Part shown: piece by piece, positions 1-64,000 of the stretch
Numbering within the stretch: position 1 is the stretch's first letter
Layout of the letters: each line of letters begins with the position of its first letter
Assembly (NCBI GenBank): GCA_026393535.1
Contig: JAPKZY010000106.1
Coordinates: 62,001 to 126,000, forward strand
DNA length: 64,000 nt
Source: Actinomycetota bacterium
GTDB lineage: Bacteria; Actinomycetota; Acidimicrobiia; Acidimicrobiales; Ilumatobacteraceae
Reading direction: 5' to 3'
Made by a program: the position numbers and the translations under genes
Notes under the pieces: generated by a model
Told to the model about the DNA's origin: nothing
Database searches by the model: none
What the model saw: only the letters and a program-made list of their open reading frames with translations

Positions 1-1205
1 GCACCACCATCAACACGTAGCTCGGCAAGGGTGACTCCACCTGCGTGAGTCATTGCGTCAATTGCATCGCGAGTTTGATGAACCATTGCGTCAACCACGG
101 CTCGAGCAATGTGAGCCTTAGTGGTGCCGCGAGTAATGCCAATGATTGATCCGCGTGCGTACGGATCCCACCATGGACTTCCTAAGCCTGTAAAGGCTGG
201 CACTACACACACCCCGCCTGAATCCGGCACAGATTCTGCCAATGGTCCGATCTCGGAAGAATCATTGATGATGCCAAGTCCATCGCGTAACCATTGAACT
301 GCAGCGCCGGTAACAAAGATTGCTCCCTCAAGCGCATACACGGGCGCACCATCTCCAAGGTCCCACGCAACAGTGGTGAGAATTCCATCTGCAGGGGTCG
401 GACATGTTGTGCCGATATTGAGAAGAACAAAACTTCCCGTTCCGTAGGTGTTCTTTGCCATGCCAACGCTTGTACACGCTTGTCCAAACAACGCTGCTTG
501 TTGGTCACCGGCAATTCCAGAAATTGGTATTCCGTTCGGCACGCCAGGAACATCAGTGGTGACACCAAATCGTCCACTTGATGGTCGCACGGTCGGCAGT
601 ACTGACATAGGAACGCCAAGTAGTTCGCACATTTCTGCGCTCCATTGCATTGTGTTGATGTCGAACAACATGGTGCGACTTGCATTAGAGGGGTCTGTGA
701 CGAATGCGGCCCCTGCAGTCAGTTTCCAAACCAGCCACGAGTCAATTGTTCCGATGCCTAGATGTTCTATTGGGGGAACTGAAGTGTGTTGCAGCAGCCA
801 TGCAGCCTTTGTTCCGGAAAAGTACGGGTCGAGAACAAGACCAGTTACTGCGCGAACTCGATCAAGGTGCGGTAGCAACTCCGAACATCTTTCTGCTGTG
901 CGGCGGTCTTGCCAGACGATTGCGTGTGCTGTTGGTTGCCCAGTCCGCTTGTCCCACGCCAACACTGTCTCTCGTTGGTTAGTGATTCCAATAGCCGAAA
1001 CGGGCTGAGTGAGTTGGCCGCATACATCTTGCAACGTGGCCACAATTGCATCCCAAATTTCAAGTGCATCGTGTTCAACCCATCCTGGTTGAGGAAAAAA
1101 TTGAGTGAATTCCCTGTATGCGGAAAATGATTCGTGTCCATCATCAAAGACGGCGCGTGTGCGCACTCCGGTGGTGCCAGCGTCAATCGCGAGCACCACG
1201 CTCAT
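1..1205 (-). CDS. glpK: Glycerol kinase, C-terminal end cut by window edge
   Basis: Cytosolic FGGY-family kinase that phosphorylates glycerol with ATP to glycerol 3-phosphate. About 401 N-terminal residues are visible; the rest lies beyond base 1. Seen: the phosphate-binding start AIDAGTTGVRTR, the motif GITNQRETVLAWD, the core GIAGDQQAALFGQ and the segment MAKNTYGTGSFVLLNIG, all typical of GlpK rather than xylulokinase. Its ATG overlaps the TGA of the upstream inositol monophosphatase gene (ATGA on the minus strand), so it is the third gene of a coupled operon starting at 2268. The mix of glycerol and inositol-phosphate genes fits lipid head-group metabolism, but that link is inference. Family assignment is secure. 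Confidence 0.95.
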   Translation of the reverse strand, partial: MSVVLAIDAGTTGVRTRAVFDDGHESFSAYREFTQFFPQPGWVEHDALEIWDAIVATLQDVCGQLTQPVSAIGITNQRETVLAWDKRTGQPTAHAIVWQDRRTAERCSELLPHLDRVRAVTGLVLDPYFSGTKAAWLLQHTSVPPIEHLGIGTIDSWLVWKLTAGAAFVTDPSNASRTMLFDINTMQWSAEMCELLGVPMSVLPTVRPSSGRFGVTTDVPGVPNGIPISGIAGDQQAALFGQACTSVGMAKNTYGTGSFVLLNIGTTCPTPADGILTTVAWDLGDGAPVYALEGAIFVTGAAVQWLRDGLGIINDSSEIGPLAESVPDSGGVCVVPAFTGLGSPWWDPYARGSIIGITRGTTKAHIARAVVDAMVHQTRDAIDAMTHAGGVTLAELRVDGG

Positions 1206-2008
1206 GAAGCGCCTGGCCCCGATGTTGCAATGAGATGAATGAGGTCCGCGTGTACTCCGGGAGTTGCAGCCAGTACTTGCGCGGGAGTAACAGGATTTCC
1301 GACGTAATCAGAGAATATTGCGCCGGCTTCGGTCGCTATGACTTGGCCTGCGACTAGGTCCCATGAATGAAGGTGTTCTTCGAAGTAGGCATCAAGGCGA
1401 CCGCAAGCAACGAAACATAAGTCAACAGCAGCAGCGCCAAACCGACGAATGTCTCGCACCTTCATCACAATGTCGGCAACGCGTTTAGCATGTACTTCAC
1501 GTTCACTGATGCGGTAGCTGTATCCGGTGCACACGAGAGCATCTGCCACGTCGTTATTGTCGCGAACTCTGATTGGCATTCCGTTGACAGTGGCCCCTTC
1601 TGTGCGGGCGGCACTAAACATCTCACCGAGTGCAGGAACATAAACGGCCCCAGCAAGTGGTCCATGTTCATCAACCGCGCCAATTGAGACCGCCCACATC
1701 GGAAGATCGAAATAGAAATTCGTTGTTCCATCGATTGGGTCAATGTGCCATGTAATTCCAGATGTGCCCTGTTTGGCTGCGCCTTCTTCTCCGATAATCG
1801 CATCATCGGGACGAACCTGCGCCAAGCCCTCAGTGATCATTGCTTCACTTGCTTTATCGAACTTCGTCACCATGTCAATTGGTGACGACTTTGTTGTCGC
1901 AGTGAGTGGGCCACTTTTGCGTCCGCTAAGCGCCATGTCTCCGGCTTCGCGGGCAAGCGATTCGGCAATCTGACGCAATTGAGATCCGAGGGATGGTGAA
2001 CTGCTCAT
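1202..2008 (-). CDS. Inositol monophosphatase family protein
   Basis: Mg-dependent sugar-phosphate phosphatase of the IMPase/SuhB family, 268 residues, the usual length. Metal-site motifs are intact: GEEG at residues 73-76, DPIDGTT at 90-96 and WDLVAG at about 216-221. The substrate could be inositol 1-phosphate, histidinol phosphate or a related ester; sequence alone does not decide. The start MSSSPSLG at 2008 was chosen over longer in-frame forms because the family begins about here and its ATG overlaps the preceding gene's TGA (ATGA). An organism making phosphatidylinositol and mycothiol needs inositol, which favours inositol 1-phosphate (inference). Confidence 0.9.
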   Translation of the reverse strand: MSSSPSLGSQLRQIAESLAREAGDMALSGRKSGPLTATTKSSPIDMVTKFDKASEAMITEGLAQVRPDDAIIGEEGAAKQGTSGITWHIDPIDGTTNFYFDLPMWAVSIGAVDEHGPLAGAVYVPALGEMFSAARTEGATVNGMPIRVRDNNDVADALVCTGYSYRISEREVHAKRVADIVMKVRDIRRFGAAAVDLCFVACGRLDAYFEEHLHSWDLVAGQVIATEAGAIFSDYVGNPVTPAQVLAATPGVHADLIHLIATSGPGAS

Positions 2009-2268
2009 GAGGCGTCCGAAATGTGTTGCCATTCGCCGTGGACTCGTAAAACGAGGACTGCGATGATGGCGGTTCCGCCAGCGCCAATCAGGCTGCAGAT
2101 CAACATTCCCGTACCTGTCGGCACAGTGCAGACGCCAACGCATTGTGAATCAATGAGGCCGTAACCCAGCAACCCCCCTGCGAGACCACCGAGCAGGATT
2201 GAGCAAAAAGCGATGACTCGTGCAGCGACCGATGGCAGAGCAGAAAGAGAAGAGGTGGAGTCTGGCAC
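2005..2268 (-). CDS. Small two-helix membrane protein, unknown function
   Basis: 87-residue protein with two hydrophobic segments, about residues 15-38 and 50-74, joined by a short loop holding two cysteines (C43, C47). No family recognised. A longer form from 2346 would run into dinB. The GTG at 2268 is preferred because a TACGAT hexamer lies exactly six bases before it, the leaderless pattern seen at many starts in this window. Its stop overlaps the inositol monophosphatase start (ATGA), so it heads a three-gene minus-strand operon. It is real on context; its role is unknown. Confidence 0.65.
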   Translation of the reverse strand: MPDSTSSLSALPSVAARVIAFCSILLGGLAGGLLGYGLIDSQCVGVCTVPTGTGMLICSLIGAGGTAIIAVLVLRVHGEWQHISDAS

Positions 2269-2274
2269 CTGACC

Positions 2275-2280
2275 ATCGTA
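2275..2280 (-). promoter_or_regulatory. -10 element TACGAT, leaderless promoter of the minus-strand operon
   Basis: On the minus strand TACGAT is followed by six bases and then GTG (2268). The surrounding 12-mer is identical to the one before the Rrf2 gene at 27905. No convincing -35 was found. Confidence 0.55.
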
Positions 2281-2319
2281 GGCGTGGCGGCCTGACGAGT
2301 GCAGTAGCGTTTCCGTGAA

Positions 2320-3582
2320 ATGACCACTAACCGTTCGATTCTTCACATTGATATGGATGCCTTCTATGTGTCGGTTGAGTTATTGCGTCATCCTGAACTG
2401 CGCGGACTGCCGGTTGTCGTGGGTGGAACGGGAGGTCGCGGCGTGGTGGCCGCTGCTTCCTATGAAGCCCGACGATACGGGATCCGCTCTGCAATTTCGT
2501 CAGCTATCGCGCGCAAGTTATGCCCTGATGCTGTGTTCATTGCACCCGATATTTCCCACTATGTCGAATTCAGTCAAAAGTTGCACACCATCTTTGAGTC
2601 GTTCACGCCGCTTGTTGAACAGATCTCTATCGATGAAGCATTTCTTGATGTCACTGGGGCATCGCTGTTGATGGGGGATGCTGTTTCAATCGCGTGGGCA
2701 TTACGTGAGCGCGTGCTGTCTGAAACTCTGTTGACCTGCAGCGTCGGTGTTGCGCCGAATAAATTTCTTGCCAAACTCGCGTCTGAACATGCCAAGCCCC
2801 GAGCAACGGCTGGCGGAGTTCAGCGCGGGTATCAAGTATTTGAAGTGAAGCGCGGACACGAATCTGAATTCTTGTTGCCTCTTCCGGTGCAAGCACTGTG
2901 GGGTGTTGGGCCTGCAACGCTTGCAAAACTTGAGGCTATTGGTGTTCGCATTGTTGCTGATTTGGCCGAACTGGATGTTGACATCGTGTGTGCTGCCGTA
3001 GGCGATGTGAACGGACGGCATCTCCATGCTCTTGCACGAGGGATAGATGATCGGACAGTCGAACCTGAACGAATTGCCAAATCAATCGGTCATGAAGAGA
3101 CGTTCTCTGCAGACCTCACTACGCACGAAGAACTGCGAGTCCAATTGGTGCGACTATGTGATGCGGTGGCACGTCGTACTCGTGATGCTGGTGTCGCTGC
3201 TGGCACTTTGTTGTTGAAAGTAAAATTCTCATCGTTTGAGTCGGTCACTCGGTCAGTGACTCCTTCTGTTCCGTTGACGACAGGGCCATCAATGGTGGCA
3301 GCTCTCGAGCCACTGTTAGCGATGTTGGATTACACACAAGGTGTTCGACTGCTTGGCGTTCATGCACAAAAATTGGCCGAGCAAAGCGAGAGGATTCCGC
3401 GATTGTTCGACGATGGGGGAGACACTCCAGAAGATATTGAAGAACAATGGAAACCAGCCAGCAAAGCAGTTGACCTCATCGTCGATCGATTTGGAGCTGG
3501 GATGATCGGACCTGTCAGCGGACTCAACTCCCGAAAGCCTGGCCAGAACCCTTCTGGTCCCGTCCTCGACGAAGGCTCCTGA
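2320..3582 (+). CDS. dinB: DNA polymerase IV (Y-family translesion polymerase)
   Basis: Error-prone polymerase that copies past DNA lesions. 420 residues with all landmarks: catalytic HIDMDAFYVSVE with Asp11 and steric-gate position Tyr16, YEARRYGIRSAI, SIDEAFLDVT with Asp105/Glu106, and GVAPNKFLAKLASEHAKP. A region ending SERIPRLF near the C-terminus could be the sliding-clamp contact (inference). It is divergent from the membrane-protein operon with about 50 bases between starts. A TAGCGT at 2305-2310 sits nine bases before the ATG and may be its -10. Only half a LexA-like site (GTTCGA) was found nearby, so SOS control is not supported. Confidence 0.96.
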   Translation: MTTNRSILHIDMDAFYVSVELLRHPELRGLPVVVGGTGGRGVVAAASYEARRYGIRSAISSAIARKLCPDAVFIAPDISHYVEFSQKLHTIFESFTPLVEQISIDEAFLDVTGASLLMGDAVSIAWALRERVLSETLLTCSVGVAPNKFLAKLASEHAKPRATAGGVQRGYQVFEVKRGHESEFLLPLPVQALWGVGPATLAKLEAIGVRIVADLAELDVDIVCAAVGDVNGRHLHALARGIDDRTVEPERIAKSIGHEETFSADLTTHEELRVQLVRLCDAVARRTRDAGVAAGTLLLKVKFSSFESVTRSVTPSVPLTTGPSMVAALEPLLAMLDYTQGVRLLGVHAQKLAEQSERIPRLFDDGGDTPEDIEEQWKPASKAVDLIVDRFGAGMIGPVSGLNSRKPGQNPSGPVLDEGS

Positions 3583-3603
3583 CATAGAACACACCGAGGC
3601 ACA

Positions 3604-3632
3604 TTGCGTTTGGGACAGCGAGGTGAGACAAT
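3604..3632 (+). promoter_or_regulatory. Promoter for DUF3040 gene, TTGCGT-N17-GACAAT
   Basis: TTGCGT (3604-3609) and GACAAT (3627-3632) are 17 bases apart. GACAAT ends six bases before the GTG start at 3639, giving a predicted leaderless transcript. The first -10 base is G instead of T. Confidence 0.5.
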
Positions 3633-3638
3633 ACAGAT

Positions 3639-3968
3639 GTGCCATTGTCAGACGAAGAACAAAGAATCCTGCGTGAGATTGAAGCTCAGCTCAAAACTGA
3701 TGAGAAGTTCGCTAACGCTGTGTCCTCATCGGGGTTGTATCGCCATTCTGCCCGCCGTGTGTGGTGGGCCCTTGTTGGTGTCATTGTGTCTCTTGTGGCT
3801 GTCGTTGCCAGCCTGCAGATTCATTTCTTGATTGCCTTTGCTGCCTTTGTTGTGATGATGGGCTTTGCCTTGGTCATTGAACGTCAGGTCCGATTGATTG
3901 GACGCGCAGGGGTGCAAGACCTTGCCCAAACAATTCGTAAGCCCCGCGTCAAGTTTCCTCACAATTAA
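3639..3968 (+). CDS. DUF3040 family membrane protein
   Basis: 109-residue actinobacterial protein of unknown function. It has the family's typical opening MPLSDEEQRILREIEAQL, a polar helix, then two closely spaced hydrophobic helices at about residues 45-60 and 66-80, and a basic tail. The family commonly sits near dinB and the dcw cluster in Actinobacteria, as here. The GTG start at 3639 is fixed by the family's conserved N-terminus and by a -10-like hexamer six bases upstream. Confidence 0.88.
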   Translation: MPLSDEEQRILREIEAQLKTDEKFANAVSSSGLYRHSARRVWWALVGVIVSLVAVVASLQIHFLIAFAAFVVMMGFALVIERQVRLIGRAGVQDLAQTIRKPRVKFPHN

Positions 3969-3983
3969 TCCAGGTTTGCCCAC

Positions 3984-3989
3984 TACTGT
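3984..3989 (+). promoter_or_regulatory. -10 element TACTGT before small unknown gene
   Basis: TACTGT is seven bases before the ATG at 3997, matching the leaderless pattern of this window. No -35 seen. Confidence 0.4.
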
Positions 3990-3996
3990 TGGCGCT

Positions 3997-4287
3997 ATGC
4001 AAACCGCAGAATCCACTTCGAAAAGCGACTCTGCATTCCTGTCTATTCTTGGAGCAGTCGTTGTCCGGCCGTGGCTGTGGGTCACTGCACTTGCCCAGGC
4101 CTATCGGTTAGTGCCATATGGTTGGTGGCGCACCTCACCATTCCTGCCCGTTCCATCTCAGGACTACATGGAGTTTCGCTTGGTGACTCAATATGGCGGT
4201 GGACACGGTGTCGCGCGTGGCCCCATTCGGTCGCAAGATGTTGTCGCCTACTTACGGTGGTGCAGACGCTGGAGTAGCGAAAACTGA
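3997..4287 (+). CDS. Conserved small protein of unknown function
   Basis: 96 residues, rich in Trp and aromatic residues, with one moderately hydrophobic stretch (residues 14-32) followed by VPYGWWRTSPFLPVPSQDY and a basic C-terminus. No domain recognised; possibly membrane-attached. The start at MQTAESTSK is supported by the -10-like TACTGT seven bases upstream and avoids running back through the DUF3040 gene. The stop TGA shares one base with the ATG of the HNH gene, so the two are translationally coupled and probably functionally linked. Confidence 0.75.
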   Translation: MQTAESTSKSDSAFLSILGAVVVRPWLWVTALAQAYRLVPYGWWRTSPFLPVPSQDYMEFRLVTQYGGGHGVARGPIRSQDVVAYLRWCRRWSSEN

Positions 4288-4784
4288 TGAGAAGCGCACT
4301 CGTTCTCAATGCAACATATGAACCACTCAGTGTTGTGTCGGCCCGACGTGCGATCTGTCTTGTCCTGTGCGATAAAGCTGAAGTCATCGCAGACGACGGA
4401 ACAGTTGTTCACTCAGAGCGGCTTACCTTGGCATCACCAATCGTCATTCGTTTGCGCTATGTAGTGAAAGTGCCATATCACCGCAACGCAACCATGTCGC
4501 GACGTGCCGTGTTTGCTCGCGATCATCATCGTTGTGGCTATTGCGGTGGAACCGCCGACAGCATTGACCATGTCATGCCCCGTTCTCGCGGTGGAAAAAA
4601 TGTATGGGAAAATGTCATTGCTGCATGCCGTGGATGCAATCTCCGAAAGCGCGATCGCACGCCAGAAGAAGCTGGCATGCAGTTGTCGAGCATTCCGCGT
4701 GCGCCACGGGAGATGTCATGGATTATGTATGCCGTGCCGCGAGTTCCCGATCAATGGAAGCCGTACCTGGCCGTGGCCAGCTAA
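4287..4784 (+). CDS. HNH endonuclease family protein
   Basis: 165 residues. The HNH nuclease core occupies about residues 74-125: RDHHRCGYCGG (CxxC zinc knuckle), SIDHVMPRSRGG (catalytic His), then NVIAACRGCNLRKRDRTPEE with the second CxxC. The N-terminal 70 residues (LNATYEPLSVVSARRAI) match the actinobacterial subfamily often found by dcw or replication genes. This is a chromosomal, non-restriction HNH type; its biological substrate is not known. It overlaps the upstream gene by one base. Family call firm, role open. Confidence 0.88.
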   Translation: MRSALVLNATYEPLSVVSARRAICLVLCDKAEVIADDGTVVHSERLTLASPIVIRLRYVVKVPYHRNATMSRRAVFARDHHRCGYCGGTADSIDHVMPRSRGGKNVWENVIAACRGCNLRKRDRTPEEAGMQLSSIPRAPREMSWIMYAVPRVPDQWKPYLAVAS

Positions 4785-4802
4785 CTCGAATCGAATTCCC
4801 CA

Positions 4803-5492
4803 ATGACTACCCCTTCTATGGAGTGGGGCCGCCATGACTGGACAGGTACCGCTGCAGATTTTCATGCAATGGAATTGCCTGCAGAACGTGCAATGTGGTG
4901 GTGCCACGTTGTGACTCCAACTGTGATTCTTGGATCAACTCAATCAGTTGATGATGTAAATCAGAACATCGCAGACGAAAGTGGCGTGTTGGTGTCGCGA
5001 CGTCGAAGTGGTGGGGGTGCGGTATTCGTGCACCCATCAGATTCTGTATGGATTGACATAACAATCAGCAGAAATGATCCGTTGTGGAAAGACGATGTCG
5101 CACAGTCGATGCTGTGGCTTGGTGAGCTTTTTGTTGAAGCACTGTGGCCATGGGTTCAAGCCGAGGTGTATCGCGATTCTTTTTCGACAGGGGTTGACGG
5201 TCGCGTTGTGTGCTTTGCAAGTTCATCTCCTGGAGAAGTTTTTGTGGGTGCAAACAAACTGGTAGGCATTAGTCAACGTCGTGGTCGAGAGGGTGCCAGA
5301 TTTCAGTGTGTGTTGTATCGACACTGGAAACCAGGTGAGTGGTCGCCAATCCTTGCTTCCGTAGATGTGCGGTCACGAGTTGCAGATATTGCCGTGGCGA
5401 CCCTCGATATCCCGGCTCTCGCCCTTGTCAATGCCGTTTCTGAGCTGCTTTCCGGCGTGGGCGGGGAAGAAAGTGGTGAAATTTGGGGGTAA
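4803..5492 (+). CDS. Lipoate-protein ligase A family (BPL/LPL catalytic domain) protein
   Basis: 229 residues spanning one biotin/lipoate ligase catalytic fold. Visible: the lipoyl-AMP binding motif RRRSGGGAVFVHPSD and the lysine motif VGANKLVGISQRR (catalytic Lys). It lacks the C-terminal accessory domain of bacterial LplA, so it may be an octanoyl/lipoyl transferase or a divergent ligase. The VHPSD where LplA has YHD is a divergence. The last 20 bases, stop included, lie inside the MraZ operator repeats at 5474-5518, so coding and control sequence overlap. Which acyl group it transfers cannot be told from sequence. Confidence 0.75.
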   Translation: MTTPSMEWGRHDWTGTAADFHAMELPAERAMWWCHVVTPTVILGSTQSVDDVNQNIADESGVLVSRRRSGGGAVFVHPSDSVWIDITISRNDPLWKDDVAQSMLWLGELFVEALWPWVQAEVYRDSFSTGVDGRVVCFASSSPGEVFVGANKLVGISQRRGREGARFQCVLYRHWKPGEWSPILASVDVRSRVADIAVATLDIPALALVNAVSELLSGVGGEESGEIWG

Positions 5493-5524
5493 ATGGTTGA
5501 CAGTGGGGGAAAGTGGGGTAATCT
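5474..5524 (+). promoter_or_regulatory. mraZ promoter with five MraZ-type TGGNN repeats
   Basis: Five TGG-starting pentamers lie at exact 10-base steps: 5474 TGGTG, 5484 TGGGG, 5494 TGGTT, 5504 TGGGG and 5514 TGGGG. MraZ is known to bind direct TGGGN repeats separated by five bases. A promoter is interleaved: -35 TTGACA (5497-5502), a 16-base spacer holding repeats four and five, and -10 TAATCT (5519-5524). Binding would block RNA polymerase, so autorepression of the dcw cluster is predicted. Confidence 0.85.
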
Positions 5525-5569
5525 GTCCCACGGGAGAGGCGGAAAACTTCACCCAGGAAGGCAGAGACT

Positions 5570-5986
5570 GTGTTTGTTGGAGTGCACGAGCGGCAGCTCG
5601 ACCCAAAAGGTCGACTCGCGCTCCCTGCTGCATTTCGCCCCCGTCTCGAGCCCCGCTGTTACTTGGCCTTTGGTCGCGATAAGTGCATAGACGTCCTCAC
5701 TGCTGAAGCCTTCGAGCAAGTAGCAGAGGAAATGCTGCAAAAAGTGCGCAGCGGAGAAATGGACCGCAACGAACAGCGCGCACTTGCCGCAAACACCGTC
5801 GAGGTCACCATTGATGCACAAGGTCGAGTGAACCTTGATGAAAAACTTCGCGAATACGCAGGAGTGCAATTGGGCTCACGAGTGATTGTCGCTGGATCCT
5901 TTGATCGTGTCGAAATCTGGGAACCAGATCGCCATGATCGCAACATCAGTTCGGGTACCGAACAAATAGCTGGAGCGGGCGCGTGA
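5570..5986 (+). CDS. mraZ: Transcriptional regulator MraZ
   Basis: 138-residue AbrB-like regulator at the head of the dcw cluster, close to the usual 140-150. It has two copies of the MraZ fold: FVGVHERQLDPKGRLALPA at the N-terminus with the DxxGR signature, and VTIDAQGRVNLDEKLREYA in the second half. The GTG at 5570 is set by the conserved N-terminus and by AGGAAGG (5555-5561) nine bases upstream. It probably represses its own promoter through the repeats at 5474-5518. The stop overlaps an in-frame GTG (5983) that could extend RsmH. Confidence 0.96.
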   Translation: MFVGVHERQLDPKGRLALPAAFRPRLEPRCYLAFGRDKCIDVLTAEAFEQVAEEMLQKVRSGEMDRNEQRALAANTVEVTIDAQGRVNLDEKLREYAGVQLGSRVIVAGSFDRVEIWEPDRHDRNISSGTEQIAGAGA

Positions 5987-6026
5987 TTCCCAATGCTCTT
6001 CAAGTCTTTTCAATCAGTCAGCGGCC

Positions 6027-6150
6027 GACGGTCTCTGGCAGTCTCCCGGATGGCACGGTGGTTAGCTCCAACTCCGCCCGCTACCATCGCGCACATTCCG
6101 GGGATACATCCGGGTGGCAATTGCTTTCCGGGAGGCTGCCAGGGACCGTC
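6027..6150 (+). ncRNA. Structured leader RNA candidate between mraZ and rsmH
   Basis: Bases 6027-6050 pair with 6127-6150 in an unbroken 24-pair stem (22 Watson-Crick, two G-U: 6034/6143 and 6042/6135). After a single T-T mismatch, 6052-6055 pair with 6122-6125. The 66 bases inside can form two hairpins (6057-6062 with 6080-6085; 6098-6101 with 6110-6113), giving a three-way junction. The stem ends 21 bases before the rsmH ATG. No U-run follows, so it is not an intrinsic terminator. A structured 'mraW RNA' upstream of rsmH/mraW is known in some Actinobacteria; whether this is a member needs a covariance-model search. Confidence 0.6.
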
Positions 6151-6171
6151 CGTCATGACACAGGTACCAAC

Positions 6172-7122
6172 ATGAACGCGGTCTTTGCTCATCTGCCAGT
6201 GATGCTGGAGCAGATTACCGATGTCTTTTCTGACATGAACGATGGAGTCTTTCTCGATGCAACTCTTGGTGGTGCCGGACACAGCACAGCAATCTTGACC
6301 GCACACCCCAGAGTCTCATTGCTGGGAATTGACCAAGACGATATGGCTCTTGAATCAGCTGAACAAGTTCTTGCAGCCGCTGGTTGTAGTGGACGCGTTG
6401 CCCTCCGGCGCGCCCGCTTCGATGCAGCGGCGCTAATCGCGGCGAAAGAGGGCATCAGCGCGTTGTCTGGTGCTCTCTTCGACCTCGGTGTCTCGTCTCC
6501 ACAATTCGATGTTGCTGAGCGCGGATTTTCATATCGATTTGATGCGCCGCTCGATATGCGAATGGACCGCTCTCAAACATTGAGTGCAGATATGATTGTA
6601 AATACATACGACGAAGATGCATTAACGAGCATGTTGCGTCGAAACGCAGACGAGCGTCACGCGTACCGTATTGCGAAGGCGATCATCGCTGCGCGTCCGA
6701 TTCACTCCACTAGGCGACTGTCAGACGTTGTGAGTTCAGCAATCCCTGCGCCGGCGCGTCGTCGCGGTGGACATCCGGCGAAACGGTCTTTTCAGGCCAT
6801 CCGCATTGAAGTAAATGCAGAGCTTGAAATTCTTCCAGGCGCTTTGCGGAATGTCATTTCGCTGTTGGCTCCTGGCGCACGATTGGCAGTTCTTTCGTAT
6901 CACTCTGGTGAAGACCGGATTGTCAAGTCTGTGATGAGATCAGCAGAGACGGGCGATTGTGATTGCCCACCAAATCTTCCATGTGGATGCGGTGCTGTGC
7001 GTTCAGTTGTTCGTGTCCGTGCACCTCGTGATGCAAGTAGAGCAGAGTTGGCGCTGAACCCGAGGTCATCTTCGGCGCGGTTGCGTGTCGTTGAGAAAAT
7101 CGCTGTCGAGAGTCAGAACTAA
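6172..7122 (+). CDS. rsmH: 16S rRNA (cytosine-1402-N4)-methyltransferase RsmH
   Basis: SAM-dependent methyltransferase (formerly MraW) acting on C1402 of 16S rRNA in the decoding centre. From the ATG at 6172 it is 316 residues, the usual family length. Seen: the opening HLPVMLEQI, the SAM motif LDATLGGAGHS (about residues 28-38), FDLGVSSPQFDVAERGFS, DMRMDRSQTL, and the C-terminal LAVLSYHSGEDRIVKS. An in-frame GTG at 5983 would add 63 residues, but that stretch is low in conserved features and encodes the stem-forming RNA, so the shorter start is preferred. Cysteine cluster CDCPPNLPCGCG is typical. Confidence 0.95.
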   Translation: MNAVFAHLPVMLEQITDVFSDMNDGVFLDATLGGAGHSTAILTAHPRVSLLGIDQDDMALESAEQVLAAAGCSGRVALRRARFDAAALIAAKEGISALSGALFDLGVSSPQFDVAERGFSYRFDAPLDMRMDRSQTLSADMIVNTYDEDALTSMLRRNADERHAYRIAKAIIAARPIHSTRRLSDVVSSAIPAPARRRGGHPAKRSFQAIRIEVNAELEILPGALRNVISLLAPGARLAVLSYHSGEDRIVKSVMRSAETGDCDCPPNLPCGCGAVRSVVRVRAPRDASRAELALNPRSSSARLRVVEKIAVESQN

Positions 7123-7124
7123 TC

Positions 7125-7592
7125 ATGGCTGTCGCTGTTAAATTTCCTGCTGGTTTGGCGCCACGTGAGGATCGAGATATTCGACCTAAGTTGGTCTTGG
7201 TTCCTCAAACCGAACGACGGTATGTCCGAGTATTCACTGTGATGGCTCTCGTTGTAACGGTGATGTTCTGCATCGTCTCGCTACGTGCACATATGGCTCA
7301 ACAAGAGATGCGCCTAGACAAATTGAACTATGACATCACCCGAGCACGGGCCCATTTCGAAACCTTGCGCGCTGAACGTGCAAATCTTCAGTCACCAGGT
7401 CAATTAATGAATCAGGCAAGTCTGATGGGTCTCGTTCCGAGTCTTGGTATTCACATGGTGGGAATACCAGCAGCCGTAGCGGCCGAAGTTGCTGCAACAG
7501 TCGGCAAAGTAGATTCCGACGTAGTTGCTCATACTGAATCACCGCTTGATGAATTCGGCCGCATGAAAGCCGCAGTGGTTGGATCACCATGA
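7125..7592 (+). CDS. ftsL: FtsL-like divisome protein
   Basis: 155-residue bitopic protein in the ftsL position between rsmH and ftsI. It has a basic cytoplasmic N-terminus of about 33 residues, one membrane helix (34-54), then a heptad-like stretch (MRLDKLNYDITRARAHFETL) expected to form the coiled coil with the FtsB/DivIC partner and FtsQ. Sequence identity in this family is low, so the call rests on topology and position. The start codon sits two bases after the rsmH stop, and its TGA overlaps the ftsI ATG. Confidence 0.85.
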   Translation: MAVAVKFPAGLAPREDRDIRPKLVLVPQTERRYVRVFTVMALVVTVMFCIVSLRAHMAQQEMRLDKLNYDITRARAHFETLRAERANLQSPGQLMNQASLMGLVPSLGIHMVGIPAAVAAEVAATVGKVDSDVVAHTESPLDEFGRMKAAVVGSP

Positions 7593-9667
7593 GTGGGTCA
7601 GAAGGTTCACATCGCGGAACTCGCTCACATGGAACGCCGTCATCGTCTCGTTCCGTTACGTCTCGTTCTGCAACCTCTCGCTCAACTACCTCTCGCGCGT
7701 CGAGTAAGAGCGGCACATCGTCTGGTCGTTCACGTTCGACGAGTCGTCCACCAGTAGCAAAGAGGCAAAGTCGTCCACTAGAGCGCGGTTCCGTAACAAC
7801 CCGAAGGCAAGCACCGACTACTTCGCCCTTTGAATCTCTCATGGCATCGGTGTGGCATTGGACCAAGATGAGTTTCACAGGGGAAGTGCCAGCGGCGTTG
7901 CGATCAAGCAAGATCCCGTCATCTGAAGCACACCACAGAGTAAAAAGTCGTTTGCAGAAAACAGTGGTGTTCTTTGTAGTTGCCTTGACATTGTTGCTTG
8001 GTCGAGTAGTTATGTTGCAAACAATTCAACGTCACACCTACTTTGCAGCAAGCGTTGATCAACGCACCAGAGTGAACATTCTGCGTGCGGCTCGTGGAGT
8101 CATTTTCGATCGCAACGGAAATGAATTGGCACTGTCGGTCCCAAGTACAACCGTGTATGCGGATCCCCGTGACATCACTGATGTTCCCGCTGTTGCACAT
8201 GCATTGTCCGTTGCATTGGCTCACACGCCAGAACAAGAGGCCCGATTGCTTGCATCTCTCAGCACTGCAGGTTCGAAGTTCAGTTACATCGCACGAGGAC
8301 TGAGTAAAGAAAATGCTCAGACTTTGCTTGGTCTCGGACTTCCTGGTGTGTATTCGTATACAGAACCTTCTCGACAAGTAGAAGGTGGAGTTGCAGGAGC
8401 TGTCATTGGCAGAACAGATCCCGACGGACTGGGAACCTCTGGCCTTGAAAAGCAGTTCGACAAGATCCTCACAGGAGTTGACGGCAAAGGTATTCGTGAA
8501 GTTGACAAGAATGGCCGTTCAATTGCCGGAGTGCAGAGCACCACAGCAGCGCCAGTTGCTGGCGATGACATTGTTTTAACGCTTGACAAGAACATCCAAT
8601 TTCAAACTGACACAGCCCTCCTTGACCGAGTTGGTCAGCTCAGTGCAAAAGGTGGCACTGCAATTGTGATGAATACAAAAACTGGTCAGGTGTATGCCAT
8701 GTCGAACGTGAGGCGAAATGCAGCCGGTTCTGCAGTTTTAGCATCAGGAAACTTTGCAGCCGTTGAAGCATATGAGCCTGGATCAGTGGCGAAAGTATTC
8801 TCGGTTAGTGCAGCGTTGAATGAAGGAGCCGTGACTCCAGAGACAGTCCTACAGGTTCCAGGTGCAATTGTCGTGGACAATTTTCCCATTCGTGATGCAT
8901 GGCCTCACCCAACTATGGACATGAGTGTGCGAACCATTATTAGTGAGAGTTCAAACATTGGAACCCTTATGACGGCGGCGAAAATCAGTTCTAATTCACT
9001 GCACGATTATTTGTATGCATTTGGATTTGGCCAGAAAACGGGTCTGGACTATCCAGGTGAAAGTCGTGGAACCTTGCGAGCCGCGAATAAGTGGCGAGGC
9101 ACGGAGAAGGTAACTGTGTCGTACGGTTATGGAATGGCGGTAACACCACTTCAGATGATCGCAGGTGTGAATACCGTTGCGAACAAGGGCACCTATGTTG
9201 CTCCGCAACTGGTGAGTGCAACAATTGATAAAACCGGAAAGCGTCATCCTGTGGCTGAATCCGCCACTCGATCCGTTCTCAAACCTGAGATTGCTGCAAC
9301 GATGACTGACATGTTGCGTGAGGTGATATGTACAGGAACCGGAGAACTCGCTCAGGTAAAGGGCATGGAGATTGCTGGTAAGACTGGTACCGGTTACAAA
9401 GTGCAGTCAAACGGAACATATTCAACAGATACTGGCGGGCGAAAGTATTTTGCCTCATTCGCCGGATTTTTTCCAGCCGCTAATCCTCAAGTGACGATAC
9501 TGATCAGTATTGACGAACCCGATGCATCGTCACGTGACCGTTTCGGTGGTACGGCCGCCGCTCCAGTATTTGCTCGTTTGGTTCCCGGTGTAATGCACGA
9601 ATTAGGTATTGAGGCAACTGGTTCAGGAACTGGTTGCAAGGCGGGCGCCAAGTCTGTCGGACACTGA
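7589..9667 (+). CDS. ftsI: Division-specific penicillin-binding protein (FtsI/PBP3)
   Basis: Class B PBP that cross-links septal peptidoglycan. 692 residues: a long Ser/Thr/Arg-rich cytoplasmic tail (1 to about 115), membrane helix about 124-143, a pedestal domain beginning RGVIFDRNGNELALS, then the transpeptidase domain. Active-site motifs are complete: SVAK with Ser399, SSN at about 452-454, and KTG starting at Lys598. The tail has repeated TSRS units (SVTSRSATSRSTTSRASS) and could be a Ser/Thr kinase target, which is inference. ATGA overlap with ftsL indicates coupling; partner of FtsW. Confidence 0.96.
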   Translation: MSGSEGSHRGTRSHGTPSSSRSVTSRSATSRSTTSRASSKSGTSSGRSRSTSRPPVAKRQSRPLERGSVTTRRQAPTTSPFESLMASVWHWTKMSFTGEVPAALRSSKIPSSEAHHRVKSRLQKTVVFFVVALTLLLGRVVMLQTIQRHTYFAASVDQRTRVNILRAARGVIFDRNGNELALSVPSTTVYADPRDITDVPAVAHALSVALAHTPEQEARLLASLSTAGSKFSYIARGLSKENAQTLLGLGLPGVYSYTEPSRQVEGGVAGAVIGRTDPDGLGTSGLEKQFDKILTGVDGKGIREVDKNGRSIAGVQSTTAAPVAGDDIVLTLDKNIQFQTDTALLDRVGQLSAKGGTAIVMNTKTGQVYAMSNVRRNAAGSAVLASGNFAAVEAYEPGSVAKVFSVSAALNEGAVTPETVLQVPGAIVVDNFPIRDAWPHPTMDMSVRTIISESSNIGTLMTAAKISSNSLHDYLYAFGFGQKTGLDYPGESRGTLRAANKWRGTEKVTVSYGYGMAVTPLQMIAGVNTVANKGTYVAPQLVSATIDKTGKRHPVAESATRSVLKPEIAATMTDMLREVICTGTGELAQVKGMEIAGKTGTGYKVQSNGTYSTDTGGRKYFASFAGFFPAANPQVTILISIDEPDASSRDRFGGTAAAPVFARLVPGVMHELGIEATGSGTGCKAGAKSVGH

Positions 9668-9681
9668 TCGGATCATGAAAC

Positions 9682-11124
9682 ATGGCGCGCTATTCAGTTT
9701 CTCCGTTGACTGTCGACAGCCTTGTCATGCATGCCGATATAGCGGCAACGATTGTTGGTAATAAGAACGTTGTCTTTTCTGGGATAACTCAGGATTCTCG
9801 CAATGTTGAACCGGGCGACATTCTGTGTTGCGTTCGGGGAGAGTTGTTCGATGGACATCAGTTCGTCAATGAAGCAATCTCGCGCGGAGCGGTTGCAGTG
9901 CTCGTCGACCATGTTGATGGATTACTTGAATCATCTGTTGTCCAAGTCGTCGTGCCGGATGTTCGTGCGGTGCTTGGTCGGGTCGCCTCCGCTGCTTTTC
10001 GACACCCTGCATCTTCTTTGAAGATGATTGGGATCACAGGAACGAATGGCAAAACAACAACTGCGTCAATCCTTGGGTCGTTGTTAACGGCTCAAGGCGG
10101 CTTTGTGCACGTGATGGGAACACTGACAGGAGCGCGGACCACACCTGAATCAATAGATTTGCACGCTCAATTGCGTTCGTGCGTGGACTCGGGAATCGAT
10201 CATGTTGTGATGGAAGTGTCGTCGCATGCGTTGGAACACCACCGTGTGGATGGAATCGTTTTCGACGTCGCCATTTTTACGAACCTCGGACATGACCATC
10301 TTGATTTTCATGGCACTATGGAAAATTACTTTGCAGCAAAGAGGAGACTGTTCACCTCTGAACAAGCGAGAGTTGCTGTAGTTAATACAGATGACCCCTA
10401 TGGACATCAGTTGCAATCGGAAGCTGTTATTCCAACGTTGCCGTTTTCGTCGTCAAATGTAAGGAACGTTGAAGTGACAGCTTCCAAAGTTTCATTTACT
10501 TGGAAGAATCTCGACATCCGTGTTCCGATTGGGGGCACATTCGCAGTCATGAATGCGCTTGCTGCAATAACCGCAGCCCATGAACTTGGTGTTTCTGATG
10601 AGCGCATTATCAGCGGATGCGCTTTGGTGCAGACCGTTCCGGGGCGATTCGAATCTGTTCCCAATGAGGCAGGCATCGACGTTGTGGTCGACTTCGCTCA
10701 TACTCCAGAAGCGTTGCAGGGCTTATTGACCAGTGCACGAGAAATTGCCCGCGAAGGATTAATAGTGGTCTTTGGATGCGGCGGAGACAGGGACCATGCA
10801 AAGCGCCCCCTGATGGGGGGCATCGCATCTCGCGGTGCGGACATTGTGATTATTACCTCTGATAATCCACGAAGCGAAGACCCTGAGCGCATAGTCGCCG
10901 AAGTCATGTCAGGCGTTGGGGTCAATCATGCATTGGTTAGTTCCATCGTGAATCGGGAAAAAGCAATTGAATCCGCCATCTTGGGTGCAAAGCGTGGTGA
11001 CATGGTGGTTATCGCTGGCAAGGGTCATGAAACAACCCAGGAAATCAATGGCGTGATGACGCCTAGCAGCGATGTAGCAATTGCTGCCAAAACACTTCGA
11101 GTACGAGAGGAGAAAACGAAATGA
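9682..11124 (+). CDS. murE: UDP-MurNAc-tripeptide synthetase MurE (meso-DAP type)
   Basis: Cytosolic Mur ligase adding the third stem residue to UDP-MurNAc-L-Ala-D-Glu. 480 residues. ATP loop GTNGKTTT at 120-127; Mur-ligase motif EVSSHALEHHRVDG; and DNPR at 394-397, the signature of enzymes that add meso-diaminopimelate, so an mDAP-type wall is predicted. The next gene is mraY, with a 4-base ATGA overlap; murF, normally between them, is missing here. Confidence 0.97.
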   Translation: MARYSVSPLTVDSLVMHADIAATIVGNKNVVFSGITQDSRNVEPGDILCCVRGELFDGHQFVNEAISRGAVAVLVDHVDGLLESSVVQVVVPDVRAVLGRVASAAFRHPASSLKMIGITGTNGKTTTASILGSLLTAQGGFVHVMGTLTGARTTPESIDLHAQLRSCVDSGIDHVVMEVSSHALEHHRVDGIVFDVAIFTNLGHDHLDFHGTMENYFAAKRRLFTSEQARVAVVNTDDPYGHQLQSEAVIPTLPFSSSNVRNVEVTASKVSFTWKNLDIRVPIGGTFAVMNALAAITAAHELGVSDERIISGCALVQTVPGRFESVPNEAGIDVVVDFAHTPEALQGLLTSAREIAREGLIVVFGCGGDRDHAKRPLMGGIASRGADIVIITSDNPRSEDPERIVAEVMSGVGVNHALVSSIVNREKAIESAILGAKRGDMVVIAGKGHETTQEINGVMTPSSDVAIAAKTLRVREEKTK

Positions 11125-12179
11125 TTGCAGTTCTTATCGCAGGAGCAGTGGCAATGGTGTTATCTCTCTTTGGTACACGCGCGTTGATTTCATTTTTCGA
11201 TCGGATTGGGAAAGGTCAGCCAATTCTTGGTTCTGCTGACCATGGTCCCGTCCATCACATGAAAAAGCAAGGGACAGCCACTATGGGCGGAATAGCCATC
11301 ATGGTGTCCGCATTCATTGGTTGGGCTGTTGCACATTTACGCGGCGGCATCGCTCTTTCTGACCAGGCAATGATTATGTGGGCCATCTGCGGAGTCTTGT
11401 CAGTTATTGGTTTCCTTGATGACTATTTAAAAGTGCATCGTGCACAAAATCGTGGAATCTTTTGGAAGAAAAAGGGCTACATCACCTTTGGACTTGTCGT
11501 TGTGATGATGACGTGGCTACTTCTGGGTACAGGTGTTAGCGAAACCTTGTCGTTTACGCGATTTGATTTCCCTGGATGGCAATTGTCTCCAGTTCTGTGG
11601 GTTGTATGGACATCGCTGATGGTGTGGGCAACAACGAATGCTGTCAATGTGACTGATGGCCTCGACGGTCTGGCCGCTGGTTCTGCATTGTTCGGATTTC
11701 TTGCTTTTACGGTCATTGCATATTGGGCATTTCGAAATCCCGATATTTATCATTTGGTCAACCCTCTTGACTTGGCAGTGTTTTCTGCAGCAATGGCAGG
11801 TGCGTGTGGAGGGTTCCTGTGGTGGAATGCGGCGCCAGCACGAATTTTTATGGGTGACGTGGGCGCTTTAGGAATTGGTGCAGCATTGGGCCTGTTGGCA
11901 GTGACTACCAATACACACATGTTGCTACCGCTTGTTTGTGCACTCAATGTGATGGAGGCTGGATCGGTTGCTTTGCAGATGGGCGTATTCAAAGCATCGG
12001 GTCGAAAGAAACGTTTGTTCCGCATGTCGCCAATTCATCATCATTTTGAACTTCTCGGGTGGCCTGAGACCACAGTCATCATTCGATTTTGGATTTTGTC
12101 TGGAATCTGTGTGGCTGTCGCAGTAGGAATGTTTATTGCAGACTTCACACATATTGCCGATTCCTTTGCCGGGAGATGA
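11121..12179 (+). CDS. mraY: Phospho-N-acetylmuramoyl-pentapeptide transferase MraY
   Basis: Integral membrane enzyme that transfers phospho-MurNAc-pentapeptide to undecaprenyl phosphate, making lipid I. 352 residues, about ten hydrophobic helices. Hallmarks: HHMKKQGTATMGG near the N-terminus, GFLDDYLKVHR with the catalytic Asp pair, NVTDGLDGLAAG, and FMGDVGALGIGAALG followed by the cytoplasmic loop MSPIHHHFELLGW. Starts inside the murE stop (ATGA). Confidence 0.97.
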   Translation: MIAVLIAGAVAMVLSLFGTRALISFFDRIGKGQPILGSADHGPVHHMKKQGTATMGGIAIMVSAFIGWAVAHLRGGIALSDQAMIMWAICGVLSVIGFLDDYLKVHRAQNRGIFWKKKGYITFGLVVVMMTWLLLGTGVSETLSFTRFDFPGWQLSPVLWVVWTSLMVWATTNAVNVTDGLDGLAAGSALFGFLAFTVIAYWAFRNPDIYHLVNPLDLAVFSAAMAGACGGFLWWNAAPARIFMGDVGALGIGAALGLLAVTTNTHMLLPLVCALNVMEAGSVALQMGVFKASGRKKRLFRMSPIHHHFELLGWPETTVIIRFWILSGICVAVAVGMFIADFTHIADSFAGR

Positions 12180-12180
12180 C

Positions 12181-13527
12181 ATGAAACGGGTGGCGGTTTT
12201 TGGCCTGGCTCTTGCCGGTGCAGCGGCTGCGCGTGCCGTGGCAGCGCGAGGTATCGAAGTGGTTCTGTCCGATGATGCAATCGTGGATGAACATCGTCGT
12301 CTCGCCACTGAACTCGGTTGCACAATTGTCCCAGTGGATACTCAGTCCGATCTTGTGGCATTTCTCGACGGGGTCGATGTTTTGATTCCTGCGCCTGGAG
12401 TAGCTCCGCATCACCGCGTGATCGTTGAAGCGCTTGTGCGTGACATTTCTGTACGTACTGAAATTGATATTGCTTATGAATGGGAACAACAGAGAAGCGG
12501 TGGACCACGGCCCATTCTCGGGGTAACGGGGACAGACGGTAAAACAACGACCACGATGATTACGGCGGCGTTGTTGCGAGACAGTGGACGTTCGGTTGGT
12601 GAGGTGGGCAACACCGACCTTCCTTTTATGGCGGCTATCGATCAGCCGTTTGATGCATTCGTTGTCGAGTGTTCAAGTTTCCGATTGCAGTTCACAGACG
12701 CTTTTCGCTGTGATGCGTCTGTGTGGCTCAATTTGGCTCCGGACCATCTTGATTGGCATGGTTCACTAGAAAACTACACAGAAGCTAAGCGTCGTTTGTG
12801 GGCACATTCTCAACCAAGTGATGTAGTTGTTGCGCCTGTCAACAATGAACTGATTCTTGAATCTGCTCGTTCCGTCGGATCACGCAGTGTCACCTTTGGT
12901 CTCGACTCTGGCGACTACACGGTGTCGGCCGGATTGTTGGTGTGTGCGCATGGAGCTATCTGTGCAGTGGATGAATTATGGCGGGCACTTCCACATGACA
13001 TCACTAACTCGTTGGCAGCTGCAGCATTAGTGATTGAATCAGGGTTAAGTGCTGTGGGCGATGTCGCCTCGCCCTTGCACAATTTTGAAGTAGCACATCA
13101 TCGCATTGAACTCGTTGGCCATTTCGATGGGTCGGCATGGTATGACGACTCGAAAGCAACGAGTCCTCATGCGGCGCTGACTGCGATTCGATCGTTTGAA
13201 AACATTGTGTTGATAGCGGGTGGTCGCAATAAGGATTTGGATCTCACACAGATGGCTACAGAACCCAAACGAATGGCGGGTGTGGTGGCAATTGGTGACG
13301 ATGCTGAAGCCATTCGTCGAGCTTTTGAAGGTGTGTGTGTCGTGCGCGATGCCACGTCAATGGATGACGCGGTTGTCCTTGCTCACGGCATGGCACACGG
13401 CGGTGCAACTGTTCTGTTGTCTCCAGGTTGCACGAGTTATGACTGGTACAACAACTACAACGAACGTGGTGACGACTTTCAAGACAAGGTGCGAAAGCAC
13501 TTTAACCGAATAGAAACGAGTTCATAA
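12181..13527 (+). CDS. murD: UDP-MurNAc-L-alanine:D-glutamate ligase MurD
   Basis: Cytosolic ligase adding D-Glu to UDP-MurNAc-L-Ala. From ATG 12181 it is 448 residues. The N-terminal Rossmann-like start KRVAVFGLALAGAAAARAV, ATP loop GVTGTDGKTTTTM, ECSSFRLQF, LAPDHLDWHGS and the C-terminal WYDDSKATSPHAAL and LIAGGRNKDLDL motifs are all present. The start at 12181 (one base after the mraY stop) is preferred over an upstream in-frame ATG because the family begins with this Rossmann motif. Confidence 0.97.
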   Translation: MKRVAVFGLALAGAAAARAVAARGIEVVLSDDAIVDEHRRLATELGCTIVPVDTQSDLVAFLDGVDVLIPAPGVAPHHRVIVEALVRDISVRTEIDIAYEWEQQRSGGPRPILGVTGTDGKTTTTMITAALLRDSGRSVGEVGNTDLPFMAAIDQPFDAFVVECSSFRLQFTDAFRCDASVWLNLAPDHLDWHGSLENYTEAKRRLWAHSQPSDVVVAPVNNELILESARSVGSRSVTFGLDSGDYTVSAGLLVCAHGAICAVDELWRALPHDITNSLAAAALVIESGLSAVGDVASPLHNFEVAHHRIELVGHFDGSAWYDDSKATSPHAALTAIRSFENIVLIAGGRNKDLDLTQMATEPKRMAGVVAIGDDAEAIRRAFEGVCVVRDATSMDDAVVLAHGMAHGGATVLLSPGCTSYDWYNNYNERGDDFQDKVRKHFNRIETSS

Positions 13528-14723
13528 TGGTCACTGAAAAACGAACTGCGCCGACGCTCAAAGAACGCCGACTTGCGACTCTTCGTCGTACCGGAGTGAC
13601 TGACCGTCATCGTGTGGCTCTAGAGAAACCATCTGCGGCCTTCTTCTGGATTCTGATCATCGTTATTTCGTTTGTCATGTTGGGTCTCGTCATGGTGTTG
13701 TCATCATCTTCAGTGACGAATTTACATTCAGGCAGTTCGGCATGGGCAATGTTCGAACGCCAATTGGTATGGGCTGCTTTGGGAGCAGTTGCAATGTGGG
13801 CGGCGTACGAATTTCCCTACGAAACATGGCGTAACACATTTCTTCTGAAGTCCGTCGTTGGGTCGGTTGTGCTTTTAAACGTCATCGTGATTTTGAAGGG
13901 CGCGTTAGTACATGGCGCACGCGCATGGCTCGACATTGGTCCGTTTCGGATGCAGCCCTCAGAATTTATGAAAATTGCTGTTGTCCTTTACTGCGCAAAC
14001 CTGATGTCTCATCGACATCGTTCGGTCCAGATCACCAGCATCGTGTTGTGGCCAATGATTGCTGCAATGGGAGTTAGTGCCGGTCTGTGCGCACTTCAGA
14101 AGGACTTTGGCGGAAGCCTGATCTTTGCTGGAGTCGTGCTAGCCATGATGTTTATTGCTGGTCTGCCAGCGCGACAGCTAGTTGCGACCACAGCGAGTGT
14201 TGCGGTTCTCGGAGTTTTCGTACTTAATTTTGCAAGCAACGCCAGCGCTCGAATGTTTGCGTTTATGCATCTTGATGCCACGAAGGAAGACAGCGGATAT
14301 CAGGTGTATCAATCTTTATTGAGTATCGCTAATGGCGGCTGGTCGGGGACTGGAATCGGATCTGGCACCAGTAAATGGGGATACGTCCCACTTGCCTACA
14401 GCGACTTTATTTTTTCAGTGATTGCTGAAGAGATGGGAATTTTCGGCTCATTGATGGTCATCGGTGGGTTCTTGGCCTTAGTGATTTTCGGATTACAGGT
14501 CGCTCTCTCAGCGCCTGACACCCACGGTGCCTTTATTGCGGGTGGCATATCTGCATGGTTCGGAGTGCAGGCGTTAGTGAATGTGGGCGGAGTAGTTGGT
14601 GCACTTCCGATGACAGGGTTAACTCTGCCTTTCTTGTCGTACGGTGGCTCGTCTCTCATCGCTTCGATGGCTGCAGCAGGTTTATTGTTGAACGTAGCGC
14701 GAGACGTAAAGACTTCGCACTAA
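13527..14723 (+). CDS. ftsW: Septal peptidoglycan polymerase FtsW
   Basis: SEDS-family lipid II polymerase paired with FtsI. 398 residues: a basic cytoplasmic N-terminus of about 35 residues, then roughly ten membrane helices. Recognisable SEDS segments: GARAWLDIGPFRMQPSEFMK, LQKDFGGSLIF, LPLAYSDFIFSVIAEEMGIFG-like block, and MTGLTLPFLSYGGSSLIAS near the C-terminus. Its ATG shares one base with the murD stop. RodA would also be SEDS, but cluster position and the FtsI neighbour favour FtsW. Confidence 0.95.
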   Translation: MVTEKRTAPTLKERRLATLRRTGVTDRHRVALEKPSAAFFWILIIVISFVMLGLVMVLSSSSVTNLHSGSSAWAMFERQLVWAALGAVAMWAAYEFPYETWRNTFLLKSVVGSVVLLNVIVILKGALVHGARAWLDIGPFRMQPSEFMKIAVVLYCANLMSHRHRSVQITSIVLWPMIAAMGVSAGLCALQKDFGGSLIFAGVVLAMMFIAGLPARQLVATTASVAVLGVFVLNFASNASARMFAFMHLDATKEDSGYQVYQSLLSIANGGWSGTGIGSGTSKWGYVPLAYSDFIFSVIAEEMGIFGSLMVIGGFLALVIFGLQVALSAPDTHGAFIAGGISAWFGVQALVNVGGVVGALPMTGLTLPFLSYGGSSLIASMAAAGLLLNVARDVKTSH

Positions 14724-14726
14724 ATC

Positions 14727-15857
14727 ATGGTGTACGCAGTAGTGACCGGTGGTGGAACAAGTGGCCATGTAATTCCGGCCATAGCCATTTGTGAGTTACT
14801 TGTTGAAGCTGGTCATCCTGTATCTGACATTCGCTACGTCGGTTCTCGAAGAGGAGTAGAGCAAGAGTTGATGCAGTTGACTGAGATCACTTCAGAGTAT
14901 CTTCCCATTTCCGGTTTGCAGCGTTCATGGAACTTTCAGGGGATTTCTCGAAATGCCGTACTCCCGTGGCGCTTGTTACGAAGCCGTGTGCTTGCTCGTG
15001 GTCTCATCAAATCATGGAGACCAAGTGTCGTCATCTCGGTTGGTGGATATGCAAGCGAACCAATGTCACGGGCGGCACTTGCAGCAGATGTGCCCTTGGT
15101 GTGTGTGAGTTACGACAGAGTTCCTGGATTGGCGACTCGTCATCAAGCAAAACATGCCGCAATTTCCGCAGTTGCGTTCGAGGGAAGCGACCTTCCTCGC
15201 TCGGTGTTAACGGGGGCGCCAGTTCGTAAAGAATTGCGTGGATTAGATATTTCTACGTCCCGTGAATCATCGCGTTCCTCGCTCGGTATTTCTCCGCACG
15301 CACGCATGGTGGTTGTCATGGGCGGGTCTTTAGGTTCTGGTGTATTGAATGCAATGGTTGCTGATTTATTGCGTTCACTAGTGGAAACTCAATCGGTGGT
15401 GTACCACATATGCGGTCAGCGCTTTGTGCGCGATCCCATGCCACATGTACCAGCGGGTGTGCAATACGTCCGTGTTGGCTATGAAGACCGAATGGCAGAT
15501 GTCTACAGCGCATTAGATGTCTTGGTTTCCCGGGCAGGTGCAAGTTCAGTTGCGGAAATCGCCACAGTTGGTGTTGCTGCAGTTTTGTTTCCGTGGCCTG
15601 ATGCAGCAGATGGTCACCAAGAGCTGAATGCCAGATGGCTAACAGATGCCGAAGCTGGAATTCTCATGGATGATGCCGCGTGTGTAGATGGACGGGCAGT
15701 GGCAGAGGTCACTCAATTGTTGGCAGATCGTGATCGAGTGTCAGCGATGGCTCGTACTGCCTATCAATTAGGAGCCCTACATCGAAGCTCTGCTTTAGTT
15801 GATGCAATCGAGGGGGCCGCACGTGCGACTGTCGCGCGTGGAACAATGGACGACTGA
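14727..15857 (+). CDS. murG: UDP-GlcNAc:lipid I N-acetylglucosaminyltransferase MurG
   Basis: Peripheral inner-leaflet glycosyltransferase (GT28) that turns lipid I into lipid II. 376 residues with the N-terminal glycine loop VVTGGGTSGHVIPA, the second glycine motif VVMGGSLGSGVLN, and the UDP-GlcNAc site VSRAGASSVAEIATVGVAAVLFPWPDAADGHQ-type segment (SRAGASS plus PWPDAADGHQELNA). Begins three bases after ftsW and overlaps murC by one base. Confidence 0.96.
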   Translation: MVYAVVTGGGTSGHVIPAIAICELLVEAGHPVSDIRYVGSRRGVEQELMQLTEITSEYLPISGLQRSWNFQGISRNAVLPWRLLRSRVLARGLIKSWRPSVVISVGGYASEPMSRAALAADVPLVCVSYDRVPGLATRHQAKHAAISAVAFEGSDLPRSVLTGAPVRKELRGLDISTSRESSRSSLGISPHARMVVVMGGSLGSGVLNAMVADLLRSLVETQSVVYHICGQRFVRDPMPHVPAGVQYVRVGYEDRMADVYSALDVLVSRAGASSVAEIATVGVAAVLFPWPDAADGHQELNARWLTDAEAGILMDDAACVDGRAVAEVTQLLADRDRVSAMARTAYQLGALHRSSALVDAIEGAARATVARGTMDD

Positions 15858-17263
15858 TGAACGTCTCTCGCCGACTCGCCGAACCACTTGTTGCGCTTGA
15901 AGTGCCTCTTCGATGCCACATTGTCGGTATTGGTGGTCCCGGGATGAGCGCGATTGCTCGCTTGTTGGTTGAAATGGGTCATACGGTGACCGGGTCAGAT
16001 CTTCACGATTCAGAGGTAATTGATGAACTTCGTCAGCGTGGCGCAGAAATTTCTATTGGCCATCAGGAGTCAGTTGTTCACGGAGTAGACGTTGTTACAT
16101 ACTCAACGGCAATTCCATCTACCAATGTTGAATTGGAAGAGGCTCGGCGCTGTGGAATACCAACTCGCCATAGGTCTGGCATCTTGGCCTCGTTGTGTGC
16201 CGCTACAAACGCAATTGGTATCGCCGGTACCCACGGAAAGACAACTACTACAGCGCTCGTGACTTCGATGACAACTGCTGGCGGCCTGCATCCTTCATCA
16301 ATCATTGGAGCAGACGTTCTTGGAGTCACAGGGAATGAGTATGGAGATGGGTCTCTTCTCATTATTGAGTCAGATGAAAGTGATGGGACACTCGATGTTC
16401 TTCCCTTGTCATCTCTGGTGGTGACAAATATTGATATTGATCACCTTGATTACTTTGGATCTTTTGAAGCCATAAAGGAATGCTTTGCTGATGCAACCAC
16501 GCGTACGTATGGCGCTGTCGTACTAAATGCAGATGATGTGGGTTCTTCAGAATTACTGAACGCACTTGGCAGGGACCCCCGAGTGACAACATTCGGATGG
16601 TCAGAACGTTCCACGGTCCGCATTACATCAGCAGAACCGCACAGTGAGGGCACAATGGTTGCTCTTCAATTCTCAGGCCGGACGTACACGTGTGCATTGA
16701 AACTACGTGGTGAACATAATGTGATGAACTTTGCTGCGGCCCTTGCGATGGCAATTCGTCTTGGCGTCGATCCGGTCGTCGCATGTACGGCAGCCTCGGC
16801 TTTCCGTGGCGTTGCTCGTCGATTCACTGAACGTGGCGATTTCCGCGGATCATTACTCATTGACGACTATGCACATTTGCCAGCGGAGATTTCCGCCACA
16901 ATCGATGCGGTGCGTTCGCACCCAGCATTGTCGGGTCGTGTGGTGGCTGTGTTTCAACCGAATCGATATCACCGCATTGCCACAATGGCGGATTCGTATG
17001 CCGATTGTTTTGTGAACGCAGATCGCATTGTGATTACTGATGTGTACGCATCAGGTACTCAGAAGATTGATGGTGTCACAGGAGAACTGGTGGTCAATGC
17101 CATTCGTCGTGCCCATAAAGATGCCGATGTGGTGTGGGCGCCGTCACGCGCTAACACTGTTGCAGCTGTCGAGTCATGGGTTACTCCTGGCGACATCTGT
17201 ATTTCGATGGGTTGTGGCGATATTGAATCCTTCCCTGACGACTTACGTGGGGTTTTGGCGTGA
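15857..17263 (+). CDS. murC: UDP-MurNAc:L-alanine ligase MurC
   Basis: First Mur ligase, adding L-Ala to UDP-MurNAc. 468 residues. Rossmann start CHIVGIGGPGMSAIARLL, ATP loop GIAGTHGKTTTTALV (the GTHGKT form is diagnostic of MurC), ESDESDGTL, NIDIDHLDYFGS, and the C-terminal LIDDYAHLPAEI and FQPNRYHRI motifs. Its ATG uses the last base of the murG stop, and its TGA overlaps murB's GTG. Confidence 0.97.
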   Translation: MNVSRRLAEPLVALEVPLRCHIVGIGGPGMSAIARLLVEMGHTVTGSDLHDSEVIDELRQRGAEISIGHQESVVHGVDVVTYSTAIPSTNVELEEARRCGIPTRHRSGILASLCAATNAIGIAGTHGKTTTTALVTSMTTAGGLHPSSIIGADVLGVTGNEYGDGSLLIIESDESDGTLDVLPLSSLVVTNIDIDHLDYFGSFEAIKECFADATTRTYGAVVLNADDVGSSELLNALGRDPRVTTFGWSERSTVRITSAEPHSEGTMVALQFSGRTYTCALKLRGEHNVMNFAAALAMAIRLGVDPVVACTAASAFRGVARRFTERGDFRGSLLIDDYAHLPAEISATIDAVRSHPALSGRVVAVFQPNRYHRIATMADSYADCFVNADRIVITDVYASGTQKIDGVTGELVVNAIRRAHKDADVVWAPSRANTVAAVESWVTPGDICISMGCGDIESFPDDLRGVLA

Positions 17264-18276
17264 CTACTGGCGCACTCTTTGCTGAGTTGGCTGCGGTAGG
17301 TCTTGATGTTCATAGCGATAGGCCGCTTGCCCCACTCACTACCTATGGGGTCGGCGGCAACGGTGCATGTGTTGTCAAAGTGTCATCTGTCGACCACGTC
17401 GTTGCGGTGTCTGAGGTTTTGCATCGTCACCCAGGGGTAGACACTCTTGTAATGGGTCGTGGCAGCAATCTTTTGATCGCAGATATCGGCTTCAATGGTC
17501 TTGTCATAGTTATGGCGCCGTCAAGTACTGAAAATGCTGTGAGCGTTGACGGTGACATTGTGGAAGCGGGGGGCGCAATGTTGATGCCGGTGCTGGCCAG
17601 ACGGTCTGTCGGGGCAGGACGTGGTGGTCTTGAATGGTGCGTCGGAATACCTGGCACTGTGGGTGGTGCAGTGCGAATGAATGCAGGCGGCCATGGCGCC
17701 GATATGGCTTCATCTGTGGTTGATGCCACCGTGTTGTCTCTTCGTAGCGGCATTATCGCGCGCGTGCCTGCTGAACAACTTGATTTCTACTTTCGTGGTT
17801 CGGCATTATCAAACAATCACGTTGTGCTTTCGGTTCGAATGAAAACTGCAGCCCAAGAAGCGGCAACCGGTACAACTGAAATCAACGCCGTAGTCGGCTG
17901 GAGGCGCGAGCATCAACCAGGTGGCCGTAATGCCGGCTCGGTGTTCGTGAATCCTGGTTCAGGTGACGAAAGTGCCGGGGCTCTTATTGATTCTGCAGGT
18001 CTTCGAGGTTTCACAATTGGTGCAGTCACAGTGTCAGAAAAGCACGCAAATTTCATTCAGGCCGGAGAAGGTTCAACCGCTGCTGACATTGCTGCCGTGA
18101 TGTCGCATGTGCAAAGTACTGTAGAAGATGTTCATGGCATTCGTCTGTATAGCGAAGTATGTCTTGTCGGATTCTCTGCAGACCTCATGACTCGTTTTTC
18201 ACATCCTTCCCACGCTTCTGCACCACACGTTGCTGCCAAGAATGAATTGCACAGACTTCTCGGGGATCACGCATGA
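17260..18276 (+). CDS. murB: UDP-N-acetylenolpyruvoylglucosamine reductase MurB
   Basis: FAD-dependent reductase giving UDP-MurNAc from the enolpyruvyl intermediate. 338 residues, type I/II-like. FAD-binding motifs: APLTTYGVGGNG near residue 23, LVMGRGSNLLIADIGF, and GIPGTVGGAVRMNAGGHG; also NAGSVFVNPG with the catalytic Ser, and the C-terminal HANFIQAGEGSTAADI. GTG start in a GTGA overlap with murC, and an ATGA overlap with ftsQ. A TAT-like or membrane segment is absent; cytosolic. Confidence 0.96.
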   Translation: MTTGALFAELAAVGLDVHSDRPLAPLTTYGVGGNGACVVKVSSVDHVVAVSEVLHRHPGVDTLVMGRGSNLLIADIGFNGLVIVMAPSSTENAVSVDGDIVEAGGAMLMPVLARRSVGAGRGGLEWCVGIPGTVGGAVRMNAGGHGADMASSVVDATVLSLRSGIIARVPAEQLDFYFRGSALSNNHVVLSVRMKTAAQEAATGTTEINAVVGWRREHQPGGRNAGSVFVNPGSGDESAGALIDSAGLRGFTIGAVTVSEKHANFIQAGEGSTAADIAAVMSHVQSTVEDVHGIRLYSEVCLVGFSADLMTRFSHPSHASAPHVAAKNELHRLLGDHA

Positions 18277-19406
18277 CAGATTCTGAAGATCAAAGTTCTA
18301 AAGAACGGGTAGAAGAAATATCAGTCACAGAAGTGTCTGATCAAGTGTTGCAAGAGCTGTCGGGCCTCTTTGGCAGTCGCGAAGGCGTGACAGTGATAGA
18401 TCCAGATGAGCATGTCGAACCCAGCGATGACACACCGACAGACATTATTGATGTGGCGGTTTCGGCAGTTGAAAACGACACATCACACGATGCGGAATTG
18501 TCAGAAACAGAGACTGTTGTCATTGTTGACCCCAGCGTGGAAGAGATTCGGCGGTCGGAACCGATTGACCCATTGCTCAATGGAATGGCTGAAGACACAG
18601 GCACATTGGTCGTCATCGATGACGACCTGGATCGTGTGGTCATCGTCGACGATGACAGACCAGACCCAACATTTGAAGAGAGGCAACGACGGTCACGACG
18701 ACGTGAACGCTTGCAAAAAGTCAAGTGGCTAAAGCTTGCGGGTGTGATTGTGGCATCAGTAGTTGTAGTGATTGCGCTACTGGCGTCGCCGATTTTTGCG
18801 ATTCGGTCAGTGACCATTGAGGGAAATGTCTATACCTCTAAGGAAGTTCTGGTGAAGGTTACAAAAACGTTGAAGGGTGCATCAGTGTTCACTGTGAATA
18901 CTGGCAAGGCACGCGAGTTGTTGCTCGCAGATTCCTGGGTGTCTGACGTGCGGATCACCACCCGATTTCCCGGTAAGGCGCTCGTTGAAATAGCGGAAAG
19001 AATTCCCGTTATTTGGTACGTGGGCGATGATCAAAAAGCGCGCATTGTCGATGCCCGAGGACATGTCATCGCAGTACTTGCTGGTTGGCCGACAAAGTAC
19101 CTGCGTGTCGGCGGTGTCGGGCCATCTCTCGAGGCAGGGGCCGTGGCCGACGATGTCTATAGAGCGGCAGCTCAACTTGTGCTGGCACTGCCAGATGAAC
19201 TGCGGCCGTTGGTGAAATCTCTTGAAGTCAGCGCAGGAGGGGAGCTTGCAATGACCCTTGCAGGCGGAACCCTCGTTCGTTTTGGACCACCCAATGACTT
19301 GCAGAGCAAGTTGGTAGCCGTGGTTGTGCTGTTGCGGCGCCAGAATCCATCAACCTTGGCAATTATTGACGTTTCCACGGGTGAACCAACCGTTCAGATC
19401 CGCTAA
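18273..19406 (+). CDS. ftsQ: Cell division protein FtsQ/DivIB
   Basis: Bitopic divisome scaffold. 377 residues. The cytoplasmic part is unusually long and acidic (1 to about 130), carries three VVI-D-rich repeats (81-87, 112-118, 122-128) and a weaker one at 39-45, and ends in a basic patch ERQRRSRRRERLQKVKW. Membrane helix about 153-173; then the POTRA domain starting FAIRSVTIEGNVYTSKEVL and the FtsQ beta domain. Family call rests on POTRA sequence and cluster position. Its start overlaps murB (ATGA). Confidence 0.93.
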   Translation: MTDSEDQSSKERVEEISVTEVSDQVLQELSGLFGSREGVTVIDPDEHVEPSDDTPTDIIDVAVSAVENDTSHDAELSETETVVIVDPSVEEIRRSEPIDPLLNGMAEDTGTLVVIDDDLDRVVIVDDDRPDPTFEERQRRSRRRERLQKVKWLKLAGVIVASVVVVIALLASPIFAIRSVTIEGNVYTSKEVLVKVTKTLKGASVFTVNTGKARELLLADSWVSDVRITTRFPGKALVEIAERIPVIWYVGDDQKARIVDARGHVIAVLAGWPTKYLRVGGVGPSLEAGAVADDVYRAAAQLVLALPDELRPLVKSLEVSAGGELAMTLAGGTLVRFGPPNDLQSKLVAVVVLLRRQNPSTLAIIDVSTGEPTVQIR

Positions 19407-19469
19407 ACGATCATCCGAAACGGGGATTGCCACATATATCGCTCGTGATGTGGGAAACTTAGGAAACTC

Positions 19470-19483
19470 AGTCCTTACGGACT
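19470..19483 (+). promoter_or_regulatory. Small hairpin in the ftsQ-ftsZ gap
   Basis: AGTCC, loop TTAC, GGACT form a 5-pair hairpin eight bases before the ftsZ ribosome-binding site. The 99-base gap is the largest in the 3' half of the cluster. No clear -35/-10 pair was seen in it. Possible role in mRNA stability or extra ftsZ expression; weak. Confidence 0.3.
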
Positions 19484-19505
19484 CCTTACTGGAGGTAAAT
19501 GGTCG

Positions 19506-20609
19506 ATGGCCGGTGCACCACAGAATTATCTCGCCGTTATAAAGGTGATTGGCATTGGCGGAGGCGGCGTTAACGCTGTTAACCGCATGATCGATGCTGG
19601 TCTTCGCGGCGTCGAATTTGTCGCAATTAACACAGACGCGCAAGCCCTTCTTATGAGCGATGCTGATGTCAAGCTCGATATTGGTCGCGATCTCACTCGA
19701 GGTCTTGGTGCAGGTTCTGACCCAGACGTTGGTCGCGCAGCTGCCGAAGCGCATCGTGAAGAAATCGAAGAACTTATTAATGGTTCAGACATGGTTTTCA
19801 TTACTGCAGGTGAAGGCGGAGGTACCGGAACAGGTGCTGCACCAATTATCGCTGAAATCGCAAAGTCTCTCGGAGCACTTACTATCGGTGTCGTAACACG
19901 TCCGTTCCAATTTGAAGGTCGTCGTCGTGCTGTTCAGGCAGACAATGGAATTCAACGTTTGAAGGAAAAAGTCGACACTCTGATTGTTATTCCGAATGAT
20001 CGACTTCTGACCGTTGCGAACGATAAGACATCACTGGTAAATGCATTCAAGATGGCTGATGAGATCTTGTTACAAGGCGTGGCGGGTATTACAAACCTCA
20101 TTACGACTCCTGGACTTATCAACACCGACTTCGCAGACGTCAAGATGATCCTTACCAGTGCGGGCTCTGCCCTTATGGGAATTGGTATTGCCAGCGGAGA
20201 CAATCGTGCGGTTGTTGCAGCAAAAGATGCTATTTCGAGCCCAATGCTCGAGGCAGCTATCGATGGTGCGCGAGGTATTTTGCTCAATATCACTGGTCCG
20301 TCCAGCATGGGTCTCTTCGAAGTCAACGCTGCGGCCGAAGTGGTGCACGGAGTTGCTCATCAAGACGCGAACATCATTTTCGGTACTGTCATCGACGACG
20401 AAATGGGCGATGAAATCAAGGTCACCGTTATCGCAGCTGGGTTCGAACGTTGGGATGCAGGGTCAAGTGGCTCATCCATTGGTACTCGCACTTCAACGCG
20501 TCCGACAGATGCGCGACCATCAACAGGCAACGTGCGCGACATTTTCTCTGATAGCGATCCGTTGTCAGACGATGACGATGATTTCGACGTTCCGTCTTTC
20601 TTGAAATAG
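19506..20609 (+). CDS. ftsZ: Cell division GTPase FtsZ
   Basis: Tubulin homologue that forms the Z ring at mid-cell. 367 residues. N-terminal GTPase: [15 protein letters not shown], the T4 loop [12 protein letters not shown] (about residues 101-112), NDRLL and the T7 loop [12 protein letters not shown] short linker leads to an acidic stretch and the C-terminal peptide [11 protein letters not shown] that binds SepF. GGAGGT (19491-19496) is nine bases before the ATG, one of the strongest ribosome sites in the window, as expected for an abundant protein. Confidence 0.98.
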
Positions 20610-20619
20610 AAGTTCACTC

Positions 20620-21273
20620 ATGATCGACGCCAACGCGGTGGCCGATCGCGTGGCACACGTTCGTTCAGTCATCAATGAAGCTGGTGGGACTGATGTCTCG
20701 CTAGTGGCTGTAACAAAATCTTTCGGAATCGATGCTCTTCGTGCTGCGTCGACAGCCAAGTGCGATGCAGTGGGTGAGAACTATGCCCAAGAGCTGCTAG
20801 AAAAAACTGCAGAAGGTATGCCGCTCATTGATGTCCACTTCATTGGGGCACTGCAGTCAAACAAGGTGCGGTTGTTGGCGGGGCACATTGCGTTGTGGCA
20901 GTCCGTAGATAGGGAATCAGTTGTGGACGAATTGGGGCGTCGATCACCGGGTGCGTCCATTTTGATACAGGTTGATACAACGGGGGAGCCCTCCAAAGGC
21001 GGGGTGACACCTCCTCAACTAGATGCATTGAGAGCGCGAGCAGAGTCTCGAGGCCTCATCGTGAAGGGATTGATGACAATTGGTCCGACGGATGGAATGC
21101 AGGAAGAGTGCGAGAAATCCTTTGGGATGTTGCGTCATTTGGTCAATGAACAAGGCTTATCAGTCTGTTCAATGGGAATGTCGGCCGATTATCCGATTGC
21201 CGTTGCGTGTGGTTCCACAATGGTCAGGGTGGGAAGCGGCCTCTTTGGTGACAGAGTGCGCGTCACGAATTAG
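20620..21273 (+). CDS. yggS: YggS/PLPBP family pyridoxal phosphate homeostasis protein
   Basis: PLP-binding TIM-barrel protein without catalytic partner domain, involved in vitamin B6 balance. 217 residues, slightly short for the family. PLP lysine in VSLVAVTKSFG; also GENYAQELLEK, HFIGALQSNKVR, and SMGMSADYPIAVACGSTMVRVGSG-type phosphate-binding end (SMGMSADY and VRVGSGLFG). Position after ftsZ and before sepF is conserved in Gram-positive bacteria. No ribosome site is obvious beyond weak GAAG. Confidence 0.95.
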   Translation: MIDANAVADRVAHVRSVINEAGGTDVSLVAVTKSFGIDALRAASTAKCDAVGENYAQELLEKTAEGMPLIDVHFIGALQSNKVRLLAGHIALWQSVDRESVVDELGRRSPGASILIQVDTTGEPSKGGVTPPQLDALRARAESRGLIVKGLMTIGPTDGMQEECEKSFGMLRHLVNEQGLSVCSMGMSADYPIAVACGSTMVRVGSGLFGDRVRVTN

Positions 21274-21304
21274 ACGTGTCCCACATCTGCTATTCGAAGT
21301 GCAT

Positions 21305-21310
21305 TAGCCT
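21305..21310 (+). promoter_or_regulatory. -10 element TAGCCT of sepF, leaderless
   Basis: TAGCCT is directly followed by ATGAAT and then ATG. The second ATG (21317) is six bases after the hexamer, the spacing seen at other leaderless starts here. Confidence 0.5.
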
Positions 21311-21316
21311 ATGAAT

Positions 21317-21850
21317 ATGTCATTTTTCCGCCGCGCAATGGATTACCTCGGTCTGAGTGGGGAAGAAGCCTACGACGACTACGACATGTCGATGGAGTAC
21401 GAACGACCACAACGTGTCGGACGCCCTGCCCCCGACCAAGGTCGTCGCTCCAATTTTGATCCTGAATACTCGTCAGAAACGCAGCGCCCTGCTGCGCGCC
21501 CAATACGTGTTGATGACACCGGAGCAGCACGTCGTCCTGATGATTCAGGTTTGCAAGTGCGCCCTGTCGGCACTGCGCGTACGTCTCCCACAGTTCGCAC
21601 GATTCCTTCTTCTGGAGAAACTGTCACTGTTCGCCCTCGCAACTTCAATCAAGCGCAAGAAATTGCCGATCACTTCAAAGATGGTGTTCCGGTGATTGTG
21701 AATCTTGAAGGTGCTGATCGGGAAATGTCTCGTCGTATTATTGATTTCGCAAGTGGCATGTGTTACGCACTGAGCGGAACAATGGAAAAAGTAGGCAGTG
21801 GCGTCTACTTGTTAAAGCCGGCTGTGAGTTTCGACTCACCTCGCTACTAA
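21317..21850 (+). CDS. sepF: Cell division protein SepF
   Basis: Membrane-bound FtsZ anchor in Actinobacteria. 177 residues from ATG 21317: an amphipathic N-terminal membrane-targeting helix (MSFFRRAMDYLGLS), a long disordered Arg/Pro-rich linker, and the SepF core from about residue 95 (VRPRNFNQAQEIADHFKDG, VIVNLEGADREMSRRIIDF, YALSGTMEKVGSGVYLLKP). An ATG six bases earlier is in frame, but the -10-like TAGCCT abuts it; the later start gives the canonical MSFF opening. Confidence 0.95.
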   Translation: MSFFRRAMDYLGLSGEEAYDDYDMSMEYERPQRVGRPAPDQGRRSNFDPEYSSETQRPAARPIRVDDTGAARRPDDSGLQVRPVGTARTSPTVRTIPSSGETVTVRPRNFNQAQEIADHFKDGVPVIVNLEGADREMSRRIIDFASGMCYALSGTMEKVGSGVYLLKPAVSFDSPRY

Positions 21851-21859
21851 GGATTCTTT

Positions 21860-22102
21860 ATGGGACTTGTGTGCGCCATTGCAAATATCTATGTCTTGAT
21901 TGTGGTTGCCCGCGCAATTTCGACATTCTTTCCTATCTCTTCAGGTAGTCCGTTTCTTCCCCTTGTTGACTTTCTCTACAAGGTCACAGAGCCAGTATTC
22001 ACACCCATTCGTCGCGTACTTCCCACTATGGGGCCATTTGATTTCACACCATTAGTGGTTCTCATTGGTATTCAGGTCATCGCGCGCATCCTTGGGTGCT
22101 GA
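21860..22102 (+). CDS. yggT: YggT family membrane protein
   Basis: 80-residue YGGT-domain protein with two membrane helices (about 3-22 and 58-76) flanking the motif YKVTEPVFTPIRRVLPTMGPFD-like segment (TEPVFTPIRRVLP visible). Found after sepF in many Gram-positives and implicated in envelope or division function; mechanism unknown. AAGGA seven bases before the ATG is its ribosome site. divIVA, often the next gene, is missing. Confidence 0.93.
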   Translation: MGLVCAIANIYVLIVVARAISTFFPISSGSPFLPLVDFLYKVTEPVFTPIRRVLPTMGPFDFTPLVVLIGIQVIARILGC

Positions 22103-22116
22103 GCCCTTTACGCCCC

Positions 22117-22122
22117 TAGCCT
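22117..22122 (+). promoter_or_regulatory. -10 element TAGCCT of ileS, leaderless
   Basis: TAGCCT lies exactly six bases before the ileS GTG (22129). The short gap leaves no room for the T-box leader found before ileS in several Actinobacteria. Confidence 0.55.
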
Positions 22123-22128
22123 TACTGC

Positions 22129-25100
22129 GTGACGTATCCAAAGGTTGACCCCCAGCCGAATTTTCCTCATATGGAAGAAGGCGTGCTGGCACGGTGGGAA
22201 CGTGACCAGACATTCGCAAAGAGTCTTGCGCTACGTCCCGTTGGCACAAATGGCGACAATGAATTCATCTTTTACGACGGCCCTCCCTTCGCAAACGGAA
22301 TGCCTCACTACGGTCATTTACTCACCGGCTTTGTGAAGGATGCTGTACCGCGTTACCAAACGATGCGTGGCCGCCATGTTGATCGCCGATTTGGCTGGGA
22401 CTGTCACGGTCTCCCAGCAGAAGTAGAAGCCGAGAAAGAACTCGGTATCGCCGGACATCCTGCCATTGCCGCATTCGGAATCGACAAATTCAATGATGCA
22501 TGTCGCACAAGCGTGTTGCGATACACCGATGAATGGCAGCGATACGTCACGCGCCAAGCTCGTTGGGTTGATTTTGAAAATGACTACAAGACACTCGATA
22601 CCCCGTATATGGAGAGTGTCATGTGGGCATTTAAGACTCTTCATGACAAGGGTCTGATCTACGAGGGCTTTCGTGTGCTCGCATATTGTTGGCGTTGCGA
22701 GACTCCGTTGTCGAATACAGAAACCCGAATGGATGACGTCTACAAAGATCGCCAAGATCCGGCGCTGACTGTTTCGTTCACCCTTGATTCGGGAGAAAAG
22801 ATTCTTGCGTGGACCACAACTCCGTGGACACTGCCGTCCAACTTGGCGCTTGCAGTTGGTCCAGACATTGACTATGCATTCCTTCAGCACCCAGATGGCA
22901 ATACTTACATCGTGGCGAGTGCTCGCTTGGGCTCGTATGAAAAAGAACTTGAAGGTTCAGAGCTGCTGCGCACCGTGAAGGGTCGCGAACTAGTTGGCCG
23001 TCTCTATACGCCATTGTTCCCATTCTTTGCCGGAACAAATAATGCTTTTCAGATTCTCGGTGCTGACTTTGTGACAACTGAAGACGGAACTGGTGTTGTG
23101 CACATGGCGCCTGGTTTCGGTGAAGACGACCAAATCGAATGCAATGCCGCTGGTATTCCCACGCTGTGTCCCATGGACGAACACGGGTGCTACACAGCTG
23201 AAATCACGCCGTGGGTTGGAAAGCATGTGTTTGAGGCCAACTCAGACATTGTGCGCACACTGAAGGACATGGGTGTCGTTGTCCGTCACGATTCATACAA
23301 CCACTCATATCCACATTGTTGGCGTTGCGCTGAGCCACTTGTGTATCGCGCTATTTCGTCATGGTTCGTAGAGGTCACAAAATTCCGTGACCGCATGGTC
23401 GAACTGAATGAACAAATTACTTGGTCGCCCGAGCACATTAAAGACGGTTCGTTCGGTAAATGGATAGCGAATGCCCGTGACTGGGCAATCAGTCGTAATC
23501 GATTCTGGGGTTCGCCCATTCCTGTTTGGAAGAGTGACGACCCGTCTTATCCGCGCCTTGATGTATACGGAAGTCTGGCTGATTTGTCACGCGATTTCGG
23601 GGTGGAAGTAACTGATTTACACCGCCCAAATATTGACGTCCTCGTACGACCAAACCCCGATGATCCAACGGGCAAGTCAATGATGCGTCGCGTTCCTGAA
23701 GTGCTTGACTGCTGGTTTGAGAGCGGCTCAATGCCATTTGCTCAAGTTCATTACCCGTTCGAAAACCGGGAATGGTTCGACAATCACTATCCGGGTGACT
23801 TCATTGTTGAATACATCGGTCAAACGCGCGGATGGTTCTACACATTGCACGTTCTAGCAACGGCACTATTTGATCGGCCTTCTTTTACGTCATGTATCAG
23901 TCATGGAATCGTTCTTGGTGATGATGGCGCAAAGATGTCGAAGAGTTTGCGTAATTATCCTGATCCGATGGCTGTGTTTGATTCTCATGGCGCTGATGCA
24001 ATGCGTTGGTACCTGTTGTCATCACCCATCCTGCGTGGCGGTGATTTCTCGGTCACTGAACAAGGAATGCGAGAGACCGTGCGTCAAGTTCTGTTGCCGC
24101 TATGGAACTCGTATTATTTCCTTGCCTTGTATGCGAACGCCGACGGTATATCTGGTGTTGTTCGCACTGATTCGTCAAATGTGCTTGACCAATACGTTCT
24201 AGCCAAACTTGCTGATTCAGTTGAATCAGTCACGGCATCAATGGATGTATATGACCTGTTCGCAGCGTGCCAAACAATTAGAAACTTTCTTGATGTTCTA
24301 ACTAATTGGTATATCCGCAGAAGTCGTGACCGGTTTTGGGCTGGAGATCAAGATGCCATTGATACTTTGCATACAGTTCTTGATTATGTCGTGCGTATCG
24401 CTGCGCCACTTCTTCCGCTTGTCACTGACGAAGTATTCCAAGGACTCCACGGAGCAGAGGCGGGAAGTGTTCATCTCACTGACTGGCCCTCGTCCACGGA
24501 ACTACCACGCAATGCGGTACTAGTCACTGCAATGGATATGGTCCGTGACGTCTGCTCGTCGGCGTTGTCTGTGCGCAAAGCACATGGTCGTCGTGTTCGT
24601 TTGCCGCTTGCGTCACTCACTATTGCTGCAGCAAATGCTGCATCGCTTGATGGCTTCCTCGACATTGTGCGCGACGAAGTAAACGTGCGCGACGTGGTGC
24701 TCACGGCTGACGTGGATTCAATCGCGTCATACGAATTACAGGTTGTTCCGGCAATTGTTGGTCCGCGACTTGGGCCACGCACTCAAGCGGTCATCGTCGC
24801 AGTGAAAAAAGGTAATTGGACCCAGGATGGCGATGTCATCAATGTTGCGGGCGAGTCGCTTCAGCCAGGAGAATATTCACTCAAATTGGTGACCCAAGCA
24901 GGTTCTGCCAGCGCACCATTGCCGGGCGGGGTCGGCGTTGTTTTGCTCGACGTCAATGTGACTCCTGAATTAGAAGCGGAAGGTTCAGCCCGAGACATCG
25001 TGCGTGCGGTGCAACAGGCTCGCCGTGAAGCCGACCTTGATATCTCAGACCGAATCATCGTGACATTGTCCGTTGATGATCTGTTGAAGGCCCAGATCTT

Positions 25101-25224
25101 GCCTCATGTCGGACTCATTGCGGGCGAGACCCTTGCCCTCGAGGTGCTCTTTGATGCAACGGGGGAGCGCGTCACTGCGGTGGAGGGCGCTCTCATTGGG
25201 GTGTCGGTCGCTCTCGCTAGTTGA
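22129..25224 (+). CDS. ileS: Isoleucyl-tRNA synthetase
   Basis: Class I synthetase charging tRNA-Ile. 1031 residues, the long form also found in eukaryotes and many Actinobacteria. HIGH motif in [17 protein letters not shown], editing domain with [14 protein letters not shown] and [14 protein letters not shown], the tryptophan block FRYWGSPIP-like [12 protein letters not shown], and KMSKS in [17 protein letters not shown]-terminal anticodon-binding domain present. GTG start set by TAGCCT-N6-GTG and by the conserved [13 protein letters not shown] opening. Confidence 0.97.
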
Positions 25225-25250
25225 GAAAATACCGTTTTCGGCCGTAGCCT
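25221..25250 (+). promoter_or_regulatory. Promoter TTGAGA-N18-TAGCCT before the DksA-like gene
   Basis: TTGAGA (25221-25226) overlaps the ileS stop; TAGCCT is at 25245-25250. Transcription would begin about 40 bases before the ATG at 25299, giving a leader with an AAGGAGAG ribosome site (25281-25288). Confidence 0.5.
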
Positions 25251-25298
25251 CACGGGGCAACACGGGCGGATGCCTGACGCAAGGAGAGAGTGCTCATT

Positions 25299-26009
25299 AT
25301 GGCAACGAAGAAAAAGACCACCCCCGCTAAGAAGGTTGTCAAGAAGGCTCCTGCAAAGAAAGCTGCTCCAGCAAAGAAGGCAGCTCCGGCGAAAAAAGTT
25401 GTCCCAGCAAAAAAGGCAGCTCCAGCGAAAAAAGTTGGTCCTGCGAAGAAGGTTGCTCCTGTCAAGAAAGTTGTCCCAGCAAAGAAGGCAGCTCCAGTAA
25501 AAGTTGTTGCTCCCGCTCCTGTGGTTGCTGCTCCTGCACCAGCTCCTGTAAAAAAAGTTGTTAAAAAGCCAGAGCCACCGAAGCGTCCCGTCATCGTGAA
25601 AGGACGATCAGAAGATGGCATCACATCGTCAAAAGATTTTGACTTGAAGTTCCTCTTCGCACAACGTGAAGCACTTCAGGCAGAACGCATCAAGTTGGTT
25701 GGCCAGGCGAACCGTCTCGAGAATGAAGCAAACGCCATGATCGCTGATGCTGAAATGGGTGACGTGAAGTTTGATGATGAAGGCGGCGAAGGTGACACCA
25801 TGGTTGTCGAGCGTGAACAAGATCTTGTTTTGTCTGCTGCGGCTCGCCAAACAGTTGAAGAGATTGATGCCTCGCTCGCTCGTATGAAAACTGGTGAGTA
25901 TGGCTATTCCGTTGTGTCAGTCCTGCCAATTCCCAAGGAGCGTTTGCGCGCTATTCCATGGGCGACAGAGCTTGTTACTGAACGTGCCGGTGGACTAGGA
26001 CGCCGCTAG
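25299..26009 (+). CDS. DksA/TraR-like protein with histone-like tail and no zinc cysteines
   Basis: 236 residues in two parts. Residues 1-90 are a Lys/Ala/Pro tail with about ten hexapeptide repeats of the PAKKxx type (9-71), like histone H1 or mycobacterial HupB tails, so it probably binds nucleic acid. Residues 105-236 resemble DksA/TraR: a coiled-coil-like helical part (REALQAERIKLVGQANRLE) and the end MKTGEYGYSVVSVLPIPKERLRAIPWATELV. In DksA relatives that end holds four zinc cysteines; here all are replaced (Ser, Ser, Glu, Thr region). DksA relatives bind the RNA polymerase secondary channel. The ATG at 25299 follows AAGGAGAG by ten bases. Family likely, function uncertain. Confidence 0.82.
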   Translation: MATKKKTTPAKKVVKKAPAKKAAPAKKAAPAKKVVPAKKAAPAKKVGPAKKVAPVKKVVPAKKAAPVKVVAPAPVVAAPAPAPVKKVVKKPEPPKRPVIVKGRSEDGITSSKDFDLKFLFAQREALQAERIKLVGQANRLENEANAMIADAEMGDVKFDDEGGEGDTMVVEREQDLVLSAAARQTVEEIDASLARMKTGEYGYSVVSVLPIPKERLRAIPWATELVTERAGGLGRR

Positions 26010-26025
26010 GCGTTCCAGCACATCT

Positions 26026-26514
26026 GTGTTAGCAATTCGCCGACAGGCGATACTAATTGGCCTTGTAGTTCTTCTTGACCAAGTGACGAAGTCTTGGGCG
26101 GTGTCTACTTTGGCCGATGGTCATGTGATTCATGTCTTTGGTTCGTTGCAGTTCTCGCTTGGATTCAACAGCGGCTTTGCGTTCTCTCAGGGGCAAGGCA
26201 TGGGCCCATTAGTCGGTATTTTCGCGATTATCGCAGTTCTGTTTTTATTGCGAGCAGTGCGTAAGGCAACAACTCAATTATCTGCACTGGCACTATGTGC
26301 AATTGTTGCGGGCGCAATTGGCAATATCGCTGATCGATTCTTTCGCGGTGAGGGTTGGCTACATGGTCGGGTCGTGGATTTCATCGACGTTCAGTGGTGG
26401 CCCGTGTTCAATGTTGCAGATTCATCGATAACTGTGGGGGCATGTGCGCTTATTGCTGCCATGCTGATGGAAGCACGTAACGGAAAAGGTGTTGACAAAA
26501 CACATGAAAGTTGA
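26026..26514 (+). CDS. lspA: Lipoprotein signal peptidase (signal peptidase II)
   Basis: Membrane aspartyl protease that removes signal peptides from prolipoproteins. 162 residues with four hydrophobic helices. Motifs: LLDQVTKSWAV near residue 15; GNIADRFFRGEGWLHGRVVDFIDV with one catalytic Asp; VFNVADSSITVG with the second. GTG start at 26026. It overlaps the next gene by 11 bases. The DUF3048 lipoprotein at 48953 is one likely substrate. Confidence 0.96.
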   Translation: MLAIRRQAILIGLVVLLDQVTKSWAVSTLADGHVIHVFGSLQFSLGFNSGFAFSQGQGMGPLVGIFAIIAVLFLLRAVRKATTQLSALALCAIVAGAIGNIADRFFRGEGWLHGRVVDFIDVQWWPVFNVADSSITVGACALIAAMLMEARNGKGVDKTHES

Positions 26515-27439
26515 AGAAACACTGCCATCGGCATTGAACAATGAACGCCTCGACCGCATTGTGTCGCTGATTGCTGATATTTCTCGCACCGATGCCTCGA
26601 AACTGATTGCAAGTGGGGGCGCCACAGTTGATGGTGCGCCAGCTCCATCTGGCAAAGTCCGATTACATGAAGGACAAATTGTTGTCGTTGATCTCGACAT
26701 GGTGCCCGTAGCTGAACCTCCAGGTCCTGACGCAAGCATTGTGCTTGATGTTGTCTATGTCGACGACGACATCATCGTGGTGAATAAAACGGCGGGTCTC
26801 GTGGTGCACCCAGCATCTGGTCACGGCCTCGGAACATTAGTGAATGGTATTTTGGCGTTGTATCCCGAAGTGGCTGATGTAGGACAACCTGCTCGTCCCG
26901 GAATTGTGCATCGTCTTGATGCCGGCACAACAGGGATGATGGTTGTTGCGCGCTCGCAACGTGCATACGACTCACTGGTATCGGCATTGACCGAACATGA
27001 GGTAGGTCGCGAGTACATTGCGCTTGCATGGGGTCACTTCGATTCACCGACTGCTGTTGTTGATGCAGCGATGGGGCGCGACCCGCGCGATCCGATGCGT
27101 ATGGCTGTTGTTCATAATGGCAAGTGGGCGCGCACGCATCTTGAGGTTGAAACTGAATTTAATCATCCTGCGTTGTTAACGCTGGTGCGATGCTCGCTTG
27201 AAACTGGTCGCACGCATCAGATTCGTGTGCATCTCGCAGCCGTTGGTCATCCTGTTGTTGGCGATGCTATGTATGGCGGCGCAAAGTCAGCATTGGTGGC
27301 ACCGCGACCCATGTTGCACGCACGACGATTAACACTGGTTCATCCTGGTTCGGGAGAAGAAATGTCATTCGAAGCCACGCTGCCAGCCGACATGGCCGCA
27401 ATCATTGCAAAGTGCTCGTTCGAGATTCCGGAAAAATAA
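26504..27439 (+). CDS. rluD: RluD-family 23S rRNA pseudouridine synthase
   Basis: Converts uridines in 23S rRNA to pseudouridine. 311 residues: N-terminal S4 RNA-binding domain (LDRIVSLIADISRTDASKLIASGGATVDG) and RluA-type catalytic domain with VVNKTAGLVVHP, the catalytic GIVHRLDAGTTGMMVVA (Asp of HRLD) and LETGRTHQIRVHLA. Start ATG 26504 lies inside the end of lspA; the pair lspA-rluD is widely conserved. It ends ten bases from the convergent Rrf2 gene, with no terminator seen. Confidence 0.95.
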   Translation: MKVEETLPSALNNERLDRIVSLIADISRTDASKLIASGGATVDGAPAPSGKVRLHEGQIVVVDLDMVPVAEPPGPDASIVLDVVYVDDDIIVVNKTAGLVVHPASGHGLGTLVNGILALYPEVADVGQPARPGIVHRLDAGTTGMMVVARSQRAYDSLVSALTEHEVGREYIALAWGHFDSPTAVVDAAMGRDPRDPMRMAVVHNGKWARTHLEVETEFNHPALLTLVRCSLETGRTHQIRVHLAAVGHPVVGDAMYGGAKSALVAPRPMLHARRLTLVHPGSGEEMSFEATLPADMAAIIAKCSFEIPEK

Positions 27440-27449
27440 TTTCCGCTAC

Positions 27450-27905
27450 TCAGTGAGAGTGCGGAGTGTTCTTCGGCCAAGGCCCTGTGCCCGTTGCGGC
27501 TGATGCAATAGTGGCAAGTGTGTAATCGTTTAGGTGGTCACGCATGTGATGAGCCGCAACATCCCAAATAGCGAGCAAGACGCATTGTCCATCGTGATCA
27601 CACGAGCCATCTTGATGGGGTTGTCCAAAGTCACCAAGGGTGATGGGTCCGTCAACGGCAGAAATAATGTCGGACAGACGAATATCGGCAGGAGCCTTGG
27701 CTAAGACATATCCGCCACCAACTCCGCGCTTCGAACGTACAAGTCCTGCACCTTTCAGAGCAAGGAGAATTTGTTCGAGATAGGGCTGTGGAAGCGCAGT
27801 GCGCTCGGCGATGTCTCTGACAGAGGTTGGAAGTGCGGTCTCGGAATGGAGCGCTAGCGACAATAGGGCTCGACAGGCATAATCACCTCGCGTAGAAACT
27901 CGCAC
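27450..27905 (-). CDS. Rrf2 family transcriptional regulator
   Basis: 151-residue winged-helix regulator. N-terminal VSTRGDYACRALLSLAL and the recognition region ERTALPQPYLEQILLALKGAGLVRSKRGVGGGY are typical Rrf2. Two cysteines in CDHDGQC (about residues 112-118) match part of the usual three-Cys Fe-S or redox cluster; the third is not in the standard place, so cluster binding is uncertain. GTG start at 27905 with TACGAT six bases upstream, leaderless. Divergent from the phosphodiesterase gene by about 20-30 bases, which it might control. Confidence 0.9.
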   Translation of the reverse strand: MRVSTRGDYACRALLSLALHSETALPTSVRDIAERTALPQPYLEQILLALKGAGLVRSKRGVGGGYVLAKAPADIRLSDIISAVDGPITLGDFGQPHQDGSCDHDGQCVLLAIWDVAAHHMRDHLNDYTLATIASAATGTGPWPKNTPHSH

Positions 27906-27911
27906 ATGACC

Positions 27912-27917
27912 ATCGTA
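27912..27917 (-). promoter_or_regulatory. -10 element TACGAT of Rrf2 gene, leaderless
   Basis: On the minus strand TACGAT, six bases, then GTG (27905). The 12-mer around it also occurs at 2271-2282, before another leaderless gene. Confidence 0.55.
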
Positions 27918-27934
27918 GGTGGTTGGATAGTGGT

Positions 27935-29041
27935 GTGAGTGCTCCGCTGCCAGTTCTACCCAATTACGCCAATGGGTGCCTCTCGGGCATCATCCCAGCG
28001 TTGTGTGCTCCAGGCGGTCCCAGAACTGTGCCTGCGTGGATGCCAGCCACGGTGAGGGGGGCACAACGTGTTGTTGTACTTCTGATTGATGGCCTCGGCT
28101 GGAATCAGTTACAGACTCACCAACACTGCATGCCAACACTCTCGGGATTTGAAGGGTCCTTCATCACCACGGTTGCTCCGTCAACCACTGCTACAGCCCT
28201 GACCTCGCTGACGACTGGATTATCGCCGGGCGAACACGGCCTGCTTGGGTATCGCATCGATATGGGCGACACGGTGATGAATGTGTTGCGGTGGGGAGAT
28301 GAGAACGGTGATTTGCGCCGTCGGTACCCGCCCAATTTGGTCCAACCATGCCCGCCATTTCTCGGATCTCGAGTTCCGGTTCTCAGTAAGGGCGAACTAG
28401 AGGGAAGTGGATTCACGCTGGCCCATCTCGCCGATGTGAAGCACATGGGGTGGCGCGCAGCAAGCAGTATTCCGGTGTTGGTTCGTCAGGCTCTCGATGC
28501 TGGTGAAGATTTTGTGTACGCGTACTACGACGGAGTGGACAAGATTGCACACGAACGTGGTTTCGGTGATTTTTATGAGTCTGAGTTGCGAGCTGCTGAT
28601 GGGATCGTTGCAGATATTTTGTCGGTATTGCCATCGGACACAGTGTTGATAGTGACAGCAGATCATGGTCAAGTCCATGTCGGGGAAAACACCATTATTC
28701 CGCCACGTGAGATTGTGGATCTCGTCGACCACCAATCAGGTGAAGGGCGATTCAGATGGTTACATGCAAAACGTGGACGTGCTGCCGCATTGCTCGAGGC
28801 ATGTTCCGTGTATGCAGATGTGGCATGGGTTGTGACTGGCGATCAAGTCATCGATGAAAAGTGGTTTGGGCCTCGCATGAGTGACGAAGTGAAACGCCGG
28901 CTGGGTGACGTGGCTCTCGTTGCTCACCAGCCCGTCAGTTTTGAAGAACCTCTCGATGGCGGGGCATTTCCGCTGGTATGCCGTCACGGATCATTAACCG
29001 CTGACGAAATGTTGGTCCCTTTGCTTGCGAAGCGGGCATAA
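27935..29041 (+). CDS. Alkaline phosphatase superfamily nucleotide pyrophosphatase/phosphodiesterase
   Basis: About 368 residues. AlkP-fold metal sites are visible: VVLLIDGLGWNQL (first Asp), the nucleophile segment VAPSTTATALTSL (Thr), YYDGVDKIAHERG, VTADHGQVHVG (Asp-His) and VCRHGSLTADEML (His). This matches the type I phosphodiesterase family acting on nucleotide or lipid phosphate diesters; substrate unknown. No signal peptide is obvious, so probably cytosolic. The start is uncertain: GTG 27935 is chosen, TTG 27923 is also in frame. Confidence 0.85.
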   Translation: MSAPLPVLPNYANGCLSGIIPALCAPGGPRTVPAWMPATVRGAQRVVVLLIDGLGWNQLQTHQHCMPTLSGFEGSFITTVAPSTTATALTSLTTGLSPGEHGLLGYRIDMGDTVMNVLRWGDENGDLRRRYPPNLVQPCPPFLGSRVPVLSKGELEGSGFTLAHLADVKHMGWRAASSIPVLVRQALDAGEDFVYAYYDGVDKIAHERGFGDFYESELRAADGIVADILSVLPSDTVLIVTADHGQVHVGENTIIPPREIVDLVDHQSGEGRFRWLHAKRGRAAALLEACSVYADVAWVVTGDQVIDEKWFGPRMSDEVKRRLGDVALVAHQPVSFEEPLDGGAFPLVCRHGSLTADEMLVPLLAKRA

Positions 29042-29053
29042 ACAACATTCTCT

Positions 29054-29068
29054 GGCATCTCTGATGCC
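29054..29068 (+). terminator. Weak hairpin after the phosphodiesterase gene
   Basis: GGCATC, loop TCT, GATGCC, 13 bases after the stop. There is no U-run directly after, so termination is doubtful. Confidence 0.25.
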
Positions 29069-29166
29069 GAGGGCACACCCGACTGCTAATTTATGAACTC
29101 GCAGTGCAGTTCGCTTGCTCGTCAGCATTGGGCTGTCCGTGGGTACTAAAGGAGTCGGGAAAGTTC

Positions 29167-32100
29167 GTGGGTTCGTCATTTACACACCTCCACGTTCATA
29201 CTGAATACTCCATGCTCGATGGGGCAGCTCGTCTTGATGAATTGGTCTCTAAGGCAGTCTCCGACGGTCAACAAGCTCTCGGCATTACCGATCACGGCAA
29301 CATGTATGGAGTCATTGAGTTCTACAAAGAATGCGCGAAGCAGGGCATCAAGCCCATCCTTGGCACAGAGGCCTATATGGCCCATGATCACCGTTCCGAG
29401 CGCATTCCTCGCCGCGGGCGACTTGACGACAACGGTGGCTCAGACGAAGGCGGTCGCAAGCAGTACTACCACCTCACGTTGTTGGCTGAAAACAATGAGG
29501 GGTATCGCAACCTCATTCAATTATCTAGCCTCGCCTTTCTTGAGGGATACCACTACAAACCACGAGTTGACTGGGAACTGTTGGAAAAGTACTCGTCTGG
29601 CCTGATAGCAACCACGGGTTGCCTTGGTGGGCATGTGTTGCAGTCGCTCCTGAATGGTGACGAAAAGGGAGCAATCGCTAAGGCATCTCGATTGCAAGAC
29701 ATTTTTGGCAAAGACAATTTGTTTGTTGAACTTCAAGATCACGGCATCGCCAATCAACGAACCACTAATCCGAAATTGGTAGAGATTGCGCGAGCAATTG
29801 GTGCGCCAATCATCGCCACTAATGATTCGCATTACGTCAACCAAAGCGACCACATGGCCCACGATGCATTGTTGTGTGTGCAGACCGGCGCGTTAATGCG
29901 CGATCAAGATCGTTTTCGATTTGAAGGCAACGAGCATTACCTAAAGACAGCAGCTGAAATGCGTTCGGTATGGAAAGACTTGCCAGAAGCTTGTGACAAC
30001 ACGTTGCTTATCGCTGAACGCGCGCAAGTTGATATCACTTTTGATGAATATCAAATTCCTGATTTTCCTATTCCTGCTGACTACAAGACTCCTGCTGACT
30101 ATCTGTCATTCCTCACATGGAAAGGTGCTCAGCAGCGTTGGGGAGACAACTTGCCATCAGCTGTTGTCGAGCGACTCGCATTTGAGTTGAAAACAATAAG
30201 CGACATGGGCTTTGATGCCTACTTCCTCATTGTGTGGGACCTCATTCGTCATGCTCGCGAGTCAAATATTCGCGTGGGGCCTGGTCGTGGTTCAGCTGCT
30301 GGTTGTGCCGTTGCGTATTGCTTGCGCATCACAGATCTTGACCCGTTGAAATACGACTTGCTTTTTGAACGGTTCTTGAATCCGTCTCGAATCAGCATGC
30401 CCGATATCGATATGGACTTTGACTCGCGATATCGCGATCACATGATTCACTACGCTGCTGAAAAATATGGCCGCGACCATGTGGCCCAGATCATTACGTT
30501 TGCCACCATTAAGGCTCGTAACGCGGTTCGTGACGCAGCTCGTGTATTGGGTCATGAATACGGAGTCGGTGACCGCATTGCCAAACTGATGCCAGCACTT
30601 CAGCAAGGCCGCGACACGCCTCTTGCAGCATGCTTTGAATACAGCGACGAACATGCATCTGGGTATCGCGAAGCGCAAGGTCTGCGCGACTTAGTTCTCG
30701 CAGATGAGATTGCGGCGAAAGTTGTTGAAGTAGCGAGAGGGTTAGAAGGCCTCAAGCGCTCAGACGGAATTCATGCTGCGGCAGTGGTAATCACTGGTAA
30801 GCCACTAATGGATTATCTGCCGATTCAGCGCAAAGGAAATGATGCTCCAATAGTCACGCAATATGAAATGCATGCGGTTGAATCATTGGGCCTTCTCAAA
30901 ATGGACTTTCTTGGTCTGCGCAACCTAGACGTCATTGCAGATGCAGTGGAAATGATCAGGGAACAAACGGATCATGATTTCGACATTGACATCATTTCTC
31001 TTGAAGACACTGAAACTTTTGAATTACTCGGCAGGGGAGACACCATCGGTGTCTTCCAGCTTGAGTCTTTGCCAATGCAAAGTTTGTTACGTCTGATGCG
31101 GCCCACTGCATTTGAAGATGTATGCGCAGTTATTGCTTTGTATCGCCCGGGTCCGATGAGCACGAAAATGCACACCACCTACGCGAAGATTAAGAACAAC
31201 CTAGAAGAACCCGAGTACTTCCATGAAGATGCTCGAGAAGTACTGCACGACACGTATGGCCTCATGGTGTACCAAGAGAGCATGATGCGCGTTGCTCAGA
31301 AATTTGCTGGCTATTCACTTGCTCAAGCAGACAACTTACGCAAAGCATGCGGAAAGAAAGATCCGAAAGCCATGGCGGCCGAAGAAGGGTCGTTTGTTGA
31401 TGGCTGCGAAAAGACCGGATATGGCCGCCCGCTCGGCGAGAAGTTGTTCGACATCATCCGCGGATTCGCAGACTACGCATTTAACAAGAGCCACGCATAC
31501 GGATACGGGTTAATTGCCTACCAAACTGCGTATCTCAAAGCCCATTTTCCCGTTGAATATTCTGCGTGTCTGTTGTCCTCTGTAAAGGGCAACTACGAAA
31601 AAGCTGCAGTACATCTGGCTGATGCCCGTTCGATTGGCATCACGGTTTCAAACCCTGACATCAATGAAGGTCGCTCAGACTTCGCTGCAATTACCGCTGA
31701 CGGCCAGAAACGAATTGTTTTTGCATTGTCTGGAGTTCGAAATGTCGGAGAGGGAATTGTTCTTCAGATTTTGGAAGAACGAGATCGCAATGGCCCGTAT
31801 GAATCGTTCCACGATTTTGCGCGTCGTGCCCCAGAGCAGGCTCTCAACAAGCGCGCCGTTGAATCGCTCATTAAGGCCGGAGCATTTGATTCATTCGGAC
31901 ATCCTCGTCGTGGGCTATTGATGGTTTTTGAATCGATTATTGATTCCGCGGTAGTGGCTCGCCGTGAGGAAGAAAAAGGAGTCATGTCGCTCTTTGGCGA
32001 AATGGAAGACGTGTCAACGACAGGGTGGAGCGCAGAAGTAACTGTTCCTGACATGCAGTTCACAAAGCCAGACCAATTGCGCCATGAAAAAGAAATGTTG

Positions 32101-32676
32101 GGTCTCTACATCTCTGATCACCCATTACGCGGAATTGAACATGCATTGCGTCGACTCGTTACTAGTTCAATTCAAGAACTGGAAGCTCGCGAATCCGGAA
32201 TGGTCACAATTGGCGGAGTGATGTCCAGTCTGAACCGTCGCTTCACCAAGAAGGGTGATCAGATGGCGACATTCGTGTTGGAAGACATGGATGCAGCTAT
32301 TGAAGTGACGGTCTTTGCAAAGGTATTGGCCGAGTACGGTCACTTGCTGTCTGATGATCTTGTCGTCACCATTACAGGTCGACTGAATCAACGTGACGAT
32401 GCACCAGCGAGTTTTTCTGCACAAAGAATTGCAGTTCCCGAAAATTTGGGTGACAAAATTGCAGAAGTAGAACTGTCGCTTCCGTCTGGATTTACAGCAG
32501 AAAAACTTGAACGTCTGAAGGCAATCATCGCCGAATTTCCTGGTACTTCGCCGTGCAAGGTGAAGTTGGCCGGCGGCAAAGTATTTGATCTTGGGCCTTC
32601 CGGATTAGTTGACTTCGAGAAGGCTCTAGGGCCATTGCGTGTCACCTTTGGCTCTAATGCCGTAAAAATCATCTAA
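29167..32676 (+). CDS. dnaE: DNA polymerase III alpha subunit
   Basis: Replicative polymerase. 1169 residues from GTG 29167: PHP domain starting FTHLHVHTEYSMLDGA, palm with PDIDMDFDSRYRD (catalytic Asp pair) and GPGRGSAAGC, thumb/fingers (LYRPGPM, YQESMMRVAQ), helix-hairpin-helix, and the OB domain near the end (MVTIGGVMSSLNRRFTKKG). No intein. An in-frame ATG 63 bases upstream was rejected: the family starts at the PHP HLHVHT block, and AAAGGAG (29148-29154) fits the GTG. This is the DnaE1-type main polymerase by length and domain set. Confidence 0.96.
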   Translation: MGSSFTHLHVHTEYSMLDGAARLDELVSKAVSDGQQALGITDHGNMYGVIEFYKECAKQGIKPILGTEAYMAHDHRSERIPRRGRLDDNGGSDEGGRKQYYHLTLLAENNEGYRNLIQLSSLAFLEGYHYKPRVDWELLEKYSSGLIATTGCLGGHVLQSLLNGDEKGAIAKASRLQDIFGKDNLFVELQDHGIANQRTTNPKLVEIARAIGAPIIATNDSHYVNQSDHMAHDALLCVQTGALMRDQDRFRFEGNEHYLKTAAEMRSVWKDLPEACDNTLLIAERAQVDITFDEYQIPDFPIPADYKTPADYLSFLTWKGAQQRWGDNLPSAVVERLAFELKTISDMGFDAYFLIVWDLIRHARESNIRVGPGRGSAAGCAVAYCLRITDLDPLKYDLLFERFLNPSRISMPDIDMDFDSRYRDHMIHYAAEKYGRDHVAQIITFATIKARNAVRDAARVLGHEYGVGDRIAKLMPALQQGRDTPLAACFEYSDEHASGYREAQGLRDLVLADEIAAKVVEVARGLEGLKRSDGIHAAAVVITGKPLMDYLPIQRKGNDAPIVTQYEMHAVESLGLLKMDFLGLRNLDVIADAVEMIREQTDHDFDIDIISLEDTETFELLGRGDTIGVFQLESLPMQSLLRLMRPTAFEDVCAVIALYRPGPMSTKMHTTYAKIKNNLEEPEYFHEDAREVLHDTYGLMVYQESMMRVAQKFAGYSLAQADNLRKACGKKDPKAMAAEEGSFVDGCEKTGYGRPLGEKLFDIIRGFADYAFNKSHAYGYGLIAYQTAYLKAHFPVEYSACLLSSVKGNYEKAAVHLADARSIGITVSNPDINEGRSDFAAITADGQKRIVFALSGVRNVGEGIVLQILEERDRNGPYESFHDFARRAPEQALNKRAVESLIKAGAFDSFGHPRRGLLMVFESIIDSAVVARREEEKGVMSLFGEMEDVSTTGWSAEVTVPDMQFTKPDQLRHEKEMLGLYISDHPLRGIEHALRRLVTSSIQELEARESGMVTIGGVMSSLNRRFTKKGDQMATFVLEDMDAAIEVTVFAKVLAEYGHLLSDDLVVTITGRLNQRDDAPASFSAQRIAVPENLGDKIAEVELSLPSGFTAEKLERLKAIIAEFPGTSPCKVKLAGGKVFDLGPSGLVDFEKALGPLRVTFGSNAVKII

Positions 32677-32733
32677 ATAACCCCTGATTTCAGGAATTGG
32701 CTGTTGGCAATGGCAGAATAGAAGGGTTGTTGT

Positions 32734-32747
32734 CGGCACTTGTGCCG
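32734..32747 (+). other. Inverted repeat in the dnaE downstream gap
   Basis: CGGCAC TT GTGCCG, a hairpin-capable repeat in the 100-base gap before the gene at 32777. No U-run follows. It could lie in that gene's leader or weakly stop dnaE transcripts. Confidence 0.25.
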
Positions 32748-32776
32748 CCCGAGTGTCACAGGGAGTCACCCAGTCA

Positions 32777-33436
32777 ATGTCGTTGGAAGTTGCCACACAA
32801 GACTGCAGCGCACTCTCTGAGGCCCAGTTTGAGGAGTTCCTCACCATCGAGGGGTCTTTCACTGCTGAGCAATTTGCGAAGGCCGGAACAGAATGGGTGT
32901 TGTGCACTCTTGCCCGTATTGACGGCAAATTGCACGGCGTTACTTTTTCAACTCTTGAACGCATCGGTGGAACGCCATGTGTATTGCTCGGTCTCATGAC
33001 CATCAAGCGCACAGCGAAGCGCGATTCAGTTCTCAAAGGTTTAATGACAGAGGCCTACCATCGTGCGTTAATGGCGTTTCCCGATGAGGACGTCGTGGTG
33101 GGTAGTCGTTTCGCAACAGCAGACGGCATGGAAGCCTTGAAGGCAGTTACGGACATGATTCCCACATTCGGACATCGCGCCGTTGGCGAAGAGCGGGCAT
33201 GGGGTCGCCGCCTCGCTCGTCGTTTTGGTGTTGATTCCACTTATGACGAAAAAACGTTCATTGTTGCATCGGGCGGACAAAGCGGTTTCCTTGACCATGA
33301 GTCGTTGAAGCCAGAAAAAATCTCACCAGAAATCACTTCCTTGTTTGAAGGCGTTAATCCGAAAAAGGGTGGCGTGTTGATTGTTCATGGTTGGACTATG
33401 GCCGAAAGCCTTGTCAAGCTCGGCGCTCGCGTCTAA
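32777..33436 (+). CDS. Conserved protein of unknown function
   Basis: 219 residues, not recognised. Soluble, mixed alpha/beta. The middle (WVLCTLARIDGKLHGVTFST and LGLMTIKRTAKRDSVLKGL) has the strand-strand-helix feel of acyltransferases such as GNAT, but the acetyl-CoA loop is not convincing. C-terminal part ends in KKGGVLIVHGWTMAESLVK. ATG 32777 is preferred (GGGAG about 12 bases upstream); a GTG at 32753 is in frame. The nitroreductase gene starts four bases after its stop, so the two are probably co-transcribed. Confidence 0.7.
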   Translation: MSLEVATQDCSALSEAQFEEFLTIEGSFTAEQFAKAGTEWVLCTLARIDGKLHGVTFSTLERIGGTPCVLLGLMTIKRTAKRDSVLKGLMTEAYHRALMAFPDEDVVVGSRFATADGMEALKAVTDMIPTFGHRAVGEERAWGRRLARRFGVDSTYDEKTFIVASGGQSGFLDHESLKPEKISPEITSLFEGVNPKKGGVLIVHGWTMAESLVKLGARV

Positions 33437-33440
33437 GTCA

Positions 33441-34040
33441 GTGAACTTCGCCGACATCGTCCGTTCACGTCGGATGTCGAGATCATTTTCCGATCAAGCA
33501 GTCGATCTTGCAGTGATTGCATCGTGCATTGATTTAGCAAGCCGTGCACCAAGTGCCGGAAAGTCTCAAGGCTGGCATGTTCTGCTACTAGAGAATGCAT
33601 CAACACAACGGTATTGGGATGTCACTCTTCCTGTTGAGAGACGAGAGAGTTTTGCTTTTCCACTTTTGTTGCGTGCGCCCGTCATCGTTATCAGTATGTG
33701 TGATCCCACTGCATATCTCGAGCGCTATTCAGAACCAGACAAGAAAGCGACGGGCCTTGGCGCAGGGCGGGACAAGTGGCCTGCACCGTATTGGACCATC
33801 GATGCAGCCTTTGCCACCATGACTTTTCTTCTTGCATTAGAAGATGTGAAATTGGGGGCCCTGTTTTTTGCTCACTCGAATGAAGCTGGGTTGCGCAAAG
33901 AGTTCAATATTCCTGATCACATTGAAATATTGGGGACCATCGCCATTGGTCACGAAGTCAATGGTCCGAAACGACAGGGTCGCAGTGCTGATCGAATTCG
34001 TCGGTCAGTGGAATCAATTATTCACCAGAAGAACTGGTAG
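33441..34040 (+). CDS. Nitroreductase family flavoprotein
   Basis: 199-residue FMN-binding oxidoreductase of the nitroreductase fold. Seen: the opening [17 protein letters not shown] with the FMN-phosphate Arg-Ser pattern, [16 protein letters not shown], and [23 protein letters not shown]. Physiological substrate unknown; some members act on F420 or flavin precursors. GTG start at 33441, four bases after the previous stop. Its 3' end overlaps the convergent yyaL gene by 23 bases. Confidence 0.88.
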
Positions 34041-36015
34041 CGATTCGCTCTCGCAATTCCTGTTCAGTACGGGCTGGAAGCAGACACTCATGATTACGGC
34101 ACACGTACGCCAACCCGGTTTCACGACCTGTCCACAACGGCGAATCAACGGGTTCTCCCCATACGGTGACTGCGTTCGCAAGCCACTGCGAACGAGCTGT
34201 AGTGAGGAGTGCCGGGTTGTCTCCCGGAATCACAATTTCCATTGCGCCTTCTTGAGCAAATAGGGAAGCAGAGATTGCGTTGCAAAAACCTGTTGCAGCA
34301 GATGGCGCGACCCGGGCTAGCAGGACCAGAATCTGGTGGGCGTGCGTTGCCAATTTCGAATCACCCGTAATAGCAGCTAAGCGAAGAAATGCGTACGCCG
34401 CGACTGAGTTGGCTGAGGGAGTCGCATTGTCCATCAAGTCTTTCTGACGAACAATTAGTTGTTCAGAAGATGATGCAACAGTGAATAAACCGCCGTGTTC
34501 TAGATCCCAGTATTCATTGATTAACTGATGTGCGGTTTCAGTAGCAATCTGTAGCCACGTGTGAGTTGCTGTGAGTTCGTACATACGAGTCATTGCATCA
34601 ACAACATGTGCCAAGTCATGGGCCAATGCACTGTGTTGTGAATGCGGTTGAGCGTCTTCTTGCCAACTTCGTGACCACACGCCATCAGCACTGCGTAGTT
34701 CTGAAACAAGGAATTGGGCATTCCTCTCGGCGATAGGAATCAAATCGAGTTGGTTGAATGCTGAAATTGATTCACACAATGACGACAGCATCATTGCGTT
34801 CCATTCGGTCAAGACTTTGTTATCAAGTCCAGGACGTGGTCGAGTTGCACGGTGATGGAAGAGACGATGTCGCGCAGATTCGATTTCCGATGAGCGTTGT
34901 AGTGAGCCACGTTGAGGAATGCGATGTGGAATCGAACGACCTTCAAAATTTCCGGGTTCGGAAATGTTCCACCACTCAAGAGCGGCATCGGCATCCTTGC
35001 CAAGAACTGTTGTGACTTCATGAGGGGTCCACGTGTAAAAAGCTCCTTCTTCGGAATGTCCGTGTTGGTCAAGAGAGTCGGCATCTTCTGCGCTGTAGAA
35101 ACCCCCGTCAGGGTGGCACATTTCGTTAATGACATACCCCATGATCTCTTCTGCTGTTTGGCGGTGGCGGTCATGATGTCCGATGAGCCAAGCATGCGTG
35201 TATGCACGGAGAAGGAGGGCCTGGTCGTACAGCATTTTTTCGAAGTGAGGAACTAACCACTTCTCATCAACGCTGTATCGCGAGAATCCTCCACCGATGT
35301 GGTCGTACATGCCGCCAGCGGCCATTGCATCAAGAGAAGTAGTGACCATTTCGAGAAGTTGGTCATCGTGTGACCGCTGGTACAACCGCATTGCAAGATC
35401 AAGTGCAAACGTAGAAGGAAATTTCGGTGCCGTACCGAAACCACCCCAGCGTGAGTCAAAACTTTGGGTCATGGCCTGAAGTGCTGTGTTGGCGAGTTCA
35501 TGTGCATCGAACTCGGCAACAGGGGTAATGCGCGCTGTCCTGCCAACAGCTTCAACAAGTGCATCAACGTTTTGCTGTAAGTCCTCACGTTTGTTACGCC
35601 ATGCATCGTCAACTGCTTGCATCAACTTCACAAACGAGTCTCGTGGGTAATACGTGCCGCCATAGAAAGGTTCGCCAGTTGGTGTGCAGAACACGGTCAT
35701 GGGCCAGCCGCCTCTGCCTGTCATTGCTTGTACTGCGTCCATGTAAATAGCATCTACATCGGGTCGTTCTTCTCGGTCGACTTTGATGTTTACGAAGAGT
35801 TGATTCATGACTGACGCAGTTGCGTCATCTTCGAAGGATTCGTGAGCCATCACATGGCACCAGTGGCATGCCGAGTATCCAATCGATAACAGAATCGGTT
35901 TACCCGTGCGTGATGCTTCAGCGAACGCTTCGTCACCCCACTGGAACCAGTCGACTGGGTTATCTCGGTGTTGTCGCAGGTATGGCGACGACGCCTCGGA
36001 CAGTTTGTTTGTCAC
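34018..36015 (-). CDS. yyaL: YyaL/DUF255 thioredoxin-domain protein
   Basis: 665 residues. The N-terminal thioredoxin-like DUF255 domain (1 to about 165) has [39 protein letters not shown] with the CxxC, and [24 protein letters not shown]. The rest is an (alpha/alpha)6-barrel glucosidase-like region. The family (spermatogenesis-associated protein 20 in animals) has no settled reaction. GTG start in a GTGA overlap with fabI, so it is translated with that gene. Convergent with the nitroreductase gene, sharing 23 bases. Confidence 0.93.
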
Positions 36016-36779
36016 GCGCCCATGGCGTGAAAGCCGCCATCAACGTGAATGACTTCGCCAGTTGTTGCAGGAAACCAGTCAGACATAAGAGCAAGCACTG
36101 TCTTTGCGACAGGAATGGGGTCAGAGACATCCCAGCCAAGGGGAGCGCGGTCATCCCAAATGTCTTCGAACTTCTTGAAACCTGGAATTGACTTTGCCGC
36201 CATTGTCTTGATGGGGCCTGCTGCAACCAAGTTGCAACGAATGCCTCGCGGCCCGAGTTCTTTCGCCAAATAGCGACTGGTTGATTCAAACGCTGACTTT
36301 GCAACTCCCATCCAGTTGTAAGCGGGCCACGCAACGGTGTTGTCGAAGTCAAGTCCGACGATGGATCCGCCAGAAGACATCAACGGAAGAAATGCATCAA
36401 CAAGTGTCTTTAATGAATAGGCAGAAATTTGCATAGCGATTGCTACGTCACTCCATTGCGCTGCCAAAAAGTCGTCACCAAGGCACACCTCGGGGGCAAA
36501 GCCAATTGCATGTAGCACTCCATCGACGTGTCCTAATGATGCGCGCACTTGTTCACGAACAGATTCGACGTGTTCTGGCACTGTGACATCAAACTCAAAG
36601 ACATCAACGGGAGAATCAAGCCTACGTGCAGATCGCTGCGTCAGTGAGAGCGCGCGTCCGGCGCCTGTGAGCACAACTTGAGCGCCTTCTCGTTGGGCTA
36701 ATTGCGCCACACTGAATGCCAAAGAGGCATCAGTCAAGACACCCGTCACAACAATTTTTTTGCCCTCAAGAAGTCCCAT
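36012..36779 (-). CDS. fabI: Enoyl-ACP reductase (InhA/FabI type)
   Basis: NADH-dependent SDR that completes each fatty acid elongation cycle. 255 residues. InhA-like features: [19 protein letters not shown] for the nucleotide, [13 protein letters not shown], and [13 protein letters not shown] with the catalytic Tyr and Lys, followed by [17 protein letters not shown]. The sequence is closer in feel to mycobacterial InhA than to proteobacterial FabI. Leaderless-type promoter (TACGGT-N7-ATG). No other fatty acid synthase gene is adjacent. Confidence 0.95.
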
Positions 36780-36786
36780 GCTTATG

Positions 36787-36792
36787 ACCGTA
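36787..36792 (-). promoter_or_regulatory. -10 element TACGGT of fabI, leaderless
   Basis: On the minus strand TACGGT is seven bases before the fabI ATG (36779). No matching element was found for the divergent npdG gene in the 47-base gap. Confidence 0.45.
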
Positions 36793-36826
36793 GTTCGCTA
36801 GGGGTCTATGTGTAAGGCTCTACGGA

Positions 36827-37504
36827 ATGCGTATTGGAATATTGGGCGGTACCGGACCCGCTGGAAGTGCCCTCGGGGCGCGCCTTGCTTCGGTTGGATA
36901 TGACGTCGTTATCGGATCTCGGTCCAAAGAGCGTGCCTCGGAAGTCTGTGATGCGCTGAAAGCCAAGTGGCCAAATCTGGATCTCGGCTTGAATGGCGGC
37001 GACAATGATGATGCGTCCGCATGTGATGTCGTGGTTCTCGCCACGCCATGGGATTCGGCTGCAACGACGGCTCGTGATCACATTGATTTGTTGCGTGGCA
37101 AAGTAATCGTGAGTATGGCGAATGCGCTCGTGCGAGTGGGGCATGAATTTCAGCCACTCTTGCCACCTCGTGGCAGTGTTGCTGCTCATGTACAAGCCGC
37201 AGTACCTGAATGCCGGGTTGTGGCCGCTTTTCACCATCTGCCTGCAACGGAACTGGGACATCTCGGAGACCCAATTGATTCCGATGTGCTGATTTGTTCT
37301 GACAGCGCAGACGCACGAACAATTGTGATGGACATCACAGCGCGTATCCCGGGATGCCGTCCGCTCGATGCCGGCGAATTATCGAATGCAACCGCAATCG
37401 AAGCATTTACGGCTGTTCTTTTGCAATTGAATGTTCGCTACAAGACACGAGTTGCACCAAAACTGACGGGTATCACGAAAGATCCTCGAGCGAAGGCTCA
37501 ATAA
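36827..37504 (+). CDS. npdG: F420H2:NADP+ oxidoreductase
   Basis: 225 residues; exchanges hydride between coenzyme F420 and NADP. Rossmann start RIGILGGTGPAGSALGARLA with the NADP-phosphate region VIGSRSKERA, then VVVLATPWDSA and AAFHHLPATELGHL, the family hallmark for the F420 side. This shows the host uses F420. The start is the family-typical MRIGILGG. Followed two bases later by mshC, with which it is probably co-transcribed. Confidence 0.93.
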   Translation: MRIGILGGTGPAGSALGARLASVGYDVVIGSRSKERASEVCDALKAKWPNLDLGLNGGDNDDASACDVVVLATPWDSAATTARDHIDLLRGKVIVSMANALVRVGHEFQPLLPPRGSVAAHVQAAVPECRVVAAFHHLPATELGHLGDPIDSDVLICSDSADARTIVMDITARIPGCRPLDAGELSNATAIEAFTAVLLQLNVRYKTRVAPKLTGITKDPRAKAQ

Positions 37505-37506
37505 AT

Positions 37507-38652
37507 ATGTCAATGCGTTTGTACGACACTGCGCGGCGTGACATCGTGCCGTTTACTCCAAACGAGATGGTTCTGATGTATACCTGCGGTATTACCCCGT
37601 ATGACGCGACTCATTTGGGTCATGCATCAACTTTTCTTTTCTACGACATTTTACAACGGCGTCTGATTGACCTTGGGCACACTGTTCGATGCGTGCGCAA
37701 CGTCACTGATGTTGATGATCCGCTGTTTGCGAAAGCGAGAGAACTCGGTGTTCATTATCTAGATCTAGCTGCAGGCGAAGAGGCGCGTTTTAATCGCGAC
37801 ATGGAAGCACTCGAGATGTTGCCTGCGTACAGCACACCGCGCGCTTCGTCGGCCATTACTGATATTCGCAAATTCATTGGGCTTGTTCTCGAGCGTGGTT
37901 TTGCCTATGCTGTAGGCGGATCTGTGTATTTCGATGTCACGAAAGTTCCAACCTTCGGAGAAGTGTCGCATTACAGCCACGAACAGATGCTTGAATTCGC
38001 CCGTCAACGCGGCGGCAATGTGGATGATCCTCAGAAACGAATCCCACTCGACTTTGTGTTGTGGCACCCATCGGCAGATGATGAACCTGCTTGGGATGCA
38101 ACGTGGGGCGCAGGTCGACCTGGTTGGCATATCGAATGCTCAGCACTTGCATTGCGCGACCTCGGCACCACTATTGATTTGCATGGCGGCGGAAGCGACC
38201 TGATATTTCCCCATCATGAATGTGAACGAGCACAGTCTGAAGCTGCGACGGGCGAAACATTTGTGAAGCATTGGATGCACGTAGCAATGGTTTTTAAAGA
38301 TGGCGAGAAAATGTCAAAGAGTCTCGGCAACTTGGTTTTTGTTGATCAGTTGCGAACGTTGTGGGATCCTCGTTCAATTCGCATCGCCATTATTGAGCAC
38401 CACTACCGCAAGGAATGGGAATGGGATGAAAGCCTGATGCCCCGTAGTTCAGCGCGACTGACACAGTGGGTTGCTTCGGTCGGAGGAACTCAATCTGATC
38501 TTTTGGATTCGGTAAGAGCGTGTCTTGATAGTGACCTTGATACACCAGGTGCACTTGCCCTGATCGATGCCGCCGCCGCTAACGGTGCCGACGTCAGTAC
38601 CTCAGCGGCTCTCTTGGGAGTCGAATTGCTCACCCCTGTCGGGCCTCGCTAA
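37507..38652 (+). CDS. mshC: Cysteine:glucosaminyl-inositol ligase MshC (mycothiol synthesis)
   Basis: ATP-dependent ligase joining Cys to GlcN-inositol in mycothiol synthesis; a CysS paralogue. 381 residues. MshC-type N-terminus MSMRLYDTARR then MYTCGITPYDATHLGHAST (CysS has a different TVYD-like form), NVTDVDDPLFAKA, zinc residues in GWHIECSA and HHE, SDLIFPHHECERAQSEA and KMSKSLGNL. It lacks the C-terminal anticodon domain of CysS. ATG 37507 is chosen because upstream codons run through npdG. Possible alternative: a short CysS; motifs favour MshC. Confidence 0.88.
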   Translation: MSMRLYDTARRDIVPFTPNEMVLMYTCGITPYDATHLGHASTFLFYDILQRRLIDLGHTVRCVRNVTDVDDPLFAKARELGVHYLDLAAGEEARFNRDMEALEMLPAYSTPRASSAITDIRKFIGLVLERGFAYAVGGSVYFDVTKVPTFGEVSHYSHEQMLEFARQRGGNVDDPQKRIPLDFVLWHPSADDEPAWDATWGAGRPGWHIECSALALRDLGTTIDLHGGGSDLIFPHHECERAQSEAATGETFVKHWMHVAMVFKDGEKMSKSLGNLVFVDQLRTLWDPRSIRIAIIEHHYRKEWEWDESLMPRSSARLTQWVASVGGTQSDLLDSVRACLDSDLDTPGALALIDAAAANGADVSTSAALLGVELLTPVGPR

Positions 38653-38706
38653 TAATTGCTTTCGCCCGTCGTGCGGTTTCGAAATCACGAGTATTATGTG
38701 CCAAGC

Positions 38707-39456
38707 ATGGCAACACATTCGGACTCACAGTCATCAGTTGATGATCTGGTAATGCCTACATCCAGCCGAGCCCAACCGCGAGCGCGAGCACTTCTGCGGC
38801 CACTCACCACAAAGTTGTGGAAGTTTCATTTTGAAGGCTTTGAAAATCTTCCCGAGTCTGGACCAGCCATTTTGTGTCCGAACCACATCAGCTTTCTTGA
38901 CTCGGTTTTCACCATGGTGCATGCAGGCCGTCAAATCAGCTTTGTCGGCAAGGCTGAATACATGGATTCCTGGAAGACAAAATATTTGTTTCCTGCCCTT
39001 GGCATGATTCCGATCGATCGTTCGGGAGGATCAAAAAGTGAAGGGGCCCTCTTGGCAGCTGAGGCAGTATTGCGGCGTGGGGAACTTTTTGGCATTTTCC
39101 CCGAAGGAACGCGCAGCAGAGATGGCATGTTGTACAAAGGTCATACCGGAGCAGCACGTCTTGCCATGAAAGTTGGCTGCCCAATTCTGCCTGTCGGGAT
39201 TATTGGTACTCGAGAGATCCAACCACCTGACACTCTGATGCCGCGTTTAGGGCGTGAATGCACAATCAAAATCGGCGCACCTATTGAAGTGTCCCGCTAT
39301 CGCGACAGAGCAGACGACCACATGGTGCTGCGAGAAATCACTGATGAGCTGATGTTCGAGATCCAAGCTCTGACAGGGCAGGAATATCGCAATGTCTATG
39401 CCACCAAACGTGCAGAGAGCATCCCCACGGAGCAGGCCGTGTTGAATCACAGCTAA
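38707..39456 (+). CDS. plsC: 1-acylglycerol-3-phosphate acyltransferase
   Basis: 249-residue PlsC-type acyltransferase for phosphatidic acid synthesis. Catalytic NHISFLD (HxxxxD, about residue 60), substrate motif FPEGTRSRDG, GMIPIDRSGG and ILPVGIIGT. Peripheral membrane protein. ATG 38707 gives an N-terminal tail of about 25 disordered residues; TATTAT (38692-38697) nine bases upstream may be its -10. The gene precedes thrS and the inositol lipid operon, consistent with phospholipid supply. Confidence 0.92.
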   Translation: MATHSDSQSSVDDLVMPTSSRAQPRARALLRPLTTKLWKFHFEGFENLPESGPAILCPNHISFLDSVFTMVHAGRQISFVGKAEYMDSWKTKYLFPALGMIPIDRSGGSKSEGALLAAEAVLRRGELFGIFPEGTRSRDGMLYKGHTGAARLAMKVGCPILPVGIIGTREIQPPDTLMPRLGRECTIKIGAPIEVSRYRDRADDHMVLREITDELMFEIQALTGQEYRNVYATKRAESIPTEQAVLNHS

Positions 39457-39501
39457 ATAGACCCGAGCCGACACTCTCGCCAGCCGTAGAATGGTCGTCT
39501 C

Positions 39502-41487
39502 ATGTCAGAGATTTCAGTACTTCTTCCCGATGGCTCCTCGCGTGCATTGCCCGCAGGCTCATCGATCGCCGATTTAGCGGCCTCTATCGGCTCTCGGCTT
39601 GCTAAGGCTGCTGTGGCCGGAACAGTCAATGGCGCTGAAGTTGACTTGACGGTCCCGTTGTTTGACGGAGCCACGGTGTCGATTATCACGGCTGACTCTG
39701 ATGCTGGTCGTCACGTACTGCGCCACTCCACTGCACATGTGCTGGCACAAGCAGTTGTGCAGTTGTTTGACGGAGCTCACTTCACAATTGGTCCTGCAAT
39801 TGAAGACGGCTTTTATTACGACTTTGCATTGCCAAATAACAAGACATTTTCTGATGATGATTTGGCGGCTATCGAAAAGCGCATGCGCGAGATTATGAAG
39901 GCAAATCAGCCGTTCACGCGTTCTGAGGTTTCAGTAAAAGAGGCTTTGGCCGTATTTGCTACTCAACCGTACAAATGCGAAATTATTGAACGCGTAACAT
40001 CGGGTGCCGCTGATGGTAGCGATGTTGCTGAAGTCGGAAGTTCTGACTCGGTCAGTCTGTATCGCAACTCTGATTCGTTCGTTGACTTGTGTCGCGGACC
40101 TCACGTACCTTCAACATCGCGCCTTGGGCATTTCAGTCTCATGAAAGTTGCTGGCGCATATTGGCGTGGAAATGAAAAGGGCCCGATGTTGCAACGCATC
40201 TATGGCACCGCTTGGGAATCTGACACAGCACTGAAAGAGCACTTGCATCGACTTGAAGAAGCAACGAAGCGTGACCATCGCCGTCTTGCAAACGAACTCG
40301 ACCTTCTGTCTTTTCCTACCGAACTCGGTGGCGGTCTTGCAGTGTGGCATCCAAAGGGTGCAATCGTTCGCAAATTAATGGAGGACTACAGCCGTCAACG
40401 CCACCAAGATGGCGACTACCAATTTGTGTACACACCACATCTTGCGAACGCGAATCTGTTCGCGAAGTCAGGACACCTTGATTTCTATGCCGACGGTATG
40501 TATCCGCCAATGGAGATGGATAACGGCACGTACTACATGAAGCCAATGAACTGTCCGATGCACTGTCTCATTTTTGACAGTCGTCAGCGCAGTTACCGTG
40601 AACTTCCATTGCGTTTATTCGAATTAGGAAATGTGTATCGCTATGAGCGTGCCGGAACTCTTCATGGACTTCTTCGTATCCGCGGTTTCACTCAAGACGA
40701 CAGCCATATTTATTGCACCGAAGAGCAGATGGCAGATGAGATTTCGTCCTTGCTTGACTTCATCATGTCTGTGTTACGCCGATTCGGGTTTAACGACTTT
40801 GAATTCAATTTGTCTACTCGTAATCCTGAAAAATCAGTCGGTTCTGATGAAATCTGGGAGAAAGCCACAGAGGCACTGCGCGAAGCGCTTGATCGCCATG
40901 GTGTTGAATACAAGATCAAGGAAGGCGATGCCGCTTTTTATGGCCCGAAGATTGACATCGATGTTCGTGATGCCATTGGGCGTAAGTGGCAACTCAGTAC
41001 AATCCAATGCGATTTCAACTTGCCAGAACGATTTGAATTGGAATATATCGGTTCTGACGGTGCACGCCATCGTCCCATCATGTTGCATCGCGCATTGTTC
41101 GGATCAATTGAACGATTCTTCGGAGTATTAATTGAGCACTATGCCGGGGCGTTCCCGAGCTGGCTTTCACCAGAACAAGTGCGAGTGCTTCCGGTTGCAC
41201 TGGCTCATGATGAGTATGCACAATCCGTTGTAAAGCAATTGAAGAAAGCCGGATTCCGAGTTGATATTGATCATGCAGATGAGCAACTGGGTAAGCGCAT
41301 TCGAAACGCAAAGACCAGCAAAGTGCCGTATGTCTTAGTGGTTGGTGATGATGACATTGCTCATCAATCAGTGGGTGTCAATCCACGCGGTGGGGAAGTA
41401 GAGCGTGACGTTTCGGTTGCAGACTTCATTACTCGTCTTGCGGCAGAGGTCGCAGAAGGCCAATTGGGCGACATTGATGTCTCTTGA
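39502..41487 (+). CDS. thrS: Threonyl-tRNA synthetase
   Basis: Class II synthetase with TGS, editing, catalytic and anticodon domains in order. 661 residues. TGS: EISVLLPDGSSRALPAGSSI; editing site HSTAHVLAQAV and FVDLCRGPHVPST; catalytic MKPMNCPMHCL, RYERAGTLHGLLRIRGFTQDD (motif 2) and HRALFGSIERF. TAGAAT (39487-39492) nine bases before the ATG may be its -10. Placement just before HIT-pgsA-patA matches mycobacteria. Confidence 0.97.
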   Translation: MSEISVLLPDGSSRALPAGSSIADLAASIGSRLAKAAVAGTVNGAEVDLTVPLFDGATVSIITADSDAGRHVLRHSTAHVLAQAVVQLFDGAHFTIGPAIEDGFYYDFALPNNKTFSDDDLAAIEKRMREIMKANQPFTRSEVSVKEALAVFATQPYKCEIIERVTSGAADGSDVAEVGSSDSVSLYRNSDSFVDLCRGPHVPSTSRLGHFSLMKVAGAYWRGNEKGPMLQRIYGTAWESDTALKEHLHRLEEATKRDHRRLANELDLLSFPTELGGGLAVWHPKGAIVRKLMEDYSRQRHQDGDYQFVYTPHLANANLFAKSGHLDFYADGMYPPMEMDNGTYYMKPMNCPMHCLIFDSRQRSYRELPLRLFELGNVYRYERAGTLHGLLRIRGFTQDDSHIYCTEEQMADEISSLLDFIMSVLRRFGFNDFEFNLSTRNPEKSVGSDEIWEKATEALREALDRHGVEYKIKEGDAAFYGPKIDIDVRDAIGRKWQLSTIQCDFNLPERFELEYIGSDGARHRPIMLHRALFGSIERFFGVLIEHYAGAFPSWLSPEQVRVLPVALAHDEYAQSVVKQLKKAGFRVDIDHADEQLGKRIRNAKTSKVPYVLVVGDDDIAHQSVGVNPRGGEVERDVSVADFITRLAAEVAEGQLGDIDVS

Positions 41488-41989
41488 GCAACTCTGGAAC
41501 GGGTGGAGAGCCGAATACATCGGTACCGCCAATATGAATTCAGTGGACCCTGCGAAGTCGGTATTCACGTCAATACTTAATTCGGGGTTGTCTGACGAGG
41601 AGACTTTTGTTATCCATCGTTCAGTTACATGTTTCGCTATTCTGAATTCATACCCGTATGCATCTGGTCATTTATTGGTATTGCCATATCGAGAAGTGGC
41701 CAATCTTGAAGAACTCACCCCTGAAGAATCGGTTGATTTATGGTCGCTCGTTACTGACGCCACGCTGGCCTTGCGGGCGTCTCATTCTCCCGATGCGCTC
41801 AATGTGGGTATTAACTTGGGTGCAGCTGCTGGTGGAAGCATTTCGCAGCATTTACATGTTCATATTGTTCCCCGTTGGAACGGTGATTCGAACTTTATGA
41901 CTTCAGTAGCGTCAACCCGTACCATTCCAGAACCACTTCCCCTCACCGCATCGAAAATTCGTAATGCATGGCCGAAAGCAACACAATGA
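41477..41989 (+). CDS. HIT-domain protein (Ap4A phosphorylase type)
   Basis: 170-residue histidine-triad protein. Catalytic motif QHLHVHIVPRW (HxHxH) near residue 134, and NSYPYASGHLLVLPYREV. The mycobacterial counterpart in the same place is an Ap4A phosphorylase/HIT hydrolase; that activity here is inferred. Starts inside the last 11 bases of thrS and overlaps the next gene by ATGA, so translation is coupled along the operon. Confidence 0.93.
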   Translation: MSLEQLWNGWRAEYIGTANMNSVDPAKSVFTSILNSGLSDEETFVIHRSVTCFAILNSYPYASGHLLVLPYREVANLEELTPEESVDLWSLVTDATLALRASHSPDALNVGINLGAAAGGSISQHLHVHIVPRWNGDSNFMTSVASTRTIPEPLPLTASKIRNAWPKATQ

Positions 41990-42492
41990 CCGACGAACTA
42001 CGCGACCAGCTTCCTGATGATCTGAATGCTGTCGATCATGTGGGCGCCTATGATTTCCCCGACAACAGTCGACGCCGTATTCCCGGAGTCATGTATGCAA
42101 TATTGGCGGTGCTATGCGTTGTTGTGTGGTCCATTGCCGATAGCAATAACTCGGCGATTATCAACAAGGGTTTGTTATTCGCCGCAGTTCTTTTAGCCGT
42201 GATGTCCATCGTCACAATTTCGAGCGGCTGGCGAATGACAATGAATGAGTCAGAGGCTCTCGTGGTTGCTACTCGTACTGCGGGTTTTGCGGTCGGACAT
42301 GCATCGGCACAGCAGGTGTGGCGTGGGATTCGCAGTAAGCCAACGTGGAGAATTTTTTGTTACAGCACTGAAGATCCGCCTTTGCAGCAGGCTTTGGTGC
42401 TTATTGATGCTGTTGACGGCCATGTCGTCGAATGCTTGGTGGAAAAGAACCCCGAGGCAGAGATGCCATCTGCGGATACTGAAGGGCGATAG
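41986..42492 (+). CDS. Two-helix membrane protein between HIT and pgsA genes, unknown function
   Basis: 168 residues: acidic N-terminal 30 residues, two membrane helices (about 34-51 and 62-79), then a soluble part of about 85 residues with alternating strands (EALVVATRTAGFAVGHASA, QALVLIDAVDGHVVECLVE) that looks like a small beta domain of the PH-like kind (guess). Start ATG 41986 overlaps the HIT stop. Position inside the inositol-lipid operon suggests an envelope-lipid role; not recognised otherwise. Confidence 0.75.
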   Translation: MTDELRDQLPDDLNAVDHVGAYDFPDNSRRRIPGVMYAILAVLCVVVWSIADSNNSAIINKGLLFAAVLLAVMSIVTISSGWRMTMNESEALVVATRTAGFAVGHASAQQVWRGIRSKPTWRIFCYSTEDPPLQQALVLIDAVDGHVVECLVEKNPEAEMPSADTEGR

Positions 42493-42495
42493 CGT
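42490..42495 (+). promoter_or_regulatory. -10 element TAGCGT of pgsA, overlapping a stop codon
   Basis: The first three bases are the TAG stop of the preceding gene. The hexamer ends six bases before the pgsA ATG (42502), so an internal leaderless promoter is predicted. Confidence 0.45.
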
Positions 42496-42501
42496 CGCTC
42501 T

Positions 42502-43206
42502 ATGTTTGACGGGCGTTTTCGCGCACCAATAGAGAAGGCCGTGCGCCCGGTTGGTCAATTACTGAGAAAGACAGGCATGTCGCCTGATCACCTCACCATT
42601 CTTGGAATTGTTTTCGCTGTTATTGCTGCATTCGCTATCGGGACTGGCGCTCTACGCGGTGGACTTATTCTCGTTATCTTGGCCGCAGTGCCAGACATGC
42701 TCGATGGTGCATTGGCGAAAGCGTCAGGAACCTCAAGTCAACGGGGAGCTTTTTTTGACTCTGTGGTTGACAGAGTTACGGACTCGGTTCTCTTTGGTGG
42801 CGTTGCGTGGTATTTCGCATCAGAAAAAGACCCTCATCTTGCACTGCTGCCGATGGCGATCATGGGCGTGTCATCGCTCATCTCATACGAACGAGCTAAG
42901 GCCGAGTCATTGGGGTTGTACGCCAAGGGCGGATTAATGGAACGCGCTGAACGCATTGTTGTTCTCTGTCTCGGTTTGTTGTTTGATTCTTTGCTCGTGC
43001 CGATCATGTGGATCATGTTGGTTCTTACTGTGATTACCGCCATTCAGAGGTTCGTTCAGGTGTGGCGTCAAGCAGAAGTGTCATCGACTACTCAGAAGAA
43101 ACGTGATGTTCGACAGGGACGACGCATGACGCGAGTTAGTGCTCGCACCTCACGTCGTCAATTGTCCGTCGAATCACGCCAACGTCGTCGCGCCCGTAAT
43201 GGCTAG
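42502..43206 (+). CDS. pgsA: Phosphatidylinositol (phosphate) synthase, CDP-alcohol phosphotransferase family
   Basis: 234-residue membrane enzyme joining CDP-diacylglycerol to an inositol-type alcohol. Signature PDMLDGALAKASG...FFDSVVDRVTD, i.e. DxxDGxxAxx(8)GxxxDxxxD, with D in each place. Five or six membrane helices and a very basic tail (about 205-234). Neighbours patA, pimA and HIT match the mycobacterial phosphatidylinositol mannoside operon, so inositol specificity is inferred from context. Stop overlaps patA by eight bases. Confidence 0.9.
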   Translation: MFDGRFRAPIEKAVRPVGQLLRKTGMSPDHLTILGIVFAVIAAFAIGTGALRGGLILVILAAVPDMLDGALAKASGTSSQRGAFFDSVVDRVTDSVLFGGVAWYFASEKDPHLALLPMAIMGVSSLISYERAKAESLGLYAKGGLMERAERIVVLCLGLLFDSLLVPIMWIMLVLTVITAIQRFVQVWRQAEVSSTTQKKRDVRQGRRMTRVSARTSRRQLSVESRQRRRARNG

Positions 43207-44134
43207 TCCGTTCGAGGATCTCGCTGACGCATTTACGGTCGGTGGCTATCGGCTTGGGTCTGTCATTGCGCGGCTAACGCCAGCGCCGATATCACAAGGT
43301 GCTGTCTCGTTACTTGCTCCTGGTGTTGCGTTATCTCTGCGGAAACGCCGTTTCATGATTGAACGACATTTGCAACGAGTCAATCCGACACTCACAGGGT
43401 TTGCGTTACACAGAGCATCACAGCAGGCGTTTGATAGTTACATGCGGTATTACACCGAGAGTTTTCGCTTGCCAACATTGTCCGCAAAGCATGTCTTGCG
43501 GTCGCTATCTAATGATGGTTTTCATTACATTGAATCTGCGTTAGAGATGGGCAAGGGTGCAATAGTCGCCCTTCCGCATCTCGGTGGTTGGGAATGGGCA
43601 GGTCGATGGATGGCAGAGATGGGTCACCGAATGACCGTCATCGTGGAACCGCTTGAACCTCCCGAACTCTTTGACTGGTTCACAAAATTGCGCAGTGATC
43701 TCGGCATGAATGTGGTTCCGCTTGGTCCTCGTGCCGCGCCTGAAGTTTTGGCTGCATTGCGTCGCAACGAAGTGGTGTGTTTATTGTCTGACCGAGACAT
43801 TCAGGGCAATGGAGTCGAAGTTGATTTTTTTGGTGAGCGAACGACTCTCCCTGCCGGTCCAGCGATGTTGGGGATTCGTTCCGGGGCGGCTGTAGTGCCG
43901 GGCGCTGTGTATTTCACATCGGCAGTAGATGGTCATCATTGTGTGATTCGCCCACCCTTGGTTTTCGAAAAAGTAGGCGGATTACGAGAGCAGGTAGCGG
44001 CGGGTACTCAAGCTCTAGCTGTTGAACTTGAAGGTCTGATTCGACGAGCACCCGAACAGTGGCATTTATTTCAACCAAATTGGCCAAGTGACCCTGGGTA
44101 TGCAGAGATGCGCGCGCGGTCTATCGCTGAATGA
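43199..44134 (+). CDS. patA: PIM acyltransferase PatA-like
   Basis: 311-residue LpxL/HtrB-fold acyltransferase. Catalytic HxxxxE motif in ALPHLGGWEWAGRWMAEMG, VCLLSDRDIQGNGVEVDFFG, and RSGAAVVPGAVYF. In mycobacteria PatA adds a palmitoyl chain to the mannose of PIM1/2; same role inferred from pgsA upstream and pimA downstream. ATG 43199 overlaps pgsA by eight bases. The end overlaps the convergent arsR by 14 bases. Confidence 0.88.
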   Translation: MASPFEDLADAFTVGGYRLGSVIARLTPAPISQGAVSLLAPGVALSLRKRRFMIERHLQRVNPTLTGFALHRASQQAFDSYMRYYTESFRLPTLSAKHVLRSLSNDGFHYIESALEMGKGAIVALPHLGGWEWAGRWMAEMGHRMTVIVEPLEPPELFDWFTKLRSDLGMNVVPLGPRAAPEVLAALRRNEVVCLLSDRDIQGNGVEVDFFGERTTLPAGPAMLGIRSGAAVVPGAVYFTSAVDGHHCVIRPPLVFEKVGGLREQVAAGTQALAVELEGLIRRAPEQWHLFQPNWPSDPGYAEMRARSIAE

Positions 44135-44438
44135 ATTGAGCCACTGCGTCAAGTGCATGAGGCGCGACGGAATACCAAATCCATGTTCCATCACGGCGTG
44201 ATTCAACAAGTCCGGCCTCACGAAGCACTTTTAAATGGTGACTAATCGTTGGTTGGCTTCGGTCAAGCGGTTCAGTTAAATCGCAGGAACAAATACCGTC
44301 ACGCCCCGCACGACGAACCAAATCAAAAAGGCGAAGACGAGTTGGGTCAGACAGTGCTGCAAACATGGGCGCTAGGAATGCTGCTGCGCTGTCGGCAAGC
44401 GGTCCTTTGCCGAGCTGAACCTGTTTGGCGTTTGTCAT
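44121..44438 (-). CDS. arsR: ArsR family arsenic-responsive repressor
   Basis: 105-residue winged-helix metalloregulator. Core FAALSDPTRLRLFDLVRRAG, metal site GICSCDLTEPLD (CxC thiol pair on the recognition-side helix) and QPTISHHLKVLREAGLVESRRDG. The CxC before the DNA-binding helix is the As(III)-binding type. ATG 44438 is preferred to 44453 because TATCAT lies six bases before it (leaderless). It faces the arsenic operon across a region with two operator-like repeats and probably represses both directions. Confidence 0.93.
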   Translation of the reverse strand: MTNAKQVQLGKGPLADSAAAFLAPMFAALSDPTRLRLFDLVRRAGRDGICSCDLTEPLDRSQPTISHHLKVLREAGLVESRRDGTWIWYSVAPHALDAVAQFIQR

Positions 44439-44444
44439 AGTTCC

Positions 44445-44491
44445 ATGATACATCGATAGTCATCAATGTGAAGTATATTGACGAGTATCAA
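44445..44491. promoter_or_regulatory. arsR promoter and two ArsR operator candidates
   Basis: Minus-strand promoter: -35 TTCACA (44467-44472), 16-base spacer, -10 TATCAT (44445-44450). Two related inverted repeats of the form TTGA-N6-TCAA: 44453-44466 (one mismatch), which fills the promoter spacer, and 44478-44491 (perfect), 25 bases away centre to centre. The plus-strand promoter for the arsI operon was not clear. Confidence 0.55.
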
Positions 44492-44523
44492 AGTATCTAA
44501 AAGACCTTTGACGAAAGGAAAGA

Positions 44524-44967
44524 ATGTCACGAGTACAACTTGCGCTAAATGTAGGCAATCTGAATGATGCCATCGTGTTCTACACCAAAATGTTTGGTGT
44601 TGGACCTGCCAAAGTTCGCGATGGGTATGCCAATTTTGCAATTGCTGAACCACCGTTGAAGCTCGTTCTCATCGAAGGACACGGAGAAGCTGGAACACTG
44701 AATCACGTGGGGGTTGAAGTAGAAAACACAGACCAGGTGGCAGCAAAAATTGAATCTGCCACTGCAATGGGAATGCCGATCGAGATTCAGGAAAGCGAAA
44801 CGTGCTGTTTCGCCGTTCAAGACAAGGTGTGGATCAAAGGCGGTGAGTTGCCGTGGGAGTGGTACACAGTCCTCGCTGATGCCCCCCAGGATTCCTCATT
44901 GAAGGCGATGCCGATCATACTCGGGGTTCCATCAACAGGTAGCTGCTGCGGACCAGAAAGTTGCTGA
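44524..44967 (+). CDS. ArsI/CadI family metal(loid) resistance enzyme (VOC fold)
   Basis: 147-residue vicinal-oxygen-chelate protein. Strongly like mycobacterial CadI (opening SRVQLALNV, GPAKVRDGYANFAIAEPPLK). ArsI-type features: vicinal cysteines C94-C95 in SETCCFAVQD, His61 and Glu112 as metal ligands; position 5 is Gln where ArsI has His. C-terminus SCCGPESC adds thiols. ArsI cleaves the carbon-arsenic bond of methylarsenite; CadI is cadmium/arsenic induced with unclear reaction. GAAAGGAAAG before the ATG is the ribosome site. Confidence 0.87.
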   Translation: MSRVQLALNVGNLNDAIVFYTKMFGVGPAKVRDGYANFAIAEPPLKLVLIEGHGEAGTLNHVGVEVENTDQVAAKIESATAMGMPIEIQESETCCFAVQDKVWIKGGELPWEWYTVLADAPQDSSLKAMPIILGVPSTGSCCGPESC

Positions 44968-45626
44968 TGTCGCGGCGCACCCTTGCCGAATTTCTCGGTA
45001 CTGCTTTATTAGTAATGGCGGTTGTTGGCTCGGGCATCATGGCTCAGAATCTCACGAAGGATGTTGCATTGCAATTACTAGCCAATGCGATTGCAACCGG
45101 CGGAGCATTGCTTGGCTTGATAACTATTTTTGGCCCTGTTTCGGGTGCATCGTTTAACCCGGTTGTGTCCTTGGTTGGTTACTTTGTCGACCGCGATTCA
45201 TCAATTGCTGTTCTTATTACTGATGTAGTTGCTCAAGTCGCTGGTGCAATTGCAGGTTGCATCATCGCGAACATCATGTTTGCGCATCCCTTCATTGAAA
45301 TGTCAACCAAAGTGCGTACAGGTGGGCCGACCTGGTTTTCCGAAGTCGTTGCCACCATTGGTTTGTTGCTAGTCATTTGGGGCGGGAAGAGAGCCGGCGC
45401 GAATGTTGCAGTGCTTGTTGCGGCCTGGATTACCGGGGCGTACTGGTTTACTTCTTCCACCAGTGTTGCTAACCCAGCTGTAGGCATTGGTCGAATGTTC
45501 TCTGATTCTTTTGCAGGTATTGCGCCAGAGTCAATGCCGTTGTTTGCAGTCATGCAAACTGTGGGCGGAGTGATTGGTTTTCTGATCATCAAGACTTTGT
45601 GGTCTGGTGACCGAGCCGCATCATGA
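44967..45626 (+). CDS. MIP family channel (AqpS-like aquaglyceroporin)
   Basis: 219-residue aquaporin-type channel with six helices. The first half-helix has FNPVVS instead of NPA, the second has ANPAVGIGR. In Sinorhizobium an AqpS channel replaces the arsenite pump and lets As(III) made by ArsC leave down its gradient; the gene order arsR-aqpS-arsC supports the same here. Start ATG 44967 shares one base with the arsI stop; its end overlaps arsC by ATGA. Confidence 0.88.
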   Translation: MSRRTLAEFLGTALLVMAVVGSGIMAQNLTKDVALQLLANAIATGGALLGLITIFGPVSGASFNPVVSLVGYFVDRDSSIAVLITDVVAQVAGAIAGCIIANIMFAHPFIEMSTKVRTGGPTWFSEVVATIGLLLVIWGGKRAGANVAVLVAAWITGAYWFTSSTSVANPAVGIGRMFSDSFAGIAPESMPLFAVMQTVGGVIGFLIIKTLWSGDRAAS

Positions 45627-46009
45627 GCGGCATTCTGTTCCTATGTATTCATAATGCTGGCCGTTCGCAAATGGCAGCAGGATTCGCACGAGAACTCTCT
45701 GGTGGTGACGTACTAATTTTGTCGGGTGGTTCGGAGCCCGCAGATTCTGTCAACCCTGTAGCTATTGATGTAATGAACGAAGTTGGAATTGATATTTCGC
45801 AGTTTGTGCCCCAGAAATACAATGACGACTTACTGAATGCGGTTGACGTAGTGGTCACCATGGGTTGCGGTGACACGTGTCCGTATATTCCTGGAAAACG
45901 ATATGTCGACTGGCCGCTTGATGATCCAAAAGGAAAGCCGCTAGAAGATGTCCGGCGCATTCGTGACGAGATCAAGGCTCACGTCACCGAATTGCTTGCT
46001 CAGTTGTAA
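45623..46009 (+). CDS. arsC: Arsenate reductase, low-molecular-weight phosphatase type
   Basis: 128 residues; reduces As(V) to As(III). P-loop CIHNAGRSQM with nucleophile Cys8, and MGCGDTCPYIPGKRYVDW with Cys82 and Cys86. This CGDxCPYIPGK form resembles the mycothiol-linked ArsC of Corynebacterium; MshC at 37507 would supply that thiol (inference). ATGA overlap with the aquaporin. Its 3' end overlaps the convergent LLM gene by ten bases. Confidence 0.93.
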   Translation: MSGILFLCIHNAGRSQMAAGFARELSGGDVLILSGGSEPADSVNPVAIDVMNEVGIDISQFVPQKYNDDLLNAVDVVVTMGCGDTCPYIPGKRYVDWPLDDPKGKPLEDVRRIRDEIKAHVTELLAQL

Positions 46010-46914
46010 ACGTCAAACAACTGGTTGATGGCCTTTACTTGACCACCAGTTGTTGATGACATTACAGCAATCGGGGTGACGCCTGCATGTGCCCACTCCT
46101 CAAAGCGAGCACGAACATGGGATGCAGATCCGCTAATTGTGTTGTCGTCGAGCCAATTGTCGCTCATGAGTGAAGGAAGAATGTCTTTGTTACCCGCTTC
46201 GATTGCGGCTTCAATGGCATCCATTTCTTCTGTGTAACCGGCGGCTCGCCAATAGTTGCGGTAGTTAGGAAGTGACACGTACCCGGTGAGAGTGCGGCGG
46301 TTCACTGCGCGTGCAGCTTCCACATCGTCGTCGATGACAGTTGGAATCATGTTCGCTAAGAAGAAATCATCACGCACTGCGTTTGGAACTTCCGAAAGTT
46401 GTTTGGACATATGGCTCAATGAAGCATTTGCCCAAATCGCGCCTTCAGAAATTTCTGTGGCTAGTTGCAACATCTTGTTGCGAAGTGTTGCAAGATAAAT
46501 CGGAGGCAATTGTCCGCCGAAGCGTTCATTTGCGCGCATCGCCGCAACATAGGCAGCTGTATCTGCAAGTGGCTTTCCTGTTTCAACACCAAGACGTTCT
46601 GTAACTGGCCCGTGACTGACACCAAGTCCCAGGCGAAATCGACCGTCTGACATCTCATTGATGTGAGAGGCAGTGTTTGCCATTTCGACGGGGTGGCTGT
46701 AGTAGATCGGTTGAATCGACGTCCAGTAATTGATTCGTGATGTTTCATGAGCGAGTGAGACGCATAAACCCATGGTTCCGCCAAGACTGGGGCACGCAAG
46801 GCCCGAGATTCCCTTGTTCTCGGCCTCAACGGCGAGTTCAAGAATGGCACGTCTCTTTGTGGGTGAAGCCACAATGGAGAGGGCGGGTCGGAAAGAAGCA
46901 TCTACCGTAAGCAT
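46000..46914 (-). CDS. LLM class flavin/F420-dependent oxidoreductase
   Basis: 304-residue luciferase-like monooxygenase fold. Seen: RRAILELAVEAENKGISGL, the TIM-barrel motifs HPVEMANTASHINEMSDGRFRLGLGVSHG and AAMRANERFGGQLPPIYLATL. Actinobacterial members usually use F420, and an F420:NADP oxidoreductase is present at 36827. Substrate unknown. Leaderless-type start (TAGGTT-N6-ATG). Not clearly part of the arsenic operon, since it runs toward it. Confidence 0.88.
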   Translation of the reverse strand: MLTVDASFRPALSIVASPTKRRAILELAVEAENKGISGLACPSLGGTMGLCVSLAHETSRINYWTSIQPIYYSHPVEMANTASHINEMSDGRFRLGLGVSHGPVTERLGVETGKPLADTAAYVAAMRANERFGGQLPPIYLATLRNKMLQLATEISEGAIWANASLSHMSKQLSEVPNAVRDDFFLANMIPTVIDDDVEAARAVNRRTLTGYVSLPNYRNYWRAAGYTEEMDAIEAAIEAGNKDILPSLMSDNWLDDNTISGSASHVRARFEEWAHAGVTPIAVMSSTTGGQVKAINQLFDVYN

Positions 46915-46919
46915 TCCCG

Positions 46920-46926
46920 TAACCTA
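46920..46926. promoter_or_regulatory. Shared -10 region of divergent LLM and pimA genes
   Basis: Plus strand: TAACCT (46920-46925), seven bases, pimA ATG (46933). Minus strand: TAGGTT (46926-46921), six bases, LLM ATG (46914). Two leaderless genes share one almost symmetric -10 in an 18-base gap. Confidence 0.6.
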
Positions 46927-46932
46927 GCCTGC

Positions 46933-48099
46933 ATGTTGCGAATTGGAATAGTGAGCCCGTACAGCCTCACGGTTCCTGGGGGAGTTCAGCAGCAAGTCCT
47001 AGGTCTGGCACGGAGTTTGCGCGCCAAAGGGCACGAGGTTCGAGTCCTTGGTCCATGCGATGGTCCACCCCCCGATGCGTTCGTAACTCCACTTGGTAAC
47101 AGCCTTCCCACTGCAGTGAATGGATCCATCGCTCCACTGGCCCCCGATGCATCGGCGGCATTGCGCACCATTCGCGCACTGAACGACGAAGCATTCGATG
47201 TTGTGCACGTGCACGAACCGTTGGTGCCTGGGCCTTCGTTAACTGCGCTTCTTGTAAAGATGGCACCAGTCGTCGCCACATTTCATTCAGCGGGGGAGTC
47301 TGCTGCGTATCGCACGTTTTCGCGACAATTGAAATGGGTGGCATCACGTATTGATATTCGAGTCGCCGTATCGAAAGATGCTGTTGAATTAGCGCAGCGC
47401 TACATCGGTGGTGAGTACGAAGTGTTGTTTAACGGAATAGAACTGGGTGACTACTCAACTTCGTCGACGTCTCCGCGTGAGAATGCAATCTTTTTTATAG
47501 GTCGACATGAAGAACGCAAAGGTCTCAGTAATCTGCTCGAAGCGCTCGCACAACTTCCACCTGATGTGCGGTTATGGATTGCATCAGATGGACCACAGAC
47601 TGCAGAACTAAAAATTCGTTTCGGTTCAGACTCGCGCATTGAATGGCTGGGTCGAATTTCTGATTCAGAAAAAATCAGTCGCATGAGTCGTGCATCAGTG
47701 TTTTGTGCTCCGTCGCTTCACGGTGAGTCGTTTGGCGTCGTGCTTCTTGAAGCGATGGCTGCTGGCACTCCGGTAGTGGCAAGCAACCTCGACGGGTATC
47801 GCAATGTGGCAACCGACGACGAGACAGCTTTGCTCGTTGAAATCGGAAATGTCGCCAGCCTGGCCTCGGCACTTACTCGCGTATTGACTGAACCTCAATT
47901 GGCGACGCGACTCACGGCAAACGGGCGCGAGCATGCGCAGCGCTTTTCAATGGATGCACTTGCTGATCGATATATCGAGATGTATGAACGGGCGCTGCAT
48001 ATGGAAGCGACAAACATCACCACCATCAAGGTGCCCCGTATGCTGAAGCGGTTCGAAGATCGTTTTTTACGGCGATCACATCTTGATGGCGGGCGATAA
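46933..48099 (+). CDS. pimA: Phosphatidylinositol mannosyltransferase PimA-like (GT4)
   Basis: 388 residues; peripheral membrane GT-B enzyme moving mannose from GDP-Man to phosphatidylinositol. PimA-type start RIGIVSPYSLTVPGGVQQQVLGLA with the Gly loop, VVHVHEPLVPGPSL, FIGRHEERKGLSNLLEAL, and the donor-site ExxxxxxxE in PSLHGESFGVVLLEAMAAGTP. An added C-terminal stretch of about 25 residues is basic. Its place with pgsA and patA (now split by the arsenic genes) supports this role over other GT4 enzymes. Confidence 0.9.
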   Translation: MLRIGIVSPYSLTVPGGVQQQVLGLARSLRAKGHEVRVLGPCDGPPPDAFVTPLGNSLPTAVNGSIAPLAPDASAALRTIRALNDEAFDVVHVHEPLVPGPSLTALLVKMAPVVATFHSAGESAAYRTFSRQLKWVASRIDIRVAVSKDAVELAQRYIGGEYEVLFNGIELGDYSTSSTSPRENAIFFIGRHEERKGLSNLLEALAQLPPDVRLWIASDGPQTAELKIRFGSDSRIEWLGRISDSEKISRMSRASVFCAPSLHGESFGVVLLEAMAAGTPVVASNLDGYRNVATDDETALLVEIGNVASLASALTRVLTEPQLATRLTANGREHAQRFSMDALADRYIEMYERALHMEATNITTIKVPRMLKRFEDRFLRRSHLDGGR

Positions 48100-48132
48100 G
48101 GGTTGACAGCTGTCAGCCCTGTGAAAGGACAT

Positions 48133-48951
48133 ATGAATCAACGTCAATGGATTCCCATCGAGGAATCGAGACAGTCTCAGGCACGTCGCATGTTTGCGTT
48201 TCCCGTTTCGTTCACTCTTGCCATCACCATCATTTTTCTTATCATCGGATTCATTATTGGCTTCCCTGTAATCGCGGCCGTTGTTGGTGCTGCTATTTCT
48301 GGCGGCTTTATGTGGAACGTGTATCGCAATAGCAATGATGTTGTTTTGAAGATGGTCGGTGGCTTGCCTGCCTCAGAACACGAACACGCTCGTCTGTTTA
48401 ATGTGATTGATGGGTTGTGTGTCGTCGGAGGCGATCCACGACCAGCATTGCGTGTAGTCGGTATTGAGTACCCCGTTGCCCTCGCAGTTGGCATGCCAGG
48501 TGAAGCCGGAACAATCGTGGTGTCTGCAGGATTTTTGAAAACAATGGGACGCGTCGAAATGGAAGCCGTCATGGCGCACATTATGTGGCGACTGCGTACT
48601 GGTGACATTGGTCTCACGACATACATGTTGGCGTTGACGGCTGCGGTTCAAAGGTTCGGTGGAGACAAGGCGATGAAGGCTGTTATTACTCGTGTCGCAG
48701 ACGAACGGACCGTCATGTGGGCTGACGTTGCTGCGTGTCAAGCAACTCGTTATCCGCCAGCAATGGTGTCTGCCCTTGAAATTGTTGAGCGGGCAGCTGA
48801 TATTCCCCTTGGGCGAATTGGCGCACAACCGTTGTGGTTTGCAACTCCGGATTCAGCAGGGGATGACAGTAATTCACTAAGCGGTGGGTCTACTATGGCG
48901 TTTGCTCGTCCGCCATTGGCAGACCGTATTGCTGTTCTCAAGGAGATCTGA
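48133..48951 (+). CDS. Degenerate M48 (HtpX-like) peptidase homologue
   Basis: 272 residues: two membrane helices in the first 60 residues, then an M48-like domain. Where active members have AHELAHxxxGD, this protein reads AHIMWRLRTGD (from about residue 148): the first His remains, but Glu is Ile and the second His is Arg, so zinc catalysis should be lost. The rest of the fold (VGIEYPVALAVGMPGEAGTIVVSAG) is preserved. ATG 48133 fits AAAGG six bases upstream; a TTG at 48103 is in frame. Possibly a scaffold or regulatory pseudo-protease in the envelope. Confidence 0.8.
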   Translation: MNQRQWIPIEESRQSQARRMFAFPVSFTLAITIIFLIIGFIIGFPVIAAVVGAAISGGFMWNVYRNSNDVVLKMVGGLPASEHEHARLFNVIDGLCVVGGDPRPALRVVGIEYPVALAVGMPGEAGTIVVSAGFLKTMGRVEMEAVMAHIMWRLRTGDIGLTTYMLALTAAVQRFGGDKAMKAVITRVADERTVMWADVAACQATRYPPAMVSALEIVERAADIPLGRIGAQPLWFATPDSAGDDSNSLSGGSTMAFARPPLADRIAVLKEI

Positions 48952-48952
48952 C

Positions 48953-50032
48953 ATGTTGAAATCACACCGCACTCTTGTTCGTTTATCGGTAGCCACCGTC
49001 TTGGTGTCCATTCTCGCAGCCTGTGGAGGCGGTGGATCAAGTTCCGACACAACTGCAGCGTGGGTAGACCCGCTCACAACAACTCCTCCAGTTCCTGGGT
49101 ACCCACTTACTGGTCTTCCTATTACCGACCAAGCTGCAGCAATGCGTGTTGCTTTGGTAGCAAAGATCGATAACCATCCTGCTGCTCGTCCACAAACTGG
49201 TCTGAACAAAGCTGACATCGTGTTTGAAGAAAACGTTGAATCACTCACGCGTTTCGCAGCAGTGTTCCAAAGCCAGGGCAGTGATCCGGTCGGACCATTG
49301 CGTAGTGGCCGTACTCAAGACATCGACATCCTTGCTTCGTTCAACAAACCATTGTTCGCATGGTCCGGCGGTAATTATCGAGTGACCAAAGCAGTAAACG
49401 CAAGCGACATGGTAAATGTTGGCTACAGCGCTTCTCGGGGTAAGGGCGGGTATTACCGCGAAAAGACTATGAAGGCCCCGCATAACTTGTACGCAAAGAC
49501 TTCAGATCTTTGGACACTTGCGCCTGCAGGTTCTGCTGCTCCGAAGCCACAATTTCTCTTTCGCACCGATAGCGATGCAAAGCCATCAACATCAACAGCA
49601 ATTGATGGCGCAAAAATCTCGATGTACAACGTTCGCGTCTACTGGAAATGGGATGCAGCAACCGGAAACTTCTTGCGCAGCAGCGACAATGACAAGCGCG
49701 TTCTCGAGCCACATATGACCGATGACGGTCAAGTCAATACGAAGAATGTTGTTGTTCTCTACGTCACCTACGTGCGAAGCAAAGCAGACCGCAAGAGTCC
49801 GAACGCTCTCACCACGGGTAAGGGCACAGGCTTTGTCATGACCGATGGCGGCATTATTCCCGTCACATGGTTGCGCGGAAACCGCAGAGTTCCGTTCACT
49901 CTCCTCGATGCAAACAACCAATATGTCCGCTTGACTCCTGGTCGCACCTGGGTCGAACTGGCATGGAAGAACTCCTTGGCGCCAGTGGCTCCAGGCATTG
50001 ATCCTTCCAAAGTCGCTTTCCCAGCGGTCTAA
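48953..50032 (+). CDS. DUF3048 (YerB-like) lipoprotein
   Basis: 359 residues with a lipoprotein signal: basic start, hydrophobic core and lipobox LAAC (Cys24), followed by a Gly/Ser/Thr linker. The DUF3048 domain follows (ALVAKIDNHPAARPQTGLNKADIVFEE, VGPLRSGRTQDIDI, and a C-terminal half with GTGFVMTDGG). Exported and lipid-anchored; function of the family unknown. ATG 48953 has AGGAGA at 48941-48946. The start follows the M48-like gene by one base. Confidence 0.92.
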   Translation: MLKSHRTLVRLSVATVLVSILAACGGGGSSSDTTAAWVDPLTTTPPVPGYPLTGLPITDQAAAMRVALVAKIDNHPAARPQTGLNKADIVFEENVESLTRFAAVFQSQGSDPVGPLRSGRTQDIDILASFNKPLFAWSGGNYRVTKAVNASDMVNVGYSASRGKGGYYREKTMKAPHNLYAKTSDLWTLAPAGSAAPKPQFLFRTDSDAKPSTSTAIDGAKISMYNVRVYWKWDAATGNFLRSSDNDKRVLEPHMTDDGQVNTKNVVVLYVTYVRSKADRKSPNALTTGKGTGFVMTDGGIIPVTWLRGNRRVPFTLLDANNQYVRLTPGRTWVELAWKNSLAPVAPGIDPSKVAFPAV

Positions 50033-50070
50033 AGCCGTAATTCACATGGGGTGACATCGCGTCGCCTCGG

Positions 50071-50076
50071 TACGAT
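50071..50076 (+). promoter_or_regulatory. -10 element TACGAT of pdxS, leaderless
   Basis: TACGAT is seven bases before the pdxS ATG (50084). Confidence 0.5.
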
Positions 50077-50083
50077 AACAAGC

Positions 50084-50986
50084 ATGGTTTCTACTAACGG
50101 TTCGTCGTCAACTGGCACACAACGCGTCAAGCGTGGTTTGGCCGAGATGTTGAAGGGCGGCGTCATCATGGACGTCGTCAACTCTGATCAGGCAAAGATT
50201 GCAGAAGATGCTGGCGCATGCGCTGTCATGGCGCTTGAACGAGTACCAGCTGATATTCGTCGTGATGGCGGAGTTGCTCGCATGAGTGACCCTGAAATGA
50301 TCATGGCAATTCAGGCCAGCGTTCACATTCCAGTGATGGCAAAAGTTCGTATTGGTCATTTCGTTGAAGCGCAAATTCTTCAGTCGCTTGGAGTTGACTT
50401 CATTGATGAGTCCGAAGTTCTGACTCCAGCTGATGAAACACACCACATCGACAAATTTGATTTCACCATTCCGTTCGTATGTGGAGCAACCAACTTGGGT
50501 GAAGCGCTCCGTCGAATTTCTGAAGGCGCCGCACTTATTCGTTCAAAGGGCGAAGCCGGCACGGGAAACATGGTGGAAGCCGTACGTCACCTTCGTTCAA
50601 TTCTCGGAGATATTCGTAAAATTACACAAGCGGATTCAGCTGAACTTTTCGAATGGGCAAAGAGGCTTCAAGCCCCGTTGTCATTGGTGCAAGAGATTGC
50701 AGAGACTGGCAAATTGCAAGTTCCTTTGTTCGCCGCGGGTGGCATCGCAACTCCAGCAGACGCAGCACTCGCAATGCAATTAGGCGCAGAAACTGTTTTC
50801 GTCGGATCAGGAATTTTCAAGAGTGCCGATCCAGCACCTCGCGCCAAGGCGATTGTTGAAGCTACAACCCACTTCCGCGATGCAGATGTGCTTGCACGCG
50901 TGAGTCGTGGTCTTGGTGTTGCCATGACTGGTATCGCAATGGATGAAATCAACGAAACACAGCGCTTCGCGTCGCGCGGTTGGTAG
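50084..50986 (+). CDS. pdxS: Pyridoxal 5'-phosphate synthase, lyase subunit PdxS
   Basis: 300-residue TIM-barrel enzyme that makes PLP from ribose 5-phosphate, glyceraldehyde 3-phosphate and ammonia given by PdxT. Near-invariant family sequence: [36 protein letters not shown], catalytic Lys in [10 protein letters not shown], second Lys in [11 protein letters not shown], phosphate site [14 protein letters not shown]. Start by leaderless -10 seven bases upstream. YggS at 20620 belongs to the same vitamin B6 economy. Confidence 0.97.
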
Positions 50987-51019
50987 ACGCAGTCGTGACT
51001 GCGAGGCCTCCGGGTGAAC

Positions 51020-51598
51020 ATGCAGGTTGGTGTTCTTGCTCTTCAGGGAGCCTTTGCTGCTCATTCTGAGTGTTTGACGTCTATTGGCGTTCAATCAGTT
51101 GAAGTCCGCACTCCTGAACAACTGAGTTCAGTTGATGCATTGTTGATGCCCGGCGGGGAATCAAGCACGATGTCTCAACTATTGGAGTCATCGGGATTAT
51201 TTGATCCCATCTCTACGCGTATTGCAGATGGCATGCCAGTGTTTGGCACGTGTGCAGGCATGATCTTGTTGGCTTCTGAGATTCTTGATGGCCGTAGCGA
51301 CCAACGCAGCTTTTCGGCAATTGATATTTCTGTTCGACGCAACGCCTTTGGTCGTCAAGTTGATTCTTTTGAGTCCACTATCAATAGTTCTGTAGGAGAT
51401 TTTCATGGGGTGTTCATTCGTGCCCCCCGCATCGAACGAGTGGGTGATGGAGTAGAGGTTCTTGGAAGTATTAATAATGAACCTGTGCTCGTGCGTCAAG
51501 GAAATGTGTTGGCAGCATCGTTTCACCCTGAATTGTCAAATGATGCTCGACTTCACGAGTATTTTGTATCTATAACTGCAAATAGGAAAAAGGTGTAG
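51020..51598 (+). CDS. pdxT: Pyridoxal 5'-phosphate synthase, glutaminase subunit PdxT
   Basis: 192-residue class I glutamine amidotransferase feeding ammonia to PdxS. Seen: QVGVLALQGAFAAH, LLMPGGESSTMSQLL, nucleophile elbow FGTCAGMILLA, and SFHPELSND with the catalytic His-Glu. ATG 51020 is chosen; a GTG two codons earlier (51014) is also possible. Follows pdxS by 33 bases. Next gene yebC begins three bases after its stop. Confidence 0.96.
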   Translation: MQVGVLALQGAFAAHSECLTSIGVQSVEVRTPEQLSSVDALLMPGGESSTMSQLLESSGLFDPISTRIADGMPVFGTCAGMILLASEILDGRSDQRSFSAIDISVRRNAFGRQVDSFESTINSSVGDFHGVFIRAPRIERVGDGVEVLGSINNEPVLVRQGNVLAASFHPELSNDARLHEYFVSITANRKKV

Positions 51599-51601
51599 CC
51601 A

Positions 51602-52348
51602 ATGTCTGGACATTCCAAATGGGCAACAATCAAACACAAAAAGGGTGCCATTGATAAGGCGCGTGGCAAGTTGTTTGCGAAACTTGCTCGACAACTTGAG
51701 GTAGCTGCACGTTCGGGTGGAATGGACGTTGATACGAACGCCTCATTACGCACTATGGTGCAAAAAGCAAAAGCCGGCCAGATGACCAAGGACGCAATCG
51801 ATCGCGCAATTAAGCGCGGCGGTGGTGAAACTGGTGGCGCCAACTATGAATCAATCATGTACGAGGGGTATGCGCCTGGAGGCGTTGCGTTGCTTGTTGA
51901 TGTACTTACCGACAACCGCAATCGCACCGCATCTGATGTTCGTAATGCTTTTACAAAATTCGGCGGTTCGCTTGCAGAGCCCGGGGCTGTCAGTTGGCAG
52001 TTTGCTCGTCGTGGTCTCATAGTCGTTTCTGGCGCGGTGGAAGAAGACACAGTTATGACGGCGGCTCTCGAAGCAGGGGCAGACGACATTGAACGCGATG
52101 GAGACACATGGCGTGTGCTCACTGATTCGTCAGTCGTATATGAGGTTAAAGAGGCACTCGAGACCGCTGGCATTGAAGTTCTCAGCGCCGAAAGCACCAT
52201 GGTCTCGGCGAACACCATTGAAGTGACAGATCTTGACGATGCCCGCCACATTCTGCGTATTATGGACATGTTGGATGAGAGCGACGACGTACAAGACGTC
52301 TATGCAAACTTCGACATCGAAGAATCACTAATGCAGGAGATCGAATAA
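51602..52348 (+). CDS. yebC: YebC/TACO1 family translation-linked protein
   Basis: 248 residues. Opens MSGHSKWATIKHKKGAIDKARGK-style (SGHSKWATIKHKK seen), with DNRNRTASDVRNAF and the acidic C-terminal domain. Long annotated as a transcription regulator; recent work on the family points to helping ribosomes through proline stretches. AGGTG just before the start gives a ribosome site. The pdxST-yebC-ruvC order is conserved in Actinobacteria. Confidence 0.96.
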   Translation: MSGHSKWATIKHKKGAIDKARGKLFAKLARQLEVAARSGGMDVDTNASLRTMVQKAKAGQMTKDAIDRAIKRGGGETGGANYESIMYEGYAPGGVALLVDVLTDNRNRTASDVRNAFTKFGGSLAEPGAVSWQFARRGLIVVSGAVEEDTVMTAALEAGADDIERDGDTWRVLTDSSVVYEVKEALETAGIEVLSAESTMVSANTIEVTDLDDARHILRIMDMLDESDDVQDVYANFDIEESLMQEIE

Positions 52349-52800
52349 TGGCAGTTTCAGTCGGCGATCTCGCCCCCGATTTCACTCTTCCTGCGACAGG
52401 GGGAACGTCAGTGTCCTTGTCCTCGTTTCGTGGTCAACCAGTCGTGCTCGTTTTCTACCCAGGCGATGACACTCCGGTCTGTACGAAACAGCTCAATTCC
52501 TACAACAACGAACTCTCGGCTTTTGAAGGGGTAGGAGCGCAAGTGCTGGCTGTCTCTGCTCAGGGCGTAGCTAGTCATGATCAGTTTTCATCGAAGCACG
52601 GCTTCGGTTTTCCATTGCTGGCAGACACCGACAAGGCCGTCGCTTCGCTCTATGGAACGGTCGGGCCGCTCGGGTTTCCCCGTCGCAGCGTGTTTGTTAT
52701 CAGCGCTTCCGGAGTCATTACATATGCTCATCGGGCCATTGCGGGCATCACGTATCGCCCGGTAGACGAACTAGTGGCGGCAGTCGAAGCTTCTCGCTGA
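52348..52800 (+). CDS. bcp: Peroxiredoxin, BCP/PrxQ type
   Basis: 150-residue thiol peroxidase. Peroxidatic cysteine in YPGDDTPVCTKQL (Cys45 region); the usual resolving Cys five residues later is absent (CTKQLNSY), so it is probably a 1-Cys or atypical form that uses an external thiol such as mycothiol (inference). N-terminal GDLAPDFTLPATGG typical. Its ATG shares one base with the yebC stop. Confidence 0.93.
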   Translation: MAVSVGDLAPDFTLPATGGTSVSLSSFRGQPVVLVFYPGDDTPVCTKQLNSYNNELSAFEGVGAQVLAVSAQGVASHDQFSSKHGFGFPLLADTDKAVASLYGTVGPLGFPRRSVFVISASGVITYAHRAIAGITYRPVDELVAAVEASR

Positions 52801-52807
52801 TATTCAC

Positions 52808-52827
52808 CCCACTCCCGTGCGGGTGGG
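52808..52827 (+). terminator. Hairpin between bcp and ruvC
   Basis: CCCAC (52808-52812) can pair with GTGGG (52823-52827), with extra CC/GG pairs inside. It lies eight bases after the bcp stop. No U-run follows, so any terminator effect is uncertain. Confidence 0.3.
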
Positions 52828-52828
52828 T

Positions 52829-52849
52829 TACAATCAAACATATGTTCGC
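52829..52849 (+). promoter_or_regulatory. ruvC promoter with LexA-like box
   Basis: -10 TACAAT (52829-52834) is seven bases before the ATG (52842), so ruvC is predicted leaderless. TCAAAC-N4-GTTCGC (52834-52849) matches the actinobacterial SOS box TCGAAC-N4-GTTCGA at 10 of 12 positions and covers the -10 end and the start codon. Confidence 0.55.
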
Positions 52850-53387
52850 CCAGGCCTCCGCTGCGTCCCCCCATGTGGTTCTCGGAATTGACCCAGGTCT
52901 CACCCGTTGTGGATATGCCGTTTTGGAGATGACCTCCCATCAGAACATCCGTGCTGTGGCCATTGGTGTCATCCGGACTCCGCCCAGTAGCCCGATTCAT
53001 GAGCGACTTGCTGAGATTCATTGCGAAATGGAGTCCTTGCTCGCTCAATTCAAGCCTGATGCGGTTGCCATCGAGCAAGTTTTTTTCCAAAACAATGTTC
53101 GTACAGCGATGGGAGTTGGTCAGGCAAGCGGAATCGTGCTGGCTCTAGCCAGTCGTGCTGGTTGCGCTGTTGCGCAGTACACGCCGTCACAAGTGAAGAA
53201 CACCATTGTCGGGTGGGGTAGTGCAACGAAAGACCAAATCGGACACATGGTGCAGCAACGTCTGAATCTTGCAACAGTTCCGCAACCAGCTGATGCGGCT
53301 GATGCGGCGGCTATTGCGCTGTGTCATTGCTCCATTGCCCCGTTTATTGCGTCGCGTGATGCAGCGATTGCTCGGAGCACGCGATGA
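52842..53387 (+). CDS. ruvC: Holliday junction resolvase RuvC
   Basis: 181-residue endonuclease that cuts four-way junctions in recombination repair. Catalytic Asp in LGIDPGLTRCGYAV (Asp17), Glu in VAIEQVFFQNN, and the C-terminal DAADAAAIALCH with the last acidic residues. SOS control is suggested by the LexA-like box over its start. ATGA overlap with ruvA. Confidence 0.97.
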   Translation: MFAQASAASPHVVLGIDPGLTRCGYAVLEMTSHQNIRAVAIGVIRTPPSSPIHERLAEIHCEMESLLAQFKPDAVAIEQVFFQNNVRTAMGVGQASGIVLALASRAGCAVAQYTPSQVKNTIVGWGSATKDQIGHMVQQRLNLATVPQPADAADAAAIALCHCSIAPFIASRDAAIARSTR

Positions 53388-53977
53388 TCGGAAGTTTGCG
53401 CGGAACAGTTCTTGAACGATTCGTACCCAACACTGTGCTGCTGGAAGTGGCAGGTGTCGGATATTTGTGCAACGTCACGTCGTCGACGTTCGGAGAACTT
53501 GAACCGACAGTTGTTGCCTTCTTACATATCCATCATCACATTCGTGAAGATAACCAAACGCTGTTTGGCTTTACGTCTCGGATTGAAAGAGACACCTTCG
53601 ACATTTTGCTCGCTACTCATGGCATTGGGCCATCTATGGCCATGGCGATTTTGTCTACGTATTCACCAACCGCATTGGTCACAGTTGTCGCATCGGGAGA
53701 TTTGGCTGCACTCACAATCGTTCCTGGTGTTGGCAAAAAAACTGCAGAACGTCTGATGGTTGAATTGAAATCACGACTACACCTTGATGGTCTTAGTTCT
53801 AGCGACTCAATTGATTCCGTGCAGTCAAGTGCTGCAGATGTGCGCGACGCGCTGACAGCGCTCGGATACGGAACAGACGAAATTCGCGACACGATGCGAT
53901 TGCTGGTATCGGCTTCAGATTCTGAGACAATGTTGCGTGACGCACTTGCTTTGTTAGGAGCCCGTCGTGCGGGATGA
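53384..53977 (+). CDS. ruvA: Holliday junction branch migration protein RuvA
   Basis: 197 residues; tetramer that holds the junction for RuvB. N-terminal OB domain ([27 protein letters not shown]), helix-hairpin-helix pair ([15 protein letters not shown] and [20 protein letters not shown]), and a C-terminal RuvB-binding domain after a flexible linker. It overlaps ruvC by ATGA and ruvB by 11 bases. Confidence 0.97.
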
Positions 53978-54959
53978 ATTTCTTGAACCGATTCTCGCGT
54001 CTGATCGCGAGGTAGCAGATGAAGTTGGCTTGCGTCCCCGCTTGCTTGATGATTTCGTCGGACAACGTGAACTGAAGGAGCATCTCGACATTGTGCTCGG
54101 AGCTGCCAAACAGAGGGGTCAAGCCGCAGACCATATTTTGTTGGCTGGGCCTCCCGGTCTTGGTAAAACCACAATGGCCTGCATCGTTGCGGCCGAAATG
54201 GGAGTCGCGCTTCACATCACTAGTGGTCCCGCGTTAGAGCGTGCCGGAGATCTTGCAGCAATTCTCACCAAACTCGGCGAAGGTGATGTGTTGTTCATCG
54301 ACGAAATTCATCGTCTTTCGCGGCCCGTTGAGGAAATCTTGTATCCCGCCATGGAGGACTTTCAGATCGACATCGTTGTCGGTAAGGGGCCAGCAGCGTC
54401 ATCTATCAGGCTCACACTGCCTCGATTCACCCTGATCGGAGCGACAACACGAACAGGCATGATCACTGGCCCGTTACGAGACCGATTCGGACTTGTTGCG
54501 CGTCTTGATTATTACGATGCGGCAGAACTTGATGCAATTGTTCAACGCACGTCGCGAATTCTTGATGTTCCTCTCACAGACGATGCGTCATTGCATATTG
54601 CGCGTCGCAGTAGAGGTACCCCGCGTATTGCAAACAGATTGTTGCGTCGCGTGCGCGACTTTGCTGAAGTACGTGGAGACGGCACAATCAACGCCGCAAC
54701 TGCCCTCGAGGCGCTTCGTGTTTTCGGAGTAGACGAGCTCGGACTTGACAAAGTAGACCGAGCAATCTTGCGAAGCTTGTGCGAACAATTTGATGGCGGG
54801 CCTGTGGGGCTCACCACACTTGCCATAGCTGTCGGTGAGCAACCTGAAACAGTAGAGGACGTGTATGAGCCGTTTCTCATTCAGCAGGGGCTTATTGCTC
54901 GCACGCCTCGTGGCCGAGTAGCCATGGATGCTGCCCGTTCACACCTTGCAAACCCGTAG
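53967..54959 (+). CDS. ruvB: Holliday junction ATPase RuvB
   Basis: 330-residue AAA+ motor driving branch migration. Walker [15 protein letters not shown], Walker [12 protein letters not shown], sensor [20 protein letters not shown] with the arginine finger, and the C-terminal winged helix [15 protein letters not shown] start at 53967 inside the ruvA end is set by the conserved [11 protein letters not shown] region. Its stop TAG is also the start of the queA -10. Confidence 0.97.
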
Positions 54960-54962
54960 CCT
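54957..54962 (+). promoter_or_regulatory. -10 element TAGCCT of queA, overlapping the ruvB stop
   Basis: TAGCCT begins at the ruvB stop codon and ends six bases before the queA GTG (54969). Predicted internal leaderless promoter. Confidence 0.5.
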
Positions 54963-54968
54963 CGGTGC

Positions 54969-55970
54969 GTGCATCTTTCTGACATTGACTATGAGCTTCC
55001 CGAAAAGCTCATCGCTCAACATCCTGTAGAACCGCGTGATTCTGCTCGACTATTGGTGGCTACTAGTCCCGATCATGTGGAACATAAACACATGACTGAC
55101 TTTGTTGACATGCTTGAGTCGGGTGATGTGCTGGTCGTGAATGACACAAGGGTGTTACCGGCGCGGTTGGCTCTCCATCGAAAAACTGGCGGGGCTGCGG
55201 AAGTATTGCTGTTAGAGCAGCGCTCATCTGATTTTCGATTATGGGAAGCCTTAGTAAAGCCTGCGAGCAAACTCAAGCCTGATGAGGTGCTCGAATACTT
55301 CGGTAAGCGCGTTGTGCGTGTTGGACCACGTACCGAAGCTGGTGACACGTTTGTTGTGGAAATTCTTGATGAGAACCCCATGGAGCTGTTGCAACGAATA
55401 GGTGCGATGCCATTGCCTCCGTATATCCGAAGTTCTCTGACGGACCTTGAGCGGTATCAAACGATCTATGCGCGAAGAATGGCAAGTGCTGCTGCCCCCA
55501 CTGCTGGCCTACATTTCACATCAGAACTGATGGCAAAGATCGTTGCCAAAGGGGTCACTGTGGAGACAGTGGAATTGGTGGTTGGTCTTGACACTTTCAA
55601 GCCCATCTCTACAGATAACCCGCTAGACCATCTCATTCACTCTGAGTTCTATTCAGTTGAACAGCGAGTCCTTGATGCTTGTCGCGATGCGAAGCGAGTC
55701 ATTGCTGTGGGAACTACTGCCACTCGAGCACTGGAATCAGTTGCTGCTTTAGGTCAGTTGTCGGGTCGTACGTCGTTGTTCATCACCCCTGGTTTCCAAT
55801 GGAAGGTTGTTGACCTGATGTTGACGAATTTTCATTTACCAAAGACGTCACTGCTGTTGATGATTGAATCATTCATTGGGCCAAGATGGCGCGACATTTA
55901 TGCCGAAGCTATTTCTGAGCAATACCGTTTTTTGTCTTTCGGTGATGCCATGCTGTTAGCGCGTTCGTAA
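54969..55970 (+). CDS. queA: S-adenosylmethionine:tRNA ribosyltransferase-isomerase QueA
   Basis: 333 residues; makes epoxyqueuosine in tRNA from the preQ1 base, using SAM as ribosyl donor. Family features: LSDIDYELPEKLIAQHPVEPRDSARLL-type start (YELPEKLIAQ and EPRDSARLL visible), VVNDTRVLPARL, AAPTAGLHFTSEL, VGTTATRALES, and MLTNFHLPKTSLLLM. Works with tgt just downstream. Queuosine genes are not universal in Actinobacteria. Confidence 0.96.
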   Translation: MHLSDIDYELPEKLIAQHPVEPRDSARLLVATSPDHVEHKHMTDFVDMLESGDVLVVNDTRVLPARLALHRKTGGAAEVLLLEQRSSDFRLWEALVKPASKLKPDEVLEYFGKRVVRVGPRTEAGDTFVVEILDENPMELLQRIGAMPLPPYIRSSLTDLERYQTIYARRMASAAAPTAGLHFTSELMAKIVAKGVTVETVELVVGLDTFKPISTDNPLDHLIHSEFYSVEQRVLDACRDAKRVIAVGTTATRALESVAALGQLSGRTSLFITPGFQWKVVDLMLTNFHLPKTSLLLMIESFIGPRWRDIYAEAISEQYRFLSFGDAMLLARS

Positions 55971-55981
55971 AGGCTGATTAC

Positions 55982-57079
55982 ATGTTTCCTGTACAACTTG
56001 ATATTGATTCCCGAGACGGTGCGGCGCGTTCTTCAACGGCTACTACTCATCGTGGAACATATGAGACCCCGTGCTTCATGCCGGTTGGTACTCGTGGCGC
56101 CGTGAAATATCTCAGCGCGCGCGACTATGCAGATATCGGTGCTCGCATTGTTCTTGGTAACACGTACCACTTGATGTTGCGACCAGGGGCAGACGTTGTG
56201 GAGAAATTTGGGGGCCTTGGCTCTTTTAGCGGTTGGGATCGCCTCACACTCACGGACTCAGGTGGATTCCAAGTGTTTTCCCTTGACCCAAAAGTTGATG
56301 ATGATGGAGTGACGTTTAAGTCGACCTACGACGGTTCGTATCATCGCTTCACGCCTGAGATTGCTGTGAAGACTCAAGAAAAGATTGGCGCAGACATCCA
56401 GATGGTTCTCGATGTATGTACGTCGTTACCTGCTGAACCTGATGTTGTGCGCCTAGCTCTTGAACGAACCCATGCTTGGGCGTTGCGAGCAAGGGCCGCA
56501 CACACTCGGTCTGATCAATCCTTGTTTGGCATCGTGCAGGGTGGTACCAATACAGCGATGCGCGCCGAAAGTGCACGACGCACGGTGGATGTTGGTTTTG
56601 ATGGATTTGGCATTGGAGGTCTCTCGGTAGGGGAGAGCCGTGCTGAGATGGTGGAATCTATAGCGGCATGCATTGATGAACTCCCCGAAGATCGACCGCG
56701 TTATCTTATGGGTGTTGGTGACCCGGCGTCACTTGTCGAGGCAGTAGGTCTCGGAGTTGATCAATTCGATTGTGTTTTACAAACTCGCCTTGGTCGTCAT
56801 GGAACTGCGCTGACCTCGCAGGGCAGGGTAAATATCAAGAACGCCCAGTTTTTGGATTCTGATGAACCCCTCGACTCTCAGTGTTCGTGTTGGGTCTGTG
56901 CATCACATTCACGTGGTTACTTACGTCATCTGGCCCAGACAGGGGAGCCCACTGGTTCTCGTTTGGTATCAGTCCATAACCTGGCATGGACCATCTCGCT
57001 AATGAACGACATGAGAGAAGCGATACAAAAGGGCACCTTTTCTGACCTCAAACGGCGCATTTTGGATGTCTGGGCATAA
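55982..57079 (+). CDS. tgt: tRNA-guanine transglycosylase Tgt
   Basis: 365 residues; swaps G34 of GUN anticodons for the queuosine precursor. Catalytic LTDSGGFQVFSL, substrate loop GGLSVGESRAEM, second Asp in GVDQFDCVLQTRLGRHGTAL, and the zinc site SQCSCWVCASHSRGY (CxCxxC...H). AAAGG eight bases before the ATG is the ribosome site. Member of the queA-tgt-yajC-secD-secF string known from many phyla. Confidence 0.96.
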   Translation: MFPVQLDIDSRDGAARSSTATTHRGTYETPCFMPVGTRGAVKYLSARDYADIGARIVLGNTYHLMLRPGADVVEKFGGLGSFSGWDRLTLTDSGGFQVFSLDPKVDDDGVTFKSTYDGSYHRFTPEIAVKTQEKIGADIQMVLDVCTSLPAEPDVVRLALERTHAWALRARAAHTRSDQSLFGIVQGGTNTAMRAESARRTVDVGFDGFGIGGLSVGESRAEMVESIAACIDELPEDRPRYLMGVGDPASLVEAVGLGVDQFDCVLQTRLGRHGTALTSQGRVNIKNAQFLDSDEPLDSQCSCWVCASHSRGYLRHLAQTGEPTGSRLVSVHNLAWTISLMNDMREAIQKGTFSDLKRRILDVWA

Positions 57080-57124
57080 GGCAAATCAGGTTGATTCAGT
57101 CTCTGGTCGCTAGGATTACTCGCC

Positions 57125-57472
57125 GTGATTCAAATCTTGCTCTCTGCTACATCATCTTCTAAGAGCAATGGTAATCCATTGTTTACTTTGGTCTTTTTTG
57201 GTGCAATTTTTGGTGCCATGTATTTCTTGTTGCTGCGCCCTCAGCGCCGCCGCTTGAAAGAGGGTCAAGTGCTCCAAAGCTCTATAGCAGTCGATGACGA
57301 GATCATCTTGAACTCGGGTATCTACGGTTTTGTGACAGCCATCGAAGGCGATGTTCTCTGGGTTGACGTGGCAGATGGTCACGGATCCGAGCGAATTGAG
57401 ATTCGAGTGTCACGTGGTTCTGTCGCTCGCAAAGCGCCTGCGGCAGAGGCCGCTACGGACGATACGAAATAG
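57125..57472 (+). CDS. yajC: Sec translocase accessory subunit YajC
   Basis: 115-residue single-pass protein that joins SecDF. One membrane helix (about 17-39) ending MYFLLLRPQRRRLKEGQ, then the conserved VDDEIILNSGIYGFVTAI. GTG start at 57125; TAGGAT (57110-57115) nine bases before may be its -10. The next gene secD begins four bases after its stop. Confidence 0.93.
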   Translation: MIQILLSATSSSKSNGNPLFTLVFFGAIFGAMYFLLLRPQRRRLKEGQVLQSSIAVDDEIILNSGIYGFVTAIEGDVLWVDVADGHGSERIEIRVSRGSVARKAPAAEAATDDTK

Positions 57473-57475
57473 CGC

Positions 57476-58999
57476 ATGACTCGTCGCTTAGTTCTATCCC
57501 TTGTTGCAATTGTTCTGCTTGCTGGCGGAACGTTCACGGCAAACCTTGTTGCGGGTAACCACCCATCTCTTGGACTTGACCTGCAAGGCGGGGCGTCTGT
57601 CACCATGACTCCTGTTGGCGAAGTTGATCCCGTCGCACTTTCTGTGGCAGTTGACATCATTCGTCAGCGTGTTGACTCAATCGGAGTTGCTGAGCCAGAA
57701 ATCATCCGCCAGGGAAACACAGTTGTTGTCAACCTGCCAGGTGTGAAAGATCAACAGCAGGCTCTCGACACAATTGGCCGTACTGGTGCAGTCGAAATGC
57801 GTCCCGTGTTAAAAGTTGCCGAGAATCCTGATAACACCACTACGACCACTGTGGTCGGCGGCACCACAACAACTGTGAAGGGCGCAACCACAACCACTCT
57901 CAAAGCAGCGTCGACAACATTGCCGCCGCCAGCTGGTGGAGTGGGTAGTTCTCGTATTGCCGCAGTAACAACGACAACTATTCCAGCAACAACAGCTCCA
58001 GTTGATCCCCTCACCGGATTGCCAAAAGGCCAGACGGTTCTTCCTGGACGCAAAGATGGGCTCTTGTATCTTCTCGGTCCTGCCGAAGCAACCGGAGAAG
58101 TCTTTTCGAATGATTCATCTGCGCAAGTTGATGCTGGCGGTTGGGTAGTAGTAGCAAAGCTCAGAAGTGGTGCTGGCGGAGCTGATTTATGGAATGCATT
58201 ATCAACAAAGTGCTACGCAGGTGGCGCAGAATGCCCTACCAAAGCAATTGCAATTATTCTTGACGGTGAAGTGATTTCAGCCCCGACAGTACAAACGCCA
58301 ACGTTCGACAATGGCAGTGTGCAAATCAGTGGTTCGTTCTCTCAGACCGAAGCAAAAGATTTAGCGCGTGTATTGCAGTTCGGTGCTGTGCCTGTGAAGT
58401 TTGATACGCCAACTGTGCAGACAGTTTCCGCATCTCTCGGTGAAGACTCTTTGCGTGCGGCAGTGTTATCAGGACTCATTGGAGTTTTGCTGGTACTCCT
58501 CTTTTTGTTGTTTTATTACCGCCTTCTTGCCATCGTTGTTGTGGGCGGACTTACTGTGTCCGGGTTGTTGTTATGGAGTGTCATATCCTGGCTGTCTAAG
58601 ACAAATGGATTAGCTCTGACTTTGTCTGGTGCAGCCGGAATCATTGTGTCTATCGGTGTCACAGTTGACTCGTACGTTGTGTTCTTTGAAAAACTAAAAG
58701 ACGACGTTCAGCAAGGTCGCACTTTGCGCAACTCTGCGGCTCGCGGTTTTGAACGGGCATGGCGTACCATTTTGGCTGCTGACACGGTGTCACTTATAGG
58801 TGCTGTCGTGCTGTGGTGGCTCACTGTGGGGTCGGTTCGCGGCTTTGCGTTCTTCCTTGGTCTCTCAACCATGGCTGACATGATCGTGTCGTATTTCTTT
58901 ACTCGGCCTGCAGTACTTCTTTTGGCCAAAACTAAGTTGTTCAATAGGGGACGAGTGCTTGGTGTTGCCAAAGCCACTATTTCAGAGGCGGTTGCATAA
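57476..58999 (+). CDS. secD: Protein translocase subunit SecD
   Basis: 507-residue RND-type membrane protein that uses proton flow to help pull exported proteins. Helix 1 at 8-26, then GLDLQGGASVTMTPVG; C-terminal five-helix block with SLGEDSLRAAVLSGLIGVLLVLLF-type start (SLGEDSLRAAV seen), ITVDSYVVFFEKLKDD, and AADTVSLIGAVVLWW. Between the P1 subdomains is a low-complexity Thr-rich insert (about residues 120-178; TTTT runs). Ends at the start of secF (one-base overlap). Confidence 0.95.
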   Translation: MTRRLVLSLVAIVLLAGGTFTANLVAGNHPSLGLDLQGGASVTMTPVGEVDPVALSVAVDIIRQRVDSIGVAEPEIIRQGNTVVVNLPGVKDQQQALDTIGRTGAVEMRPVLKVAENPDNTTTTTVVGGTTTTVKGATTTTLKAASTTLPPPAGGVGSSRIAAVTTTTIPATTAPVDPLTGLPKGQTVLPGRKDGLLYLLGPAEATGEVFSNDSSAQVDAGGWVVVAKLRSGAGGADLWNALSTKCYAGGAECPTKAIAIILDGEVISAPTVQTPTFDNGSVQISGSFSQTEAKDLARVLQFGAVPVKFDTPTVQTVSASLGEDSLRAAVLSGLIGVLLVLLFLLFYYRLLAIVVVGGLTVSGLLLWSVISWLSKTNGLALTLSGAAGIIVSIGVTVDSYVVFFEKLKDDVQQGRTLRNSAARGFERAWRTILAADTVSLIGAVVLWWLTVGSVRGFAFFLGLSTMADMIVSYFFTRPAVLLLAKTKLFNRGRVLGVAKATISEAVA

Positions 59000-60117
59000 T
59001 GGCTGGTGGAATGTCACGTTTATTCCGTGGTGAAACAACGATCAATTTTTATGGTCGACGCAATATCGGTTTTATTGCGTCAGCACTGTTGCTTGTTGTC
59101 ACTGTTGGTTCACTGTTTTCTCAAGGTCTCAATCTCGGAATTGACTTCAAAGGTGGAGTTGCTTTTGAGGTACCGGTAGCAGGCACGATGTCGGAAGCCA
59201 AGGCCAAGGAAATTCTTGTTGCTAATAAGATCAAGACCGACAATGTAAAGATTCAAACTCTGACATCGGGAACTACTAAGCGTGTTCGTATTCAATTAGG
59301 AGACTTGCCAGTCGCCACACGCACCACAATTCAAGAATCGCTTGCTAAGTCAGCCAATGCAACCGTTAATGACGTCAGTGTGTCTACTGTCAGTTCGACG
59401 TGGGGTCGCAACATCACAACAAAGGCCATCAAGGCATTATTGATATTTTTCCTCATCGTGTCACTTTTCATTGCATGGCGATTCGAATGGCGAATGGCAC
59501 TATCGGCAATTATTGCAATGGTCCACGACGTCGGAATCAGCGTTGGGGTGTACTCAGTTTTCAAACTTGAAGTCACTCCGGCAACAGTTGTTGCGTTCCT
59601 CACTATTCTCGGATTCTCGTTGTATGACACCATTGTTGTGTTCGACAAAGTGCATGACAATAACGAGCGTTTCAGCGGGTCGAAAGTGTCGTATGGAGAC
59701 ATTGTCAATGTGTCCATGAACGAGGTTCTGATGCGCTCACTGAATACCTCGATTGCAGCTCTACTACCTGTTCTCAGCTTGCTAGTCCTTGGCTCTGGAG
59801 TTTTTGGTGCCATCGCTCTGCGTGAATTTGCCTTAGCGCTTCTTGTCGGTCTCGCAACTGGTGCGTATTCGTCGATCTACATTGCAAGCCCTCTTCTTGG
59901 CATTTTGAAGGAACGGTCAGACCAGCACCGACCCATGAGGGGTCATTTGTCTATCGGAGTCGACATGGCTCATCTCATGCATACCGGTGCCCCCGTTGGT
60001 CGCCGCGCAGCTGCCAGGGCAGCAACAGATGCGAGCCAAGGCATCATTCCTGCCCCCGTGGCCGTTGAAGCCCTTTTGAGCCATCCACCGCGCCCTCGAA
60101 AGAAGTCTCGTCGCTAA
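58999..60117 (+). CDS. secF: Protein translocase subunit SecF
   Basis: 372 residues, partner of SecD. Helix 1 about 26-45 after INFYGRRNIGF, then LNLGIDFKGGVAFEV, periplasmic domain, and the C-terminal helices with GFSLYDTIVVFDKVHDN and NTSIAALLPVLSLLVLG. Cytosolic tail of about 65 basic residues is longer than usual. Stop TAA is the start of the rel -10. apt, often next in Actinobacteria, is absent. Confidence 0.95.
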   Translation: MAGGMSRLFRGETTINFYGRRNIGFIASALLLVVTVGSLFSQGLNLGIDFKGGVAFEVPVAGTMSEAKAKEILVANKIKTDNVKIQTLTSGTTKRVRIQLGDLPVATRTTIQESLAKSANATVNDVSVSTVSSTWGRNITTKAIKALLIFFLIVSLFIAWRFEWRMALSAIIAMVHDVGISVGVYSVFKLEVTPATVVAFLTILGFSLYDTIVVFDKVHDNNERFSGSKVSYGDIVNVSMNEVLMRSLNTSIAALLPVLSLLVLGSGVFGAIALREFALALLVGLATGAYSSIYIASPLLGILKERSDQHRPMRGHLSIGVDMAHLMHTGAPVGRRAAARAATDASQGIIPAPVAVEALLSHPPRPRKKSRR

Positions 60118-60120
60118 CCT
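60115..60120 (+). promoter_or_regulatory. -10 element TAACCT of rel, overlapping the secF stop
   Basis: TAACCT begins at the secF stop codon and ends six bases before the rel ATG (60127). Confidence 0.5.
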
Positions 60121-60126
60121 TTGACC

Positions 60127-62346
60127 ATGGGTACTGCCGATCGAGTTCTTCCGTGGAGACGTCAGCAGAACGCGCCCATCGAAGAGTTGGCGCCACTATT
60201 AACAGCTTTCCGTAGTCGTCATCCGAAGGCGTCTGTGTCTTTGGTGAACAGGGCATATGAAGTAGCGCGTGTTGCGCACACTAATCAAATGCGTTCCTCG
60301 GGAGAGGCCTACATTAATCACCCGATAGCGGTCGCTCGCATTGTCGCAGATATTGGTCTTGATGAAGTGTCGTTGGCGGCAGCTCTGTTACACGACGCAG
60401 TGGAAGATACAGAAATCACCATTGAAGATGTACAACGTAATTTTGGTGATGAAGTAGCAATGCTTGTCGATGGTGTCACCAAACTAGAACGTCTGCAGTT
60501 TGACTCACGCGAAGCACAGCAGGCTGCGACGATGCGCAAAATGTTAGTGGCCATGGCTAAAGACATGCGAGTACTTGTGATCAAGCTGGCAGACCGTTTG
60601 CACAACATGAGAACTTTGGCTGGTGTCCCGCTAGAAAAACAGCAACGCACTGCACAAGAAACTCTAGATATCTATGCTCCTTTGGCACATCGCATGGGAA
60701 TGCAAGAAGTCAAACAACAGTTAGAAGACTTGTCTTTTGCTGCGTTGTATCCAAAGCGTTTCGCGGAGTTGGATCATTTGGTTTCAACGAGAACTCCGGA
60801 ACGCGATCTGTATTTGGCAAAAGTTATTGCAGAGGTGTCAGCCAGACTGTCAGAAGTAAAGATTGAAGCTCAGGTCACTGGGCGCGGGAAGCATCTCTGG
60901 AGCATCTACGAAAAGATGGTGCAGAAGGACCGTGACTTTGATGATATTTTCGATTTAGTAGCGATTCGAATCGTTGTCGACAGTGTCCGCGATTGTTACG
61001 GCGCCCTTGGTTGTCTGCACGGCAAATGGCGACCTGTTGTTGGTCGGTTCAAGGACTACATCGCGATGCCGAAGTTCAATCTGTATCAGTCACTGCACAC
61101 CACGGTGATTGGGCCTGGAGGCCGTGCGTTAGAGGTGCAAATTCGCACACAAGAGATGCACGAACGAGCCGAGCGTGGCGTTGCAGCTCATTTTGCGTAC
61201 AAAGAAGGCACAGATACAAACGATTCCGATTGGTTGAATCGGATTATTGACTGGCAATCAGATATTTCAGATCCAGGCGAGTTCATGGCTGACCTGAAAA
61301 ATGACCTTGATCAAGAAGAAGTGTTTGTCTTCACACCAAAGGGCAGAGTAATAACTTTGCCGATCAATTCAACCCCCGTGGACTTTGCATACACCGTGCA
61401 TACAGAAGTCGGTCATTCATGCGTAGGTGCCAGAGTTAATGGCCGACAGGTGTCGCTTGACTCGACCCTGGTGTCGGGCGATTCTTGCGAAATCTTCACT
61501 TCGAATGTTGAAGGTGCTGGACCATCGCGCGACTGGTTAGGTTTTGTCCAGTCGACTCGTGCAAAAAGTAAAATTAAGAACTGGTTTACGCGAGAGCGTC
61601 GCGAAGACATGGTTGAGTCCGGCCGTGAAGACCTCACTGCAGAATTGCGCCGAGAAGGTCTTCCTGTTCAACGTATATGGACATCAGACGCGTTCTTGCA
61701 AGAACTAGAAGCCCTCAATATGACAGAGATTGACACGTTATTTGCAGCCATCGGTGAACATCATGTGTCTGCACGCGGTTTCGCCCAGAGAATTGGTCGA
61801 GCAATGCGTCGCGAAGGCAGCAATGAACAACTAGCGATGCCGATGCGCATGGATCTCATCACTACCGAGAAACGAAGTGCAACAGGAATTCATGTTGAAG
61901 GTCTTGAAGATGTGCTTGTACGTCTGTCTCGTTGCTGTACTCCTGTGCCGGGCGATGAGATATCAGGTTTCATCACAAAAGGTCGGGGAGTAAGTATTCA
62001 TCGCTCCGATTGTGCGAATGCTGAATCTTTAGTGGAAGGTGAACCCACTCGAATGATTGATGTGGAATGGGCCAGAACATCACCCGGCACCATGTTCAAT
62101 GTGGGTGTCGAAGTTGTTGCTCTTGATCGCAGCAAACTGTTGCGTGACGTGGCCAATGTTCTGTCGGAACAGCACGTCAATATCGTTGCGTGCAGTACCC
62201 ATACCGGCTCTGATCGGGTAGCAAAGATGCGATTTGAATTCGAACTAGGTGACCCCAATCACCTGGATGCTGTTTTACGGGTCATTAAGTCAATTGATTC
62301 GGTGTACGACGCATATCGCATCGTTCCTGGCGGGCAGTCGGACTAG
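60127..62346 (+). CDS. rel: Bifunctional (p)ppGpp synthetase/hydrolase Rel
   Basis: 739-residue long RSH protein controlling the stringent response. HD hydrolase LLHDAVEDTEIT (His89-Asp90), synthetase with RFKDYIAMPKFNLYQSLH (RxKD form, typical of bifunctional enzymes) and EVQIRTQEMHERAERG, TGS domain VFTPKGRVITLPINSTPVDFA, zinc-finger-like RCCTPVPGDEISGF and a C-terminal ACT domain. ATG 60127 is preferred to TTG 60121 because TAACCT is exactly six bases before it. Confidence 0.96.
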   Translation: MGTADRVLPWRRQQNAPIEELAPLLTAFRSRHPKASVSLVNRAYEVARVAHTNQMRSSGEAYINHPIAVARIVADIGLDEVSLAAALLHDAVEDTEITIEDVQRNFGDEVAMLVDGVTKLERLQFDSREAQQAATMRKMLVAMAKDMRVLVIKLADRLHNMRTLAGVPLEKQQRTAQETLDIYAPLAHRMGMQEVKQQLEDLSFAALYPKRFAELDHLVSTRTPERDLYLAKVIAEVSARLSEVKIEAQVTGRGKHLWSIYEKMVQKDRDFDDIFDLVAIRIVVDSVRDCYGALGCLHGKWRPVVGRFKDYIAMPKFNLYQSLHTTVIGPGGRALEVQIRTQEMHERAERGVAAHFAYKEGTDTNDSDWLNRIIDWQSDISDPGEFMADLKNDLDQEEVFVFTPKGRVITLPINSTPVDFAYTVHTEVGHSCVGARVNGRQVSLDSTLVSGDSCEIFTSNVEGAGPSRDWLGFVQSTRAKSKIKNWFTRERREDMVESGREDLTAELRREGLPVQRIWTSDAFLQELEALNMTEIDTLFAAIGEHHVSARGFAQRIGRAMRREGSNEQLAMPMRMDLITTEKRSATGIHVEGLEDVLVRLSRCCTPVPGDEISGFITKGRGVSIHRSDCANAESLVEGEPTRMIDVEWARTSPGTMFNVGVEVVALDRSKLLRDVANVLSEQHVNIVACSTHTGSDRVAKMRFEFELGDPNHLDAVLRVIKSIDSVYDAYRIVPGGQSD

Positions 62347-62349
62347 CCT
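62344..62349 (+). promoter_or_regulatory. -10 element TAGCCT of hisS, overlapping the rel stop
   Basis: TAGCCT begins at the rel stop codon; it is eight bases before GTG 62358, one more than the usual leaderless spacing. Confidence 0.4.
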
Positions 62350-62357
62350 GATTGGCT

Positions 62358-63635
62358 GTGTCATCGTTTCAAACAAGTCCGGGAACCCGCGATATCTTGC
62401 CGCCTCATGCGGGTAGATGGCGTGCCTTGATACAAGTCTTTGCAGATGGTGTCGAATCCGCCGGGTATCAGAACATCATTCCACCGTTGTTTGAAGACCT
62501 CGGAGTGTTTCAGCGACTTGGTGATGCCACTGATGTTGTCACTAAAGAGATGTACGACTTTATGGACAAGGGCGGCCGTCATATTGCCCTTCGTCCCGAG
62601 CACACTGCCAGTGTGTGTCGCGCATTCGCGCAGCACCGTCCCACTCCACCGTGGAAGGTGTGGTATTCGGGTCCGAACTTTCGATATGAACGCCCACAAG
62701 CTGGACGGTTCCGTCAGTTTGATCAAGTCGGTATCGAAGTCCTGGGCGTTGACGATTCTCAGCTTGACGTGGAAGTCATCTCGCTTGGATGGGATTTTTA
62801 TCAGGCGATTGGGTTGAGCAATGTGTCTTTGGTTATCAACTCTCTTGGTGATGCAGGCGACCGTGGCCGGTATATCGAAGCACTCGGTGCCTATTTCACA
62901 ACCCATAGTGAAACGCTAAGTGAACAGGCGCTTGCGACATTAGAACGCAATCCACTCAGGGTTCTTGATTCAAAGAGGCCACAAGATGCATCAGCCATCG
63001 CAGGCGCTCCCGCCATTGGTGCATTTCTCAGCACTGACGCTGCAGCACATTTTGCAGCGGTATGTGCAGGGCTCGACGCTCTGAACATACCGTACGTTGT
63101 CAATGAGCGACTCGTTCGTGGTCTTGATTATTACCAGCGCACAACTTTTGAATTTATTTCTGGCTCACTTGACTCTGCGCAGAATGCCGTTGGCGGTGGC
63201 GGTCGATATGACGGACTTGTCGAAGACCTTGGCGGCCCCGCGACGCCCGGAATTGGTTTTGCGCTCGGAGTGGATCGCACGTTGCTTGCATGTGACGCAG
63301 AAGAGTGCTTTTCCTACGGATTTCCTGCCTTAGATGTTTTTGTGATCGACACCACTGGCGGAAGCTATGCACTGTCCATCACTCACCAGCTGCGACATAG
63401 CGGGTTTTCTGCTGATCGAGCCTTTGAGGGTCGCAGCATGAAGTCACAGATGAAGAGTGCAGATCGAAGTGGGGCACAGGTTGCCGTGATTATTGGCGAT
63501 ACAGAAGCAGAAGAGTCCACCTGTACCGTGCGCAATCTCTCTACATCCGAACAAACAACTATTCCATCAACCGAACTGCAGAGTCATCTGGTGTCGGTTC
63601 TTGGACCGAGACAGCCAAGGCGGCACACCCCATGA
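62358..63635 (+). CDS. hisS: Histidyl-tRNA synthetase
   Basis: 425 residues; class II synthetase. QTSPGTRDILPPHAGRW opening, motif 1 around IIPPLFEDLGVFQR, motif 2 YSGPNFRYERPQAGRFRQFDQ, histidine motif RGLDYYQRTTFEF, motif 3 PGIGFALGVDRTLL, and a C-terminal anticodon domain. GTG 62358 is chosen; TTG 62352 is also in frame, and the -10-like TAGCCT fits the later start better. Its stop overlaps the aspS start (ATGA). Confidence 0.95.
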   Translation: MSSFQTSPGTRDILPPHAGRWRALIQVFADGVESAGYQNIIPPLFEDLGVFQRLGDATDVVTKEMYDFMDKGGRHIALRPEHTASVCRAFAQHRPTPPWKVWYSGPNFRYERPQAGRFRQFDQVGIEVLGVDDSQLDVEVISLGWDFYQAIGLSNVSLVINSLGDAGDRGRYIEALGAYFTTHSETLSEQALATLERNPLRVLDSKRPQDASAIAGAPAIGAFLSTDAAAHFAAVCAGLDALNIPYVVNERLVRGLDYYQRTTFEFISGSLDSAQNAVGGGGRYDGLVEDLGGPATPGIGFALGVDRTLLACDAEECFSYGFPALDVFVIDTTGGSYALSITHQLRHSGFSADRAFEGRSMKSQMKSADRSGAQVAVIIGDTEAEESTCTVRNLSTSEQTTIPSTELQSHLVSVLGPRQPRRHTP

Positions 63636-64000
63636 GATCCACTGCAATGCGAACACACATGTGTGGAGAATTAGATATAGCAAGCGTGGGACAAACCGTC
63701 TCGTTGTGCGGTTGGGTGGCCCGTCGACGCGAGCATGGTGAGCATCTGGCATTCGTTGATATTCGTGATCATTCCGGAATCATGCAATGTGTGGTCGACA
63801 ACGATGTTGACGTTCGTAGTGAATATGTCATCAGGGTCACCGGAGTCATACGTGCTCGTCCCGAAGGAACTATCAACTCTTCTCTTACTACTGGCATGGT
63901 TGAGATTGGCGACTGCGTGGTCGAAATTTTGAACTCGGCTGAACCCCCACCGTTTCCTGTTGATGCTCGTGCCGACGAAGTTGATGAAATGATTCGCCTG
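63632..64000 (+). CDS. aspS: Aspartyl-tRNA synthetase, N-terminal part, cut by window edge
   Basis: 123 residues visible: MRTHMCGELDIASVGQ start region, then the OB-fold anticodon domain with LCGWVARRREHGEHLAFVDIRDHSG, VTGVIRARPEGTIN and VEILNSAEPPPFPVD, typical of bacterial AspS. Catalytic domain lies beyond the window. ATG 63632 overlaps the hisS TGA; ATG 63647 is a possible later start. The hisS-aspS pair is common in Gram-positives. Confidence 0.93.
   Translation, partial: MRSTAMRTHMCGELDIASVGQTVSLCGWVARRREHGEHLAFVDIRDHSGIMQCVVDNDVDVRSEYVIRVTGVIRARPEGTINSSLTTGMVEIGDCVVEILNSAEPPPFPVDARADEVDEMIRL

Follow-up and report, generated by a model that had tools for sequence, protein, structure and literature searches.

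A near-perfect stem that the DNA between mraZ and rsmH (mraW) can form raises the question of which kind of RNA occupies this gap, a member of the known mraW RNA family or a distinct type, and how it may act on rsmH. In the window, which is the whole 64,000-nucleotide stretch of DNA that was analysed, mraZ lies on the + strand at 5570..5986 (138 aa in the list of open reading frames, with a GTG start and its TGA at 5984-5986). The rsmH gene lies on the same strand at 6172..7122, its conserved core beginning at ATG 6172, and protein searches matched it in 58/61 genomes of relatives. Refolding of the 185-base gap (5987-6171) reproduced exactly the 24-pair stem with two G-U pairs that the first-pass annotation had described as closing a three-way junction at 6027-6150. 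Positions 6027-6050 formed uninterrupted pairs with 6127-6150, the only G-U pairs were 6034-6143 and 6042-6135, and the fold, at -89.5 kcal/mol, contained two hairpins within the closing stem. The 5′ arm of this stem (P1) spanned 6017..6050 on the + strand, of which 6017-6025 was a weaker extension. The 3′ arm, placed from the fold and from the start-codon positions in relatives, spanned 6127..6159 (+) and included GGGAGG at 6130-6135 (+), where many class members have their rsmH Shine-Dalgarno sequence. Hairpin 1 (P2, 6056..6089, +) paired 6056-6066 with 6080-6089 and had the loop UCCAACUCCGCCC at 6067-6079, and hairpin 2 (P3, 6091..6118, +), supported by the fold and the alignments, paired 6091-6102 with 6109-6118 around the loop GAUACA.

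The claim that such a stem will not arise by chance was borne out. The fold of 5990-6190 had a free energy of -92.3 kcal/mol (z = -5.7, 0/200 shuffles equally good), and 1000 mononucleotide shuffles of the gap gave no contiguous stem longer than 15 pairs, compared with the 24 observed. The location between mraZ and rsmH was likewise confirmed in the window sequence, in which no U-run was found 3′ of the stem, and a terminator was rejected on this ground. Two further features were observed nearby. A six-codon open reading frame, ATGACACAGGTACCAACATGA (MTQVPT), occupies 6155-6175 and its stop overlaps the ATG at 6172; similar frames are present in near relatives (e.g., L004 and L007), and reinitiation from it into rsmH is possible. 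Upstream of mraZ there are two TGGGG repeats, five bases apart (5504-5518), which resemble MraZ-binding boxes.

The first-pass annotation had let its reading depend on whether homologous gaps lose the pairing or change it without compensation, and the outcome was the opposite. All inspected gaps in the genus of the window kept the stem, the junction and the loop. In an unfitted alignment of 28 diverse sequences, 25/32 pairs had changed on both sides and yet remained paired, and 92.6% of the cells were paired; when the partners were slid by 1-3 columns this dropped to 33-50%, and 0/500 shuffles were as good. A covariance model (R1) was built from this alignment. Among 98 distinct sequences of the class, 30/32 pairs showed double-sided compensating changes in an alignment that was fitted to the covariance model and is hence biased towards it, and in all these figures cells and loci were counted, which are not independent events as relatives have common ancestry. 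Helix 1, in the closing stem, was compensatory in 19/21 pairs and hairpin 1 in 7/7 model pairs.

The covariance model matched 171/247 genomes and 106/124 genera of the class of the window, which is Acidimicrobiia judging by named relatives. The window RsmH shares 95-97% identity with that of records titled Ilumatobacteraceae and Acidimicrobiaceae, and the genome was accordingly taken to belong to a relative of Ilumatobacter. In a sample of 296 genomes of the phylum, the model found the element in 16 genomes, all 16 of the same class, and had no match outside it. The 63 named loci contained 19 places with the element, all of them in records whose titles read Ilumatobacteraceae, Microthrixaceae, Acidimicrobiales, Actinomycetota or the like, apart from some that seem mislabelled, and the Coriobacteriia loci among the 63 had none. 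Three records titled Bifidobacterium breve (L235, L236 and L237) carry the element; their RsmH is 97% identical to that of the window and their titles are probably wrong. The position was as constant as the fold: the MraZ frame, identified by a profile match, ended 3-319 nt upstream of the element in 100/100 loci (3-50 nt in about half), and the RsmH N-terminal motif followed it in 97/100. A single copy was present in the genome of the window and a single place in nearly all other genomes, and second matches, where inspected, came from the complementary strand at that locus or from a duplicate of the contig. We are therefore almost certain that the element is a conserved RNA attached to rsmH. 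That it is a class-wide structured RNA new to Rfam 15 is well supported, and no report of it or of RsmH autoregulation was found in our literature search.

In the genus of the window, an open reading frame crosses the element, which would suit an explanation by something other than RNA, such as a palindromic repeat, a mobile element or protein-coding conservation. In 28/29 genus members, the rsmH frame extended without a stop back to a GTG that shares bases with the mraZ stop (GTGA) and lies just behind a GGAG. In the window this start is GTG 5983, and the possible N-terminal extension of rsmH covers 5983..6171 (+), so that the length of the gap stood as first annotated and its untranslated status became doubtful. 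A single frame was preserved despite length variation on either side of the loop, which had 3 different distances to the GTG and 10 to the RsmH histidine. Substitutions in the two flanks fell on codon positions 1/2/3 in the numbers 42/70/87 and 41/59/57, compared with 337/148/1097 in the rsmH core. One frame thus seems to be kept despite length changes and without amino-acid constraint; the rsmH start has moved in this genus, and to judge from the reading frames the element is likely translated through. A protein-coding basis for its conservation was rejected, as genera outside that of the window have a different frame across the element or meet stops in it, and the flank codon positions are unconstrained. 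A repeat or mobile element is at odds with the single copy in the genome of the window and the single place in nearly all others, and the covarying pairs contradict any explanation other than RNA, which we consider hardly credible.

The mraW RNA (RF01746) has been listed for Actinomycetales (Weinberg et al., 2010; PMC2864571), and the first-pass annotation had allowed for either a member of this family or a distinct type. Membership was judged by the Rfam covariance model at its gathering cut-off of 50 bits. In the window, RF01746 had no match at this cut-off or at E <= 10, and it was above the cut-off in 0/61 genomes of relatives, while the Corynebacterium glutamicum control was detected; at E <= 0.001 it matched in 9/149 genomes of the phylum. 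Conversely, the best score of model R1 against true RF01746 members was 16.9 bits (E 0.037) and lay away from the hairpin. The distinct type was thus upheld and membership was not, on the covariance-model scores and on the fold, a three-way junction.

The apical loop of hairpin 1 is C-rich and near-invariant in the class. Loops of 97 of 100 loci were aligned on the required search motif CUCC(G/A)CC, the three loci without the motif being left out. The motif was preceded by A in 85/97 loops and followed by C and then G in 93/97 and 92/97, which gave a near-invariant core, ACUCCGCCCG, located at 6071..6080 (+) in the window. Among the three loops left out was that of the class member L148, which reads CUUCCCCC and carries CUUCCCC, the signature of the mraW RNA loop. 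Hairpin 2 was less constant, and some families have a short form of about 86-92 nt without it. Kissing between loop 1 and hairpin 2 was therefore rejected as the main function, since several families keep loop 1 without hairpin 2.

Twenty of the class genomes without a match in the wide search were inspected. In eight of them (L187, L188, L190, L191, L192, L194, L202 and L204) mraZ and rsmH abut or overlap, the spacing between mraZ stop and RsmH histidine being 7-26 nt, which leaves no room for the element, as if element and gap had been lost together. Four others have a reduced or altered hairpin (L197, L200, L201 and L203), three have an unrelated gap (L186, L195 and L196), and the rest were not cleanly readable. 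The genomes of one family (f22) that the wide search had missed have one long hairpin with the loop CUCCGCCCUCU (L200 and L201) or CUCCGCCCGCU (L203); a direct search with model R1 recovered L201 and L200, and RF01746 had no match in these collapsed single-hairpin forms.

The position of the rsmH start codon relative to the element was compared among 97 loci. An in-frame rsmH start codon lay exactly at -5 of the model end in 41/97 loci, compared with no more than 11 loci at any other offset within 30 nt, and all 41 had a Shine-Dalgarno-like sequence in the stem. The Shine-Dalgarno sequences of such in-stem starts had a pairing probability near 1. This one fixed place points to control of rsmH translation. 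In the other 56/97 loci, the window included, the start codon was away from the fixed position, so that occlusion of the start is not universal; in these other families, among them the genus of the window, it lies further 3′, often behind a Shine-Dalgarno sequence of its own. By its conserved fold, its fixed position between mraZ and rsmH and the in-stem start in many members, the element is best explained as a class-specific, cis-acting mRNA leader element of rsmH. The cis-acting RNA for rsmH proposed in the first-pass annotation is thus well supported, as the element immediately precedes rsmH and in 41/97 loci includes its start and Shine-Dalgarno sequence, and from this arrangement we infer that it is likely to act in cis on rsmH expression.

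A start downstream of the stem could be accommodated by an effect on mRNA processing or stability. RNase III would cut the stem, or the stem would protect an mRNA end, so that mraZ is uncoupled from rsmH-ftsL, with the loop possibly bound by a processing factor. A stem that is nearly perfect over more than 20 pairs and lies between two genes of an operon would suit RNase III, and processing would also account for the constant mraZ-rsmH position; RNase III, however, needs neither a near-invariant 10-base loop nor a start codon at a fixed place in the stem, and we regard this explanation as rather unlikely. Alternatively, the stem could work without any ligand and hide the start until it is opened by ribosomes leaving mraZ, or by heat. 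In about half of the loci only 3-50 nt separate the mraZ stop from the element, which is consistent with such coupling, as is the arrangement in the genus of the window, with its GTGA overlap, GGAG upstream and open frame into rsmH. Coupling of this kind leaves the near-invariant loop unexplained, and G-C-rich stems of ~20 pairs would be so stable that ordinary growth temperatures should not open them; we consider both versions improbable.

A possible reason for the constancy of the loop was found in the 16S rRNA. At the RsmH site, the 16S rRNA of the class reads GUACACACCGCCCGUCAC, and the loop core is identical in 9/10 bases to its segment ACACCGCCCG, with C6077 aligned to C1402, which RsmH and RsmI methylate (PMC5053481). 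The sole mismatch is a U in the loop where the 16S rRNA has an A (A1398). Within a 6.9-kb 16S-23S stretch, the RsmH target site was the top match of the 10-base core, with 11.6 bits compared with 4.8 for the next, and with wider loop windows it was not ranked first in this stretch. Composition-preserving shuffles matched the site that well in 0.36% (core) and 1.7% (18-mer, any window) of cases, figures that are guides and not tests, since the target was picked after the loop had been seen.

From these sequence comparisons, the best single mechanism in our view is a feedback in which RsmH, by way of substrate mimicry, would repress its own synthesis, a plausible proposal that we put forward tentatively. 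In many members the 3′ arm of the closing stem holds the Shine-Dalgarno sequence and start codon, and the folded state would repress rsmH translation. The loop core, single-stranded and then continuing into a helix from its last G, would mimic the decoding-site strand of the 16S rRNA that contains C1402. RsmH in excess of its ribosomal substrate could then bind the loop, stabilise the stem and lower its own synthesis; in families with the start downstream of the stem, binding would need to work by way of mRNA decay or affect ribosomes that arrive from mraZ. That the ligand would be RsmH itself is the least certain step. E. coli RsmH methylates the 30S subunit and not protein-free 16S rRNA (PMC5053481), so that its binding to a small hairpin cannot simply be assumed. 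The stem could instead be a translational operator for another ligand that reads the loop, such as a ribosomal or assembly protein, RsmI or a small molecule, and the likeness to 16S rRNA would then be due to chance or used by that factor. The conservation of the loop resembles that of a binding site, the stem contains the rsmH start in 41/97 loci, and RsmI modifies the same nucleotide as RsmH (PMC5053481). Set against this, the element occupies one place per genome in nearly all genomes and, among the loci checked, invariably adjoins rsmH, which speaks for the rsmH product as the ligand. We rank feedback by RsmH first as the best single mechanism, followed by another ligand, which appears unlikely, then by processing, and last by ligand-free coupling.

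If RsmH feedback is real, a feedback loop would link rRNA modification with the gene cluster for cell-wall synthesis and division, and the level of an enzyme modifying the decoding site would be tied to the supply of 30S subunits. A structured RNA found class-wide and absent from Rfam 15 can now be set beside mraW RNA, an orphan for which no worked-out function was found in the literature searched, and the likeness of the loop to the RsmH target offers a concrete hypothesis for both.

Compared with this RNA, the element has the same position in the mraZ-rsmH gap directly upstream of rsmH, a long G-C-rich stem and a conserved C-rich apical loop. An alignment of true RF01746 members showed a single hairpin with the apical loop ACUUCCCC, whereas the window element is a three-way junction. 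The loop ACUUCCCC and the loop ACUCCGCC of the element agree in 6/8 positions, and features like those of RF01746 occur inside the class, namely one long hairpin in L200, L201 and L203 and the CUUCCCC loop in L148. As some class members collapse to one hairpin, the two RNAs may be related; loop similarity, position and collapsed forms suggest either kinship or convergence. In the RF01746 loci inspected, the rsmH start lay well downstream of the hairpin. The RF01746 region has been reported to be transcribed in C. glutamicum and Corynebacterium diphtheriae (PMC3890552; PMC5784534), and in the latter the motif lies upstream of the mapped mraW start (PMC5784534).

The proposed mechanism resembles that of autogenous operators. 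In these, an rRNA-binding protein represses its own mRNA, often via an rRNA-like structure at the start site, and translational autoregulation has also been reported for KsgA (RsmA) and ErmC. Among the operators of ribosomal proteins, rpsO in mycobacteria is an example (PMC8470358). The logic proposed here is the same, except that an rRNA methyltransferase would take the part of the binding protein, and the site mimicked would be the one it methylates. The structure that such operators place over the start site is found in 41/97 loci at one position and not in the genus of the window. The likeness to the natural RNA substrate, 9/10 bases at the RsmH site, is rare in shuffles, but it is short and does not rank first with wider windows. 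RsmH could control both its own production and the head of the gene cluster for cell wall and division through a leader that mimics its methylation target in the ribosomal decoding centre, and the actinomycete mraW RNA would be a variant of that switch, a unifying reading that we find possible though doubtful.
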